Shown: piece by piece, positions 1 through 64,000 of the stretch
How positions within the stretch are numbered: the first letter of the stretch is position 1
Layout: each line of letters opens with the position of its first letter
From: Sulfuriferula plumbiphila
Lineage (GTDB): Bacteria; Pseudomonadota; Gammaproteobacteria; Burkholderiales; Sulfuriferulaceae
DNA length: 64,000 nucleotides
NCBI RefSeq assembly: GCF_009938015.1
Contig: NZ_AP021884.1
Coordinates: forward strand, 3,226,585-3,290,584
Direction: 5' to 3'
The notes under the pieces: model-generated
Databases searched by the model: none
Told to the model about the DNA's origin: nothing
The model's input: only the letters and a program-made list of their open reading frames with translations
Position numbers and translations under genes: made by a program

Positions 1-834
1 AGCCTGCTTGCGCTGGCACGCGCTGCCCGGCCATTGCTGCCCGCCAGTCTCAAAACCAAGCTACCCGGCAAGCAGGCCGCCACCCCCCGCCCGCGCGCAC
101 GCCATGCGCGCCGCATGCTGGTTCTGGAAGGCTGCGTGCAAGCGGCGCTGGCGCCCAACATCAACGCAGCGGCGGCACGGCTGCTGGACAAGATCGGCAT
201 CACCCTGCTTGCAGCGGATAAAGCCGGATGCTGCGGTGCGGTCAGTTACCACCTCAACGCCCAAGGCGAAGGACTGGATTACATGCGCCGCAATATCGAC
301 GCCTGGTGGCCGCATATCGAGGCGGGGGCAGAAGCCATCGTGATGACCGCCTCCGGCTGCGGTGTCACAGTCAAAGAATATGGGCATTATCTGCAGCACG
401 ACCCAGCCTATGCCGCCAAAGCAGCGCGGGTGTCGGCCTTGACGCGCGATCTCAGCGAAATCGTGCTGGCCGAGGCGGAGGTGCTCAAAAGCCAGTTTGC
501 GCCGCTTCCCAAGCCACGCGCGCGCGTCGCCTTCCATGCCCCGTGCACGCTGCAGCACGGCCAAAAAATCACCGGCGTGGTGGAAGCCCTGCTCAGCGTG
601 GCCGGGTTTGAGGTGGTACCGGTCAGCGAGTCCAACCTGTGCTGCGGTTCGGCCGGCACCTATTCGATCTTGCAACCAGAAATTTCCAATCAGCTGCGCG
701 AGCGTAAACTTGGCCATTTGCAGGCGCGCCAGCCCGAAGTGATTGCAACTGCCAATATCGGCTGCCTGACGCATTTGCAATCCGGTACCGCCACGCCGGT
801 TCGGCACTGGATTGAACTGCTGGACGAAGTTTAG
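1..834 (+). CDS. glcF: Glycolate oxidase iron-sulfur subunit GlcF, 3' part
   Basis: The frame is open from the first base, so the gene starts outside the window and only the C-terminal part (about 277 residues) is present. Two CCG-type cysteine motifs are seen: LEGCVQ with AGCCGAVSYH, and HAPCTLQH with LCCGSAGTYS. These are the cysteine-rich repeats of GlcF and related subunits that serve 4Fe-4S or heterodisulfide-type electron transfer. In the family GlcF works with the flavin subunits GlcD and GlcE to oxidise glycolate to glyoxylate; in an autotroph this would fit salvage of phosphoglycolate. The N-terminal ferredoxin domain lies upstream, so a lactate-oxidase-type paralogue cannot be fully excluded. 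Confidence 0.88.
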   Translation, partial: SLLALARAARPLLPASLKTKLPGKQAATPRPRARHARRMLVLEGCVQAALAPNINAAAARLLDKIGITLLAADKAGCCGAVSYHLNAQGEGLDYMRRNIDAWWPHIEAGAEAIVMTASGCGVTVKEYGHYLQHDPAYAAKAARVSALTRDLSEIVLAEAEVLKSQFAPLPKPRARVAFHAPCTLQHGQKITGVVEALLSVAGFEVVPVSESNLCCGSAGTYSILQPEISNQLRERKLGHLQARQPEVIATANIGCLTHLQSGTATPVRHWIELLDEV

Positions 835-1019
835 GCCTACTTCAATGGCAAATAAATGTGCTCTGTTGCGGCGCCATTCCGACGCATTTCAGTCAGGCCT
901 GTCTTGGGCCAGCCAGTGAATGCCAAATCCCCCTGAACACGCGTGAATATTAGCGTTGCCTGATACCTGACGGGCGAGTAGAATTGGACTATTTCGCTCT
1001 AGATTTCGAGTTATCGCCA

Positions 1020-4000
1020 ATGGACAGACAAAGCTGGCTGGAGGGTACCCTCTACCGCCCCGATTTTGAACAGGACAGTTGCGGCTTCGGCCTGATGGCT
1101 CAGCTGGATGACCAGCCCAGCCACTGGCTGGTGCAGACGGCAATTTCATCGCTGGCCTGCCTGACCCATCGCGGCGCGGTGGCAGCGGATGGCAAATCCG
1201 GTGACGGCTGCGGTCTGCTGTTCAAGAAACCGGATGCATTTTTGCGCGCAGTTGCGACCGAATGCGGCTTCGATCTGGCGAAGCACTACGCTGCCGGCCT
1301 GGTGTTCCTGAATCAGGATGCAGCCCTTGCCGCCGCCGCGCGCGACACCCTCACCCGCGAGATGCAAGGCCAGGGATTGAGCGTGGCGGGCTACCGCCAG
1401 CTGCCCGTGGACGTTTCCGTGTGCGGTGAATACGCGCTCGCGACGCTGCCGCATTTCGAGCAGGTGTTCGTCAACTGCCCGGATTCGCTGGATGCAGAAA
1501 CCTTTGAGCGCAAACTCTACATCGCACGCCGCCGCACCGAAAAAGCACTGGCCGGCGACAAGACATTCTATATCCCCACCTTGTCCGGCAAAGTGATTCT
1601 GTACAAGGGCCTGGTGATGCCCGCCGCGCTGCCGGTGTTCTACCAGGATCTCAGCGACGAGCGCTTTACTTCTTCGCTGGCGGTGTACCACCAGCGCTTC
1701 TCCACCAACACCTGGCCGGAATGGCGTCTGGCGCAGCCGTTCCGCTACCTCGCTCACAATGGCGAGATCAACACCGTGCAGGGTAACCGCAACTGGTCGC
1801 TGGCGCGCGAGCGCAAGTTCGCCACAGCGCTGATCCCGAATATGGATGACGTGCGCCCCATCGTCGCCAGTAACGGCTCCGATTCGTACAGCATGGACAA
1901 CATGCTGGAAGGTCTGGTGATGGGCGGCGCGGGACTGTTCCGCTCGCTGCGCATGCTGATTCCGCCGGCATGGCAGAACGTGCCTTCGATGGACGCCGAC
2001 CTGCGCGCCTTTTACGAATACAACTCCATGCACATGGAACCGTGGGACGGCCCCGCCGGCGTGGTGCTGACCGACGGCCGCTACGGTGCCTGCCTGCTCG
2101 ACCGCAACGGCCTGCGCCCGGCGCGCTATGTGGTCACCAAAGACCGTCACTTCACCATCGCTTCGGAAATCGGCGTGTGGAACTACGCGCCGGAAGATGT
2201 GATACAGAAAGGCCGTATCAAGCCTGGCCAGATGATTGCCGCCGACCTGGAAACCGGCCGCATCCTGCTGCCTGAGGATATCGAGGCCGAACTCAAGTCC
2301 GCCCACCCGTACCGCGAATGGCTGAAAAACGCCCGGCACCTGGAGCTGGGCCTGGAGCAGGACGCCAACTGCCCGGTCATGGACAGCCCCAGCCTGGCGG
2401 TGTACCAGAAGCTGTTCAATGTCAGTTTCGAGGAACGCGACCAGATTCTGCGCGTGCTGGCCGAGGACGGCCAGGAAGCGGTCGGCTCGATGGGCGACGA
2501 CACGCCAATGGCCGTGCTGTCGCAGAAAGTGCGTTCGCCGTTTGACTACCTGCGCCAGCAGTTCGCCCAGGTCACCAACCCGCCGATCGACCCGATCCGC
2601 GAGGCGATTGTGATGTCGCTCAACACCTGCTTCGGCCCCGAGCGCAACCTGTTTGAGGAAACGCCACAGCATGCATACCGCCTGGAAGTGGCGTCGCCGG
2701 TGCTGTCGCATGACGCCTTCACCCACCTCACAACGCTCACCGACCCGGCATACCGGTCCATCACGCTGGAGCTGAGCTACGATCCGGCGCAGACCAGCCT
2801 CAAGGCCGCGCTGGAAAAGCTCGCCGCCGACGCGATTGCAGCGGTGCAGGCGGGCAACGTCATTGTGGTGCTGTCCGACCGCAGGATTGGCAGAACCCTG
2901 CTGCCGATCCATGCACTGTTTGCAGTAGGTGCGGTGCATCACGCGCTGATCGGTGCAGGCTTGCGCTGCGATTGCAACATCGTGGCGGAAACCGGCGCTG
3001 CGCGCGACCCGCACCAGATCGCCTGCCTGATCGGTTACGGCGCCACCGCGGTGTACCCCTATCTGGCCTACCAGGCCATTCTGGAGATGGTGAAAAGCGG
3101 AGAAATCGCGCTGCCGCCCGCCAAGGCGCTGGCCAACTACCGCAAGGGTACCGACAAGGGCCTGCTCAAGGTGCTGTCCAAGATGGGCATTTCCACCGTG
3201 GCGAGCTATCGCGGCGCGCAGTTGTTCGAGGGTGTCGGCATCCACGAGGAAGTCGTTGATCTGTGCCTGAAAGACACGGTGTCGCGCATTTCCGGCGCCA
3301 ATTTCGAGGACTTCGAGGAAGACCAGAAAAAACTCGCGCGTCTCGCCTTCAACCCGATGCGCCCGATCGGCCCGGGCGGCCTGCTTAAGTTCATCTTCGG
3401 CGAGGAGTTCCACGCCTACAACCCGGACGTGGTGATGCAGTTGCAAAGTGCAGTGAAGTCCGGCGATTACCAGAAATACAAGGAATACGCTGCGCTGGTA
3501 AACGGCCGCCAGGTCGCCATGCTGCGCGACCTGATGGGGTTGCGTGAAGACATACAGCCCATTCCGCTGGATGAAGTCGAGCCGGTGGAAAAAATCCTCA
3601 AGCGTTTCGACTCCGCCGGCATGTCGCTCGGCGCGCTCTCTCCCGAGGCGCACGAAGCGCTGGCGCAGGGCATGAACCGCATCGGCGGGCGTTCCAACTC
3701 CGGCGAAGGCGGCGAAGATCCGGTACGCTACGGCACGCTGAAAACATCCAAGATCAAGCAGGTGGCATCCGGCCGCTTCGGCGTGACTCCGCATTACCTG
3801 GTCAACGCCGAGGTATTGCAGATCAAGATTGCCCAGGGTGCCAAGCCCGGCGAGGGCGGTCAGCTGCCCGGCCACAAGGTGTCCGAAATGATTGCCCGGC
3901 TGCGCTGCGCCAAGCCCGGCATTTCACTGATTTCGCCACCGCCGCACCATGACATTTATTCCATCGAGGACCTGGCGCAGCTGATTTTCGACCTGAAGCA

Positions 4001-5465
4001 GGTCAACCCGCAGGCGCTGGTGTCGGTGAAGCTGGTGGCCGAACCCGGCGTCGGCACAGTCGCCGCCGGCGTGGCCAAGGCTTACGCCGACCTCATTACC
4101 ATTTCCGGCTATGATGGCGGCACCGGCGCCTCCCCGCTGACCAGCGTGAAATACGCCGGCACACCGTGGGAACTCGGGCTGACCGAAGCGCAACAGGTGC
4201 TGCGTGCCAACGGCCTGCGCGGGCGCGTGCGGGTGCAGACCGACGGCGGCCTGAAAACCGGCTACGATGTGGTGAAAGCCGCCATTCTCGGCGCCGAGTC
4301 GTTTGGTTTCGGCACCGCACCGATGATTGCACTGGGCTGCAAATATCTGCGCATCTGCCACCTCAACAACTGCGCCACCGGTGTCGCCACCCAGGACGAG
4401 CGCCTGCGCAAGCAGCACTTTGTCGGCCTGCCCGAAATGGTGGTCAATTTCTTCACCTTTGTCGCCCAGGAAACGCGCGAGTGGATGGCCAGGCTGGGTG
4501 TGCGCAGCATCGAAGAGCTGATCGGCCGCAACGATCTGCTCAAGCTCTCGCAAGGCGACACTGCGCGCCAGGGCAGGCTCAATCTGCAAACCCTGCTCAG
4601 CCAGGGCAGCATCCCGGACAGCGAACCGCGCTTCTGCGTGCAGCCGTCCAACCCGTCGTTCGACAAGGGCGAGCTGGCCGAGCAAATGGTCAAGGATGCG
4701 ACAGCGTGCATCCTTACCCGGACCCCGACCACGCTGGAATATGCGGTGCGCAATGTCAACCGCTCCATCGGCGCGCGCCTGTCCGGCGAAATCGCCCGTG
4801 CCCACGGCGCGGCAGGACTGCCCGAGGGCTGTCTGACGCTCAAGCTCAAAGGTTCGGCCGGGCAGAGCTTCGGCGTGTGGAACCACCGGGGCTTGCAGCT
4901 GCTGCTGGAAGGCGACGCCAACGACTATGTAGGCAAGGGCATGGCGGGTGGACGCATTGCCATCCAGCCACCGCACGGCTCCGGCTTCGTCGCCCACGAC
5001 GCCGTCATCATCGGCAATACCTGCCTGTACGGTGCCACTGGCGGCGAGCTGTACGCTGCCGGCATGGCCGGCGAGCGTTTCGCGGTCCGCAATTCCGGTG
5101 CCAACGCCGTGGTGGAAGGTGTGGGCGATCACTGCTGCGAATACATGACCGGCGGATGTGTGCTGGTGCTGGGCGATACCGGCCTTAACTTCGGCGCAGG
5201 CATGACCGGCGGTTTCGCCCTGGTCTACGATGCCAGCGACGGGTTCATGCACCGTTACAACAACGAGTTGATCGACATACACCGCATCAATACCGAGCCG
5301 ACCGCGGATTACCGCCATTTCCTCAGGCAACGCATCGAAACCCATGTACTGCACACCAATAGTGCGCGCGGGCGCTGGATGCTGGAGAACTTCGCCGGGG
5401 TAGTGGCGCGTTTCTGGCTGGTGAAGCCGAAGGCGGTTACGCTGGATTCTCTGCTGAAAGATTAA
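1020..5465 (+). CDS. gltB: Glutamate synthase large subunit (GOGAT alpha)
   Basis: A 1481-residue protein, the usual GltB length. The N-terminal class II glutamine amidotransferase domain begins at Cys21 (context QDSCGFG), which becomes the N-terminal nucleophile after propeptide removal. A central domain follows, then the FMN-binding synthase domain with the 3Fe-4S cysteines in [12 protein letters not shown], and the GXGXG C-terminal helix near residues 1290-1450. It transfers the glutamine amide nitrogen to 2-oxoglutarate, with electrons from GltD. I chose the ATG at 1020, which has GAG about eight bases upstream. An in-frame TTG at 984 would add 12 residues. gltD follows after 29 bases. 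Confidence 0.95.
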
Positions 5466-5491
5466 AACGGCCCTGTGCCCCACTGGAATAG

Positions 5492-6901
<1,410 letters not shown>

Positions 6902-6925
6902 GCCTGTTTAAAACCTAAATTCGCT

Positions 6926-7010
6926 TGCCACGGAGATCACGGAGGGCTCAGAGAAAACCCGGAAATTGTCGGTTCGCTTCTCTGTGTTCTCCGTGCCCTC
7001 CATGGCTAAC
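6926..7010. repeat. Dispersed inverted repeat, copy A (CCACGGAG family)
   Basis: The gltD-hemE gap holds a left arm with GCCACGGAGATCACGGAGG and a right arm with TCTCCGTG and CCTCCATGGCTA that pairs imperfectly with it. The same motif recurs near 21.7, 44.75 and 48.0 kb. The element fills nearly the whole gap and could fold as an RNA hairpin. It lacks a U-tract, so it is not a standard intrinsic terminator. Confidence 0.6.
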
Positions 7011-7033
7011 CAGTTCTTAAAGAAAAGCGCCCC

Positions 7034-8104
7034 ATGCCCAAGCTAAAAAACGATACCTTCCTGCGCGCCCTGCTGCGCGAACCCGTGGACTACACGCCGG
7101 TATGGCTGATGCGCCAGGCCGGGCGCTACCTGCCGGAATACAACCAGACCCGCGCCCGCGCCGGCGATTTCCTGTCGCTGTGCAAGAATCCCGACCTCGC
7201 CACCGAAGTCACGCTGCAACCGCTGGCGCGTTTTCCGCTGGACGCCGCCATCCTGTTTTCCGATATCCTCACCATTCCCGACGCAATGGGGCTGGGCTTA
7301 TACTTTGCCGAAGGTGAAGGCCCCAAGTTCGAGCGCCCACTGCGCGAGGAATGGGAAATCCGTGCACTCACCGCGCCTGATCCGGTCGAACACCTGGGCT
7401 ACGTAATCGACGCAGTCAGCCAGATCCGTCGCGCGCTGGACAACAGCGTGCCGCTGATCGGCTTTTCCGGCAGCCCGTTCACGCTGGCGTGCTACATGAT
7501 CGAAGGCCAGGGCGGCACTGACTTCGCCACTGTGAAGAAAATGCTCTACCAGCGTCCGGATCTGCTGCACCACATCCTCGCCACCAATGCGCGTGCGGCC
7601 ACCGACTATTTGAACGCCCAGATCGAAGCCGGCGCGCAGGCCGTGATGATTTTCGACACCTGGGGCGGCGTCCTGTCACACGCCGCTTATCACGAATTCT
7701 CGCTGCGCTACATGGCCGGGATCGTGTCCAATCTCAAGCGTGAACACGATGGCGCAAAAGTACCGGTCATCCTGTTTACCAAGGGCGGCGGCAACTGGCT
7801 GGAAGCCATGGCCGCCACCGGCTGCGACGCGCTGGGGCTGGACTGGACCGTGGATATTGGCAGCGCACGGACACGGGTGGGCGACCAGGTAGGGCTGCAG
7901 GGCAACCTCGACCCGGCCATACTGCTCAGCGACCCGGACACAGTGCGCATTGAAGTTGGCAAGGTATTAGCCAGTTATGGTCACGGCAACGGACATGTAT
8001 TCAATCTGGGTCATGGCATTTCCCAGTTCACACCACCGGAAAACGCAGCCGCACTGGCACATGCGGTGCATGAATTGAGCCGCCCTTACCACATTACCGG
8101 GTAA
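7034..8104 (+). CDS. hemE: Uroporphyrinogen decarboxylase
   Basis: 356 residues, full family length. The N-terminal signature [15 protein letters not shown] is the conserved HemE substrate-binding segment; [14 protein letters not shown] and [13 protein letters not shown] are further family blocks, and [16 protein letters not shown] closes the C-terminus. The cytoplasmic enzyme removes four acetate carboxyls from uroporphyrinogen III to give coproporphyrinogen III in haem synthesis. Haem supply fits the c-type cytochromes elsewhere in the window. hemE next to priA is a common betaproteobacterial order. Confidence 0.96.
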
Positions 8105-8450
8105 CGAAGGTAACGTGGAGAAAGGCATCATGCAGGTGCGGGCAATTAGAAAAGTCAATATCGAAGAATACTTATGCACAATAATTGAGCGTTCGTTTCC
8201 ATTTCTGAGCGTACTTGCTTGACTTGCAATAAAAACATATATCATATTGATTTGTAATGAATATTTATATTGCCGTTTTTTTACGCCGGAACTAAAAAGT
8301 CTTTAGCGTCATTGCCTTTGCAGGCTTACTAGAACTTTGCCCACAAAGTTATCCACAGATTGCGTGGATAACTCGATTTTCTCTGCGATGAGAATGTCTT
8401 AGCAACCAATTGCAGAATTCACCCGAGCAAACTGCGCTATCCTGCCTACC
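8105..8450. promoter_or_regulatory. hemE-priA intergenic region with DnaA-box-like sites
   Basis: A 346-bp region without a convincing gene. It has an AT-rich block at about 8222-8285, a TTATGCACA at 8172-8180, a perfect TTATCCACA at 8349-8357, and facing it CGTGGATAA at 8363-8371 (one base from the reverse box). This resembles a small DnaA-binding region next to an unwinding-prone segment. It may regulate priA or bind DnaA for another purpose; calling it the chromosomal origin would need skew data. Confidence 0.5.
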
Positions 8451-10649
8451 ATGCCCAGCGCCCCACCCATTGCCCAGATTGCACTGGATATACCGGTACC
8501 CCGGTTATTCGATTACCTGGCACCGGGGTTAACAAAAGCCGACATTGGCCAGCGCGTGCGCGTGCCGTTCGGACGCAAGGAGATGGTGGGTGTGGTCATG
8601 GGCCTGCTCCCGGACAGCAGCTACGCCCTACACAAATTAAAGCCGGTACTGGAAGTCTATCGTGATGCCCCGGCCCTATCGACCGAGCTGCTGCGACTGC
8701 TGAATTTCTGCAGCGATTACTACCATTACCCGCTCGGCGCTACGGTGATGGCCGCATTGCCCACGATCCTGCGCCGCTCGCAGCCAGTGCAAGTCAAACT
8801 TGCCAGCGCATGGCAACTCACAGCAGCCGGACTGACGCTGCGTACAGACGATTTGCCCGCCCGCGCACCTGCCCAGCGCGCACTGCTTGACCACATGCGG
8901 GACGGCCAGGCCCACCCCGGCACGGCATTGGCCGCAATCTGCCGCGGCTATCGCAGCATCGTGAAAGCCTGGGTCAGCCGCGGCTGGGCAGCGCAAATCA
9001 TCCAGCCCGCCACGCTGCACCCTCACCCTGCAGAGGCGGATGCGCCACCGCAACTCACCGCTGCACAACAGGATGCGGTGGCGCAGATCAGCGCGGCGTT
9101 TGCGCATTATCAGGCATTCCTGCTGCATGGCATTACCGGCAGCGGCAAGACCGAGGTTTATCTGCATCTGGTGGCGGCCGCACTGGCGCGTGGCGGGCAG
9201 GTATTGCTGCTGGTGCCGGAGATCAATCTCACGCCGCAGCTCACCGGCGTATTTCGCGCACGCTTTCCGCACATTGCAATCGCCACCCTGCATAGCGGCA
9301 TGGCAGAGGGCGAACGCCTCACGCACTGGCTGGCCGCCGCCGAGGGGCGCGCGCGCATCGTGCTGGGTACCCGGCTGGCGGTATTTGCCGCGTTGCCACA
9401 ACTGGCGCTGCTGATTGTGGACGAAGAGCATGACAGTTCTTTCCATCAGCAGGACGGCTTGCGCTATGCCGCACGCGATGTAGCCGTGGTACGCGCGCAG
9501 CAGCGTGGCGTGCCGGTGGTGCTCGGTTCAGCCACCCCGGCGCTGGAGACCTGGCACAATGCGCAGGGAGGCCGCTACACGCTCATCAGCCTTAATCAGC
9601 GTGCTATCGCCCACGCCCGCCTGCCCACTATCAGCCTGCTCGACACGCGCAGCTGCAAGCCCGATGAAGGATTGTCGGCCACCTTGCTGGCTGCCATTCG
9701 CAGCCGTCTCGACGCGGGACAACAGAGCCTGGTGTTCGTCAACCGGCGCGGTTATTCCCCCGCGCTGATGTGTTTTGAATGTGGCTGGAGCGCAGCATGC
9801 ACACGCTGTTCCGCCAAACTGGTGCTGCACCTGCGCGAGCACCAGCTGCGCTGCCACCACTGCGGCCATGTCGAACAGGTGGTGCACGCCTGCCCGGCAT
9901 GCGGCAACCTCGACCTCAAACCGGGCGGTTTTGGCACCCAGCGCATCGAAGACAGCCTCACCCGCCACTTCCCGCAAGCGCGCATCCTGCGGGTTGATCG
10001 CGACAGTACACGCAAAAAACACAGCTGGCCGGACATGCAGCGCGCCATACGCAAGGGCGCAGCCGATATCCTGGTTGGCACGCAGCTGCTGGCCAAGGGG
10101 CACGATTTTCCCAAGCTCACGCTGGTGGGGGTAATCAATGCCGACAGCGCCCTGTACAGCCCGGATTTTCGCGCTACCGAGCGCCTGTTCGCGCAACTCA
10201 TGCAGGTGGGCGGGCGCGCCGGGCGCGCCGGCGCAGCGGGTGAGGTATTGATACAGACGCAGTTCCCCGAGCACCATCTGTACCGCCTGCTGCAGCGCCA
10301 TGACTATGCCGGCTTTGCCGCGAGCCTGCTGGCTGAGCGCGCCGCTGCCGGGTTCCCGCCGTTCGTGCATCAGGCCGTACTGCGCGCGGAAGCAGGCAGG
10401 CTCGATACCGCGCTGGCTTTTTTGCACAAGGCACAATGCGCCGCACCGCACATGACCGGCGTCACCCTGTTCGACCCGACGCAGGCTGCCATGGCGCGCA
10501 AGGCCGGCGCAGAACGCGCCCTGCTGCTGGTGCAGTCGCCCACACGCAAAGTCCTGCAGGCTTTTTTAAGTGCCTGGATGCCGCAGCTATATGCACTCAA
10601 GGCGAATAACGTGCGCTGGAATCTGGATGTGGATCCGCTGGAGATATGA
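8451..10649 (+). CDS. priA: Primosomal protein N' (replication restart helicase PriA)
   Basis: 732 residues. An N-terminal DNA-binding domain is followed by a superfamily 2 helicase core: Walker A GITGSGKTE at residues 227-235 and the DEEH box at about residue 324. Eight cysteines, from CFECGW to CPACG (about residues 442-490), form the two zinc-binding sites typical of PriA between the helicase lobes. The conserved motif GGRAGRAG sits near residue 585. PriA recognises stalled or repaired forks and reloads the replisome through PriB/DnaT and DnaC. The upstream region contains DnaA-box-like sequences. Confidence 0.96.
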   Translation: MPSAPPIAQIALDIPVPRLFDYLAPGLTKADIGQRVRVPFGRKEMVGVVMGLLPDSSYALHKLKPVLEVYRDAPALSTELLRLLNFCSDYYHYPLGATVMAALPTILRRSQPVQVKLASAWQLTAAGLTLRTDDLPARAPAQRALLDHMRDGQAHPGTALAAICRGYRSIVKAWVSRGWAAQIIQPATLHPHPAEADAPPQLTAAQQDAVAQISAAFAHYQAFLLHGITGSGKTEVYLHLVAAALARGGQVLLLVPEINLTPQLTGVFRARFPHIAIATLHSGMAEGERLTHWLAAAEGRARIVLGTRLAVFAALPQLALLIVDEEHDSSFHQQDGLRYAARDVAVVRAQQRGVPVVLGSATPALETWHNAQGGRYTLISLNQRAIAHARLPTISLLDTRSCKPDEGLSATLLAAIRSRLDAGQQSLVFVNRRGYSPALMCFECGWSAACTRCSAKLVLHLREHQLRCHHCGHVEQVVHACPACGNLDLKPGGFGTQRIEDSLTRHFPQARILRVDRDSTRKKHSWPDMQRAIRKGAADILVGTQLLAKGHDFPKLTLVGVINADSALYSPDFRATERLFAQLMQVGGRAGRAGAAGEVLIQTQFPEHHLYRLLQRHDYAGFAASLLAERAAAGFPPFVHQAVLRAEAGRLDTALAFLHKAQCAAPHMTGVTLFDPTQAAMARKAGAERALLLVQSPTRKVLQAFLSAWMPQLYALKANNVRWNLDVDPLEI

Positions 10650-10709
10650 TGCCTACACGGCCATGCGGACAGGCAGCTATAATAGGCAACCTTTTTTGCA
10701 GATTGCACC

Positions 10710-12452
10710 ATGAGCGCCCCTTACACCGAAATCAAACCGCACCTGATCGCGCTGTTCCGCGCAGCCATTGCCGCTGCGCTGCCCGAGGCAGGTGATGCGC
10801 CAGTAGAAATCGAACATCCGCGCGACGCTGCGCACGGCGACTACGCCTGCAGCGTGGCGATGAAACTGGCCAAAACCTTGCGCCGCAACCCGCGCGAACT
10901 GGCGCTGGTCATCCAGGCTGCTCTGCCTGCCTCGCCGCTAGTGGACAAAACCGAAATCGCCGGCGCCGGCTTCATCAATGTGTTTTTGCAGCCGGCCGCC
11001 TACCAGCAGATCGTGCCGCACATCTTTGCTCAGGGCGACAGCTTTGGTAATAGCCGCAGCGGCAACGGCAAACGGGTGCAGGTGGAATTCGTCTCGGCCA
11101 ATCCCACCGGGCCGCTGCATGTCGGACACGGGCGCGGCGCGGCCTACGGCGCCAGCCTCGCCAATGTGCTGGCCGCCGCCGGATATGACGTGGCGCGCGA
11201 GTACTACGTCAACGATGCCGGACGCCAGATGGACATCCTGGCGCTCTCCACCTGGCTGCGCTATCTCGAATTATGCGGCATCCAGCTACCTTTCCCGGGC
11301 AATGCCTATCAGGGCGATTACGTACGCGGCATGGCGCAAATGATGTTTGATGCGCACGCCGACCGCTACGTGCATGAGCCGTGGCGCGTGCTTGATGGCG
11401 CGCCTGATTTCGCAACCGCACCCGACGCGCATCTGGATCAGCTGATCGCCAATGCCAAAATGCTGCTGGGCGCCGATTACGCTTATGTGCACGACCTGGT
11501 GCTCACCGAGCAACTCGGCGACTGCCGCAACGACCTGCTGGAATTCGGTGTCGAATTCGACCAGTGGTTCTCCGAGCAATCCCTGTACGATTCCGGCATC
11601 GTGCAGCGCACGCTGGCGCTGCTGGAAAAAAACGGTCACATCTACACGCAGGACGGCGCCAAGTGGTTCCGTTCCACCCGCTTCGGCGATGAAAAAGACC
11701 GCGTGGTACAGCGCGAAAATGGCCAGTACACCTATTTTGCTTCGGATATTGCCTACCACCTCAACAAGCTGGAGCGCGGCTTCGACTGGCTCATTGACGT
11801 GTGGGGTGCCGATCACCACGGCTATATTGCGCGCGTGACCGGTGCATTGCAGGCACTGGGACTTTGCGCCGACAAACTCAGCGTGGCGCTGGTGCAGTTC
11901 GCTGTGCTCTATCGCAACGGACAGAAAGCGGCGATGTCCACGCGTTCGGGCGAATTCGTCACCCTGCGTGAGTTGCGGCACGAAGTCGGCAACGACGCGG
12001 CACGTTTCTTCTATGTGCTGCGCAAGTCCGACCAGCACCTGGATTTCGACCTGGATCTGGCCAAGTCACAAACCAGCGACAACCCGGTCTACTACATCCA
12101 GTACGCCCATGCGCGCATCTGCAGCGTGCTGGCGCAATGGGGCGGTGATCCGGCACTCCTGGCAGACGCTGACTGCACCCCGCTCACCAGCGTTTATGAA
12201 CTCGACCTTCTGCACCGCCTCGCCGAATACCCTGGGGTGGTGGACATGGCCGCACGCGAACTGGCACCGCACGCGATTGCCTACGCCCTCAAAGACATCG
12301 CTGGCGCCCTGCATGCCTATTACAATGCCGAGCAGTTTCTGGTCGACGACAAAGCCATGCGCCATGCGCGACTCGCCCTCATCACCGCCACCCGCCATGC
12401 ATTGCGCCATGGCCTCACGCTGCTGGGTGTAAGCTGCCCGGACAAAATGTAA
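10710..12452 (+). CDS. argS: Arginyl-tRNA synthetase
   Basis: 580 residues, class I synthetase. The N-terminal Add-1 domain recognises the tRNA D-loop; the HIGH signature appears as HVGHGRG from residue 137. The region KAAMSTRSGEF occupies the place of the KMSKS loop, which is degenerate in many ArgRS. The C-terminal anticodon-binding helical domain is complete. A TATAAT-like hexamer lies at 10678-10683, about 27 bases before the ATG, so the gene may have its own promoter. It is followed closely by the SPOR protein and dsbA. Confidence 0.96.
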   Translation: MSAPYTEIKPHLIALFRAAIAAALPEAGDAPVEIEHPRDAAHGDYACSVAMKLAKTLRRNPRELALVIQAALPASPLVDKTEIAGAGFINVFLQPAAYQQIVPHIFAQGDSFGNSRSGNGKRVQVEFVSANPTGPLHVGHGRGAAYGASLANVLAAAGYDVAREYYVNDAGRQMDILALSTWLRYLELCGIQLPFPGNAYQGDYVRGMAQMMFDAHADRYVHEPWRVLDGAPDFATAPDAHLDQLIANAKMLLGADYAYVHDLVLTEQLGDCRNDLLEFGVEFDQWFSEQSLYDSGIVQRTLALLEKNGHIYTQDGAKWFRSTRFGDEKDRVVQRENGQYTYFASDIAYHLNKLERGFDWLIDVWGADHHGYIARVTGALQALGLCADKLSVALVQFAVLYRNGQKAAMSTRSGEFVTLRELRHEVGNDAARFFYVLRKSDQHLDFDLDLAKSQTSDNPVYYIQYAHARICSVLAQWGGDPALLADADCTPLTSVYELDLLHRLAEYPGVVDMAARELAPHAIAYALKDIAGALHAYYNAEQFLVDDKAMRHARLALITATRHALRHGLTLLGVSCPDKM

Positions 12453-12480
12453 GCAACACCCAATAAGGACTCCACACCCC

Positions 12481-13065
12481 ATGGCACGCGATTACAAATC
12501 CCGCCCCAGCGAGCAGAAAAAAGGCGGCTCGCTATTTTCCGGCATACTCATCGGTTTGCTCATCGGGCTCGCCATTGCCATCGCGATTGCACTGTGGGTG
12601 GACAAAAGCAACCCGTTCACCGCACGCGAAAAACCCGCCGCCATGGAGAGCAAGGGCAAAACCGCACCCACTCCGCCTGCGGCCAGTACCCCCGCAGAAG
12701 AAAAACCCCGCTTCGATTTTTACAAAATATTACCCGGCAACGAAGCCGCCATGACCGACCAGGATTTGCACCGGAACCCGACGCCGCCTGCAGGTGAAAG
12801 CTATTATCTGCAGGCGGGTGCATTCCCCGACAGCGCCGATGCTGACAACCTCAAGGCGCGCCTGGCACTGCTTGGCTATGAGGCGGCCATCCAGACTGCT
12901 GAAATCCCCGGCAAGGGCATATGGCATCGGGTTCGCGTGGGCCCATTCAGCAGCATGGATGAGCTCAACAAGACACGTACCACGCTGGAGCAAAACCAGA
13001 TCAAGACCCATCTGGTACGGGTCAAGAACGCAACCACGAATACGCAGTCGAACCCAACACCGTAA
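12481..13065 (+). CDS. SPOR-domain membrane protein (FtsN-like)
   Basis: 194 residues. A short cytoplasmic N-terminus (RDYKSRPSEQKKGG) precedes one transmembrane helix at about residues 19-40, then a Pro/Ala-rich linker. A C-terminal SPOR domain (about residues 104-183) begins at YYLQAGAFPDSADADNLKARL. SPOR domains bind denuded peptidoglycan at division sites. The layout is that of FtsN, but FtsN family boundaries are loose and the role in septation is inferred. It sits 28 bases after argS and 15 before dsbA, a conserved order in betaproteobacteria. Confidence 0.85.
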   Translation: MARDYKSRPSEQKKGGSLFSGILIGLLIGLAIAIAIALWVDKSNPFTAREKPAAMESKGKTAPTPPAASTPAEEKPRFDFYKILPGNEAAMTDQDLHRNPTPPAGESYYLQAGAFPDSADADNLKARLALLGYEAAIQTAEIPGKGIWHRVRVGPFSSMDELNKTRTTLEQNQIKTHLVRVKNATTNTQSNPTP

Positions 13066-13080
13066 CCCGAGGAGAAGACG

Positions 13081-13758
13081 ATGTCCCTGATGCGCAAATT
13101 TGTGTTGATGATTGCCCTGTTGGGCGTGGGTGCATTACCGCTGGCGCATGCCGATGCGACGCACCCCGTGGCGGGCAAGGATTACCAGGTAATCAGCCCC
13201 GAACTCAACACAGACAGCGGCAATAAAATCGAGGTGGCGGAATTTTTCTGGTATCGCTGTCCGCACTGTTCGCATCTCGAGCCGGCACTCAACGCCTGGA
13301 TCAAAAAATTGCCCAAGGACGTCGCCATCCGCCGCATTCCTGCGGTGCTGAATGAATCCTGGCTGCCTCTGGCCAAGGCCTATTACACGCTGGATTTGCT
13401 GGGCAAAGTACCGGCCCTGCATGATGACGTATTCAACGCCATTCACGTGCAGGGGATCGATCTCAACAACCCCGACGTGCTGTTCGACTGGGCAGCCAAA
13501 CAAGGTATCAACCGCAAGACGTTTGCCGATACCTATAACTCCTTCGACGTGCAAAGCAAGGTGATGCGCGCCAACCAGCTCACCCGCGACTCCAGAATCG
13601 ACGGCGTGCCGGCGTTTGTAGTGGCTGGCAAGTATTCCACCTCGGTGTCCATGACCGGCAGCGAAGACGCGCTGTTCAGGACCCTCGACAGCCTGATTGC
13701 AAAAGTGCGTAAAGAGCATTCGAAACAAGTCCGGCATGCGTCAGCCAAAAAACACTAA
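13081..13758 (+). CDS. dsbA: Thiol:disulfide interchange protein DsbA
   Basis: 225 residues. A signal peptide (cleavage probably after ALPLAHA, about residue 22) is followed by a thioredoxin fold with an alpha-helical insert. The active site is CPHC at residues 60-63 in FFWYRCPHCSHLEP, the classic DsbA redox motif, and the cis-proline segment is GVPAFVV. It oxidises cysteine pairs in exported proteins and is reoxidised by DsbB. An AGGAGAAG ribosome-binding site lies directly ahead of the ATG. It probably belongs to the argS transcript. The Lys/His-rich tail is unremarkable. Confidence 0.95.
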   Translation: MSLMRKFVLMIALLGVGALPLAHADATHPVAGKDYQVISPELNTDSGNKIEVAEFFWYRCPHCSHLEPALNAWIKKLPKDVAIRRIPAVLNESWLPLAKAYYTLDLLGKVPALHDDVFNAIHVQGIDLNNPDVLFDWAAKQGINRKTFADTYNSFDVQSKVMRANQLTRDSRIDGVPAFVVAGKYSTSVSMTGSEDALFRTLDSLIAKVRKEHSKQVRHASAKKH

Positions 13759-13780
13759 GCGTCACTAGGCCAGCTGCGCA

Positions 13781-14548
13781 ATGACCGCCCTGCGCGTTTT
13801 CATCACCGGCGCATCGAGCGGTGTGGGTGCGGCACTTGCCCGTCACTATGCCGCGCAGGGTGCGCAACTCGGGCTGGCGGCACGGCGCGCGGACAAGCTC
13901 GCGCCCTTTGTCAACGAGTTGCCCGGCTGCGCCATCTACCCGCTGGACGTGCGTGACCATCTTGCCATGCAGGCCGCAGGCGCCGATTTTATCGCGCGCT
14001 TTGGCGTGCCGGATGTCGTCATCGCCGCAGCCGGCATCAGCGTCGGCACACTCACCGAACATGCTGCGGATCTTGAGGTATTCCAGGCCGTAATGGACAT
14101 CAATGTGATCGGCATGGTGACCACCTTTCAGCCCTTCGTCGCTGCCATGCGCGACGCGCGCAGGGGCGTGCTGGCAGGTATCGCCAGCGTAGCGGGTATC
14201 CGTGGCCTGCCCGGTGGCGCAGCATATTCTGCGTCCAAGGCAGCCGCCATTACCTATCTGGAGTCGCTGCGGGTCGAACTCTTCCACAGCGGCGTGGCAG
14301 TGACTACCATCAGCCCTGGCTACATCGTCACGCCGATGACGGCGGTCAATCCGTATCCCATGCCCTTCATCCTGCAAGCCGATGTGGCGGCCGCGAAAAT
14401 TGCCCGTGCCATCGCGCGCCGGCGACGCTATCTCACCCTGCCCTGGCAAATGGCGCTGGTGGCGTGGGTGCTGGGTCTGCTGCCGCGTGCGCTGTACGAC
14501 CGCCTGTTCTGGCATGCTCCGCACAAGCCGCGTAATCTGCCGCTGTGA
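13781..14548 (+). CDS. Short-chain dehydrogenase/reductase
   Basis: 255 residues. The NAD(P)-binding motif GASSGVGAALA is at about residues 7-17 (TGxxxGxG class), NAG-type AAAGIS is near residue 85, and the catalytic Tyr/Lys pair is in AYSASKAAA at about residues 147-155. A C-terminal hydrophobic stretch (LPWQMALVAWVLGLLP) could associate with the membrane. This makes it a classical SDR, similar to the type often annotated as an acyl-CoA or sphinganine-type reductase. The substrate cannot be told from sequence alone. It lies 22 bases behind dsbA. Confidence 0.85.
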   Translation: MTALRVFITGASSGVGAALARHYAAQGAQLGLAARRADKLAPFVNELPGCAIYPLDVRDHLAMQAAGADFIARFGVPDVVIAAAGISVGTLTEHAADLEVFQAVMDINVIGMVTTFQPFVAAMRDARRGVLAGIASVAGIRGLPGGAAYSASKAAAITYLESLRVELFHSGVAVTTISPGYIVTPMTAVNPYPMPFILQADVAAAKIARAIARRRRYLTLPWQMALVAWVLGLLPRALYDRLFWHAPHKPRNLPL

Positions 14549-14616
14549 ATATCGTTGAGTTGATGGTTACAATGTACGCATAACACCTGCTTCAAACCGG
14601 CTTGGAGGCTGCCACC

Positions 14617-15252
14617 ATGACCATTTCCATCCTGCTGATAGACGACCACCCGCTCACCCGTCTGGGTATTGCACGCACCCTGGAAAACACTCCGGGAATG
14701 CAGGTCAATGCACAATGCGCGGACATCAAAACCACCCGCGAGTGGCTGGCGACCACAGGCAGTCAGGCCGAGATTGCCCTGCTTGACCGCATTCTGCCCG
14801 ACGGCGATGGCCTCAGCCTGGTGCAGGAATTAAAAAAACGCGGCATCCGCACGGTGATGCTGACCATGGCCGGAGAAGATTTCGAGATCAGCGAAGCCAT
14901 CGAAGCCGGGGTGGATGGCTATATCCTGAAAAGCGCCGATCCGGAACAGCTCATCAACGCGATTCAATCCGTGGCGCAAGGCAACAGCATGTTCCCGTCC
15001 CACATCATGCAAAAGCTGGCGCGCGGCGAACTCAAACAGGACATGTTCAGCAAACTGTCGCAGCGCGAGCGCGAGATCGTCGAACTGGTCGCACAGGGGC
15101 TATCCAACAAGGCCATCAGCAGCCGCCTGGATTTGTCCGAAAACACGGTGCGCAACCATCTCTCCAACATCATGGAAAAACTGGGCATGCAGAATCGCGT
15201 ACAGGTTGCCACCAGTGCGTTGAAGCATGCCCGCATCACTGACAAAAACTGA
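14617..15252 (+). CDS. LuxR/NarL-type response regulator
   Basis: 211 residues. A receiver domain carries the acidic pair DDH near the N-terminus, the phospho-acceptor Asp in IALLDRILPDGDG (about residue 54) and a Lys in GYILKSAD. A C-terminal LuxR-type helix-turn-helix starts at LSQREREIVELVAQGLSNKAIS. No sensor kinase is adjacent, so its partner is encoded elsewhere. The ATG at 14617 is preceded by GGAGG eight bases upstream, better than an in-frame TTG at 14602. The target genes are unknown. Confidence 0.88.
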   Translation: MTISILLIDDHPLTRLGIARTLENTPGMQVNAQCADIKTTREWLATTGSQAEIALLDRILPDGDGLSLVQELKKRGIRTVMLTMAGEDFEISEAIEAGVDGYILKSADPEQLINAIQSVAQGNSMFPSHIMQKLARGELKQDMFSKLSQREREIVELVAQGLSNKAISSRLDLSENTVRNHLSNIMEKLGMQNRVQVATSALKHARITDKN

Positions 15253-15313
15253 ACTTCCGGCGCCTCGTTGTGCCACCTTTTGCTGCCGGACTACGAGGAA
15301 CCACGATTCACGC

Positions 15314-17293
15314 ATGGATTACACCGCACCGTACCTGGAACGCACGCTGAAACGCATGGCAGCCGAAACCGGGGCTGCCGACCCGACGCTGATCAAACGC
15401 CTGATTTTTCACCTTCGTCCCGGCACGTCTGAACCCAGCGAGCGCGCCGCGACGCATCTGGCCGACCTGCTTGGCCTGATTGAACGCAATGCCGGTTACG
15501 CACAGGCATTACGCTTTCATCTGCTGGGACTATTGCTGGCGAAAAAATCCGCCAACCTGCTGCGCGACAGCGGAATACTGCCGCGTCGGGGCGTCGGTAC
15601 CGAGCTGTCGCGCCGCATTGGCTTCAAATTACTGCCGCCTGTTGCCGATCCGGATTCGCTGCGTGACTGGCTGGACGAGACATTGACCCCACGCGACACG
15701 GAATGGATAGCCGCAGTGGATATACAGCTCTGGTACCGGCTGCTGTACGCGCTCAATCTGGACACGCTGGATGACAGCAGCGCCGCTGCACTGCGGCAAA
15801 TGCTGCTGGATGCCATCAACGGCCTGTCACACCGTATCGCTGCCGAAGGGCTCGACCCCGAGCTGCTGCGTATTGAGCCGACGCTGGAAGAATATGCCTC
15901 GCCATTTCTGGCGCAGCATGAAGAAATTTACGCACTGCTTCAGCTCAGTCTGGCGGTTAATCCGGGGCCGCTCGACATTGGTCACGCCATGGTGCTGCTG
16001 GATCAGTGCGAAGCGGTTCTGGAGCGTATCCAGCGCCGCGCGGTGAGCGTCGGTACCAGCGTCAATCTGACCCTGTTAAGCAACCGTTTGCACCAGCAGA
16101 TTGCGCGCATAAGCCGCCTGCTTGAACTGCTGCAGGCAGATTCCATAGCAGCGCGCGTGCCCATCCTGACCACGCTGTTTCTCGCTTTCAGCGCCACCAC
16201 CAACGAACGTTATAGCGTGCGCAATCTGGTATCCGCCACCACCGGCAGGCTGGCATACCAGATCACCCAGCACGCCGGGCGCACCGGGCAGCACTATATT
16301 GCCGACAGCCGCAGCGAATTGATGGGCATGTTCCGTTCTGCCGCCGGCGCCGGAATCATCGTCGCCGCCATGGCCTTGCTCAAGGTGTTGATCATCAAAT
16401 CCCATCTGGCTCCCCTGCAGGAGGCATTGCTGGTGAGCCTGAATTACGCGCTGGGCTTTCTGCTGGTATTTGTGCTGAATTTCACCATCGCCACCAAGCA
16501 GCCCGCGATGACAGCCAGTCTGATAGCGCACACCATCGCTCGTGCGCGCAGCACCAAGGATCAGGACCAGGTCCTGTCCAGTTTTGTCACCAGCGTATAC
16601 ACCAGCCAGTCTGCGGCGATTGCCGGCAACCTGTTACTGGCGTTTATCACCGCCGCACTGATCGGCAGCGGACTCGCCTATTTTTTCGGCGTGCAACCGG
16701 TCGACGCGCACAAGGCAGAGCGCCTGCTGAGTGAGGTTAGCCCAGCCGCGCCGATGAATCTGGTGTATGCCGGCGTGGCCGGAGCGGGACTGTTTTTATC
16801 CGGTATTGTCAGTGGTTATTACGACAACAAAAGCGTTTATAACCGTATCCCGGAACGCCTGGCATGCCTGAGCTGGCCGCCTTACCTGGTGACCCGGCGC
16901 GGCTGGAAGGCCATCGTCGCATACACCGGCAACCATCTTGGCGGCCTCGCCGGCAATGCCTTTTTCGGCTTTTATCTGGGCATGGTGTCAGCGTTTGGCC
17001 AACTCTCCGGGCTACCGCTGGATATTCGTCACATCGCGTTCAGCTCCGCCAATTTCGCCTACAGCTGGCAGGCCATGGGCTGGAGCCTGCCGTGGCAGAC
17101 CATTGCGCTGTCTACTGCTGGGGTGCTGTTGATTGGCCTGGTGAATCTGGCAGTGAGCTTCGCGCTCGCTTTTTATCTGGCGTTACGCGCCAGCAACTTG
17201 CCAGCAAAAGAAGCCATGCCCTTGTTGAAACGCACCCTGCTCGCCATGCTGCTCGCCCCCTGGCGCATGTTCAGGCAACGTAATCAGGCATGA
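15314..17293 (+). CDS. Gcr-family multi-pass membrane protein ('site-specific recombinase')
   Basis: About 659 residues. The N-terminal half is soluble and helical (about residues 1-330); the C-terminal half has several hydrophobic segments, for example [46 protein letters not shown] and a final pair near the C-terminus. It resembles proteins named 'site-specific recombinase Gcr' after a gonococcal gene. I see no tyrosine- or serine-recombinase catalytic motif, so that name is doubtful and the protein is better read as a membrane protein of unknown function. The ATG at 15314 was preferred over an in-frame TTG at 15227. It overlaps the next gene by four bases. Confidence 0.75.
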
Positions 17294-18237
17294 ACGAACC
17301 CGCATCAATGCGTCGTACCCAGGTCGCGGTGGCTGTTTTAACCCGCGCCGACGGGGCATTCCTGCTGGCCAGCCGCCCACCCGGCAAGCCCTATGCCGGC
17401 TACTGGGAATTCCCGGGCGGCAAGGTCGAGCCGGGCGAAACCGTACACACCGCGCTGGTACGCGAGCTCCACGAAGAGCTCGGCATCGAGGTGACCCATG
17501 CCACGCCGTGGATTACGCGTTATTTCGATTATCCGCACGCACACGTCACGCTGTCTTTTTTTCGCGTCAGCGGCTGGCACGGTGAGCCGCATGCCAAAGA
17601 AGGCCAGACCCTGGCCTGGCAAACCCCCGGGACTATCGGCGTCGCCCCGGTGCTACCTGCCAACCACCCGGTTTTCGCGGCGCTGGCGTTGCCGGCAGTT
17701 TATGGCATTACCCAGGCAGGCAGTGATCCGGCGGGGTTCATGCCGCATCTGGATAATGCCCTGGAAGGCGGCCTCAGGCTGATCCAGGTACGCGAAAAAT
17801 CCATGCCCGCCGCCACGCTGGAAGCCTTTGCCCGTGCCGTGCTGGCGCGCGCCCAGGCCCATCAGGCGCGCGTGCTGGTGAATGCCGATGTGGCGCTGGT
17901 GCAACGTATCGGCGCACAGGGCGTGCAGCTCAGCGCCGCGCAGCTGGGCGAGCTTGGCAGCCGCCCTGATCTGCCGCTGGTGGCGGCCTCCTGCCACAAT
18001 GCTGCCGAACTGGATCGCGCCGAAGCGCTGGGCTGCGATTTCGCCCTGCTCTCGCCGCTGCTGCCCACGCCCAGCCACCCCGGCGCGCCTGCACTGGGCT
18101 GGGACAACTTCGCTGCGCTCTGCACCGGGCGCACCCTGCCCATCTATGCGCTGGGTGGACTTGGCAGCGCCGATCTGGACCGCGCACGCCGGCACGGTGC
18201 GCATGGTGTGGCGCTATTGCGCGGTGCGTGGCTATGA
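17290..18237 (+). CDS. Nudix hydrolase (MutT-like) fused to a ThiE-like domain
   Basis: 315 residues with two domains. Residues about 8-130 are a Nudix hydrolase: the box [18 protein letters not shown] with EELGIEV matches GX5EX7REUXEEXGU exactly. Residues about 135-315 resemble thiamine-phosphate synthase, a TIM barrel with [37 protein letters not shown] and YALGGLG. The MutT part would hydrolyse oxidised dGTP (8-oxo-dGTP) or a related nucleotide. The fusion is known in proteobacteria, but the task of the ThiE-like half is unsettled. It overlaps its neighbours by ATGA on both sides. Confidence 0.85.
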
Positions 18238-18695
18238 AATTCGGCACCCGTCTAGCCGGACTGTTTACCAGCAACCGGCGTTACCTGCTGAACTGCGCCG
18301 CGCTGATCGGCTTGATACTGGCGCTGATTGCAGCCGAGCTCTACCATGTGTTGCAGCCCGATGAGAACGCGCCGCAAACGGTATCCTGCCCTGACCCGGC
18401 CAAGCTGTGCCGGTTTGAAGTCGCCGGCAGGCCCGTCGAGCTGCGCTTTTCCGCGCCGCCTTCCGGGCTGCATCCATTCACCCTGCTGCTGCATGCTCCT
18501 GCGGCACGCGAGGTCTATGCCAGCTTTATCATGCGCGGCATGGACATGGGATTTAACCGTTACCATCTGCTATCCAGCGGCGCTGGCAACTGGCAGGCAC
18601 AAGTATTGCTGCCGGTGTGCATAACCGGCCGGCGCGACTGGGTGTTAACCCTCACGGTAGACGGCACCAGTGTGGAAATTCCTTTCCATGGATGA
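18234..18695 (+). CDS. Small membrane-anchored protein of unknown function
   Basis: 153 residues. One N-terminal transmembrane helix (about residues 18-40, [20 protein letters not shown]) is followed by a periplasmic domain rich in beta-strand-like segments, with two cysteines in SCPDPAKLC and a third in [11 protein letters not shown]. The ATG overlaps the stop of the Nudix-ThiE gene (ATGA), so the two are translationally coupled. I do not recognise a named family. The periplasmic part resembles small immunoglobulin-like or copper-site folds only in a general way ([13 protein letters not shown] is Met-rich). Confidence 0.7.
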
Positions 18696-18711
18696 AACGC
18701 AATACACATGT

Positions 18712-18756
18712 TTGTCATGAATACGTCATTGTCCTGCACCGGCCTGACGCTATAAT
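18712..18756 (+). promoter_or_regulatory. Pho box and sigma-70 promoter of phoU
   Basis: Two 7-base half-sites, TTGTCAT (18712-18718) and ACGTCAT (18723-18729), are separated by four bases (GAAT), the spacing of a PhoB box. The second half-site touches a -35-like TTGTCC (18729-18734). A consensus TATAAT -10 lies at 18751-18756, 16 bp away. This is the expected geometry of a PhoB-activated promoter, where the box replaces a weak -35. Confidence 0.65.
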
Positions 18757-18787
18757 CACGGAACTATCTGAAGGAGGTACCTCCGCC

Positions 18788-19492
18788 ATGGTGCACGAAC
18801 ACACATACAAACAATTCGATGCTGATCTCGAAGGCATCCGCTCACGCGTCTTACAAATGGGTGGCCTGGTCGAGGAGCAGATCTCCAACGCCATCGAAGC
18901 GCTGATCAGCGCCAATCTGGAACTGGCCGAGCAGGTCATCAACAACGACCACCAAGTCAACGCACTGGAGGTCGGGCTGGACGAAGACTGCACCCAGATC
19001 ATCGCGCGTCGCCAGCCCACCGCATCCGACCTGCGCATGGTGATGACGGTGGTCAAAACCATCACCGACCTCGAGCGTATCGGCGACGAAGCCGCCAAGA
19101 TCGCGCGCATGGCCCGGCGCATTCATGAGTCCGACCGCCTCACCCAGCCGCGCTTCAACGAGATCAAATACATGGCCAACGTGGTGCTGGAAATGCTGCG
19201 CCGCGCCCTGGACGGCTTTGCGCGTCTGGATGTATCCAGCGCCGCCGACATCGTGCGCCAGGACATGCAGGTGGACGAGGAATTCCGCCTGGTACTGCGC
19301 CACCTCATCACTTTCATGATGGAAGATCCGCGCACCATCTCGGTTTTCATCGACATCATGTTCGTCGCCAAGGCCATCGAGCGCATGGGCGATCACGCCA
19401 AAAACATGTCCGAATACGTGGTATACATGGTCAAGGGCAAAGACGTGCGCCACACCACCGTGGAAGAAATCGAACGCGTCGCACAACGTTAA
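18788..19492 (+). CDS. phoU: Phosphate signalling protein PhoU
   Basis: 234 residues, all-helical, with the two PhoU repeats (about residues 15-105 and 120-210), each with the ExxxD-type metal-binding pattern, for example MVMTVVKTITDLERIGDEAAKIARMA and FVAKAIERMGDHAKNMSEY. In the family PhoU couples the PstSCAB transporter to the PhoR-PhoB kinase and keeps the regulon off when phosphate is plentiful. The ATG at 18788 follows a strong GGAGGT. That site lies in a perfect palindrome, GGAGGTACCTCC. No pst or phoBR genes are in the window. Confidence 0.95.
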   Translation: MVHEHTYKQFDADLEGIRSRVLQMGGLVEEQISNAIEALISANLELAEQVINNDHQVNALEVGLDEDCTQIIARRQPTASDLRMVMTVVKTITDLERIGDEAAKIARMARRIHESDRLTQPRFNEIKYMANVVLEMLRRALDGFARLDVSSAADIVRQDMQVDEEFRLVLRHLITFMMEDPRTISVFIDIMFVAKAIERMGDHAKNMSEYVVYMVKGKDVRHTTVEEIERVAQR

Positions 19493-19502
19493 TCACGTTT
19501 TT

Positions 19503-19547
19503 CAGCCAATAAAAAAGCCGGAATCAATCCGGCTTTTTTATTGGCTG
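19503..19547. terminator. Bidirectional terminator between phoU and yggX
   Basis: A perfect 20-bp stem (19503-19522 and 19528-19547) with a 5-nt loop. AAAAAAGCCGGA and TCCGGCTTTTTT are its core, giving a U-tract on either strand. It sits between convergent phoU and yggX and should serve both. Confidence 0.9.
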
Positions 19548-19557
19548 CGCAGAGAAA

Positions 19558-19830
19558 TTACTTGGCTGGCGGCACGTAACCGGCAGCCACATCCGCACCT
19601 TCACCAAAGAAATATTTCTCCACCTGCTCCAGCAGGTATTTGCGCGCCTTGGCGTCGGCCAGGTTAAGGCGGTTCTCGTTCACCAGCATGGTTTGCTGGC
19701 GGATCCAGCCGGCCCAGGCTTCCTTCGATACATTCTCATAAATACGCTGGCCGAGCGCGCCCGGCATCGGCGGAAAATCCAGCCCGTCGGCCTCGCGCCC
19801 CAGCTTGATACAGTTTACGGTTCTTGCCAT
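19558..19830 (-). CDS. yggX: Fe(II)-trafficking / oxidative damage protection protein YggX
   Basis: 90 residues, the family length. It begins [11 protein letters not shown], where the early Cys matches the conserved Cys of YggX, and contains [34 protein letters not shown], the family core. Family members protect Fe-S enzymes from oxidation and help iron handling in the cytoplasm. The ATG at 19830 is placed eight bases after AAGGAG; another ATG two codons upstream is too close to that site. Confidence 0.93.
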
Positions 19831-19881
19831 TGCCATGACTCCTTACGAAAAACGTGACCCGATGATAGCGGAATCGCCGGC

Positions 19882-20433
19882 TCAATGCACGTTGAAGCGA
19901 GCCAGTTCATCCACCAGTTTGGCTACCAGATCGCGACCGTTCGCGCTCATGCCGCGGGTGAGCAGATCCACATCGCGTTCGCCGTTGACCAGGCGTCGCA
20001 GGCTGCCACCCAAGCGCCCCATGTCGCCGCCCACCTTGACCATCTGCTCGGCCATGTCTGCCAGCGCGGAGAGGGCTGACACATCGCCCGTCGCCGCTGC
20101 ATGTATCATTCCCGCCAGCCCCGGCGCAGCGGCGCTGGGGTCAGGCTGCTGATTGGGATCGGGTAAGGTGGCGGGATCCTGAATCCCGCGCAGGATCGCC
20201 TCCACAATAATGCGGTCATCGTCATCCAGCCCGGCGTACACACTGCTGTCGCGCTTGCCGGCAAGCACCTGGCGCACCGCCATCACCATCGCGCCCCAGC
20301 CTTGCTGCTCGGCCTGCGCGAGCATCTTCTGGGTTTGCGTCATCAACTCGGGTTTGAGGCAGGCTGTGGCAATGGCGTGAATAAACTGCGCATAAGTCTG
20401 GATCACCTGCTGGGTACGTTCGGGTAAAGCCAT
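19882..20433 (-). CDS. Conserved hypothetical helical protein
   Basis: 183 residues starting MALPERTQQVIQTYAQFIHAIATACLKPEL. It is mostly helical with a Pro/Ala-rich hinge (DPNQQPDPSAAAPG) at about residue 105, then a second helical part ending in ELARFNVH. No signal peptide or transmembrane segment is evident and I recognise no catalytic motif. It lies 51 bases behind-strand of yggX and 44 ahead of gluQ in the same direction, so it may be cotranscribed. Codon use is like its neighbours. Confidence 0.7.
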   Translation of the reverse strand: MALPERTQQVIQTYAQFIHAIATACLKPELMTQTQKMLAQAEQQGWGAMVMAVRQVLAGKRDSSVYAGLDDDDRIIVEAILRGIQDPATLPDPNQQPDPSAAAPGLAGMIHAAATGDVSALSALADMAEQMVKVGGDMGRLGGSLRRLVNGERDVDLLTRGMSANGRDLVAKLVDELARFNVH

Positions 20434-20477
20434 GTCGGGTTCCTCTCGGGTGCAAAGCATAGCACGCCACTACCGGC

Positions 20478-21377
20478 CTACAATCTTGCCATGTTGCCCA
20501 TACGCAGTAGCTGTTGCGGGCGCCAGGCAGACCGTGCCCATCTCCAGAACCCGTCCAGGGTGTCCACATCATCCGGCACCGGGTGGCTAAGAAAGGCCAT
20601 CGCCCGGCACAGATCCGCAAGCGGATTGTGCGGATTCAGTGTAGGGGCGTTGCTCTGTTTGGAAAGCTTTTGCCCCGTTGCGTTGAGTGCGACGGGCAGG
20701 TGCAGATAGGTGGGGTGGGGCAAGCGCAGTAAATTTTGCAGGTATATCTGGCGCGGGGTGGAAGCCAGAAGGTCGGCGCCACGTACCACTTCGGTCACAC
20801 CCAGCTGGGCATCATCCACCACGACGGCGAGTTGATAGGCAAAGATGCCATCGGCGCGCAGCACGACAAAGTCGCCCAAATCGGCTTGCAGCTGCTGGCA
20901 TACGCGGCCTTGCAGCACATCATCGAAACAGATCAGGGTATTGTCGGTATGCACCCGCTGCGCGCGCACCGCCCGGCCTGACGGCACGCCGTGGCGGCAG
21001 GTGCCGGGATAGACCGCGCCTTCGATACCGTGCAGGCTGGAATCGGCGATCTCGCGCCGGGTACAGGCGCAACCGTATACCTGACCTGTGGCCTGCAGAT
21101 GATCCAGGGCGGCACGGTAGGCAGGCAGCCGCTGCGACTGATACACCACCGCGCCATCCCATTTGAAACCAAATCGCTCCAGCGCATGCAGAATATCGTC
21201 CGCCGCAGCGGGCATACAGCGCTGGGTGTCGAGGTCTTCCATGCGCAGGTGCCATTGCCCATCATTCACTCGCGCTTGCAAGTAGCTGCCGAGGGCGGCC
21301 ACCAGCGAACCCAAATGCAGCGGCCCAGTGGGCGAAGGGGCGAAGCGGCCGATGTAAGGTGAATCCGTGTGTACCAT
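20478..21377 (-). CDS. gluQ: Glutamyl-Q tRNA(Asp) synthetase
   Basis: About 299 residues, much shorter than GltX because it lacks the anticodon-binding domain. Near the N-terminus YIGRFAPSPTGPLHLGSL carries the class I HIGH-like motif (HLGS), GQKLSKQ stands for KMSKS, and a zinc site is formed by YGCAC and YPGTC. The enzyme activates glutamate and transfers it to queuosine-34 of tRNA-Asp. The start at 21377 (MVHTDSPYIG) fits family length best; in-frame ATGs at 21386 and 21398 would lengthen it by three or seven residues. Confidence 0.93.
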   Translation of the reverse strand: MVHTDSPYIGRFAPSPTGPLHLGSLVAALGSYLQARVNDGQWHLRMEDLDTQRCMPAAADDILHALERFGFKWDGAVVYQSQRLPAYRAALDHLQATGQVYGCACTRREIADSSLHGIEGAVYPGTCRHGVPSGRAVRAQRVHTDNTLICFDDVLQGRVCQQLQADLGDFVVLRADGIFAYQLAVVVDDAQLGVTEVVRGADLLASTPRQIYLQNLLRLPHPTYLHLPVALNATGQKLSKQSNAPTLNPHNPLADLCRAMAFLSHPVPDDVDTLDGFWRWARSAWRPQQLLRMGNMARL

Positions 21378-21400
21378 GCGCGCCATTATCGCGCACATGG

Positions 21401-21684
21401 CTATCTATTTGAACGGCGGGCCAGCACTGCGCGGTAGAACCCCAGCATCTGCCGCACCATCTGCGGGGCGCTCCAGTCCTGCGCATGCTGCCTTGCTTCG
21501 CTGCTCAAGCGCGCACGCAGTACGGTATCGGTGAGCACTTCGCGCAGCGTGGCAGCAAAAGCTCTGGGGTCATCCCCGGCCACGCGACAGCCGCGCCCGG
21601 CGGCCAGAATATCGCGCGTGCCCATTACCGCAGTGGACACCACCGGCACGCCCAGCGCCATGACTTCAAGCAGCACCAGCCCCG
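21401..21684 (-). pseudogene. Glycosyltransferase family 1/4 C-terminal remnant
   Basis: About 94 codons remain of a GT-B glycosyltransferase: GLVLLEVMALGVPVVSTAVMGTRDIL is the nucleotide-sugar binding block near the C-terminus of GT4 enzymes, where a full protein has E-x7-E. Everything upstream is missing; the frame begins inside the repeat element at 21683. I read it as a truncated gene, with loss of the N-terminal 75% and insertion of the repeat at the break. It is unlikely to be functional. Confidence 0.75.
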
Positions 21685-21816
21685 CCACGGAGTTCACGGA
21701 GGAAAGCAATCCTGGGGTTTTTTATGGCCCCACCCAACGGGTGAATGCCAGACGACCTGCAATCCGTTATTTTTACTCCGTGAACTCCGTAGCTAACTGC
21801 TTTTCCAGGTTTATGC
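21683..21816. repeat. Dispersed inverted repeat, copy B
   Basis: The left arm GCCACGGAGTTCACGGAG (about 21684-21701) and the right arm CTCCGTGAACTCCGTAGC (about 21777-21794) are inverted copies with one mismatch. The tail after the right arm (GCTAACTGCTTTTCCAGGTTTATGC spread over 21791-21816) closely resembles the tail of copy D near 48.1 kb. The element abuts the truncated glycosyltransferase. Confidence 0.65.
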
Positions 21817-21880
21817 GAAGACTGCTCTGCGGCAGGGCAGGGCTTGCCTGCTCACACCTTAAGAGCGCACGGATTCCCGG

Positions 21881-22190
21881 TCAGTTTGCAGTGGCGCGGC
21901 GGTTATGCATGAGGCGGAAAACCAGCCAGGCAGGCACCAGATACAGCGCAGCGCTGCCCAGATACGGCGGAAAATATTTGACAACGGCCAGCGTGTACGC
22001 CACCACACCCACGACGCGTCAGCCAGCGCCCCGCACCCCACAACAACGCGCAGGTGGGAATCAGGCCGAAATACGCCGGCGTCGGGCAGCAGCGCGGAGG
22101 TGCCGAAGTCACTCATGCGCGTAGCCGCCATGACCGCAGCCAGGACAGCGAGTATCCACAAACGGTGCTTAAGCGGCAACGATACGGCGA
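21881..22190 (-). pseudogene. Remnant of a small membrane protein
   Basis: Three short pieces in different minus-strand frames read as one hydrophobic protein: KHRLWILAVLAAVMAAT, then GLIPTCALLWGAGRWLTRR, then AYTLAVVKYFPPYLG and LYLVPAWLVFRLMHNRR before a TGA at 21881-21883. The frame breaks and missing middle suggest a decayed gene with internal deletions. Family not recognised; it follows the receptor remnant and may have been linked to it. Confidence 0.5.
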
Positions 22191-22205
22191 TCTCCCTGAT
22201 ACGAA

Positions 22206-22795
22206 TCAGGGTGGATTGTACTCCACGCCGGCAAAAAGCATTCAGACCCGGCGTATTGTAGCCATTCACCAGTTGATAATCCTTGTCCGAGGCGATTACT
22301 TGTGTGCCCAATTCCAGGTCGCCAGGGATTTTGGACAAATCCAGTGTGCCGTGACGGCTGGCGCGATACGCAAGCACATTGCCGGTGGTGCGGTCTTGCG
22401 GATTTTGCCAGTCAACGCTGGCTTTGATTTTATGCCGGCCAGCTGCTGACCTGGTTTTGCGCGTAATCATTCGCAGTACCGGCGTCGTACTCGACCCGGT
22501 CATGATTATAAAAGCCGCTCAGGCCAATGCTGTTCCCGGCATTCAGCGCATGCTCCAGACTCAAGCTGGCATTACGCCTCCTGGCGCCGTCGTCATCCGC
22601 CACAAGGCCAAATGTGCCCGGACGTGCCGCGGAGAAACCGCCATTGGTTTTGTCATAGCCCGCACCCAGACTAAAGCGCGTTGCACCTGCCTGACCTGCA
22701 CAGCCCACGCGGCCATTCACCGTGTCATAGCTGCCCAGCCCCAGCGCCGCACTCAGATGACACGCCCACACTCGCTTAGCGTTGCGGGGGCAGCA
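22206..22795 (-). pseudogene. BtuB-like TonB-dependent receptor remnant
   Basis: Fragments of the beta-barrel survive: LGSYDTVNGRVG and GGFSAARPGTFGLVADDDG, then NSIGLSGFYNHDRVEYDAG in one frame, and after a junction near 22440 KIKASVDWQNPQDRTTGNVLA and LELGTQVIASDKDYQLVNG in another. These match the order in BtuB-type cobalamin receptors, but the signal peptide and plug domain are absent, much of the barrel is deleted, and a run of T near the 3' end shifts the frame before GVEYNPP-stop. The gene is dead. It was probably once a vitamin B12 or similar siderophore-type receptor. Confidence 0.75.
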
Positions 22796-22826
22796 CTGGT
22801 ATTGCATCAGTTTCCCGTTTAAACGG

Positions 22827-23354
22827 CTAATTCTGCGTGACGACACGGATGTAGAAAGGGCACGGCTGGCCGGGCGTGGGGTTGTCGGGCACGGCGTCAA
22901 AAGGATAGACGCCCGTGCCCAGTCCATGGGCATCTGTCGCGCACAGCGCCTGTATGGTCGCATCCGCAGTGGCGTGAAGCGGAAACAGGCGAATGCCGAT
23001 GGCTTCCGGACGCCGGCTGGCCGCATCAATATACATGCGCCGGGTAACCTCCTGCGTCAGTACGGTAAGCAGTTTCACCAGTGCTTCCAGCTCGGCGCCG
23101 AGTCCCGCCGCAATAAGCTGCTGCGCCAGTGGCCGCGGGCCAGTCTGCAGGAACAGGGGGTCGGACAGCGCCATGAAAATCGCGTTTTCCGTTGCCGCGT
23201 CCTGGGGGAGCCGGGAGGACGCCGCAAGGTGACGCGCGACCAGGGCGCGCGTCACCGGCACCTGCTCCACTCGCGCCTCCGGGGGGACACCAGCCGTCAC
23301 CACGCGGCCTTTCGGCACCCAGCGTGACTTGATGTAATCGAGCAGATAAGCCAT
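22827..23354 (-). CDS. Unrecognised protein, second gene of a two-gene cassette
   Basis: 175 residues beginning MAYLLDYIKSRWVPKGRVV. No signal peptide or transmembrane helix; a mix of helices (LAQQLIAAGLGAELEALVKLLTVLTQEVTRRMYID) and a C-terminal strand-like part ending PCPFYIRVVTQN. I recognise no family. Its ATG overlaps the stop of the gene upstream by one base, so the two are translationally coupled. It lies between the decayed receptor region and zapB, with normal codon use and an intact frame, so it is likely expressed. Confidence 0.6.
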   Translation of the reverse strand: MAYLLDYIKSRWVPKGRVVTAGVPPEARVEQVPVTRALVARHLAASSRLPQDAATENAIFMALSDPLFLQTGPRPLAQQLIAAGLGAELEALVKLLTVLTQEVTRRMYIDAASRRPEAIGIRLFPLHATADATIQALCATDAHGLGTGVYPFDAVPDNPTPGQPCPFYIRVVTQN

Positions 23355-23683
23355 CAGAAATTCTCGATGCGTGCCTGATAACGGAACACGATCAGACGGT
23401 ACAAGTCATCGCCCACCTGAACGTGGGTGGACTCGCGCCGCTCCAGGCTGATGGTTTCGCCGCCGCTGGCTGAGAGGGTACGGAACCCGAACACCTCATT
23501 CTCGACCAGCCCATTGAGGATATCCTGACATTCCGTCGCGTCAAGCTGTTGGCCGGTATTGTCTACCAGCTCGCAGGCTTTACCCCGCCTGGTCGTGCCG
23601 GGATAATGCACGGCATCTTCACGCAACGGGTTATTTTCGTCAAAGTCCGCATTGGGATCAACAAACTGGTTTATATCGCTCAT
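23354..23683 (-). CDS. Unrecognised small protein, first gene of a two-gene cassette
   Basis: 109 residues, acidic N-terminus (MSDINQFVDPNADFDENNPLR), two cysteines (GKACELVDN and ATECQDIL), and a C-terminal strand-rich part (GETISLERRESTHVQVGDDLYRLIVFRYQARIENF). No signal, membrane segment or known motif. Divergent from zapB with a gap of 75 bases. It overlaps the next gene by one base. The pair has no neighbours suggesting a role. Confidence 0.6.
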   Translation of the reverse strand: MSDINQFVDPNADFDENNPLREDAVHYPGTTRRGKACELVDNTGQQLDATECQDILNGLVENEVFGFRTLSASGGETISLERRESTHVQVGDDLYRLIVFRYQARIENF

Positions 23684-23722
23684 GACTGCTTAAACATTAC
23701 TTTTAGTTAATCCGATTAGCTG

Positions 23723-23752
23723 TTGACTCGACTGAATTTTCCAAATTATAGT
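23723..23752 (+). promoter_or_regulatory. Promoter of the zapB-zapA-6S RNA unit
   Basis: TTGACT (23723-23728) and TATAGT (23747-23752) are spaced by 18 bp. Initiation about seven bases further on would fall at the ATG at 23759, so the transcript would be nearly leaderless. No Shine-Dalgarno is seen before that ATG. Confidence 0.55.
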
Positions 23753-23758
23753 GTCTGC

Positions 23759-23959
23759 ATGGAAAGTGAACTTAACGCCCTTGAGTCTAAAATTCAGCAG
23801 ATGGTGCAATTGTGCCAGAATCTGCGCACGGAGAACCAGAAGCTGCGCCAGCAGATTGCTGCGGCAACCGGCGAACAAAAGCTGCTTGCCGAGCGCATGA
23901 CGCAGGCACGCGTCCGTATCGAAGCCCTGCTGGAAAAAATTCCCGAGGATGAAGCATGA
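23759..23959 (+). CDS. ZapB-like coiled-coil cell division protein (TIGR02449 type)
   Basis: 66 residues, almost entirely a coiled coil (SELNALESKIQQMVQLCQNLRTEN through RVRIEALLEKIP). Small proteins of this kind lie directly upstream of zapA in many proteobacteria and are thought to assist FtsZ-ring assembly. The start is taken at the ATG at 23759. A TTG at 23723 would run through the likely -35/-10 promoter and is rejected. It overlaps zapA by four bases (ATGA). Confidence 0.8.
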   Translation: MESELNALESKIQQMVQLCQNLRTENQKLRQQIAAATGEQKLLAERMTQARVRIEALLEKIPEDEA

Positions 23960-24285
23960 GTCGCGACAGCAAAGGCATGGATATCAACATTCTGGGACGC
24001 GAATTCCGCGTCGCCTGCCCGGCACACGAGCAAGATGCTTTGCTCTCCGCAGCGGCTTATCTGGACAAGAAAATGCGCGAAATACGCGAACAGGGCAAGG
24101 TTATCGGGGTTGAGCGGATTGCCGTGATGGCGGCGCTGAATATTGCCTACGAGCTATTGTCCGCAAGGGAGGACACGGGTTTTGACATCACCGCCATCAA
24201 GCGTAGAATGAGTTCCATGGAAGCGTTACTGGACGAAGCGATGGCCGAACAAAACGAGCTGTTCTCTTCTTCCGAACCCAGTTAA
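23956..24285 (+). CDS. zapA: Cell division protein ZapA
   Basis: 109 residues. The N-terminal globular domain (MDINILGREFRVACPAHEQDALLSAAAYLDKKMREIR) has the ZapA signature, and the C-terminal part is a coiled coil (ITAIKRRMSSMEALLDEAMAEQ). ZapA cross-links FtsZ protofilaments at the Z-ring and recruits ZapB. The stop is followed after one base by the 6S RNA, the conserved zapA-ssrS-fau order of beta- and gammaproteobacteria. Confidence 0.93.
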   Translation: MSRDSKGMDINILGREFRVACPAHEQDALLSAAAYLDKKMREIREQGKVIGVERIAVMAALNIAYELLSAREDTGFDITAIKRRMSSMEALLDEAMAEQNELFSSSEPS

Positions 24286-24286
24286 T

Positions 24287-24458
24287 GCTCCCTGCGATGT
24301 TGCCCTGGCCGCGAATTCTTTGAACCAATAAATTTGACCTGGTTGCGGCTATATCTGGTACCGGTGTGCGCGTTACAAGCTAATGCGCCTAAAGTACTTG
24401 CGCTGCGACCCCTTGAACCGCAGGTTCAAGATAGCGACCAGACTGCATCGCGGGGAGC
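24287..24458 (+). ncRNA. ssrS: 6S RNA
   Basis: A closing stem is formed by GCTCCCTGCGATG (24287-24299) and CATCGCGGGGAGC (24446-24458), 12 Watson-Crick pairs and one G-U. Near the 3' side CCTTGAACC and GGTTCAAG form the inverted repeat that is characteristic of 6S RNA. It lies between zapA and fau, as in most proteobacteria, and is about 172 nt, close to the usual 180. The RNA mimics an open promoter and sequesters sigma-70 RNA polymerase in stationary phase. Ends are estimated from the stem. Confidence 0.88.
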
Positions 24459-24469
24459 ACCCCACCCTC

Positions 24470-25096
24470 ATGAACAAATCCGAACTGCGTAAATCCCTGC
24501 GCCAGCGCCGCGCCGCTATCAGCCGGACTGAGCGTCGCCGCGCTGCCGCCAATTTGACGCGCAATGCCCTGCGCCACGGCTTGTTGACGCGCTACCAACG
24601 CATCGGCATTTATCTCGCACACGGCGCCGAAATCAGCACCGTGCCGCTGATCAACCGCGCCCTCGCGCTGCACCGCGCGTGTTATTTGCCGATGCTGCCA
24701 TTCGGACGCGGCAAGACGCTGCGGTTCAACCGCCTGCAAGCGGGGCAATCATGGGTAGCCAACCGCTATGGCATTCCGGAAAACACCACCACCCAGCAGC
24801 TGCATGCACGCCAGCTGGATTTGCTGTTTGTGCCACTGGTCGGATTCGACGACTGCGGCAACCGCATCGGCATGGGCGGCGGCTTCTACGATACGACCTT
24901 GGCCTATCTGCGGCGCCGGCTGGCGTGGCGCAAACCTTATCTGGTGGGCGTGGCGTTCGAGTGCCAGCGCATCAACGGCGAACTGCCGCACGACCCGTGG
25001 GATGCACCGCTCGACGCCGTGCTTACTGAACGTGGCCTACACCGTTTCAAGCGCCGAAATACGCCTCCTGCACCGCTGCATCCCCCATCAGCGTAG
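24470..25096 (+). CDS. fau: 5-formyltetrahydrofolate cyclo-ligase
   Basis: 208 residues from MNKSELRKSLRQRR. The family blocks are LRQRRAAISRTERRRAA, IGIYLAHGAEISTVPLI, DLLFVPLVGFDDCGNRIGMGGGFYD (the nucleotide and folate binding part) and AFECQRI. It converts 5-formyl-THF to 5,10-methenyl-THF using ATP. The ATG at 24470 follows the 6S RNA; an ATG at 24383 would put the start inside the RNA. Its 3' end overlaps that of convergent livF by 50 bases. Confidence 0.9.
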   Translation: MNKSELRKSLRQRRAAISRTERRRAAANLTRNALRHGLLTRYQRIGIYLAHGAEISTVPLINRALALHRACYLPMLPFGRGKTLRFNRLQAGQSWVANRYGIPENTTTQQLHARQLDLLFVPLVGFDDCGNRIGMGGGFYDTTLAYLRRRLAWRKPYLVGVAFECQRINGELPHDPWDAPLDAVLTERGLHRFKRRNTPPAPLHPPSA

Positions 25097-25757
25097 CCGC
25101 TGCACCCGCACCGGTGATGCTTCCGCTGGCCATGATATAGCCGCGATCACAGCTTGCCAGCGCCAGGCGGGCATTTTGCTCGACCAGGAAAATGCTGACG
25201 CCGCGTGCGGCAATATCGCGCAAGGTGCCGAATATCTTTTCCACCATCATCGGCGCCAGACCCATGCTGGGCTCGTCGAGAAGCAGCAGGCGCGGACGCG
25301 ACAACAGCGCGCGGCCTATCGCCAGCATTTGCTGTTCGCCGCCGGAGAGTTGCCCGGCAGGCTGGTTACGGCGCTCTCCCAGGCGTTCAAAACGCTGGTA
25401 CAAGGCATCTGTTTCCTGGCGCACGGCGGCGTCATCGCGTCTGGCATAGGCCCCCATGGCCAGGTTTTCCGCCACCGTGAGCCGCGAAAAAATGCCGCGT
25501 CCTTCCGGCACCATGGCCAGTCCCAAGCGTACGATCTGATACGCGGGTTTGCGCGTGATGGCCTGCCCGGCAAAGTGCACGGCACCCTTTGCCGGCGGCA
25601 GCATCCCCACAATCGCTTTGAGCAAGGTGGTTTTGCCCGCGCCGTTGGCACCGATCAGGCATACCCGCTCACCCTCGCCCACACTCAGGCTGACGCTACG
25701 CACGGCCTGGATGTTGCCGTAGGCAACCGCGAGATTTTCGACTGACAACAAGCTCAC
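25047..25757 (-). CDS. livF: Branched-chain amino acid ABC transporter ATPase LivF
   Basis: 236 residues. Walker A GANGAGKTT (about residues 33-41), signature LSGGEQQM (about residue 138), Walker B LLLLDEPSMGLAP, and the switch His region. This is the shorter of the two Liv ATPases (LivF class). It powers uptake with LivG. It is the last gene of livKHMGF, overlapping livG by four bases. Family members also carry urea or amides, so the substrate is not proven. Confidence 0.9.
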   Translation of the reverse strand: MSLLSVENLAVAYGNIQAVRSVSLSVGEGERVCLIGANGAGKTTLLKAIVGMLPPAKGAVHFAGQAITRKPAYQIVRLGLAMVPEGRGIFSRLTVAENLAMGAYARRDDAAVRQETDALYQRFERLGERRNQPAGQLSGGEQQMLAIGRALLSRPRLLLLDEPSMGLAPMMVEKIFGTLRDIAARGVSIFLVEQNARLALASCDRGYIMASGSITGAGAAATLMGDAAVQEAYFGA

Positions 25758-26533
25758 CCCGCCCCCCCGCCGAGATAGGCGGCGATAACGCGCCTATCTC
25801 GGCGCACCTCGTCGGGCGTGCCTTGCGCGATGAGCTCGCCAAAATCGAGCACGGCGATACGCTCGCACAGGCTCATCATCAGTTTCACATCGTGCTCAAT
25901 CACCAGTACCGTCAAACCGAGCTGGTCGCGCAGGCGGCAGATCAGCTGCCTGAGCGTGTCACGTTCTACCGGATTCATGCCTGCCGCAGGCTCATCCAGC
26001 GCCAGCACCTGGGGATCGGTGGCCAGCGCACGGGCGATTTCCAGGCGGCGCTGATCACCGTATGACAAATGCTTGGCCAGCAGGTGGCCATGGCTGGCAA
26101 TGCCCACCCATTCCAGCAACTGATGCGCGCGCGCTCCAATGGCTGCCTCCTCCGCCCGTGTGGCGGCGTTGCGCAGCACTGCACCGATCACGCCCGCACG
26201 GGTACGCGCATGGCGCCCTACCATGACATTCTCCAGCGCAGTCATGTTGGCGAACAGACGGATATTCTGGAAAGTGCGCGCAATCCCCAGCTTGAGCACC
26301 TGGTGTGGTTTCATGCCCAGCATGGAGCAGCGTTTGAATTCGATATTACCGCTGCTGGGGGTATACAGCCCGGTGAGGATATTGAACAGCGTGGTTTTAC
26401 CCGCGCCGTTGGGGCCAATCAGCCCGAGTATTTCACCACCGTGCACTTGCAGCGAAACATTTTTGAGCGCGTGAATCCCGCCAAAGTGCTTGCTGATTTG
26501 CTCCAGCCTGATGAGTTCGGTCATCGCCTTCAT
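25754..26533 (-). CDS. livG: Branched-chain amino acid ABC transporter ATPase LivG
   Basis: 259 residues. Walker A GPNGAGKTT (about residue 38), signature LSYGDQRRLEIARALA, Walker B VLALDEPAAGMNP, all intact. The ARTFQNIRLFANMTALENVMVGRH region is the LivG-type Q-loop context. Overlaps livM by four bases and livF by four, so the unit is one transcript. Confidence 0.9.
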   Translation of the reverse strand: MKAMTELIRLEQISKHFGGIHALKNVSLQVHGGEILGLIGPNGAGKTTLFNILTGLYTPSSGNIEFKRCSMLGMKPHQVLKLGIARTFQNIRLFANMTALENVMVGRHARTRAGVIGAVLRNAATRAEEAAIGARAHQLLEWVGIASHGHLLAKHLSYGDQRRLEIARALATDPQVLALDEPAAGMNPVERDTLRQLICRLRDQLGLTVLVIEHDVKLMMSLCERIAVLDFGELIAQGTPDEVRRDRRVIAAYLGGGAG

Positions 26534-27630
26534 CGCCTTGCATCATAAACACTGGCCTGCTCCTGCACCGCGACGTCACCCTCGGCAACCAGTTCGCGCT
26601 TGCGCTGGCGCGACGGCAGCAGCCCGGCAGGGCGAAACAGCATGACCAGAATCAGGGCCATGCCGAACAGCAGCATGCGCAAATCGGATGGGTCCACCAC
26701 CACATGTCCCAGCCACGCGCGCTGCAGGTCACCGGTATAGCGCAGCGCTTCGGGCAGCACGGTGAGCAGCAGCGCACCCAGGATCACGCCGGGAATATTG
26801 CCCATGCCGCCCAACACAATCATGCACAGGATCATCACCGATTCCATCAGGTTGAAGCTCTCCGGGCTGATGAAGCCCTGGAACCCGGCAAACAGCCCGC
26901 CCGCCAGACCGCCGAAAGTGGCGCCCATGGCAAACGCCAGCAGCTTGATATTGCGCACATTGATACCCATCGCTTCGGCAGCCACTTCGTCTTCGCGGAT
27001 CGCCGCCCAGGCACGGCCAATACGTGAATCCTGCAGGCGCATGGAAATGAATACCACCAGCAGGGTGAGCAGCAAAAACAGATAGTAATACTGGTGCGGC
27101 GCAGACAGGCTGATTCCGAACAGCTGATGGGTTTTACCCAACGACATGCCCAACAGGCTCACCGGATCAATCTGGTTGATGCCCTGCGGGCCATTGGTGA
27201 TATTCACCGGGGCATTGAGATTGTTGAGAAAAATGCGAATGATCTCGCCAAAGCCGAGCGTCACAATAGCCAGATAATCGCCACGCAGGCGCAGCGTGGG
27301 GGTGCCCAGCAGCACGCCGAATAGGCCCGCGACTGCTGCGCCGATGGGCAGCACCGCCCAGAACGGCAAGTGCAGACCAAATTGCGGCGAGGCCAGCAGG
27401 GCGTAGCAATACGCACCCACTGCGTAGAAAGCAACATAGCCAAGATCCAGCAGCCCGGCATAGCCCACCACAATATTCAGTCCGAGTGCCAGCATCACAT
27501 ACAGCAATGCCAGATCCATGATGCGTAGCCACGAGCGCCCCAGTCCAAAATCCACCACAAACGGCAGCAAGGCCAGCATCACACCCAGCGCGATAAACGT
27601 TAACCAGACTTGACGCTTGCTGCGTGGCAT
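26530..27630 (-). CDS. livM: Branched-chain amino acid ABC transporter permease LivM
   Basis: 366 residues with eight to ten hydrophobic segments, including GLNIVVGYAGLLDLGYVAFYAVGAYCYALL and FGEIIRIFLNNLN, the LivM signature with the EAA-like loop (AIREDEVAAEAMGINVRNIKLLAF). It ends in a charged cytoplasmic tail. The inner-membrane subunit pairs with LivH. Confidence 0.9.
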   Translation of the reverse strand: MPRSKRQVWLTFIALGVMLALLPFVVDFGLGRSWLRIMDLALLYVMLALGLNIVVGYAGLLDLGYVAFYAVGAYCYALLASPQFGLHLPFWAVLPIGAAVAGLFGVLLGTPTLRLRGDYLAIVTLGFGEIIRIFLNNLNAPVNITNGPQGINQIDPVSLLGMSLGKTHQLFGISLSAPHQYYYLFLLLTLLVVFISMRLQDSRIGRAWAAIREDEVAAEAMGINVRNIKLLAFAMGATFGGLAGGLFAGFQGFISPESFNLMESVMILCMIVLGGMGNIPGVILGALLLTVLPEALRYTGDLQRAWLGHVVVDPSDLRMLLFGMALILVMLFRPAGLLPSRQRKRELVAEGDVAVQEQASVYDARR

Positions 27631-27633
27631 AAG

Positions 27634-28563
27634 TCAGGCGCGCTCACCAACCCGCTCACCCAGCAGGCCGGAGGGTCTGAACACCAGCACCAGGATCAGC
27701 ACGAAGAAGGCGAATACATCCTGATAATTGCTGCCGAGGAAGCCACCGGTGAAGTCGCCGATATAACCCGCGCCCAGGCTCTCGATCACCCCCAGCAACA
27801 AGCCACCGAACATGGCGCCGGCAAGGTTGCCGATACCGCCCAGCACCGCTGCCGAGAACGCCTTGAGCCCCAACAGAAATCCCATGTAATAGTGCGCCAG
27901 GCCATAATAGGCACTCACCATCACGCCCGCTACCGCAGCCAGTGCCGAGCCCATCACAAAGGTGAGCGAGATCACGGTATTGGCATTCACCCCCATCAAA
28001 CCGGCAATCTGTGGCGATTGTGCAGTGGCACGCATGGCCCGCCCCAGGCGGGTTCTTTTTACCAGCAGGGTGAGCACCAGCATCAGCATGACGGAAGTAA
28101 CCAGAATGACGATTTGGACATCGGTGATACTGGCACCCAGTAATTGATGCCGGCCTTGCGGCAGAATGGGTGGGAAGGAAATATATTGCCGCCCCCAGAT
28201 CAGCATGGCGAGATTCTGCAACACGATGGATACCCCGATTGCAGTAATCAGCGGTGCCAGACGCGGGGCATTGCGCAGCGGCCGGTAAGCCAGCCGCTCG
28301 ATGGTAAAACCCAGCGCCATGCATGCCGGAATCGCTGCCAGCAAGCCCAGCAGCGCGATGACCACCCCGGGCAAGGCCACCCCGTTGCCAACCAGCGCCG
28401 AGATTACCGATAATGCAACCATGGCACCAATCATGGTCACTTCGCCGTGGGCAAAGTTGATCAACTCAAGAATGCCGTACACCATGGTGTAGCCCAGCGC
28501 CACCAGCGCGTACACGCTGCCCAGCACCAGACCGTTGATTAACTGCTGAACAAAAATATCCAT
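27634..28563 (-). CDS. livH: Branched-chain amino acid ABC transporter permease LivH
   Basis: 309 residues, about eight transmembrane segments. It begins MDIFVQQLINGLVLGSVYAL, the classic LivH N-terminus, then GYTMVYGILELINFAHGEV. The EAA-like loop is RATAQSPQIAGLMGVNANTVI. I used the ATG at 28563; a longer in-frame extension upstream lacks family similarity. livK is 22 bases upstream. Confidence 0.9.
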   Translation of the reverse strand: MDIFVQQLINGLVLGSVYALVALGYTMVYGILELINFAHGEVTMIGAMVALSVISALVGNGVALPGVVIALLGLLAAIPACMALGFTIERLAYRPLRNAPRLAPLITAIGVSIVLQNLAMLIWGRQYISFPPILPQGRHQLLGASITDVQIVILVTSVMLMLVLTLLVKRTRLGRAMRATAQSPQIAGLMGVNANTVISLTFVMGSALAAVAGVMVSAYYGLAHYYMGFLLGLKAFSAAVLGGIGNLAGAMFGGLLLGVIESLGAGYIGDFTGGFLGSNYQDVFAFFVLILVLVFRPSGLLGERVGERA

Positions 28564-28585
28564 GCTGCGCGCTGAGAAAAATCGT

Positions 28586-29761
28586 CTATTTGCCGCTGTA
28601 TACGGTTTCCAGCGGATGCCAGGTCCCATTCTTGACCTGGTATAGCGTCACCGCCCCTCCGCTCACATCGCCCTTGCTGTCAAAACGGATTTTCCCGGTC
28701 ACGCCCTGGTAATCGGTTCTGGCAAGTTCGGGCAGGTATTTGGCCGGATCGGACGAACCGGCGCGTTTCATGGCTTCCACCATGACATACACCGCATCGT
28801 AGGCATAGGGGGCGTAGTTCTGGATCGGGCCGAAGCGCGCAGTGAATTTTTCCCTGAAAGCCTTGCCGCCGGGCATGGCGTCGAGTGTCAGACCCGGGTT
28901 GGAGGCAATCGCGCCTTCGGCGTCGGCACCTGCCAGCTTGATGAACTCGGGCGTTTGCATGCCGTCACCACCCAGCAGCTGTGCCTTTAATCCAAGCTGC
29001 TTCATTTGCTTCGCCATTGGGCCGGCCTGCGGATCCATACCGCCGAAGAACACCAGGTCGGGGGCTTTGGACTTGATCGAGGTAAGGATTGCCATGAAAT
29101 CAGTGGATTTGTCGGTGGTGTATTCACGCCCGACAATTTCCGCGCCGGCCGCCTCGGCGGCCTTGGCGAATTCATCGGCCAGCCCCTGACCGTACGCAGT
29201 GCGGTCATCGATGATGGCGATTTTTTTGGCGCCGAGTTTGTTGACGGCATACTGGCCCAGCACATGTCCCTGCTGTTCGTCATTGGTCATCACGCGAAAC
29301 GCGGTGTTGTAACCCTGTGCGGTATACGCGATGGCTGTGGCGGAAGGCGATATCTGCGGGATGCCTGCGTCGTGGTAGATGGTAGACGCCGGGATAGTGG
29401 AACCTGAATTGAGATGGCCAATGACGCCGGCAACGCCGCTATCCACCAGTTTTTGCGCGACGGTAGTGGCCGTCTTGGGATCGGCCTGGTCGTCTTCGCT
29501 CAACAGGTCAATATGCATTTTCCTGCCGCCCAGGGTGAGGCCCGCGGCGTTGATTTCATCCACGGCCAGGCGTGCGCCGTTTTCGTTGTCCTTGCCCAGA
29601 TGCGCCTGCGGCCCGGTGAGGGGCGCCACCGAACCAATCTTGATGAGGTTATCCGCCGAGGCAGCGCCGTCGTGTTTGCCGCAGCCGCCAAGCACCAGCG
29701 CAGCCATTGCCGCAACCAGCAATGCGTTCAATACGGTGGGTTTCAACGCGTTCTCCGTCAC
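28586..29761 (-). CDS. livK: Branched-chain amino acid-type periplasmic binding protein (lipoprotein)
   Basis: About 391 residues; type I periplasmic binding fold (Peripla_BP_6). The signal peptide ends ALVLGGCGK, with a plausible lipobox (LGGC), so the protein may be anchored to the membrane rather than free. The mature protein begins with IKIGSVAPLTGPQAHLGKDNENGARLAVDEINA. The start is uncertain: GTG at 29761 or TTG at 29746, the latter preceded by GGAG and giving a tidier signal peptide. First gene of the liv unit. The substrate class is assumed from the company of LivHMGF. Confidence 0.87.
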   Translation of the reverse strand: MTENALKPTVLNALLVAAMAALVLGGCGKHDGAASADNLIKIGSVAPLTGPQAHLGKDNENGARLAVDEINAAGLTLGGRKMHIDLLSEDDQADPKTATTVAQKLVDSGVAGVIGHLNSGSTIPASTIYHDAGIPQISPSATAIAYTAQGYNTAFRVMTNDEQQGHVLGQYAVNKLGAKKIAIIDDRTAYGQGLADEFAKAAEAAGAEIVGREYTTDKSTDFMAILTSIKSKAPDLVFFGGMDPQAGPMAKQMKQLGLKAQLLGGDGMQTPEFIKLAGADAEGAIASNPGLTLDAMPGGKAFREKFTARFGPIQNYAPYAYDAVYVMVEAMKRAGSSDPAKYLPELARTDYQGVTGKIRFDSKGDVSGGAVTLYQVKNGTWHPLETVYSGK

Positions 29762-29847
29762 ACAAATATCGGTAACTTATACCACAAACGCCAAAAACCG
29801 TGAATGCAATAAGACAGGCACACGACTGGCAGAGCGGTCTGCAGGCG

Positions 29848-29874
29848 AAAAAAAGCCGGCCACAGGAGCCGGCT
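29848..29874 (-). terminator. Intrinsic terminator downstream of the small cytochrome c
   Basis: On the minus strand AGCCGGC-N7-GCCGGCT is followed by a run of seven T (29848-29853 side). It lies 25 bases beyond the stop of the cytochrome c gene, separating it from the liv unit. Confidence 0.8.
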
Positions 29875-29898
29875 CGGGGAACAACATGCAATACCGGA

Positions 29899-30216
29899 TC
29901 AGAGACTGAGTATCCAGCTCACAATAGTCTTCAGATCAGCGTCCTTGACTTGCGGGTTGGGCGGCATCGGCACTTGACCCCACACGCCTGCACCGCCGCG
30001 TTTGACCTTCTCGATCAGCCTGGCCTCAGCGCCCTTGTCACCTTTGTATTTGGCAGCGACGTCCTTGTATGCCGGACCGACAATTTTTTTGTCCACGCCG
30101 TGGCAGCTCATACAGGCGTTTTTCTGCGCCAGTGACAAACCCGAATCTGCCGCAACTGCCGGACCCGCGCCCAGCGCGATTATCGCAGCGGTAGCGATCC
30201 CCATCCATGCTTTCAT
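29899..30216 (-). CDS. Small class I cytochrome c (c-551/c-552 type)
   Basis: 105 residues from MKAWMGIATAAI. The signal peptide ends at about residue 21 (GPAVAA); the haem motif is CMSCH in NACMSCHGVDKK; the distal Met ligand is probably in WGQVPMPPNPQV. A C-terminal helix (DLKTIVSWILSL) ends the fold. This is the periplasmic electron shuttle of the c-551/c8 group. An in-frame ATG 14 codons upstream would disrupt the signal peptide. A terminator follows. Confidence 0.9.
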   Translation of the reverse strand: MKAWMGIATAAIIALGAGPAVAADSGLSLAQKNACMSCHGVDKKIVGPAYKDVAAKYKGDKGAEARLIEKVKRGGAGVWGQVPMPPNPQVKDADLKTIVSWILSL

Positions 30217-30370
30217 TGTGCTCTCCTCATTGGAACTTAACTGGGTAAAAAAATACATCAGGAATCTACTGTCTGTGATGCAATACTACCCGAATTGTGC
30301 CAGCCCACAAGCCGTACAATTTGCTGCACAACGTCCAGTAAAATCTACCAGGAAAAGCCTGTCATCAAGC

Positions 30371-30985
30371 TCAGGCATCCAGCCAGGACAGGAGATACTG
30401 CCATTGCTCCAGTTCGCGCTCGGCCAGGTACGGCGGCAGGTCAAACAGGGATTTTCCCTCGAAGGCAGCGTTGACGTATAGCTGAGCTTCGCGCAGGTAC
30501 GCCAGTATCGGCATATCCAGCTGTATCATGAACTGCTCGAGTGCCGCGGCAGCGCGAGTGCGCGGCGCCATGCGCATGCCTACCACACCGACAGAAATCT
30601 TGCCTTTGCGCACCGCTTTTTCGGTTTGCAGCACATCCAGAAATTCCTGGCTGGCATTCAAGTCGAACAGTGAAGGCGCAATAGGCACGACCACCCGATT
30701 CACCAGTTTCAGCGCACGTTCAAGATTTTTGCCATGCAGGCCAGCGGGTGAATCAATCACCAGCCAGCCTTCGTGCGTTACATGGTTGTCAGCCTTATCT
30801 GAAAACAGCTTGATAGGCGGCAGCGCTTCGGGTCGTAACGACAGCCAGCCGCTGGCCGATTGTTGGCGATCCATATCCAGCAGGCGCACTGGCTGACCGG
30901 TTGCAGCCAGATAGCCGGCAATGTTGGTCGCCAGCGTCGTTTTACCGCTGCCACCCTTGGGATTGGCGATCAGGATGGTTTTCAT
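30371..30985 (-). CDS. Orphan ParA/MinD-type ATPase
   Basis: 204 residues. The deviant Walker A KGGSGKTTLATNIAG (about residues 10-24) has both lysines of the ParA/MinD group, with DMDRQQSA as switch I and LVIDSPAGL as Walker B. No ParB partner lies next to it, and the protein is short, like the orphan ParA proteins that position cargo such as carboxysomes or chemoreceptor arrays. Its cargo is unknown. It lies six bases beyond the end of ilvD on the same strand and may be cotranscribed with it. Confidence 0.82.
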   Translation of the reverse strand: MKTILIANPKGGSGKTTLATNIAGYLAATGQPVRLLDMDRQQSASGWLSLRPEALPPIKLFSDKADNHVTHEGWLVIDSPAGLHGKNLERALKLVNRVVVPIAPSLFDLNASQEFLDVLQTEKAVRKGKISVGVVGMRMAPRTRAAAALEQFMIQLDMPILAYLREAQLYVNAAFEGKSLFDLPPYLAERELEQWQYLLSWLDA

Positions 30986-30991
30986 TGAGGG

Positions 30992-32863
30992 TCATTGCAC
31001 ATCGATGCGACTGTGCCGTTCCACCTGGCTGACATCGCGCACAGCGCCAGTGGCAGCACTCGTGGTCATCGCCGCATAAGCGCGCAGCGCCACTGACACG
31101 ACCCGGTCACGCTTTAGCGGCTGCCATGCCCTGTCACCCCTGGCGTGCATCGCCGTTCGGCGGCGCGCCAGTTCAGCATCGCTCACGGCCAGGTGGATGC
31201 TGCGATTGGGAATGTCGATTTCTATGCTGTCGCCTTCCTCCACCAGACCGATAGCGCCACCCTCGGCCGCTTCTGGCGACACGTGGCCGATGCTCAAACC
31301 CGAGGTCCCCCCCGAAAACCGTCCATCGGTAATCAACGCGCAGACCTTGCCGAGCCCTTTGGATTTAATGTAGGAAGTCGGATACAGCATTTCCTGCATA
31401 CCAGGGCCGCCCTTGGGGCCTTCATAACGGATCAGGACCACATCACCTGCCTGAACCCGGTCAGCAAGAATCGCTTCCACGGCAGCATCCTGGGATTCAA
31501 AAATCCGCGCCGGCCCGGAAAATTTAAAAATGCTTTCATCCACACCAGCCGTTTTGACGATGCAACCATCCAGCGCCAGATTGCCGTGTAAAACTGCCAG
31601 GCCACCGTCCTGGGAATAAGCATGCGCCTTGTCGCGGATACAGCCGTTGGCGCGGTCCAGGTCGAGATCAGGCCAGCGCCTGTCCTGGCTGAATGCCACC
31701 TGCGTCGGTACGCCGCCCGGCCCGGCACGATAAAACTGATGCACGGTTTCATCCGCAGTCCGTGACACGTCGTATTTTTCCAGCGCCTCAGCCATGGTTT
31801 TGCTGTGCACCGTGGGCAGGTCACGATGCAACAGTCCGGCGCGGTCAAGCTGACCCAGAATAGCCATCACACCGCCGGCGCGGTGCACGTCTTCCATATG
31901 GTATTGCTGCGAGGCAGGCGCCACCTTGCACAGATTGGGCACCTTGCGCGACATGCGGTCGATATCCTTCATGGTAAACGGCACGCCGCCCTCAAAGGCG
32001 GACGCCAGCAGGTGCAGCACTGTATTGGTGGAACCGCCCATGGCGATGTCGAGCGCAATGGCGTTTTCGAATGCCTCAAACGTGGCGATGGAACGCGGCA
32101 GCACCGTATAGTCGTCCTGCTCATAATGACGTTTTGCCAGATCGACAATGAGGCGCCCGGCCTGCAAAAACAATTGTTTGCGGTCTGCATGCGTCGCCAG
32201 AGTGGAGCCGTTGCCAGGCAGCGACAGTCCCAGTGCCTCGGTCAGGCAGTTCATCGAGTTGGCGGTGAACATGCCGGAACACGAGCCGCAGGTGGGGCAG
32301 GCGGAACGCTCCATGATCATCACGTCCTCATCCGAGGCGCGCGCATCGGCAGCGGATACCATCGCATCCACCAGGTCGAGCTTGACGACCTTGCCGCGGA
32401 TGGTAACCTTGCCGGACTCCATCGGCCCGCCGGACACGAACACCACCGGGATATTAAGCCGCATTGCCGCCATCAGCATGCCGGGAGTAATCTTGTCGCA
32501 ATTGGAAATGCACACCAGCGCGTCGGCACAGTGCGCGTTGACCATGTACTCCACCGAATCGGCAATCAATTCGCGCGACGGCAATGAATACAGCATGCCC
32601 CCGTGCCCCATGGCGATACCGTCGTCCACGGCGATGGTGTTGAATTCCTTGGCCACACCGCCGGCGGCTTCGACCTCGCGCGCCACCAGCTGCCCCATGT
32701 CTTTCAGGTGCACGTGGCCGGGTACAAACTGGGTAAACGAGTTGGCGATGGCGATGATGGGCTTGTCGAAATCGCCATCCTGCATGCCGGTGGCGCGCCA
32801 CAGGGCGCGGGCACCGGCCATGTTGCGTCCGTGGGTGGTGGTATGGGAGCGGTAGACGGGCAT
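30992..32863 (-). CDS. ilvD: Dihydroxy-acid dehydratase
   Basis: 623 residues from [21 protein letters not shown], close to the E. coli length. Fe-S cluster cysteines are in [11 protein letters not shown] and [17 protein letters not shown], and the [12 protein letters not shown] block and [15 protein letters not shown] complete the family core. The enzyme makes the 2-keto acids of valine and isoleucine, consistent with branched-chain uptake genes nearby. The ATG at 32863 follows AGGTTAACC. Upstream in-frame codons belong to the divergent lgt region. Confidence 0.95.
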
Positions 32864-32924
32864 GGTTAACCTCTGATTAGTGCGATAATACGGAATTGCC
32901 AATTTTATCCCATTACCGCGCACT

Positions 32925-33707
32925 ATGCTGATCCATCCCCAGTTCGACCCCGTCGCCCTCTCCATCGGGCCGCTCGCCATTCGCTGGTACGGCTTGATGT
33001 ATCTGACCGCATTCATGCTGGTACTGGTGCTCGGGCGCTGGCGCATCAGGCAACATCCGGACTCTGGCTGGACCACCAGGAATCTGGATGACGTATTGTT
33101 TTATGGCGTACTCGGTACCGTCCTCGGCGGCCGGCTCGGGTACGTGCTGTTTTACAAGTTCAGCTATTACCTTGCGCATCCGATCGAAATTTTTTATGTA
33201 TGGGAAGGCGGCATGTCATTTCATGGCGGCTTTCTCGGCGTGATCTTTGCCATGTGGTTATTCTCGCGGCGCACAGGCAAGCCCTGGCTCGCCATCACCG
33301 ACTTTATTGCACCGCTGGTGCCGCTCGGGCTGGGCGCAGGGCGCATCGGCAATTTTATCAATGGCGAATTGTGGGGACGGCCTACCGACCTACCGTGGGC
33401 AATGATCTTTCCCGCCGTGGACAATGTGCCACGCCACCCCTCGGAACTGTACGAATTCGGTCTGGAGGGCATCGTGCTGTTTGCCATCGTGTGGCTATAT
33501 TCCGCCCGGCCGCGTCCGATGGGCGCGGTGTCGGGGCTGTTTCTGACTGGCTATGGCCTGTTCCGCTTTCTGGTCGAATTCACGCGCGAGCCGGATGATT
33601 TTCTCGGCCTGCTCAGCCTGGGACTCAGCATGGGACAATGGCTGTCGCTGCCGATGATCGTGGCTGGCGTGGCGATGATGACATGGGCGTACCGTCGCCA
33701 ATCTTGA
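32925..33707 (+). CDS. lgt: Prolipoprotein diacylglyceryl transferase
   Basis: 260 residues, about seven transmembrane helices. The Lgt signature is [24 protein letters not shown] (about residues 138-161) and [12 protein letters not shown] carries the family HPxxLYE motif. It attaches diacylglycerol from phosphatidylglycerol to the lipobox cysteine of prolipoproteins. Divergent from ilvD. Confidence 0.95.
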
Positions 33708-33752
33708 CAGGACAAGGGCATAACCCGGATAATTCCGCGCTTTGCTTCATGG

Positions 33753-33829
33753 GGTGATGTAGCTCAGATGGTTAGAGCGATGGATTCATAACCCATAGGT
33801 CGGCGGTTCGACTCCGCCCATCACCACCA
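33753..33829 (+). tRNA. tRNA-Met (CAT), elongator
   Basis: GGTGATG pairs with CATCACC as a 7-bp acceptor stem, followed by A and an encoded CCA. The D arm is AGCTCAGATGGTTAGAGCG, the anticodon loop TTCATAA with anticodon CAT, and the T arm GGCGG-TTCGACT-CCGCC. Pairing of position 1 with 72 (G-C) argues against an initiator tRNA; a lysidine-type tRNA-Ile with CAT is less likely. Confidence 0.95.
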
Positions 33830-33873
33830 CCCGATTTCTTCGCCCTCAGTCTGATAACTGCCCGGCGCTCATT

Positions 33874-35199
33874 GTGAAAAAAGTTTTCATCAAAACTTTC
33901 GGCTGCCAGATGAACGAGTACGACTCGGACAAGATGGCCGACGTGCTGCGCGCGTCTGACGGACTTACCCCCACTGATAGCCCGGCTGATGCGGACGTCA
34001 TTCTGTTCAACACCTGCTCGGTGCGCGAGAAAGCGCAGGAAAAAGTGTTTTCCGACCTGGGGCGGGTACGCGAACTCAAGGACGCCAATCCCGATCTGAT
34101 TATCGGCGTAGGCGGCTGCGTGGCAAGTCAGGAAGGCGTCGCCATCGTTGCCCGCGCACCCTATGTAGACGTGGTGTTCGGACCGCAAACTCTGCACCGC
34201 CTGCCGGCGTTAATTGCACAAAGGCGCGCCACCGGGCAGCCCCAGGTGGACATCTCGTTTCCCGAAATCGAAAAATTCGACCACCTGCCTGCCGCCAGGG
34301 CGGATGGCGCGGCAGCCTTTGTTTCCATCATGGAAGGATGCTCCAAATACTGTTCGTTTTGCGTGGTGCCCTACACCCGGGGTGAAGAAGTATCGCGCCC
34401 GTTTGACGATATCCTGGCCGAAGTCGCCGGGCTGGCAGACCAGGGCGTGAAAGAAGTCAACCTGCTGGGGCAGAATGTGAACGCCTACCGGGGTGCGATG
34501 GGAGATGGCGACATGGCCGATTTCGCCCTGCTGCTCGAATACGTGCATGACATCCCCGGTATCGAGCGCATCCGTTATACCACCAGCCATCCGCGCGAAT
34601 TCACCGCGCGCCTGATCGAGGCCTACACGCGTCTGCCCAAGCTGGTTTCGCATCTGCACCTGCCGGTACAGGCCGGTTCCGACCGCATCCTGGCGGCAAT
34701 GAAACGGGGTTACACCGTATTGGAATATAAATCCATCATCCGCCGCTTGCGCCAGGCGCGGCCGGACATTGCGCTGTCATCAGATTTCATCATCGGCTTT
34801 CCGGGTGAGACCGACACCGATTTCGAGGCCACGATGCAATTGATTGAGGATGTGGGTTTCGATAGCTCGTTCAGCTTCATCTATAGCAAACGTCCCGGCA
34901 CTCCGGCTGCCGAGCTGTTTGATGATGTGCCGCACGCCGTCAAACAGGCGCGCCTGGTGCAGTTGCAACAGCGTATTGAAGCCAATGCGCAGGCCATCAG
35001 CCAGCGTATGGTGGGCAGCCGCCAGCGCGTGCTGGTGGATCGCGTGTCCAAAAAGAATGCCAGCGAACTGGCCGGACGCACCGACAACAATCGCGTGGTC
35101 AATTTCCTGGGTCATCCGCGTCTGATCGGCCATTTTGTCGACGTCGTCATCAGCCGCGCGGAACCACACTCGCTACGCGGCGAAATGGTTGCAAATTAA
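33874..35199 (+). CDS. miaB: tRNA-2-methylthio-N6-dimethylallyladenosine synthase
   Basis: 441 residues with a GTG start. The N-terminal MTTase domain ([14 protein letters not shown]) supplies three cysteines for the auxiliary 4Fe-4S cluster; the radical-SAM motif is CSKYCSFC in [18 protein letters not shown]; a TRAM domain closes the protein ([20 protein letters not shown]). It adds the methylthio group to i6A37 of tRNAs. The conserved miaB-ybeZ-ybeY-corC order follows. Confidence 0.95.
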
Positions 35200-36140
35200 T
35201 GGAAATCGCCTTCGCTCCCGTAGACAACACCCGGCTGGCCAATCTGTGCGGCGTACTGGAAGAAAACCTGCGCCAGATCGAAACCGGTTTGGACGTGCTC
35301 ATCACGCGTCGTGGCGAGCACTTTCGCATTACCGGAAAAACAAGCCGGACGCGGCTTGCCGCCCAGTTGATGGAAGCATTCTACCGCAAGGCAGGCGAGC
35401 CAATCAGCGTGGATGATATCCAGCTGGCATTAGTCGAAGTCGCACACCACAGCACTACCAGCCCGGCGCCAGACAGCATACCGGTGTTGATGACACGGCG
35501 CGCCGATCTCAGAGGTCGCACCCCGCGTCAGACCGAATACCTCACCCAAATCCAGGCGCATGACATCACCTTTGGCGTCGGGCCCGCAGGAACCGGCAAG
35601 ACATATCTCGCCGTTGCCAGTGCGGTGGATGCCCTGGAGCGCGACACCGTCAAACGTATTGTACTGACACGCCCGGCGGTCGAGGCGGGCGAGCGTCTTG
35701 GTTTCCTGCCTGGGGATCTGGCGCAGAAGATAGACCCGTACTTGCGCCCGTTGTACGATGCGCTTTATGATTTGCTGGGCTATGACAAAGTGGGCAAGCT
35801 GTTCGAACGCAACACCATCGAAATCGCACCACTGGCCTACATGCGTGGACGCACCTTGAACCAGGCCTTCATTATCCTGGACGAAGCGCAGAATACCACC
35901 CCAGAACAAATGAAAATGTTCCTCACCCGTATTGGTTTTGGCTCCAAGGCTGTCATCACTGGTGACGTGACCCAGGTCGATCTGGCGCGCCATCAGAAAA
36001 GCGGCCTGGTGGACGCCTGCGAAGTGCTGCACGATGTGCGCGGCATTGCCTTCACCCAGTTTCTGTCGGAAGACGTCGTGCGCCACCCGCTGGTTGCGCG
36101 CATCGTCAACGCCTATGAAAAGCGTGACCAAGCGCGCTGA
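35199..36140 (+). CDS. ybeZ: PhoH-family ATPase YbeZ
   Basis: 313 residues. Walker [12 protein letters not shown] (about residue 128) and Walker [10 protein letters not shown] (about residue 224) sit in a PhoH fold; an N-terminal KH-like segment precedes it. The ATG overlaps the miaB stop (TAATG). YbeZ interacts with YbeY in ribosome RNA processing in E. coli. The link of PhoH to phosphate is historical. Confidence 0.93.
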
Positions 36141-36612
36141 ACCCTCGCCCCGAAGTAGACCGGCGCGGCCGCGTCTTACGCTATCCGTGCAACGCGCGGT
36201 ACGCGCAACCGATGCGCCCAGCCGCGCCCAGATCATGCGTTTTGCGCGTGCCGCACTGGAACGCGATGCCGAAATCACCATCCGTCTGGTCAATGAGCAG
36301 GAAGGCCATGCACTCAACCGCGACTACCGTGGCCGCGACTATGCCACCAACGTTTTGTCATTCGTGTATGCCTCAGCCCCGGTGGTCAGTGGCGACCTGG
36401 TTCTGTGTGCTCCTGTAGTGAGTCGTGAAGCACTGCAGCAAGGCAAATCGGCTATCGCCCATTATGCGCACCTGATCGTCCACGGCGTACTGCACCTGCA
36501 CGGCCTGGATCACGAAAACGATGACGATGCACAGGCCATGGAAGCGCGCGAGACGGAAATCATCACCGCGCTGGGCTTTGCCGATCCTTATGTAGAAATG
36601 GAGCAGATTTAA
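36115..36612 (+). CDS. ybeY: Endoribonuclease YbeY (rRNA maturation factor)
   Basis: About 165 residues. The zinc motif H-x3-H-x5-H is seen as [11 protein letters not shown] near residue 124. [18 protein letters not shown] is the family core. It is needed for 16S rRNA 3'-end maturation and ribosome quality control. The start is placed at the ATG at 36115, overlapping ybeZ; a GTG three codons later is possible. Its N-terminus is basic ([19 protein letters not shown]). Confidence 0.92.
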
Positions 36613-36613
36613 C

Positions 36614-37441
36614 ATGGAAGAACCCGCCAAATCCAGCTGGCTAGAGCGCCTCGGCGCATTCCTCTCACGCGAGCCGGAAAGCCGTGGCGAACTGGTGGAA
36701 ATACTGCACAGCGCCTATCAGCACAACCTGTTCGACGCCGATGCCTTGTCCATGATCGAAGGCGTGCTGCAGGTATCGGAAATCCAGGTACGCGACATCA
36801 TGATCCCGCGCGCGCAGATGGATATGGTGGACATTAACGATACTCCCGAGCAATTCATTCCGTACGTCATCGAAACCGCGCACTCGCGTTTTCCGGTAAT
36901 TGATAAAAATAAGGATGACGTCATCGGCATTCTGCTCGCCAAGGACTTGTTGCGCTATAACGCGGGCGAAGAATTCAACGTGCGCGAGATGCTGCGCCCG
37001 GCAGTGTTCATCCCGGAATCCAAGCGTCTTAACGTGCTACTCAAGGAATTTCGTGCCAGCCGCAACCATATCGCCATCGTCGTTGATGAATACGGTGGCG
37101 TCGCCGGGCTGGTCACCATTGAAGACGTGCTCGAGCAAATCGTCGGCGACATCGAGGACGAATACGATTTCGACGAAACCGAAGACAATGTCATCCGGGA
37201 CAAGGCCGGGCGCTATCGGGTTAAGGCCGTTACCGAAATTGCCGATTTCAACACCGTGCTGGGTACGCAGTTTTCCGACGAGGAATTCGATACCGTCGGC
37301 GGCCTGGTAGTGAGCCGGTTCGGCCACCTGCCCAAACGCGGCGATGAAATCGAATTCGACGGCCTCAAGTTTCATGTGCTGCGTGCAGACAGCCGGCGGT
37401 TGCATACGCTGCTGGTTGAAAAATCAGCCGACGGCGCCTAA
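36614..37441 (+). CDS. corC: CorC/YbeX transporter-associated CBS protein
   Basis: 275 residues. Two CBS domains (about 55-180) are seen, beginning at VRDIMIPRAQMDMVDI, with HIAIVVDEYGGVAGLVTIEDVLEQIVGDIEDEYD in the second. A C-terminal CorC/HlyC transporter-associated domain (RYRVKAVTEIADFN to the end) follows. E. coli CorC is linked to magnesium/cobalt resistance; the molecular role is not fixed. It follows ybeY after one base. Confidence 0.92.
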   Translation: MEEPAKSSWLERLGAFLSREPESRGELVEILHSAYQHNLFDADALSMIEGVLQVSEIQVRDIMIPRAQMDMVDINDTPEQFIPYVIETAHSRFPVIDKNKDDVIGILLAKDLLRYNAGEEFNVREMLRPAVFIPESKRLNVLLKEFRASRNHIAIVVDEYGGVAGLVTIEDVLEQIVGDIEDEYDFDETEDNVIRDKAGRYRVKAVTEIADFNTVLGTQFSDEEFDTVGGLVVSRFGHLPKRGDEIEFDGLKFHVLRADSRRLHTLLVEKSADGA

Positions 37442-37457
37442 TGTGCTGCGTTGGCGG

Positions 37458-38102
37458 CTATTTCGATGAAATGGTAGAGACATAAGCGGCTACAGCCCTA
37501 ATCTCCTCCGGCTTGAGATTGTGGGCGACCACCTTCATGGCTGCTGCATCGGAGCGCTCCTCGGTCCGCTGAAACACATTCAGTTGCCTGACGATATAGT
37601 CGGCATGCTGTCCTGCAATGCGCGGGAACTGCCCGCTGCCGGCATCTTCTGCGCCATGGCAGGCCAGGCAGGCCGGAACACCCTCGCTGGAGATGCCGTT
37701 AGCGAAAATTGCCCTGCCTTGGTTCTCCAGTTTGGTATTTCCCGGCGTGTCTGAAACAGGCTTCTGCGCGGCATAATAGGCGGCCAGCTCCCTGATCTGC
37801 GCGTCTGTCAGGCTCCTGGAGATGCCCCACATATACTCGTATCCTGCCGGATCCAGGCGGTTGTGACTCCTGAATTCCTTCAACTCCGAGATCAAGTACC
37901 ATTCCTGCTGTCCGGCCAGCCGGGGGAAGGTGGGGTTGATCGAATTGCCGGTGACGCCATGGCAATCCGAGCACACCTGCTCGGCCAGCGTCTTGCCGGG
38001 TACGCCGGGGTCGCCCAGATTGCGGGAAGAATTTTTCGTCGTCGTGCAGCCTGTGCCGATAGCGGCCAGCACCAGTACTAGCGTAATTGTGGCAGTTTTC
38101 AT
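37458..38102 (-). CDS. Diheme cytochrome c, c4-like
   Basis: 214 residues with two haem motifs: CSDCH (about residue 44) and CLACH (about residue 146), one per domain, the tandem layout of cytochrome c4. The signal region (MKTATITLVLVLAAIGTGC) could be a lipoprotein signal; the -3 residue is not a typical one, so a soluble form is also possible. Met ligands are likely in GYEYMWGIS and DAAAMKVVAHN. It lies 84 bases downstream of the Cyc2-like gene in the same direction, so it may accept electrons from it. Confidence 0.88.
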   Translation of the reverse strand: MKTATITLVLVLAAIGTGCTTTKNSSRNLGDPGVPGKTLAEQVCSDCHGVTGNSINPTFPRLAGQQEWYLISELKEFRSHNRLDPAGYEYMWGISRSLTDAQIRELAAYYAAQKPVSDTPGNTKLENQGRAIFANGISSEGVPACLACHGAEDAGSGQFPRIAGQHADYIVRQLNVFQRTEERSDAAAMKVVAHNLKPEEIRAVAAYVSTISSK

Positions 38103-38186
38103 TGTTCAGCCTCCGCATATTCCATCATTCATGCCGGGCGTGCACCGTCAAGACGACGCACGCACCAAGTCATTGAAACCGGCTTG

Positions 38187-39488
38187 TCAGTACGCGCCCC
38201 ATACATAGAAGAAAAGCGTGTTGTTGTCACTGGCTTTCGGGTTAGGCGCTGCGCTGTCCGCGTTGAACATGGTGTATTGCACGCCGGTCCGCACATATTG
38301 CACCGGCATCCAGAATATCTCGGGTGTCCAGCCACGCGTTCCGGTCCGGGAGACGGGTGGATTCTGTGAGGCGAAGAAGCCATTTGCATTCGAGCTATTG
38401 CTGACATCGAAATAGGAGAGGGTGGCGCCGTACTTTGCCTGATAGATGAAGGATGCCTTGGCCCTCAGGGAATTGACCGTGTCGGACAGCAGCCCTGCCG
38501 TTGCGGGGTCGATGTTTTCATGGATGCGGGTGAGCGTCGCGGTGACCGTATACGGGTCGAGCAGATACTGGTACTGGAAGTCGATGCTATTGTCACGGTA
38601 GCGGTCGGTTGGTCCGGAGTGGCTGGTCGGATCCGTGTATTGATGGACGTCCAGGCGAGACAGGCCGATCATCGCATTGTGGGGGCCCCATTCGTGCGTC
38701 AGCGCCAGCCGCAAATAGGGATTGGTCCCCTTGATGTTGATCTGGCCACCATTACCCTGGGTCATGAAGGAAAAGATGCCATCGCCGGTGCGGTAGCCGG
38801 TGAGTTCCGCATACACCGTCTTGTTCCAGTAGGCATAGGCGCCGATTCCCGCCACTTGCTGGGCGAGACCGCCGTCAAGCATCGGGGTGAGCGCGCCCCC
38901 TGCTGCGGTGCTGCCGGGCACCACGCCGTAGCCCCAGGCCGGGGTGCTGTTCCACACGTCCTGCACGCCGGGGTTGTTGTGCAGGGTGAGGCCGTAGATC
39001 AGATCCTGCTTGTCGTTGATGAAGTGGTCGACGTAACGCAGATCCAGGTTGTCTGAACCGGTATGCCCCGCGTAACCGGTATCACCGGCGTAATTGTTAT
39101 AGGTGATCTGCATGAACCCGCCCGTTGTGTCGGAAATTTTTCCTGCAATGAACAGGCTGGCGGTGCTGAATATGGGCTTTCCGTCCTGTGCGTGTCCGGT
39201 AGCGGCGGGATCATTGACCTTCACTTTGTTGGCGGTCAGCACGGCCATCATCGAAAGCGGCAGCGCACGTTGCCCGATGGTATAGCCGGTAAGCTTGAAC
39301 AAGCGCCCGTAAGGGGTAAGTTCGGGAAATTGTCCGCCGGCATGACAGGCGACGCAGTTTTGCCCGGTCTGTCGAGCGAAAGCAGGTACGGCATCTGCGT
39401 TGACTGAAGTGAACGACAGAATCGATACAACTAACCAGGTGGCAACCTGGTCGATCCTGCAAGCTTTCATCAGCAATTGCCGCAACAT
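38187..39488 (-). CDS. Cyc2-like fused monohaem cytochrome-porin
   Basis: 433 residues. A signal peptide (WLVVSILSFTSVNADA) is followed by one haem motif, CVACH, in VPAFARQTGQNCVACH and then FPELTPYGRLFKLTGY. This context matches the N-terminus of Cyc2, the outer-membrane iron oxidase of Fe(II)-oxidising bacteria. The remaining 370 residues alternate polar and aromatic residues with short turns, as in a beta-barrel, and end in the aromatic-rich NTLFFYVWGAY. Cyc2-type proteins place the haem in the barrel lumen to pull electrons across the outer membrane. Iron as substrate is an inference. AAGGGGA precedes the ATG at 39488. Confidence 0.75.
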   Translation of the reverse strand: MLRQLLMKACRIDQVATWLVVSILSFTSVNADAVPAFARQTGQNCVACHAGGQFPELTPYGRLFKLTGYTIGQRALPLSMMAVLTANKVKVNDPAATGHAQDGKPIFSTASLFIAGKISDTTGGFMQITYNNYAGDTGYAGHTGSDNLDLRYVDHFINDKQDLIYGLTLHNNPGVQDVWNSTPAWGYGVVPGSTAAGGALTPMLDGGLAQQVAGIGAYAYWNKTVYAELTGYRTGDGIFSFMTQGNGGQINIKGTNPYLRLALTHEWGPHNAMIGLSRLDVHQYTDPTSHSGPTDRYRDNSIDFQYQYLLDPYTVTATLTRIHENIDPATAGLLSDTVNSLRAKASFIYQAKYGATLSYFDVSNSSNANGFFASQNPPVSRTGTRGWTPEIFWMPVQYVRTGVQYTMFNADSAAPNPKASDNNTLFFYVWGAY

Positions 39489-39571
39489 GATTTTCCCCTT
39501 ATCCCATAACTTAAAAAACGAACAATTGCTTTACCACGATGGCAAATAACCATACTAATAGTGTGGAATAT

Positions 39572-39586
39572 ATCCTGTCTCAGGAT
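39572..39586. promoter_or_regulatory. Inverted repeat upstream of the Cyc2-like gene
   Basis: A perfect ATCCTG-N3-CAGGAT lies about 85 bases upstream of the ATG at 39488 in an AT-rich leader. It is of operator size. No confident -10/-35 pair could be placed around it, so its role is a guess. Confidence 0.3.
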
Positions 39587-39672
39587 TAAAGCCAAGGTCA
39601 AACAATTTATTGTTATTGATTGAACGCGTGCTTGAGGCCGATCAGGCAATGCGCGCGGTCTTGAAAAGAAGA

Positions 39673-39718
39673 CACCCCAATAGAAAAGGCAGCCTAAGCT
39701 GCCTTTTCTATTGGGGTG
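39673..39718. terminator. Terminator downstream of fba
   Basis: A perfect 20-bp stem (39673-39692 and 39699-39718) with a 6-nt loop, its core AGAAAAGGCAG / CTGCCTTTTCT. It lies 11 bases beyond the stop of fba on the minus strand. The stem is unusually long and symmetrical. Confidence 0.8.
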
Positions 39719-39729
39719 CGGACCGAAAA

Positions 39730-40794
39730 TTATTTGATAATCGCGGCCAGCTCGCCCTTGGCGTATTTCGCAGCCATTTTTTCCAGATCAACCGGCTTGA
39801 TCCTGGCTGCCTGGCCTGCGCTGCCGAAGGCTTCGTAGCGCGCTTTACAGATCGACTTCATGGCCTTGGTGGAGGCAATCAGGAATTTGCGTGGATCGAA
39901 CTCCTTCTTGTTTTCCGCCAGGAACTTGCGCACTGCGCCAGTGGATGCCATGCGCAGGTCGGTGTCGATATTGACCTTGCGTACGCCATGCTTGATGCCT
40001 TCGATGATTTCTTCCACCGGCACACCATAGGTTTCGCCCATGTCACCGCCGAAGTCATTGATAATCTTCAGCCATTCCTGCGGCACCGAAGAAGAACCGT
40101 GCATCACCAGGTGGGTGTTGGGAATGCGCGCGTGGATTTCCTTGATGCGGCCGATGGCGAGGATGTCGCCGGTGGGCGGACGGGTGAACTTGTAGGCGCC
40201 GTGGGACGTGCCAATAGCGATAGCCAGCGCATCCACGCCGGTTTTCTTGACGAAATCGGCGGCTTCTTCCGGATCGGTCAGCAACTGGGAATGATCCAGC
40301 ATGCCCTCAGCGCCGACACCGTCCTCCTCGCCGGCCATGCCTGTTTCCAGCGAACCCAGACAGCCCAGTTCACCTTCCACGGAAACACCCACGGCATGGG
40401 CGATATCGACTACCTTGCGGGTGATTTCCACATTGTATTCGTAGCTGGCCGGGGTCTTGGCATCTTCCTGCAGGGAGCCGTCCATCATCACCGAAGAGAA
40501 GCCGTCGGTGATGGAACGAATACACACCGGGGCGCTGGCGCCGTGGTCCTGGTGCATGACAACAGGAATATGCGGGTAGGCTTCAACCGCGGCGGTGATC
40601 AAATGGCGCAGAAAGCTGGCGCCTGCGTATTTGCGCGCACCTGCAGAGGCCTGCATGATGACCGGGCTGCCACATTCATCGGCGGCTTCCATAATGGCCT
40701 GGACTTGCTCCAGGTTGTTGACGTTGAACGCGGGCAGACCGTAGCCGTTTTCAGCGGCGTGGTCCAGCAGTTGGCGCAGGGATACGAGTGCCAT
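39730..40794 (-). CDS. fba: Fructose-bisphosphate aldolase class II, Calvin-cycle type
   Basis: 354 residues. The zinc and catalytic motif is [10 protein letters not shown] (HxDH), with GTSHGAYK and HGSSSVP supplying the other ligands. The length and the HQDHGA form match the CbbA group. It cleaves or forms fructose-1,6-bisphosphate, and in autotrophs also sedoheptulose-1,7-bisphosphate. It is the last gene of tkt-gap-pgk-pyk-fba and is followed by a strong terminator. Confidence 0.95.
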
Positions 40795-40842
40795 GATTTT
40801 CTCCTTGGTTAATAATAAATAGATTTCAAATCCTGAAAAACC

Positions 40843-42279
40843 TTAAGCTTTCTTGTGCTCGCCGACTGTTACAATTTTCATGGTGTTCGTGCCCCCGGAT
40901 TCGCCGATCGGTTCGCCGATGGTAAGCACAATCAAATCACCGTCCCGCACTGCACCGCGGCGGCGCAGTTCATTCTCGGCTTCAATCAGCAATTGATCGC
41001 GATCCCTGGAATCGGTCTTGAAATTTACCGGGTAGACGCCGCGGTACAAGGTAACTTTTCTACGGGTTTCCACTTCTGGTGTCAAGGCGTAGATCGGCAC
41101 GCCGGTGCTCATGCGCGACATCCACAGGCAGGTGTTCCCGGACTGGGTAAGTGCTGCAATGGCGCGCACATTGGGCAGGTGAGTGGCAGTAAAAATGGCT
41201 GCCATCGCTACCGATTCATCTTTCCGGTTGAAATTTTTGTCGAGACGGAAATTGATGAAATCACGTTCGATTTCCTTTTCTGCCTCGCAGCACACGCGAT
41301 CCATGGCAGCAATCGCCTCCACCGGATACATGCCTGCGGCAGTCTCGGCTGACAGCATCACTGCATCGGTACCGTCCAGTACCGCGTTGGCCACATCGGA
41401 AACCTCAGCGCGCGTCGGTATCGGGCTGGAAATCATGGACTCCATCATCTGTGTGGCGGTAATGACCACCTTGTTGCGCTGCCGCGCCATGCGGATCATT
41501 TTCTTTTGCAGCGCAGGCACAGCGGCATCGCCCACTTCCACGCCGAGGTCGCCACGTGCCACCATGATGGCATCGGAAGCATCGAGAATTTCTTCCAGCG
41601 CGGTAATCGCCTCGGCACGCTCGATCTTGGCTACCAGCATGCCGTGGCCGCCGGCGGCGCGGAGCAGGTTGCGTGCCAGCTGCATATCAGCAGCGGAACG
41701 CGGGAAGGAAATCGCCACATAATCGGCCTGCAGTGCCGCCGCCGTCTTGATGTCTTCGATGTCTTTTTCAGTCAGCGCGGCGGCGGACAGCCCCCCGCCC
41801 TTGCGGTTGATGCCCTTGTTGTTGGACAGCACGCCGCCTTGTACCACCTTGCAGATGATTTCCGCACCCTTGACTTCTTCAACCCACATTTCGATGCGGC
41901 CATCGTCCAGCAATAGCGTGGCGCCGCGTTCCAGATCCCTGGGCAGATCCTTGTAGTCAAGACCGACGCGTTCCTGATTGCCCAGTTCGCACGTGGCGTC
42001 GAGCACGAAACGGGCGCCGGATTGCAGCGTGATCTTGCCATCGGCGAACTTGCCGACACGGATTTTTGGGCCTTGCAGGTCAACCAGCACGCCCACGGCA
42101 CGACCCCGGGTACGCGCCAGCGAACGCACCATCTCGGCGCGGTCAATATGATCCTGCGCAATACCGTGCGAAAAGTTGAGACGCACCACGTCCACACCTG
42201 CCTCCATCATCCTGTCCAGGACTTTCGGGTCGTTGGATGAGGGGCCAAGCGTGGCGACGATTTTTGTTCTGCGTATCAT
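40843..42279 (-). CDS. pyk: Pyruvate kinase
   Basis: 478 residues, starting MIRRTKIVATLGPSS with the conserved TKIVATLGP block. The active-site segment LVAKIERAEA (Lys binding phosphoryl) and MVARGDLGVE are present, as is NKVVITATQMMESM. It makes pyruvate and ATP from phosphoenolpyruvate. It lies between pgk and fba in one direction. Confidence 0.95.
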   Translation of the reverse strand: MIRRTKIVATLGPSSNDPKVLDRMMEAGVDVVRLNFSHGIAQDHIDRAEMVRSLARTRGRAVGVLVDLQGPKIRVGKFADGKITLQSGARFVLDATCELGNQERVGLDYKDLPRDLERGATLLLDDGRIEMWVEEVKGAEIICKVVQGGVLSNNKGINRKGGGLSAAALTEKDIEDIKTAAALQADYVAISFPRSAADMQLARNLLRAAGGHGMLVAKIERAEAITALEEILDASDAIMVARGDLGVEVGDAAVPALQKKMIRMARQRNKVVITATQMMESMISSPIPTRAEVSDVANAVLDGTDAVMLSAETAAGMYPVEAIAAMDRVCCEAEKEIERDFINFRLDKNFNRKDESVAMAAIFTATHLPNVRAIAALTQSGNTCLWMSRMSTGVPIYALTPEVETRRKVTLYRGVYPVNFKTDSRDRDQLLIEAENELRRRGAVRDGDLIVLTIGEPIGESGGTNTMKIVTVGEHKKA

Positions 42280-42380
42280 GAATTTGTTTACTCTGAAAAA
42301 GACCAGCCAGAGACACGCCAGCGCGCAGAGTTTCCTGCCCGCGTAGTGGCGTCCGCAGCTAGCCAGACACCGTTAATGGA

Positions 42381-43565
42381 TTATTTGCCTGCCGCGCGTT
42401 GCTCAAGGATTTCGACAGCAGGCAATTTCTTGCCCTCCAGGAATTCCAGGAAAGCGCCGCCAGCGGTGGAGATGTAAGATACCTTGTCGTAGATATCATA
42501 TTTTTGTATCGCCGCAATCGTATCGCCGCCTCCAGCCAGGGTAAAGGCCTTGGTGCTGGCAATCGCTTCAGCAATTTTTTTTGTGCCGGCACCGAATTGG
42601 TCGAACTCGAACACACCCACCGGGCCGTTCCACACTACCGTACCGGCCTTCATGATGATATCCACCAGCTCCTGGGCGGATTTTGGACCAATGTCGAAAA
42701 TCATGTCGTCATCCGCCACCGCACCTGCATCTTTGAGCACGGCGGGTTCATTGGCGTCGAATTTCTTGCCGCACACCACGTCAACTGCGACGGGAATGGT
42801 GGCGCCACGCGCGGTCATTTTCTGCATCAGCGCCTGGGCAACGGGAACCAGATCGTCCTCGCACAGGGACTTGCCGACATTCTTTCCGGTGGCCTTGAGG
42901 AAGGTGTTGGCGATGCCGCCACCCACTACCATCTGATCCACTTTTTCGGACAGAGCTTCCAGCACGGTCAGCTTGGTGGACACCTTGGAACCACCAACAA
43001 TGGCAACCATGGGACGCGCCGGGCTGAGCAGCGCCTTGGTCAGTGCTTCCAGTTCTTCGGTAAGCAGAATGCCGGCAGCCGCCACCGGGGCGAACTTGGC
43101 GACGCCATGGGTGGATCCTTCGGCGCGGTGGGCAGTGCCGAAAGCATCCATCACGAACACGTCACACAGCTTGGCGTACTTTTGCGCAGTCTCGTCCAGG
43201 CTCTTTTTCTCGCCCTTGTTGAAGCGCACGTTTTCCAGCAGCACCAGTTCGCCTTCGGCGACATCGAAGCCGCCGTCGATCCAGTCTTTCACCAGCCGCA
43301 CCGGCTTACCCAGCTTGGCGCTCAGCACATCAGCCACTGGCTTGAGCGAATTTTCTTCGGAGTATTCACCTTCGGTCGGACGCCCAAGATGAGACGTAAC
43401 CATGACTTTTGCCCCGGCTTTGAGGCAATGTTCTATGGTGCGCATGGACGCTGTGATGCGGGCGTCGGAAGTGACCTTGCCGTCTTTGACCGGCACGTTC
43501 ATGTCGGCACGAATGAAAACACGTTTGCCTTTGAGATCAAGGTCGGTAACGCGGATAACTGCCAT
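42381..43565 (-). CDS. pgk: Phosphoglycerate kinase
   Basis: 394 residues. The N-terminal substrate block is [13 protein letters not shown] and the nucleotide site GGGDTIAAI is near the C-terminus. Serves glycolysis, gluconeogenesis and the Calvin cycle. Gap upstream and pyk downstream on the same strand. Confidence 0.96.
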
Positions 43566-43701
43566 TGTGATTCTCCAGAAAAGTAAGGTTTAAGGACTGG
43601 GAATGTCCCAGACCTTAAAGCTCACATCGTTACATGCGCAAGGGCAAGTCAATCAAACGCGATGTTACTTGCGCAGGTCATGACTTGCCGCTTGCTTTCG
43701 G

Positions 43702-44721
<1,020 letters not shown>

Positions 44722-44740
44722 CTAAGTTGAAAACAAAATC

Positions 44741-44814
44741 TTTCACCACGGAGTACACGGAGAGTACGCGGAGGGAACCCATGAAAGGTTTACTCCGTGT
44801 ACTCCGTGGTTCAA
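44741..44814. repeat. Dispersed inverted repeat, copy C
   Basis: ACCACGGAGTACACGGAG (44745-44762) is a perfect 18-bp inverted repeat of 44793-44810, with GAGTACGCGGAGG inside the loop. It fills most of the tkt-gap gap and is the most regular of the four copies. It may act as an mRNA processing or attenuation hairpin between the two genes, though that is an inference. Confidence 0.7.
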
Positions 44815-44821
44815 ATGGTTT

Positions 44822-46807
44822 TTACAGAACGCCTTTAACCGCCTTCACCACATTGTCGACGGTAAAGCCGAAGTGTTTGAACAAATCAGGTGCCGGCGCG
44901 GATTCGCCGAAGGTATCGATACCCACCACCGCGCCTTCCAGGCCGACGTATTTGCGCCAGCCGTCGCTGACACCGGCTTCCACGGCAACGCGCACGATGC
45001 CCTTGGGCAGCACGCTGGCCTGGTAGGCGGCATCCTGGCGGTCGAAGGCGCTGGTGCACGGCATGGATACCACGCGTGCGGCGATACCCTCAGCAGCCAG
45101 GGCTTCCTGCGCCTTCACTGCCAGCTCGACCTCGGAGCCGGTAGCGATCAGCACCACCTTGGCATTGGCCGCGTCTTTCAGCACGTAACCGCCCTTGGCG
45201 ATATTGGCGATGGCGGCTTCGTCACGCGGCATGAAGGCCAGGTTCTGGCGACTTAAAATCAGACTGGTGGGACCGCTGCGTTTTTGCACGCCCTGTCCCC
45301 AGGCGACAATGGTTTCCACGGTATCGCACGGACGCCACACGTCCATGTTGGGCATCATGCGCAGGGTAGCGGTCTGCTCCACCGGCTGGTGGGTAGGGCC
45401 GTCCTCGCCCAGGCCGATGGAATCGTGCGTGAATACCCAGATCACGCGCTGCTTCATCAGCGCGGCCATGCGCAGCGCGTTGCGGGCGTATTCGGAGAAC
45501 ATCAGGAAGGTGCCGCCGAACGGCAGCACGCCGCCGTGCAGCGCCATGCCGTTCATGATGGCGGACATGCCGAACTCGCGCACGCCGTAGGAAATGTAGT
45601 TGCCGGTGCTGTTGCCATGGACGTGGTGGCAGCCGGTCCAGTTGGTCAGGTTGGAACCGGTCAGATCGGCAGAACCGCCGAGAAACTCGGGCAATACCGG
45701 TGCCAGTGCATTGATGGCGATTTGCGAAGCCTTGCGCGTGGCGACGGTTTCGCCCTTGGCATTGATGGCGGCAACAGCCTGGGCCAGGTGCTCGTTCCAG
45801 TTGGCTGGCAGATCACCGGCCATGCGGCGCTTGAATTCGGCTGCTTCAGCCGGGAAGGCTGCAGCGTATTCGGCGAATTTGTTGTTCCACAGTCTTTCCA
45901 GGCCTTCGCCCTTGGTCCTGGCATCCCAACCTTCGTATATGTCGGCAGGGATTTCAAACGCCGGGTGATCCCAGCCAATATGCTTGCGCGTATCGATAAT
46001 TTCCTGCGCGCCCAGTGCGGCACCGTGCACATCGTGGGTGCCTTCCTTATTGGGGGAGCCTTTACCGATAATGGTTTTGCAGCAGATCATGGTGGGCTTG
46101 TCGGTCACTGCCTTGGCAGCCTGAACGGCGGCCTCGACAGCAACCGCGTCGTGCCCATCCACACCGGCGATCACATGCCAGCCGTATGCCTCAAAACGCT
46201 TGGGGGTATCGTCGGTGAACCAGCCCTCGACGTGGCCATCAATCGAGATACCGTTATCATCCCAGAACGCAATCAGCTTGCCCAAACCCCAGGTTCCGGC
46301 CAGCGCGCAGGCTTCGTGGGAAATGCCTTCCATCAGGCAGCCGTCGCCGAGGAACACATAGGTATGGTGATTGACGATCTCGTGGCCAGGCTTGTTGAAT
46401 TCGGCAGCCAGCAGCTTTTCCGTCATCGCCATGCCCACTGCATTGGTGATGCCCTGACCCAACGGGCCAGTGGTGGTTTCCACGCCGGGGGTGTAGCCAT
46501 ACTCCGGATGACCCGGGGTTCTGGAGTGCAGCTGACGGAAGCGCTTGAGTTCGTCCATCGGCAGGTCATAGCCAGTCAGATGCAGCAGCGCATACAGCAG
46601 CATCGAGCCGTGGCCGTTGGACAGCACGAAGCGGTCACGATCAGGCCAATGGGGGTTGGCCGGATTGTGCCGCAGGTGGTGGTTCCACACCACTTCGGCG
46701 ATTTCCGCCATACCCATGGGCGCGCCGGGGTGGCCGGACTTGGCCTGTTCCACCGCGTCCATGGCCAGCGCCCGGATAGCGTTTGCGAGATCGGTACGAG
46801 TTGCCAT
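44822..46807 (-). CDS. tkt: Transketolase
   Basis: 661 residues from [32 protein letters not shown]. The thiamine-pyrophosphate motif [32 protein letters not shown] is intact, with [17 protein letters not shown] in the pyrimidine-binding domain. It exchanges two-carbon units in the pentose phosphate and Calvin cycles. The ATG at 46807 follows AAGGAAG. It heads the tkt-gap-pgk-pyk-fba cluster. Confidence 0.96.
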
Positions 46808-47158
46808 TGCTTCTTCCTTGGTTGATAAAAATACGTTTAATGCTGCCAAAACGCACCCTCAGGCTTGCAACCGGCATACCCGGAGAGGGAACGTACAGAA
46901 TATTTGCAACCAGCGGTTTGCCCGCAGGCTCGATAATTCAAATGTCTAAGCGGCACAGCATCGCTGCTTCACATCAAAAAATGCAGTGAAAGTTCTTGAT
47001 TATGGCCGAGCCGGCCAATTTGGGCAAGCGCGGCAAGCGCCTGAATTGGCGGGGAAAGCCGTGGCTTTATGGCGGGAAATGCCCGGTTTTTAAGGCGCCG
47101 TGCTGGGTTTTTCAAATCGTCCTGGCGATAATCAAAGTTTTTAATTGGTGTGTCCTGT
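46808..47158. other. Intergenic region upstream of tkt
   Basis: A 351-bp stretch without a convincing gene. It contains inverted-repeat pieces, such as the AATTGGC/GCCAATT pair spanning about 47018-47051 and AAAGCCGTGGCTTT near 47056. It is the likely promoter and leader region of tkt, but no clear -35/-10 or LysR-type site could be fixed by eye. Confidence 0.4.
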
Positions 47159-47944
47159 TCATTTATCCGCCGCGCGTATCCAGGCTTTCCATTCCGCAAA
47201 CAAATCGACACCCAGTGCCGCCACCACCGGGCGCTCCCACAGGTTATCCGCCCAGAAATCGTCGCAGGCCAGGGTACACATTTGTCCGCCCGCCTCTTCC
47301 ATAATCAGGCAGCCGGCAGCGTAGTCCCAGAGTTTTTGCCCGCCATGCAAATAAACATCGAATCGCCCTGCTGCGGTGTAACACCAATCCAGCGTACTGG
47401 CGCCGAAGTTGCGTTGCGAGCTGAAGGGGGGATGCAACACCACCTGCATCGCGATGGCGTCGCTGATGCGCTTTAATTCGACCCCGGCCAGACTGTGGCG
47501 CAAGTCGGGCGAACGGGTCCTGATCGGCAGCGGTTCGCCATTCAAAAAAGCGCCGTGGCCTTTTTCAGCGTAAAACATCTCGTCGGCTACCGGGTCGTAA
47601 ATCACGCCCATGACACTACGCCCGGCCTTCATCAGCGCCACGGATACAGCGAAATACGGCACCCCATTGACGAAATTGGAGGTACCATCGATGGGGTCGA
47701 TACACCACAGCCCGTCAGTCCCCACCGCCCACTGCCGGTGCTGCTCGGCCTCAGTCATTTCCTCGCCCAGCACCGGGTACGCAGCGATGCGGGTCAGCTC
47801 ACGCACCAGCGCCACCTGACACGACAGGTCTGCCTCGGTACACAAACTGCCGTCCGCCTTGCGACTGTGGGCAACTTTCAGATAGCGCGGCATCACCTCG
47901 GCCAGGGCGACGCGCCTGACAACCTCAATGACGGATTGCAGCAC
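47159..47944 (-). CDS. Inositol monophosphatase family protein
   Basis: About 261 residues with a GTG start after AGGATAAC. Metal-binding motifs are GEEM, WCIDPIDGTSNFVNG and LWDYAAGCLIMEEAGG, the three signatures of the Mg-dependent phosphatase family. Substrates in the family include inositol phosphate, histidinol phosphate, PAP and fructose bisphosphate; the sequence does not settle which. Its neighbourhood of carbon genes leaves a sugar-phosphate role open. Longer in-frame starts lie inside the repeat at 47976 and were rejected. Confidence 0.85.
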   Translation of the reverse strand: MLQSVIEVVRRVALAEVMPRYLKVAHSRKADGSLCTEADLSCQVALVRELTRIAAYPVLGEEMTEAEQHRQWAVGTDGLWCIDPIDGTSNFVNGVPYFAVSVALMKAGRSVMGVIYDPVADEMFYAEKGHGAFLNGEPLPIRTRSPDLRHSLAGVELKRISDAIAMQVVLHPPFSSQRNFGASTLDWCYTAAGRFDVYLHGGQKLWDYAAGCLIMEEAGGQMCTLACDDFWADNLWERPVVAALGVDLFAEWKAWIRAADK

Positions 47945-47975
47945 GACTGTTATCCTAAAAAACGGTTGCTTATTG

Positions 47976-48130
47976 AACCACGGGGACACGAGGAGAGCAG
48001 GGTCCGCAGGGATGGGCGACCTGTCTCGCAAAACCAAAGACTTCAGAACTCACCACTCTCACCCGGCTCACCCGGGATTTTACCCCGTATTCTCCGTGTT
48101 CCCCGCAGTTAATCGCTTTTTTCAGATTTA
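47976..48130. repeat. Dispersed inverted repeat, copy D
   Basis: Left arm AACCACGGGGACACGAGGAG, right arm CCCCGTATTCTCCGTGTTCC and CCGCAGTTAATCGC, degenerate but the same family. The tail GCTTTTTTCAGATTTATGC runs to 48132 and includes the stop codon of the thioredoxin-family gene (TAA, read from the minus strand at 48128-48130). The loop between the arms is longer than in the other copies. Confidence 0.55.
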
Positions 48131-48688
48131 TGCCGTCCTCCACTTGATCGAGCAGCCCATGCCGGGAATCTGCTCCAGCGGGCCTTTTTGTGTCTGTGCC
48201 ACTTGTACCATGGCTTCGAACAAGTCACGACGCACGCCCTCCGGGGCGGTTTCCTTGCGCGAAGCGTCGAAGCGTCCACGATACTGCAACTCAAAGCCAC
48301 GATTGAATCCAAAGAAATCCGGTGTACACACTGCGTCGTAAGCGCGTGCTACAGCCTGGCTTGCGTCGTACACATAAGGAAAGGGAAAGTCGAACTCGGC
48401 AGCGACCCGTTGCATGTTGGCGAAGCTGTCTTCCGCGTAGTCCGCCGGATCGTTGGACATGATGGCAATGCTGTTAATGCCGTAACGATCGCGCAGCTCA
48501 CGGCAATCCCGCACGAGACGCGGGCGGATGGCCTGCACGTAGGGACAGTGGTTGCAGATGAACATCACCACCAGACCATGTTCGCCCATTACCGATTGCA
48601 GGGTGTAACGCTTGCCGTCCACGCCGGGCAGATCGAAATCCGGGGCTTTCCAGCCAAAATTGCAGACGGGGGTTTGCAGGCTGACCAT
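48128..48688 (-). CDS. Thioredoxin-family protein (AhpC/TSA-like)
   Basis: 186 residues from MVSLQTPVCNFGWKAPDF. A CxxC-type motif is in VVMFICNHCPYVQAIRP, followed by GINSIAIMSNDPADYAEDSFANMQRVAAEFDFPFPYVYD. This is the group of thioredoxin-fold proteins often called redoxin or AhpC/TSA family in betaproteobacteria; the partner is unknown. ATG at 48688 follows GGAG by about nine bases. The last codons and stop fall in a repeat tail. Confidence 0.85.
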   Translation of the reverse strand: MVSLQTPVCNFGWKAPDFDLPGVDGKRYTLQSVMGEHGLVVMFICNHCPYVQAIRPRLVRDCRELRDRYGINSIAIMSNDPADYAEDSFANMQRVAAEFDFPFPYVYDASQAVARAYDAVCTPDFFGFNRGFELQYRGRFDASRKETAPEGVRRDLFEAMVQVAQTQKGPLEQIPGMGCSIKWRTA

Positions 48689-48757
48689 TTGCTTCAACTC
48701 CAATTACAATGCGATGCGCATTATCATATCACGCACCTCAGCCCTCTTTTAGCCGCC

Positions 48758-49483
48758 ATGCCACGCTTTTACCTGCCCGACACTCTTGCCCCGGATACCC
48801 TCATCACCTTGCCGGACGCCTGCGCGCACCACGCTGCACGGGTATTGCGCCTGACTGCAGGCGACGCGGTAACGTTGTTCAACGGCCAGGGTGGCGAGTG
48901 GGCGGGCAATATCCACCACATCGGCAAGCGCGAGGTGGAAGTGCACGTGGATGCGCGGCAAGACGTGGAACGCGAAACACCGCTGCGCGTCACGCTGGCG
49001 CAAGGCGTTTCCAGCGGCGAGCGCATGGACTACACCCTGCAAAAAGCGGTGGAACTGGGTGTACACGCGATCCAGCCGGTTGCCTGCGCGCGCAGCGTGG
49101 TGAAACTGTCGGGCGAGCGTGCCGACAAGCGCCGCAACCATTGGCAAAACCTGGTGATTGCCGCCTGTGAACAATGCGCCCGCAACCGTGTGCCGGAGGT
49201 GTCCGATATTGCCCCCTTGCCGGTCTGGCTGGCACAGTCCGCCACGGCGCCGCTCAAGCTGATGTTCGCGCCGGATGCGCAACACACCCTGCATACCCTG
49301 CCCCGGCCCGGCGGCGACGTTACCATGCTGGCGGGGCCGGAAGGCGGCTTTGCCGCGGATGAATACAGCGCGGCGCTCACTGCCGGGTTCATCCCGATCC
49401 GGCTGGGGCCGCGTGTGCTGCGCACCGAAACTGCCGCGCTGGCGGCACTCGCCGCAATGCAAACCCTGTGGGGAGACCTGTAA
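48758..49483 (+). CDS. rsmE: 16S rRNA (uracil-1498-N3)-methyltransferase
   Basis: 241 residues, SPOUT fold. An N-terminal PUA-like segment (MPRFYLPDTLAPDTL) precedes LAQGVSSGERMDYTLQKAVELGVHAIQPV, AGPEGGFAADEYSA and LGPRVLRTETAALAAL, the trefoil-knot blocks of RsmE. It methylates U1498 of 16S rRNA using S-adenosylmethionine. Divergent from the thioredoxin-family gene. Confidence 0.94.
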   Translation: MPRFYLPDTLAPDTLITLPDACAHHAARVLRLTAGDAVTLFNGQGGEWAGNIHHIGKREVEVHVDARQDVERETPLRVTLAQGVSSGERMDYTLQKAVELGVHAIQPVACARSVVKLSGERADKRRNHWQNLVIAACEQCARNRVPEVSDIAPLPVWLAQSATAPLKLMFAPDAQHTLHTLPRPGGDVTMLAGPEGGFAADEYSAALTAGFIPIRLGPRVLRTETAALAALAAMQTLWGDL

Positions 49484-49546
49484 CGCGCCCGCGGAATTTG
49501 TTATACACTTCAAGCACATCCAATCCAAATCCAACAACAGGACCGT

Positions 49547-50866
49547 ATGCCTGCCTCTCCACCCTCCGCCTTCGTCCACTGGTTCCGCGCTGCCGCGCCC
49601 TATATCCACGCCTTTCGCGGCAAGACTTTTGTTATCGCCTTTGGCGGCGAAGTGCTCAGCGACGGTCAGTTCACCCGCCTGGCGCACGATCTCAACCTGC
49701 TCAACAGCCTGGGCGTACGCCTGGTGCTGGTGCACGGAGTACGCCCGCAAGTAGAAGAGCACCTGACCCAGCGCAACGCGGTGATCCGTTACGCCGACGG
49801 CCTGCGCGTCACCGACGATGCGGCGCTGGCCTGCGTCAAGGAAGCGGTAGGCGAAGTGCGGGTGGAAATCGAGGCGCTGCTGTCGATGGGGCTGCCCAAC
49901 AGCCCGATGGCCAACGCCGACATCCGCGTGGCAAGCGGCAATTTCGTCACCGCCCGGCCGCTGGGCGTGCGCGGCGGGGTGGATCTGCTGCACACCGGCG
50001 AGGTGCGCAAGATCAACGCCGCCGCCATCCGCCAGCGCCTGGAAGACAACGACATCGTGCTGCTGTCGCCGCTCGGTTATTCGCCCACCGGCGAAATATT
50101 CAACCTGTCGCTGGAGGACGTGGCCACCAACGCCGCTCTGGCGCTGGGTGCGGACAAGCTGATTTTCCTGATGGAAACCGAAGGTGTGCAGAACGCTCGG
50201 GGTGGCCTGCTACGCGTGCTCACCGTGCCGGAGGCGGAAAAGATCGCGGCCGGCAAACGGCCCTTGCCCGAGGACGTGGGTTTTTACCTGCCTTGCGCCA
50301 TCACCGCCAGCAAGCACGGCGTCAGCCGCGTCCATCTGATCAGTCGCCACGTCGACGGCGCGCTGCTGTCGGAGCTGTTCACCCACGCCGGCATCGGTAC
50401 CATGCTCACCCCGGCACGGCTGGAAACCCTGCGCCCGGCCGGCATAGACGATGTCGGCGGCATCCTGCAACTGATCCGGCCGCTTGAAGAGGACGGCATG
50501 CTGGTACGGCGCTCGCGCGAACGGCTGGAAATGGAAATCGAACGCTTCATCGTGCTGGAACACGACGGCATACTGATTGGTTGCGCCGCGCTCTACCCGT
50601 TTGCCGACGAGCGCGCCGGCGAGCTGGCTTGCCTGGCGGTACATGTCGATTACCGCGGCAATGCCCGTGGCGACGCGCTGCTGGAAGCCGCCGAAAAAAA
50701 GGCGCGCGCGCTGAAACTGAAACGCCTGTTCGTGCTCACCACGCGTACCGCGCACTGGTTCATCGAGCGCGGCTTCAAAGAAGCCAATGTCACTGAGCTG
50801 CCCACCCGGAAGCAGGCGCTGTATAACTACCAGCGCCGCTCCAAAGTGTTCGTCAAACCGATATAA
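49547..50866 (+). CDS. argA: N-acetylglutamate synthase
   Basis: 439 residues. An amino-acid-kinase-like N-terminal domain (FVIAFGGEVLSDG, LVLVHGVRPQ) is joined to a C-terminal GNAT acetyltransferase (AALYPFADERAGELACLAVHVDYRGNARGDALLE). Bacterial ArgA of this layout makes N-acetylglutamate, the first arginine step, and is inhibited by arginine through the N-terminal domain. It is followed after nine bases by the PhnD-like gene. Confidence 0.94.
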   Translation: MPASPPSAFVHWFRAAAPYIHAFRGKTFVIAFGGEVLSDGQFTRLAHDLNLLNSLGVRLVLVHGVRPQVEEHLTQRNAVIRYADGLRVTDDAALACVKEAVGEVRVEIEALLSMGLPNSPMANADIRVASGNFVTARPLGVRGGVDLLHTGEVRKINAAAIRQRLEDNDIVLLSPLGYSPTGEIFNLSLEDVATNAALALGADKLIFLMETEGVQNARGGLLRVLTVPEAEKIAAGKRPLPEDVGFYLPCAITASKHGVSRVHLISRHVDGALLSELFTHAGIGTMLTPARLETLRPAGIDDVGGILQLIRPLEEDGMLVRRSRERLEMEIERFIVLEHDGILIGCAALYPFADERAGELACLAVHVDYRGNARGDALLEAAEKKARALKLKRLFVLTTRTAHWFIERGFKEANVTELPTRKQALYNYQRRSKVFVKPI

Positions 50867-50875
50867 TCCGGCGCG

Positions 50876-51721
50876 ATGAACCCGACGCGACGCCAGCTAT
50901 GCGCCCTGATACTATGTTGCAGCCTGCCGCTTGGCGCCCACGCGGCGACCACACCGCTCGTCATCGGACTGTTTCCCAACCTGTCGCCCCAGCGCCAATT
51001 CCGGCTGTATCAGCTCCTCGCCGATTATCTGCAGCAGCGACTCGCACGACCGGTACAACTCTATACGGCAAAAACCCCCCGCGCCTTCATTGAAGCCACC
51101 CAACGCGGCAGCTTCGATATCGTGCTGACCCCACCGCACCTGGCATGGCTGGCCGAACACGAAGCCGGCTATCGACCACTGGCCACTTATGCCAGCTCCA
51201 TCCGCGGCTTGCTGGTGGTGGCTGCGTCGTCCGGACTGCACACCGCCGCCGAATTGAGGGGCCGCGATATCGCCATCCCCGATCCCCTGGCATTCGTAAC
51301 GATCCTGGGGGTAGCCTATTTGCAAGAGGCCGGCCTGCGCCGTGATATAGACTACCGCTTTCTGAACCGGGGCACCCACAACAATGCGGCCCTGGCCGTG
51401 ATCAACGGCGAGGTTCCGGCAGCCATAATAAACGTCCTGTTTTTCAATCAGCTGCCGGAAGCAGCGCGGGGCAAGCTGCGCATCATCGGGGCAACCACTG
51501 CGGTAAAAAGCTTTTTTTTCATGGCTAATTCCCGCCTCTCCCCAGCCACAGCCGGGGCGGTGCAGGACGCCTTGCTGAGCTTCGGCGCCACCCCGCAGGG
51601 GCGCCTGTTCCTTGACCATAACCACTTCGGACGCATCCTCCCCGCAAACTCGCACAGCCTGGCAGCGATGGCACGCTACGGGGCGGAAACGCAGCGCCTG
51701 ATGAAAGAATCCTCCCCATGA
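50876..51721 (+). CDS. PhnD-like periplasmic binding protein
   Basis: 281 residues. A signal peptide (LCALILCCSLPLGAHAA) leads to a type II periplasmic binding domain of the PhnD/phosphate-phosphonate group: PLVIGLFPNLSPQRQFRLYQLLADYLQQRL and FDIVLTPPHLAWLAEHEAGYRPLA. No ABC permease or ATPase is adjacent. The stop overlaps the start of a membrane GGDEF-EAL gene by four bases, so I infer that the protein senses a ligand for that enzyme rather than for transport. Ligand unknown. Confidence 0.85.
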   Translation: MNPTRRQLCALILCCSLPLGAHAATTPLVIGLFPNLSPQRQFRLYQLLADYLQQRLARPVQLYTAKTPRAFIEATQRGSFDIVLTPPHLAWLAEHEAGYRPLATYASSIRGLLVVAASSGLHTAAELRGRDIAIPDPLAFVTILGVAYLQEAGLRRDIDYRFLNRGTHNNAALAVINGEVPAAIINVLFFNQLPEAARGKLRIIGATTAVKSFFFMANSRLSPATAGAVQDALLSFGATPQGRLFLDHNHFGRILPANSHSLAAMARYGAETQRLMKESSP

Positions 51722-54141
51722 TCCGCAGCATTGCTTATCCTCTTTGGGTCAAACTGCTGCTGGCCGCCATGCTGGTGCAGTTCACCATGCTGGGATTGCT
51801 GGCATTCACCAGCCTGCATGACACCCGGCAACGCCTGCTGGAAAGCGCCGAACTGCGCGTACAGGAGTTGCGCGCGCCGCTCAATGCCGCGCTCGGCACT
51901 GCGCTGTTCCAACGCGATCTGGCCGGGATTCAGGAATTACTTGACTCGATGCACCAGGAAAAAGGCCTGCGCTATCTGGTCGTGGCCGACGCGCAAGGCA
52001 GGCAACTGGCGGCGGCGGGTCTGGATAACGGCAAATTACCCCGGCAAGACCAGAGCTTCGCCGATGCGGGCAGCAATGGCATATTCGACTCCGCCATGCC
52101 CATCACGCTGGGAGATGCGCGTTATGGCACATTGTATTTCGGCATTTCCAGCGATTTTCTCACGCGCGCCGAGGCGCGCATGAAATACAAAACCCTGGCG
52201 ATAGGCGGAGTGGCGTTAACGGCGTCATTTGTGCTGCTGTTCGTCATCAGCCTGTGGCTGACCCGTCCTTTGCGCCGGCTGGCCGAGGCCAGCCAGACCA
52301 TGGCGGCGGGCAATCTCAATATCCATCTCCCGGTCACCAGCCGTGACGAAGTGGGACAGCTGAACCACGCCTTCAACGCCATGGCGGCCAGCCTGCGCAG
52401 CCGCATCGAAGCGCTGCAGCAGGCCGAATCCATCCAGCGCCGCTATCTCGCGGAAACGCGCGAGGAAAAGGCCCGCCTGCTGGCGCTGCTGTCGGCGATG
52501 AACATGGGCATCCTGTTTGTCACCATCAACAACCGCGTAGCCTATACCAACCCGGCCTTCACCCAGATATGGATGATCCGCAACACCGACAATCTGGTCG
52601 GACGCGAGATTGCCGATCTGCTCAACGACTCAGGCTGCGTGCTGGCGCGCCCGGACCATTTCTCGCGTCACATCATGGGAGTGATGGGCACGCACGAGAG
52701 TTCGGAGAGCCTGGAAATCGAAATGACCGACGGGCGCATGATTACCCAGCTGTCCTACCCGGTGCGTGAGCAGGATGGCCGCATCATCGGGCGTATCCTG
52801 ATTTTTGAGGACGTCACGCGCGAACGCCAGACCGCTGAACAGCTGATTTATCTGGCCGAGCGTGACTCGCTCACCGGCCTCTACAACCGGCGCCGCTTTG
52901 AAGACGAACTCGGGCGCATGGTGGGCGACGTCACGCGTCACGGCAATAGCGGCAGCCTGCTGTTTTTTGACCTGGACGAATTCAAATACATCAACGATAC
53001 CTTTGGCCACCGCGCCGGTGACTCGATGCTGATTCGCGTGGCTGGCGCAGTGGGCGCACTGATCCGCAGCAACGAAGTCTTCTGCCGCCTGGGTGGTGAT
53101 GAATTTGCCATACTCATGCCGGATGCGAGCGAAGCGGACGCTCAGTCGCTGGCTGAACGCATCGTGCGCGCGGTGGCGCAGATTCCGTTCCGCTTCGAGG
53201 GCAAAAACCTGCGCCTGACCTGCAGCCTCGGCATTGCCGCCTACCCGCAGCATGCGGACAGCGCCGAACAACTGGTCGCCCACGCCGATGCCGCCATGTA
53301 TCAGGCCAAGGAAGCGGGCAAAAATGCCTGGCGCAGCTACCGTGCCGATCTCGACACCTCGCGTGAAATGATCCAGCGCATGAGCTGGAATGAGCGCATC
53401 GGACGGGCGCTGGAGGAGGACCGCTTCATACTGCACTTTCAGGGAATTTATCACACCCAAAGCGGTACACTGGCACACTTGGAAGTGCTGCTGCGAATGC
53501 GTGACGAGACTGACCCGCAACAGCTCATCATGCCCGGTCATTTCATTCCGCTGGCAGAAAAAAACGGCCAGATTTTGCAGATAGACCGCTGGGTGCTGAA
53601 GCAGAGCATTGCGCTGCTCCAGGCCAAGCCGGAGATTCCGGCACTGGCAGTGAACATTTCAGGACGCTCGCTGGACGCCCCTGGCCTGGCACATTTCATT
53701 TCCGACGAATTGCTTTCTGCCAAGGTTGAACCGCGCCGCCTGATGATCGAGATCACCGAGACTTCCGCACTGTCCGACCTGCAGGACGCGCAGCGTTTCA
53801 TCGAGGCGTTGCGCCACACCGGCTGCATCATCTGCCTGGATGATTTTGGCACCGGCTTTGCGTCATTCGCCTATCTCAAGCACATCAAGGCCGACATTCT
53901 CAAGATTGACGGCCTGTTCATCCGCGACATCATCTTTGAGCGCGACAACCAGGTATTCGTCAAAGCAATTGTGGACGTGGCACGCGGGCTGGGCAAAACC
54001 ACCGTTGCCGAGTTTGTGGAAAGCCGCGAAATCTACGCGATGCTGAAAGAAATGGGCGTGGACATGGTACAGGGTTATTACCTCGACATTCCCAGCGGTG
54101 GGCACTGGCAAACCAGGCTGACAAACCCGAGCCGGTCATAA
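51718..54141 (+). CDS. Membrane GGDEF-EAL protein with HAMP and PAS domains
   Basis: 807 residues. Transmembrane helices at about residues 10-32 and 160-185 enclose a periplasmic domain; HAMP (about 183-235), a coiled coil and a PAS-like segment (about 250-370) follow. GGDEF is intact at residues 459-463 (CRLGGDEFAI); the upstream RxxD I-site reads RSNE, so product inhibition may be weak. The EAL domain begins at HLEVLLRM (Glu589) and keeps the DDFGTG motif (residues 708-713), Asn, Glu and Lys residues. Both cyclase and phosphodiesterase activity are possible. Coupled by overlap to the PhnD-like gene. Confidence 0.9.
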   Translation: MIRSIAYPLWVKLLLAAMLVQFTMLGLLAFTSLHDTRQRLLESAELRVQELRAPLNAALGTALFQRDLAGIQELLDSMHQEKGLRYLVVADAQGRQLAAAGLDNGKLPRQDQSFADAGSNGIFDSAMPITLGDARYGTLYFGISSDFLTRAEARMKYKTLAIGGVALTASFVLLFVISLWLTRPLRRLAEASQTMAAGNLNIHLPVTSRDEVGQLNHAFNAMAASLRSRIEALQQAESIQRRYLAETREEKARLLALLSAMNMGILFVTINNRVAYTNPAFTQIWMIRNTDNLVGREIADLLNDSGCVLARPDHFSRHIMGVMGTHESSESLEIEMTDGRMITQLSYPVREQDGRIIGRILIFEDVTRERQTAEQLIYLAERDSLTGLYNRRRFEDELGRMVGDVTRHGNSGSLLFFDLDEFKYINDTFGHRAGDSMLIRVAGAVGALIRSNEVFCRLGGDEFAILMPDASEADAQSLAERIVRAVAQIPFRFEGKNLRLTCSLGIAAYPQHADSAEQLVAHADAAMYQAKEAGKNAWRSYRADLDTSREMIQRMSWNERIGRALEEDRFILHFQGIYHTQSGTLAHLEVLLRMRDETDPQQLIMPGHFIPLAEKNGQILQIDRWVLKQSIALLQAKPEIPALAVNISGRSLDAPGLAHFISDELLSAKVEPRRLMIEITETSALSDLQDAQRFIEALRHTGCIICLDDFGTGFASFAYLKHIKADILKIDGLFIRDIIFERDNQVFVKAIVDVARGLGKTTVAEFVESREIYAMLKEMGVDMVQGYYLDIPSGGHWQTRLTNPSRS

Positions 54142-54231
54142 GCCCGCCAGCCCCTGGTAATGCACGCCAGCAAGTCCGGCGCCACGCTGGTAAAATGGCG
54201 CCTGTTCCTGTTTATCCTTAGGTAATGCATT

Positions 54232-55827
54232 TTGATCTCCACACTCGGCCTCACCATCCAGTTCGGCGCCAAGCCCCTGTTTGAAAACGTCACCGTCAAA
54301 TTCGGCGACGGCAACCGCTACGGCCTGATTGGCGCCAACGGCAGCGGCAAGTCCACCTTCATGAAAATTCTCGCCGGCCAGCTCACCCCGACCGCCGGCC
54401 ACGTCGCGCTGGATAGCGGCGAAAAGCTGGGCTGGCTGCGCCAGGACCAGTTTGGTTTTGAAGACCAGATCGTGCTCGATGTGGTAATGCAGGGCGACGC
54501 CGAGCTATGGGCGGTCAAGCAGGAAAAGGACGCCATTTACGCCAACCCGGAAGCCACCGAGGCAGACTACATGCACGCAGCCGAGCTGGAAGGCAAGTTT
54601 GCCGAGCTCGACGGCTACTCGGCCGAAGCGCGCGCGGGCGAACTGCTGCTGGGCGTGGGTATCCCCACCAACAAACACAGCGGCCCGATGCAGGAAGTCG
54701 CGCCGGGCTGGAAACTGCGCGTGCTGCTGGCGCAGGCGCTGTTCGGCAACCCTGACATCCTGCTGCTGGACGAGCCCACCAACAACCTCGACATCAACAC
54801 CATCCGCTGGCTGGAAACCGTGCTGGACCAGCGCACCAGTACCATGATCATCATCTCGCACGACCGTCACTTCCTGAACTCGATCTGCACCCACATGGCC
54901 GATCTGGACTACGGCAAGATCCAGCTTTTCCCGGGTAACTACGACGAGTACATGCAGGCCGCCACGCAAGCGCGTGAGGGGCTGGTCTCCGCCAATGCCC
55001 GCGCCAAGGAGAAGATCGCCGAACTGCAAACCTTTGTGTCGCGCTTCTCCGCCAACGCCTCCAAAGCACGTCAGGCCACTTCCCGCGTCAAGCAGATCGA
55101 CAAACTGAAACAGGACATGGGCGTGATCAAACCGTCTTCGCGCCAGTATCCGTATATCCGCTTCGAGCAGGAAAAACCGCTGCACCGCAACGTGGTCGAG
55201 GTGACGGATCTCGCCATTGGTTACGACACGCCGCTGTTTTCCAAATTGAGCTTCATGATCGAGGCCGGGGATCGCCTGGCGATCATCGGAGAAAACGGCG
55301 TGGGCAAATCCACCCTGATCAAAACCCTGATCGGCGAACTGCCGGCCAAGGCCGGCACGGTCAAATGGTCGGAAAATGCCAAGATCGGCTATTACGGTCA
55401 GGATCACGCCGCCGATTTCGACTCCGACCTCACCCTGTTCGACTGGATCCAGCAGTGGACCCAGCCCGGTGACGACGACCAGATGGTGCGTGGCGTGCTC
55501 GGCAAGCTGCTGTTCTCCGGCGACGATGCGAAAAAATCGGTGCGCGTGCTGTCCGGCGGCGAGCAGGGGCGCATGCTGTTCGGCAAGCTGATGCTGTCGC
55601 GTGCCAACGTGCTGGTGCTGGACGAGCCTACCAACCACCTTGATATGGAATCCATCGAGTCGCTCAACACGGCTGTGGAACTGTTCAAGGGCACGGTGAT
55701 TTTCGTCTCGCACGACCGCTCCTTCGTGTCCTCGCTGGCCAGTCGCGTCATCGAGATCACCGGCCAGGGCCCGACCGTGTACGACGGCAACTACGAGGAT
55801 TACCTGGCCAGCCGCGGCGTGGCTTGA
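54232..55827 (+). CDS. ybiT: ABC-F ATPase YbiT
   Basis: 531 residues with two ABC cassettes: Walker [10 protein letters not shown] (about residue 37) and GENGVGKST (about residue 351), with Walker [13 protein letters not shown] and [12 protein letters not shown]. The middle segment [12 protein letters not shown] and the linker [18 protein letters not shown] are near-identical in spirit to E. coli YbiT. ABC-F proteins act on the ribosome E site and do not transport. TTG start after AGGTAA. Confidence 0.93.
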
Positions 55828-56465
55828 TGAAGCTGGTCGTCCTCATCTCCGGGCGCGGCTCCAACCTCAAGGCCATACTGGATGCCCAACTCCCGGTGGA
55901 GATCGCCGCCGTGATCAGCAATCGTCCCGACGCTGCCGGGCTGGATCTGGCGCGCAGCCACGGCATCCCGGCGCTGGCGCTGGATCACAGGCAGCACGCC
56001 AGCCGCGTGGATTTTGACAGCGCACTGATCGAGGCTATTGACCGTTACCAGCCGGAGCTGGTGGTGCTGGCGGGCTACCTGCGCATCCTCACCGACGGCT
56101 TCGTGACACATTACGCAGGGCGACTGATGAATATTCACCCGTCGCTATTGCCCAGCTTTCCCGGCCTCGATACCCACGCGCGCGCACTGGCCGCAGGGGT
56201 GAAAATTCACGGTTGCACGGTGCATTTCGTCACCCCCACGCTGGATCATGGCCCCATCATCCTGCAGGCTGCGGTGGCAGTGCGGTCCGATGACACGCCC
56301 GATACCCTGGCGGCGCGTGTACTGGCAGCCGAGCACCACATCTACCCCAAGGCAATTGCCTGGTTTGCTGAGGGCCGACTGGTGGAACAAAGCGACGGAC
56401 GAGTAAACTTGCGCGACAATGACGGGTCTGAACAGATTCTATTCATTTCCGGAAGCCCGTCATGA
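55827..56465 (+). CDS. purN: Phosphoribosylglycinamide formyltransferase
   Basis: 212 residues. ISGRGSNLKAILDA is the family N-terminus; the active-site region has NIHPSLLPSFPGLDTHARALAAGVKIHGCTVHFV with the catalytic Asn-His-Asp set (NIHPS, HGCT, LDHGPII). It transfers a formyl group from 10-formyl-THF to GAR. Starts at ATG 55827, overlapping the ybiT stop (TGATG). Confidence 0.94.
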   Translation: MKLVVLISGRGSNLKAILDAQLPVEIAAVISNRPDAAGLDLARSHGIPALALDHRQHASRVDFDSALIEAIDRYQPELVVLAGYLRILTDGFVTHYAGRLMNIHPSLLPSFPGLDTHARALAAGVKIHGCTVHFVTPTLDHGPIILQAAVAVRSDDTPDTLAARVLAAEHHIYPKAIAWFAEGRLVEQSDGRVNLRDNDGSEQILFISGSPS

Positions 56466-57148
56466 CGCGTTATATAGCTCTGCTGCTAGCCTTGATAGCT
56501 GTACCTGCGTTCGCCGCCCCGCGCCAGATCCAAATTGATTACCGCCTTACGCATAATGGCCTTGAAGTCGGCTCCGTGCATGAAACTTATACACGCAACG
56601 GTAACAATTATCGTATTGACAGCCAGACCCGCGCCGCGGGCCCGCTCGCCGTGCTGTTCAAAGGCCAGCTGGAGAGCATCAGCGAAGGGAAAATTACCGC
56701 GCACGGCCTGCGCCCAACAAAATTTGAGCAAACCCGCAGCGACGCCCCACAAAAAAACATCAGCTCCAGTTTCGACTGGAAGACCAGGCAGGTCACGCAC
56801 ACCAGCAAGGATCGCAGCGAGGCCGTCGCATTGCCTGCGGATGCCCAGGATCGGCTATCGGTACTGTACCAGTTCATGTTCGTCAAACCGGGTGCGAAAA
56901 CACTGGATTTTGATGTCTCCACCGGCCACAGCCTGAACCACGAAATATACACGCTGGTGGGCGAGGAGACTCTTGCCACACCGGTAGGCGCGCTCAAAAC
57001 CCTGCACTACCGCAACCAGCCGGAACAAGGCGAAAAACAGATCGAGGTGTGGCTGGCACGCGACAAGCGCTATCTGCCCGCCCAGGTACGCATCGTCGAT
57101 GACGGTGCCACCGCGCTGCAAACACTCAACCAGATCAAGATCGAATAA
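56462..57148 (+). CDS. DUF3108 domain periplasmic protein
   Basis: 228 residues with a clean signal peptide (ALLLALIAVPAFAA) and a strand-rich DUF3108 domain: LTHNGLEVGSVHETYTRNG, RQVTHTSKDRS and IEVWLARDKRYLPAQVRIVDDG. The function of DUF3108 proteins is not established; structures suggest a beta-rich lipid-binding or envelope fold. It overlaps purN by four bases and is paralogous to the gene at 57354. Confidence 0.8.
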   Translation: MTRYIALLLALIAVPAFAAPRQIQIDYRLTHNGLEVGSVHETYTRNGNNYRIDSQTRAAGPLAVLFKGQLESISEGKITAHGLRPTKFEQTRSDAPQKNISSSFDWKTRQVTHTSKDRSEAVALPADAQDRLSVLYQFMFVKPGAKTLDFDVSTGHSLNHEIYTLVGEETLATPVGALKTLHYRNQPEQGEKQIEVWLARDKRYLPAQVRIVDDGATALQTLNQIKIE

Positions 57149-57186
57149 ACCCATGCATGGCTGCTGCCAGTGACCGGTTCAGCGCC

Positions 57187-57340
57187 TTGAACCTAAAAAC
57201 CGTAGTAGACCACTCATTTCCCTCATGAGAGCCGCATGAATACTGAGTGTTCCGCCTTCGTTCGCATTCACCTTTTGGGTGACATCGCTACGCGCCCGGA
57301 CGTACCGGCGGGCGCGTCCAACTGCGGTTTCTAGGTTGAA
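57187..57340. mobile_element. MITE-like element with terminal inverted repeats
   Basis: About 154 bp bounded by TTGAACCTAAAAACCGTAGT (from 57187) and its near inverted copy ending at 57340; 17 of 20 positions match. An internal GC-rich hairpin (ACGCGCCC at 57290-57297 with GGGCGCGT at 57310-57317) is present. No transposase and no clear target duplication was seen. It occupies the gap between the two DUF3108 genes. Confidence 0.5.
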
Positions 57341-57353
57341 TACGTCATCGCGA

Positions 57354-58394
57354 ATGCGCAGGATTTTCTTGCTGGCGCTGGCGATATCGGTGCTGACGCA
57401 CTTGCTGTTGTTGGCAACGCCCGGCTTCCAGCTACCTGCCGACAACAGCCATGAAACGCTGATTCAGGCACGTCTCGAACCGCTGCCGCTCCCCAAACCC
57501 GTTCTCAAACCCAAACCGGTGGTCGAGGCCACGCGCAGGCCGCGTCCCAGGCCCATGCCGCGTGTCAAACCTGCACCTCCGGCGCAACCAATCCGCGAAC
57601 CGATAGCGCCACCCGCGCCCGTAACTGAAGCTGCAGCACCTGCCGCACCCGCACCGGTCGAAACACCGCCCGCCGCGCCCCGGGCACCGTCTGCCGACGC
57701 ATCCGCCAGCGCGCCAGCAACGCCTCCGCCGCCGCCACTTAACGCCATGCCCGGCAAGGCCGAAATCCGCTACACCGTATTCAAGGGCGTCAATGGATTC
57801 AAAGTGGGCCGCGCCGCCTATATCTGGCAAGTCATTGGCGATCGTTACGTGCTGACCAGCATTACCGAGGGCACCGGCCTGATCGCGCTGATCCAGCCGG
57901 GCAAGCTGGTGCAGATCAGCCAGGGGCATATCACCGCGCTGGGACTGGCCCCGGATGATTTCTGGATCCAACGCGGCAAACCCACACCCGACAAAACCGC
58001 CGCCGCCCACTTCGATTACCGGCAACACACTGTCACCGTAGGCAAGATGAGCAACGCCATCACCGTGCCACTGCTGCCCGGCGCGCAGGATATCCTCAGC
58101 GTGACCTTCCAGCTGGCGATGCTGGCGCCGTTCCAGGACGAGCAGCTACTCCATGTCACCACCGGAAAAGGCCTCAAACCCTATACTGCGCATGTGGTGG
58201 GCGACGAATTGCTGGATACGCCGCTGGGACAGCTACGCACCCTGCACCTGGCGCGCAACGCGGAAGCGGGCGAAGACGCGATTGATGTGTGGCTGGCGCA
58301 GGATTACAACTACATGCCGGTGAAAATCCGGGTTGATCATAGCAAATTCGGCATCGTCGAGCAGGTAATCAGCAGCATCAATGTCGAACACTAG
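57354..58394 (+). CDS. DUF3108 protein with N-terminal anchor and proline-rich linker
   Basis: 346 residues. One hydrophobic helix (LLALAISVLTHLLLLATPGF) near the N-terminus and a long Pro/Ala/Lys-rich segment (about residues 45-140, TonB-like in composition) lead to a C-terminal DUF3108 domain related to the previous gene (DAIDVWLAQDYNYMPVKIRVDHSK). The linker could span the periplasm to the outer membrane. Start taken at the ATG at 57354; in-frame codons upstream lie in the MITE-like element. Its stop shares the CTAG with the convergent oxidoreductase. Confidence 0.78.
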   Translation: MRRIFLLALAISVLTHLLLLATPGFQLPADNSHETLIQARLEPLPLPKPVLKPKPVVEATRRPRPRPMPRVKPAPPAQPIREPIAPPAPVTEAAAPAAPAPVETPPAAPRAPSADASASAPATPPPPPLNAMPGKAEIRYTVFKGVNGFKVGRAAYIWQVIGDRYVLTSITEGTGLIALIQPGKLVQISQGHITALGLAPDDFWIQRGKPTPDKTAAAHFDYRQHTVTVGKMSNAITVPLLPGAQDILSVTFQLAMLAPFQDEQLLHVTTGKGLKPYTAHVVGDELLDTPLGQLRTLHLARNAEAGEDAIDVWLAQDYNYMPVKIRVDHSKFGIVEQVISSINVEH

Positions 58395-59593
58395 CCCAGT
58401 TGCCCCATCAGGCCGTCCGCTGTTACCAGTTGCCGCGCGGCGATGAGTTCGCGCGCGGCGTCCACCTGATCCCAGGTATTCCACAACAGCACGCCGCGCA
58501 CCTGGCTGTCCTGCAAATAGTAAACCACACCCTTGTCCTGATCGGCCATATCGGCACAGATCTCCAGCTGGCTCGACAAAGTGCCAACCGCCTCGAAGCC
58601 GATGTCGAACAAATCGCTGAAAAACATGCTCTGATGGGTATAGGGCTCATCCGCACCCGCCATGTTGCGTCCGGCAGTACGACCCGACGCCTGAGCGTGA
58701 TCCCAGTGCTCGGTACGGATTGCCTCTCCCCACACCGGATCGGGATAGCTGGCGATGTCTCCTGCGGCATAAATGTCGTCGTGGCTGGTCTGCAGGCGCG
58801 CATTCACGCGCACACCATTGTCCACCGCCAAACCCGCGCTCTGTGCCAGTGCCAGGTTTAAATCCAGACCCACCCCGGCCAGCACCCAGTCGGCTTCGAT
58901 CTGCTCGCCGCGCCCGGTGCGGGCAGTGATGCCGCGCTGCCCCGGGCTGAATTCGGCCACGCGATCCCCGCCATACAGGCACACGCCATGCGCCCGATAA
59001 CGCTCGACCAGTACCTGGGTAAGCGACGGCGGCAGTATCCGGGCCAGCGGTGCCGCGCCGGGAAAGATCATGCTGACACTCACCCCGGGCTGGGCAGCCA
59101 GCGCGCACGCCATTTCTGCACCGATAAAACCAGCGCCGACAATCAGCACCTGCGAGCCATCGTGTGCCAGTGAGCGCAGCAGGTGGTAGTCAGTCAATGT
59201 GCGCAGGCCGTGGATACGTCCAGCCAGCGTGGGTGGCGCGGCCAGACTGCGCGGCGTGCCGCCGGTCGCCAGCAACAGCTTGCCAAAACCGATGCGCACG
59301 CCACTGGCGGTAGTGATGTGCTTGCTATCCGCATCGAGCCCCGCCACCGTATCGCCCAGGCGCAGGGTCACGCCGAATGCCTGCCATTGCTCGGCGCTTT
59401 TGACGAAAATGTCGTCGGGGTTGTCCTTGCCCAGCCATAAACCCTTGGACAAGGGTGGGCGATGATACGGCGGCAGCGGCTCTGCGCCCAGCATCAGCAC
59501 GCTGCCGTCGGCATCGAGCTCGCGAATTGCCTGTGCAGCCGAGGCGCCGGCCAGCCCGGCGCCGACAATCAGGTAGTCATGAAATTCGGACAT
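58391..59593 (-). CDS. FAD-dependent pyridine nucleotide-disulfide oxidoreductase
   Basis: 400 residues. FAD motif GAGLAGASAAQAI near the start, NAD(P) motif GAGFIGAEMACALA at about residue 152, and FAD-contact segment IYAAGDIASYPDP near 285. This is the rubredoxin/ferredoxin reductase type without a CxxC redox disulfide. It likely feeds electrons to a small redox protein. Partner unknown; purK is 61 bases upstream in the same direction. Confidence 0.85.
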   Translation of the reverse strand: MSEFHDYLIVGAGLAGASAAQAIRELDADGSVLMLGAEPLPPYHRPPLSKGLWLGKDNPDDIFVKSAEQWQAFGVTLRLGDTVAGLDADSKHITTASGVRIGFGKLLLATGGTPRSLAAPPTLAGRIHGLRTLTDYHLLRSLAHDGSQVLIVGAGFIGAEMACALAAQPGVSVSMIFPGAAPLARILPPSLTQVLVERYRAHGVCLYGGDRVAEFSPGQRGITARTGRGEQIEADWVLAGVGLDLNLALAQSAGLAVDNGVRVNARLQTSHDDIYAAGDIASYPDPVWGEAIRTEHWDHAQASGRTAGRNMAGADEPYTHQSMFFSDLFDIGFEAVGTLSSQLEICADMADQDKGVVYYLQDSQVRGVLLWNTWDQVDAARELIAARQLVTADGLMGQLG

Positions 59594-59654
59594 ATAAGCT
59601 CCGCTTAAGAAGGCGTACTTACATGCTAGCAGGCTATGAAAAAATCAGCATGCC

Positions 59655-60785
59655 TTATAACTGTGCGCGGATGGTTCGCGCCAATGCCAGCGCGGCTTCC
59701 AGCGAGGCATCCACGCAGGTGAAATGCCCCATCTTGCGCCCCGGGCGGGCGGATTGTTTGCCGTACAGGTGCAGCTTGGCTGCCGGATGTCGCAGCAGCG
59801 CCGCCCAGTTGGGCTGGCTATCGCCCCACAGGTCGCCCAGCAGGTTCACCATTACCGCGGGAGTGTGCTGTGTGGTGGCGCCAATCGGCAGGTTGCACAG
59901 GGTGCGCACCTGCATCTCGAACTGGCTGGTGAGACAGGCGTCAAGCGTGTAGTGGCCGCTGTTGTGCGGGCGCGGGGCGATTTCATTCACCGCCAGTTTG
60001 CCGCCATCCACTACAAAAAATTCCACCGCCATTACGCCGCAATAGTCAAGCTGGTCGGCAATGGCCTGCGCGATGGCGCGCGCAGTTTGCGCCAGGGTTT
60101 GATCCACCCGTGCCGGCACGATGCTGATGTCGAGAATACCCGCTTCGTGAATGTTCTCCGACACCGGGTAGAGCGCGCATGCGCCGGCTTCATTGCGCCC
60201 CAATACCACCGACAGCTCACACTCCAGCACCAGCATTTTCTCCAGTACGCAGACTTCGCCGCCCATCGCTGCAAAAGCGGCCTGCGCTTCATCTAGGCTG
60301 GCAACGCGCGCCTGGCCTTTGCCGTCATAGCCAAAGCGCGACACCTTGAGCACGGCGGGGAAACCGACCTGTGCGCAGGCGGCGGCGATATCCGCCTGCG
60401 CTGCGACCACCGCAAACAGCGCGGTGGCAAAGCCATGCGCATGCAGCCAGGTTTTTTCCACCACCCGGTTCTGCGCGATTTCCACTGCCTCTGCGCCCGG
60501 CTTCACCGGGCAATGCAGCGCCAGCGCACGCAAGGTTTGCGCCGGGACGTTCTCGAATTCAGTGGTCACCGCTGCGCATTCGCGTCCCATACGCGACAGC
60601 GCCATGACGTCCTGGTAGTCGGCGCACAGATGCATGTCCGCTACTTGCCCGGCCGGGCTGAGGGGATCGGGATCCAGCACCATCACGCGGTAGCCCATGG
60701 TGCGGGCGGCAATGGTGAACATGCGGCCAAGCTGGCCACCGCCCAGCATGCCCAAGGTGGCACCGGGCAATATCATCTGATTCAT
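59655..60785 (-). CDS. purK: 5-(carboxyamino)imidazole ribonucleotide synthase
   Basis: 376 residues, ATP-grasp. GMLGGGQLGRM is the N-terminal motif; FVVDGGKLAVNEIAPRPHNSGH is the active-site and metal block. It carboxylates AIR using ATP and bicarbonate, giving the substrate of PurE. purE is three bases upstream. Confidence 0.94.
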   Translation of the reverse strand: MNQMILPGATLGMLGGGQLGRMFTIAARTMGYRVMVLDPDPLSPAGQVADMHLCADYQDVMALSRMGRECAAVTTEFENVPAQTLRALALHCPVKPGAEAVEIAQNRVVEKTWLHAHGFATALFAVVAAQADIAAACAQVGFPAVLKVSRFGYDGKGQARVASLDEAQAAFAAMGGEVCVLEKMLVLECELSVVLGRNEAGACALYPVSENIHEAGILDISIVPARVDQTLAQTARAIAQAIADQLDYCGVMAVEFFVVDGGKLAVNEIAPRPHNSGHYTLDACLTSQFEMQVRTLCNLPIGATTQHTPAVMVNLLGDLWGDSQPNWAALLRHPAAKLHLYGKQSARPGRKMGHFTCVDASLEAALALARTIRAQL

Positions 60786-60788
60786 CGG

Positions 60789-61280
60789 TCAGGCTTCCGG
60801 CAGGCGCATGTTGAGCACAGCTGCGGACTGCTCGGCGCGGAATGCCTCCAGACGCGCAGCCAACGCTGCATCGCCATTGGCCAGCAGCGCAGCGGCGAAC
60901 AGCGCGGCGTTGGCCGCACCCGCTTCGCCAATGGCAAAGGTGGCGACTGGAATCCCCTTGGGCATTTGCACAATGGAGAGCAATGAATCCATACCCTTCA
61001 GATATTTGGAAGGCACCGGCACACCCAGCACCGGCACGGTGGTTTTGGCAGCCAGCATGCCCGGCAGGTGCGCCGCGCCGCCAGCGCCGGCGATAATGGC
61101 GCGCAGTCCGCGTGGTGCGGCGCTGGCGGCATAGTCAAACAGCAGGTCGGGAGTACGGTGCGCGGAGACAACTTTGGCTTCGAAAGCCAAGCCCAGCGAT
61201 TTGAGCATCAGTGCGGCATGCTGCATCACTTCCCAGTCGCTGTTGCTGCCCATCACGATGCCGATTAGAGGTGTATCCAT
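60789..61280 (-). CDS. purE: N5-carboxyaminoimidazole ribonucleotide mutase
   Basis: 163 residues. [10 protein letters not shown] is the class I signature for CAIR formation; SAHRTPDL and [15 protein letters not shown] follow. Moves the carboxylate from N5 to C4 in AIR. Start at ATG 61280 after GAAAGATCAG; other in-frame ATGs upstream lack family similarity. Confidence 0.94.
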
Positions 61281-61293
61281 TCTGATCTTTCTT

Positions 61294-61701
61294 TTATTCG
61301 CCATCCGCGCCATCTTCGCGATAGGGGAAGCGGGTATGCCCGTAGCGCAGCGCCAAGACGGCAAGGGTGAGCATGAGCACCGCAGCGGCCACCCCCAGCA
61401 GACGCCATTCGTCCATTTCTTTCATGCCTAGCACGATGTAACGCGCCAGCGCGACGATTGCGATATAGATGGGATAACGCACCGGCAGCTTGCCCTGTTT
61501 GTAATACAGGCCGAGCATGGTGACGATTTCGAGATAGAGGAATAAGAGCAGCAGATCGGTCAGCGTGACAGTGCCCGCATCGACCATGATGCGCAGTTCC
61601 TGAAATCCGGCCACCAGGGTGACCAGCAGAATGATCCCCAGACCGAAGTTTTCGACCCAGTGCAGAACACGCAGTGCGAAACGGTTGTGTTGCTGGATCA
61701 T
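61294..61701 (-). CDS. PsiE-family membrane protein
   Basis: 135 residues with four transmembrane helices (for example [17 protein letters not shown] and [18 protein letters not shown]). It belongs to the PsiE phosphate-starvation family, whose function is unknown. The window also has phoU with a Pho box, but no Pho box was found upstream of this gene. Confidence 0.82.
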
Positions 61702-61760
61702 GATGCGCGTCCGGTTAAAATCAGTGTTGCATTTTAGCCGATTTGCGACCGATTACGTAG

Positions 61761-62666
61761 TCACACCGTTTTTTCTGCAAGCAGTGCAAAAGGTTTGCGC
61801 ACGCGGCATTGCTGCAATACCTCTGCTGCACGGCCGCTGCTGCCCCAGACCTGGATACAGCGTTCGGTTTCAAGCTGCACCGCCTCGCGCACACCGGCCA
61901 CCGTCGCCGCATAGCCTGACGCCCCGGCCGTGACATTGTCGCGTATGCGGCGTGCGGCGATGTCGAGCAGCGCCGCGCTGTAATTGATCTTGGCTGCGCC
62001 AAAACCGATCATGCGACGCATCTGGTCATCGGTGTAACCGGCGCTGCCATGAATGCCAAGCGGGATACCGACAGCCTGGTTGATTTTCGACAGTCGGGTA
62101 AAGTTATACTTGCTGCTGCCGCCAGAATTGATCCGGCTGACGGACACCGCCAGGCACCCTACTCCGGTGCGATCAACGTAATATTTGGCTTCCAGCGGCG
62201 TGGTCGCGCCATTCCCCGAGGCATCGGCTTGATCGTCTTCCAGCCCGGTTTCGATCAGCCCCACCTGACCGACCACCAGCACCCCGAGCGGCGCAGCCAG
62301 CGCGACCACTTTTTGCGTCAACGCCACGTTGTCAGGTAATAGCTGCGAGGACGCATTGAACACGATGCCGCAGCAACCCATGTCAATCGCGGCTTCTGCG
62401 CTGGCAGGGTCACTCTCCACTTCGACTTGAAAGGTCACGGGGATGGTGGCACGATGCCCCATTTCGGTCACTGCACGTGCCAGCGATTCGATGTTGTCGG
62501 TACCGGGGTACGACTTGGAAATGCTCAGGATGATGGGCGCACGCATCTTCTCGGCGGCGGCGACCACGCCTTCCAGGATATTCCAGCTGACCACGCCAAA
62601 TGCACCCACCGCGTAACCGTGTCGGTAGGCATGACCGAGCATGTCCTGCATATCAACGAGTGGCAT
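61761..62666 (-). CDS. Class II aldolase homologue with lost metal site
   Basis: 301 residues with the class II FBP/tagatose-bisphosphate aldolase fold: EKMRAPIILSIS and HGSAGYTDDQMRRMIGFGAAKINYSA match the family. The catalytic HxDHG is replaced by FQVEVES (residues 79-85), and the GT(S/A)HG loop by SRINSGG. Only the His of HGSAG remains of the three zinc ligands, so ordinary aldolase chemistry is unlikely. It lies ahead of psiE on the same strand, 59 bases away. Function unknown; it is intact and not decayed. Confidence 0.85.
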   Translation of the reverse strand: MPLVDMQDMLGHAYRHGYAVGAFGVVSWNILEGVVAAAEKMRAPIILSISKSYPGTDNIESLARAVTEMGHRATIPVTFQVEVESDPASAEAAIDMGCCGIVFNASSQLLPDNVALTQKVVALAAPLGVLVVGQVGLIETGLEDDQADASGNGATTPLEAKYYVDRTGVGCLAVSVSRINSGGSSKYNFTRLSKINQAVGIPLGIHGSAGYTDDQMRRMIGFGAAKINYSAALLDIAARRIRDNVTAGASGYAATVAGVREAVQLETERCIQVWGSSGRAAEVLQQCRVRKPFALLAEKTV

Positions 62667-62675
62667 GAGGTGCTT

Positions 62676-64000
62676 TCATTTTTCCGGTTGAATCGGGTGC
62701 GCATCGACATGCACGCCAGACGCGTAGCGCGCCTGCAATGCCTGAAACGCGATGTCGCGGCTCTTGAACACATTGTCTTCGCCCAGCAAGTGCTGCAAGC
62801 CGGCGCTGTCGAACTTCTCCCGCACCGGCTGCTTCAGGCTGCTGAACGCCAGCTTCACGCCTGCATCGTGCATGTATTTTGCGATTTCGCGTATTTTTTC
62901 CTCGCCCGAGGCATCGATGTTGTGGATGCCATTGCCGATCACCAGTATAGTTTTTGCCTGCGGAAAATCGGCGTGGGCACGCAATATCACATCCTCGAAG
63001 TGCGCCGCATTGAGGAAATCCAGCGAACCATCGTAGCGCACTGTCACAAAATGCGGACTGACCGGCGGCAGGGCATGCGCCTTCATGTCGGCGAGGCTGC
63101 CATCCGGCATCTGTCCCAGCAAGACGGCACGCGGCTTCATACGTCGCACCAGGAATATGATAATCGTCAGCGCCACGCCGGCCAACACGCCATTGGCGAT
63201 GGACGGCGCCATGGCCAGGGTCGCAACAAACGTGAACACCCCCGTCACCGCGCCCATGCGATCGACCTTCCACGCCATCAACAGCGGACGGATTTTGATC
63301 AGGTCGAACACCGACAGCATGACAATCACCGTCAGTACTGCCAGGGGCAGATGGTACAGATAGGGCGTAAAGAACAGAAGCACCAGCGCCACCACCAGCG
63401 CGCTGATGACGGCAAACAGCCCGGTACGCGCACCAGTACGCGCTGCCACCGCAGAACGCGAGAACGAGCCGCTGACCACGAACGACTGAAAGAACGAGCC
63501 AACGATGTTTGCCAGACCCTGCCCGATCAGTTCGCGGCTGGGGTTGATGCGCTCACGCGTCATGGCTGAAATCGCCTTGGAAATCGACGCGCCTCAAGAA
63601 AACCGATCAACGCCATCACCAATGCACCAGGCAGCAGGGGCAGCAGTAAATCGCCCTGCAACCTGGGTATCGAAAATGACGGCAAGCCGAGCGGAATGTT
63701 ACCGACCACGCGACCACTGCCGCTGAAGCTGACCTGGCCGTCCTTGACCTTGCCAAAGCGCCATTCTGCGCCTTCGCCCTCGGCTGCGGGCCGGTAGCTA
63801 ACCTGCCCGTCGGGCTGCGCTTCGCGTACAAACTGGAACGCATGGAGCTGCACTCTGCGCTGATTGTTTTCTGCCTTGAGCCGGGCTATTTTACGACGCG
63901 CCAGTTCGGCCTGGGCATGCAGCCCTGCCCGCCTCTCCATGGCATCGGGTGAACCCATGTCGAATTCACGCAGCCGATGGTTGATATCGGAAAGCTGGCT
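62676..64000 (-). pseudogene. SulP-family anion transporter, frameshifted and partial
   Basis: Two overlapping minus-strand frames make up the C-terminal part of a SulP permease. The upstream frame (63560-64000, open to the window edge) ends ALVMALIGFLEA before running out of frame; the downstream one (62676-about 63590) reads SISKAISAMTRERINPSRELIG and continues through transmembrane helices to a STAS domain (VRYDGSLDFLNAAHFEDVILRA). A one-base loss near 63586-63594 explains the shift. The upstream part has an unusual hydrophilic insert of about 90 residues. Either a pseudogene or a sequence error; the N-terminus is outside the window. Confidence 0.75.

Follow-up and report, generated by a model that had tools for sequence, protein, structure and literature searches.

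A Cyc2-like cytochrome-porin and its Cyc1-type cytochrome c4 partner in Sulfuriferula plumbiphila, a putative two-gene module for electron uptake

We analysed a stretch of 64,000 nucleotides from the sulfur-oxidising bacterium Sulfuriferula plumbiphila (assembly GCF_009938015.1, contig NZ_AP021884.1, positions 3,226,585 to 3,290,584; hereafter the window) and found in it two adjoining genes that encode a Cyc2-like cytochrome-porin and a dihaem cytochrome c4 of the Cyc1 type. We interpret the pair as a two-gene electron-uptake module whose donor is probably Fe(II), with Fe(II) oxidation as our best guess at its function. The available text of a recent study shows that the pair and its link to iron are already published for Sulfuriferula (PMC12285272), and the S. 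plumbiphila locus adds one more example. What is added here is the predicted lipid anchor of the partner, a near-strict linkage of the two genes and an apparent two-gene transcription unit. Cyc2 ranks among the main genetic markers of microbial iron oxidation, and the cyc2-c4 pair is perhaps a better marker than cyc2 alone.

The locus and the Cyc2-like protein

Both genes lie on the minus strand, the Cyc2-like gene followed by that for the dihaem cytochrome (Table 1). An earlier reading of the letters alone (the sequence-only reading) had given the span of 37458-39488 to a Cyc2-like cytochrome-porin with a dihaem partner. The parts that it named are present, but the span covers both genes rather than Cyc2 alone and the strand, which was left unstated, is minus. 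The two-haem cytochrome c that it placed next on the same strand corresponds to the c4 gene, with the haem sites CSDCH and CLACH.

Table 1. Features of the cyc2-c4 locus, in window positions
Feature	Position	Strand	Remarks
cyc2-like gene, cytochrome-porin of 433 aa	38187..39488	-	ATG start, AAGGGG-type ribosome site
Gene for dihaem cytochrome c4 of Cyc1 type, 214 aa	37458..38102	-	ATG start, GGAGG ribosome site
Intergenic gap between cyc2 and c4, 84 bases	38103..38186	-	Holds GGAGG
Promoter-like TTGGCT-17-TATATT, ~80-110 bases before cyc2	39567..39595	-	Consensus match only, 9/12
Strong intrinsic-terminator-like hairpin, 3' of the preceding fba	39673..39718	-	20 pairs, T-rich tail

The terminator-like hairpin follows fba and would set the pair apart as a transcription unit of its own. 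Taken with the promoter-like site, with a gap between the two genes in which we found no terminator on the minus (coding) strand, and with the convergent CorC-like gene downstream of c4 (end at 37441), this hairpin makes cyc2 and c4 look like one closed two-gene transcription unit. Promoter-like sites near cyc2 were not more numerous than in shuffled sequences. The surroundings, named from the sequence by eye, are housekeeping genes, with miaB, phoH-like, ybeY and corC-like genes on one side and fba, pyk, pgk and gap on the other. The pair consists of two genes only and no oxidase genes are linked to it. The genome is a single contig of 3,452,774 bases.

Cyc2 has been defined by AXPXFAR[Q/K][T/Y] just before CXXCH, PXL about 4 residues after it, a single haem, length and a porin (PMC8406198). 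The protein in the window contains VPAFARQTGQNCVACHAGGQFPELTPYGR, exactly as the sequence-only reading quoted it, and the one CXXCH in the FARQTG context, found letter for letter, is the sole such site in 433 aa. The defining motif is present as AVPAFARQT-GQN-CVACH (residues 33-49), with the haem site at C45-x-x-C48-H49, and PEL follows at residues 55-57, 5 residues after H49 (4 in Cluster 1-like sequences). A signal peptide covers approximately residues 1-32, with an AxA-type site, judged by eye, ahead of residue 33, and a single CXXCH behind a signal peptide in a protein of at least 365 aa is the layout expected of Cyc2. A six-frame scan of the window found the pattern A.P.FAR[QK][TY] with CXXCH after it a single time, whereas residue frequencies predict ~5e-7 chance occurrences. 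The haem site and its flanks are invariant across more than 100 relatives, down to distant Cyc2 types, and the chain ends in an aromatic residue, Y433. Searches of Pfam and NCBIfam returned no significant match to this protein.

The sequence-only reading had suggested barrel prediction as a check on its beta-barrel-like remainder, and AlphaFold2 gave 16 strands in each of two apo models (pTM 0.75 with the precursor and 0.81 with the mature chain as input), with the predicted barrel at about residues 78-432. The best PDB matches of the first model were 16-strand porins of the OmpF/OmpC/PhoE type (Z ~20 over residues 72-433), among them 5O78, which is also the reported best match of modelled A. 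ferrooxidans Cyc2 (PMC10654088). Confidence is low for the haem segment in both apo models (pLDDT mostly <50). The models support the view that the Cyc2-like protein has a 16-strand outer-membrane porin domain. Position 81, on the first barrel strand, is Met in 89% of relatives, including the Cyc2 of a rus operon, and Leu or Val in Cluster 1-like sequences. Met81 is a possible candidate for the distal haem ligand in Cluster 2-like Cyc2, and such ligation, if true, could be relevant to the published gap in potential (560 vs 208 mV).

Phylogenetic placement, the partner cytochrome and linkage

A Cyc2 tree was built from 78 sequences, which comprised the window protein, its genus, named loci, distant members of the order and the Cyc2 from a genome that has a rus operon, and which left out A. 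ferrooxidans, Leptospirillum and Zetaproteobacteria sequences as well as named Cluster 1 and Cluster 3 references. The tree is divided by a deep split with 100/100 support, with the window protein and the rus-operon Cyc2 on one side and a Cluster 1-like group on the other. This latter group, which carries the motif ALPAFARQTGMACSACH..HFP.LN, is probably Gallionellaceae and kin. The phylogeny that had been proposed as a check puts the protein inside Cyc2, and its grouping with the rus-operon Cyc2 supports a Cluster 2-like assignment. The tree agrees with the available text of the Sulfuriferula study, in which the Cyc2 of the genus is closest to cluster 2 (PMC12285272). The rus operon itself (L158, G664:C3:234500-247000) holds cyc2, a cupredoxin-like gene, cox genes, ctaA, ctaB and rusticyanin, all named by eye, and cyc1 is absent beside its cyc2.

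The partner matches Cytochrom_C and Cytochrome_CBB3 in Pfam. Its best solved-structure match in phmmer was A. ferrooxidans Cyc1 (1h1o, 6.6e-39), versus 7e-30 for an ordinary c4, and it has in common with Cyc1 an insert and a YMW segment (YMWG here) around the first distal Met. A quick tree placed Cyc1 among the c4s linked to Cyc2, separate from the ordinary ones, with moderate support (SH-aLRT 88). By these comparisons the partner resembles Cyc1 more than it does a general c4. Elsewhere in the same genome (G000:C1:1418302-1418939; L162, L163) we observed two adjoining single-haem c4-like genes that look like separately encoded halves of a dihaem c4.

The N-terminus of the partner, MKTATITLVLVLAAIGTGC-TTTK, has the lipobox IGTGC with Thr at +2. 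Among Cyc2-linked c4s, counted by haem position, the Cys is in the expected place in 90 of 93, Asp stands at +2 in 0 of these 90, and the MW segment occurs in 88, while two Cys-bearing members from distant loci (L125, L134) resemble ordinary signal peptides. Within the genus, all of the Cyc2-linked c4s examined are predicted lipoproteins with [YFH]MW, and the unlinked c4s examined have neither a lipobox nor [YFH]MW. The partner and nearly every relative are thus predicted to be lipoproteins. The +2 sorting rule, by which lipoproteins without Asp go to the outer membrane, comes from E. coli, and because Asp is never found at +2 the partner would, by this rule, be sent to the outer membrane. Our literature search found no description of a lipid-anchored Cyc1 or of a lipid-anchored Cyc2-linked c4, which is weak evidence of novelty, and the available text of Hobart et al. 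2025 does not mention a lipid anchor (PMC12285272). The anchor looks to be the little-noticed part of a pair that is itself already known in the genus.

The two genes are adjacent in 68 of the 69 named loci with enough downstream DNA, and the linked loci include Thiobacillus, Burkholderia, Paraburkholderia, Collimonas, Glaciimonas, Rugamonas and Pandoraea. When conserved neighbours were compared across 80 named loci, solely cyc2 and c4 recurred across families, and the other recurring neighbours look like local Burkholderia synteny. No dihaem c4 lies beside cyc2 in the Cluster 1-like loci of f25 and f37. In the genus group, Cyc2 is present in 15 of 18 genomes (13 of 14 good assemblies), and the nearest full-length proteins are 65-75% identical to that of the window.

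Several genomes of the survey depart from a single linked pair. One complete genus member (G006) is without Cyc2 and no linked-class c4 was seen in it, as if the two had been lost, or never gained, together. Three others (G008, G011 and G012; L183-L185) have two full Cyc2 copies, and linked-class c4s adjoin the second copies too. We also observed that the pair of Cyc2 and a lipoprotein c4 is widespread in Burkholderia, Paraburkholderia, Caballeronia, Trinickia, Pandoraea and Oxalobacteraceae (L031-L036, L046-L077, L089, L090 and others). To our knowledge none of these groups, nor Collimonas or Rugamonas, are known as iron oxidisers.

Mechanism and electron donor

We propose that Cyc2 would be an outer-membrane porin of 16 strands whose N-terminal segment carries a single c-type haem. 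After entering the pore, dissolved Fe(II) would be oxidised at this haem, which presumably lies inside the barrel, and the electron would pass from Cyc2 to the Cyc1-type dihaem c4, perhaps by direct contact. The c4 would be lipid-tethered to the periplasmic face of the outer membrane, probably beside Cyc2, and from it the electron may travel on through the periplasm to a cbb3 oxidase and, uphill, to bc1/NADH. The genome has ccoO/ccoP-like genes (L164), and a search of it for rusticyanin gave nothing above the cut-off, with weak cupredoxin-like matches only.

Hobart et al. 2025 (PMC12285272) describe growth on Fe(II) in gradient tubes for four Sulfuriferula isolates that have cyc2 (cluster 2) and cyc1, and they report cyc2 from all four described Sulfuriferula species. 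It is because of this growth and this distribution that Fe(II) oxidation is our best guess, and we infer that Fe(II) is the donor in S. plumbiphila as well, although the same text relates that the original description of this species recorded no growth on iron(II) despite its cyc2. Mariprofundus Cyc2 oxidises Fe(II) in vitro (PMC8406198), and our literature search found no report of an Fe(II)-oxidation assay for any protein of the betaproteobacterial Cyc2 branch. The conduit of Cyc2 and c4 put forward by the sequence-only reading is supported in form by the Cyc2 motif, the porin fold and the tree placement, and its caution about iron was apt.

The genes by themselves do not identify the donor, since many heterotrophs carry this pair as well. 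The same outer-membrane conduit could instead take electrons from mineral surfaces such as metal sulfides via dissolved shuttles, from Mn(II), from reduced humics or quinones, or from sulfur compounds, and the frequency of the pair in organisms not known to oxidise iron speaks for such a donor. Cluster 2 and 3 homologues have also been said to need functional verification (PMC8406198), "Ca. Tenderia" expresses a Cyc2 homologue on a cathode (PMC5371394), and the Sulfuriferula isolates grow on pyrrhotite too in the available text of their description (PMC12285272). However, the Cyc2 proteins for which we found published assays oxidise Fe(II), and the cyc2-bearing isolates of that study do grow on Fe(II), and we regard another donor as the main rival reading but as rather unlikely. 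It would seem distinctly improbable that the pair has a protective or regulatory use, in which Fe(II) would be oxidised at the surface for detoxification or iron acquisition, or redox state sensed, without energy conservation. Such a use would suit the heterotrophs that have the pair without a lithotrophic life, and a locus of two genes with no linked oxidase, but a haem porin with a dedicated dihaem carrier suits respiration, and Cyc2 is kept in nearly all good assemblies of an autotroph genus.

The fold matches to general porins might, finally, be taken to mean that an ordinary porin with a chance CXXCH lies beside an ordinary cytochrome c4. Against this stand the invariant haem site and flanks, the linkage to c4 in all but one of the loci counted, and a partner that is distinct from the other c4s of the genus, and we consider this explanation refuted for practical purposes. 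Rather, we favour an electron-uptake module with Fe(II) as donor. Beyond S. plumbiphila, we tentatively hypothesize that the Cluster 2-type Cyc2 of Burkholderiales may form a self-contained module of two proteins: Cyc1, anchored by a lipid on the periplasmic side of the outer membrane, would receive its electrons directly from Cyc2, dispensing with rusticyanin. Such a module would occur far beyond the iron oxidisers recognised so far, and common soil heterotrophs might use it to draw electrons from outside the cell. A constant lipid-anchored partner would give a testable account of electron transfer away from the single Cyc2 haem in the absence of rusticyanin, and it is the constancy of this anchor on a Cyc1-type partner, along with the strict linkage, that we think worth following.

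Comparison with known systems

The closest counterparts are the Cyc2 and Cyc1 of Sulfuriferula spp. AH1, GW1, GW6 and HF6a, which belong to the same genus group and have a Cluster 2-type cyc2 with cyc1 in the available text (PMC12285272). The growth of these isolates on Fe(II) is published there, whereas the S. plumbiphila Cyc2 is known here from its sequence.

The rus operon of A. ferrooxidans has the same order of a cytochrome-porin and then a dihaem c4, and the YMW segment and Tyr63 of its Cyc1 are retained in the partner. However, no rus, cup or coxBACD adjoins the pair here, which is thus not a rus operon, and the partner differs from A. ferrooxidans Cyc1 in being a predicted lipoprotein and in the second haem site, where the CMECH of Cyc1 has become CLACH and Glu121, which lies inside this site, is Ala. 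Tyr63 and Glu121 are residues that we take to matter for rusticyanin.

With the Cyc2 of Cluster 1 (Mariprofundus ferrooxydans PV-1, Gallionellaceae) the protein shares the motif, the fused layout and 16 strands, although Cluster 1-like sequences are deeply separate in our tree, have Leu or Val in place of Met81, and lack a dihaem c4 beside their f25 and f37 genes. The MtoAB, PioAB and MtrAB systems likewise join an outer-membrane porin to c-type haem for electron transfer, but in these a separate multihaem cytochrome is inserted in the porin, while in the window protein one haem site is fused to the barrel.
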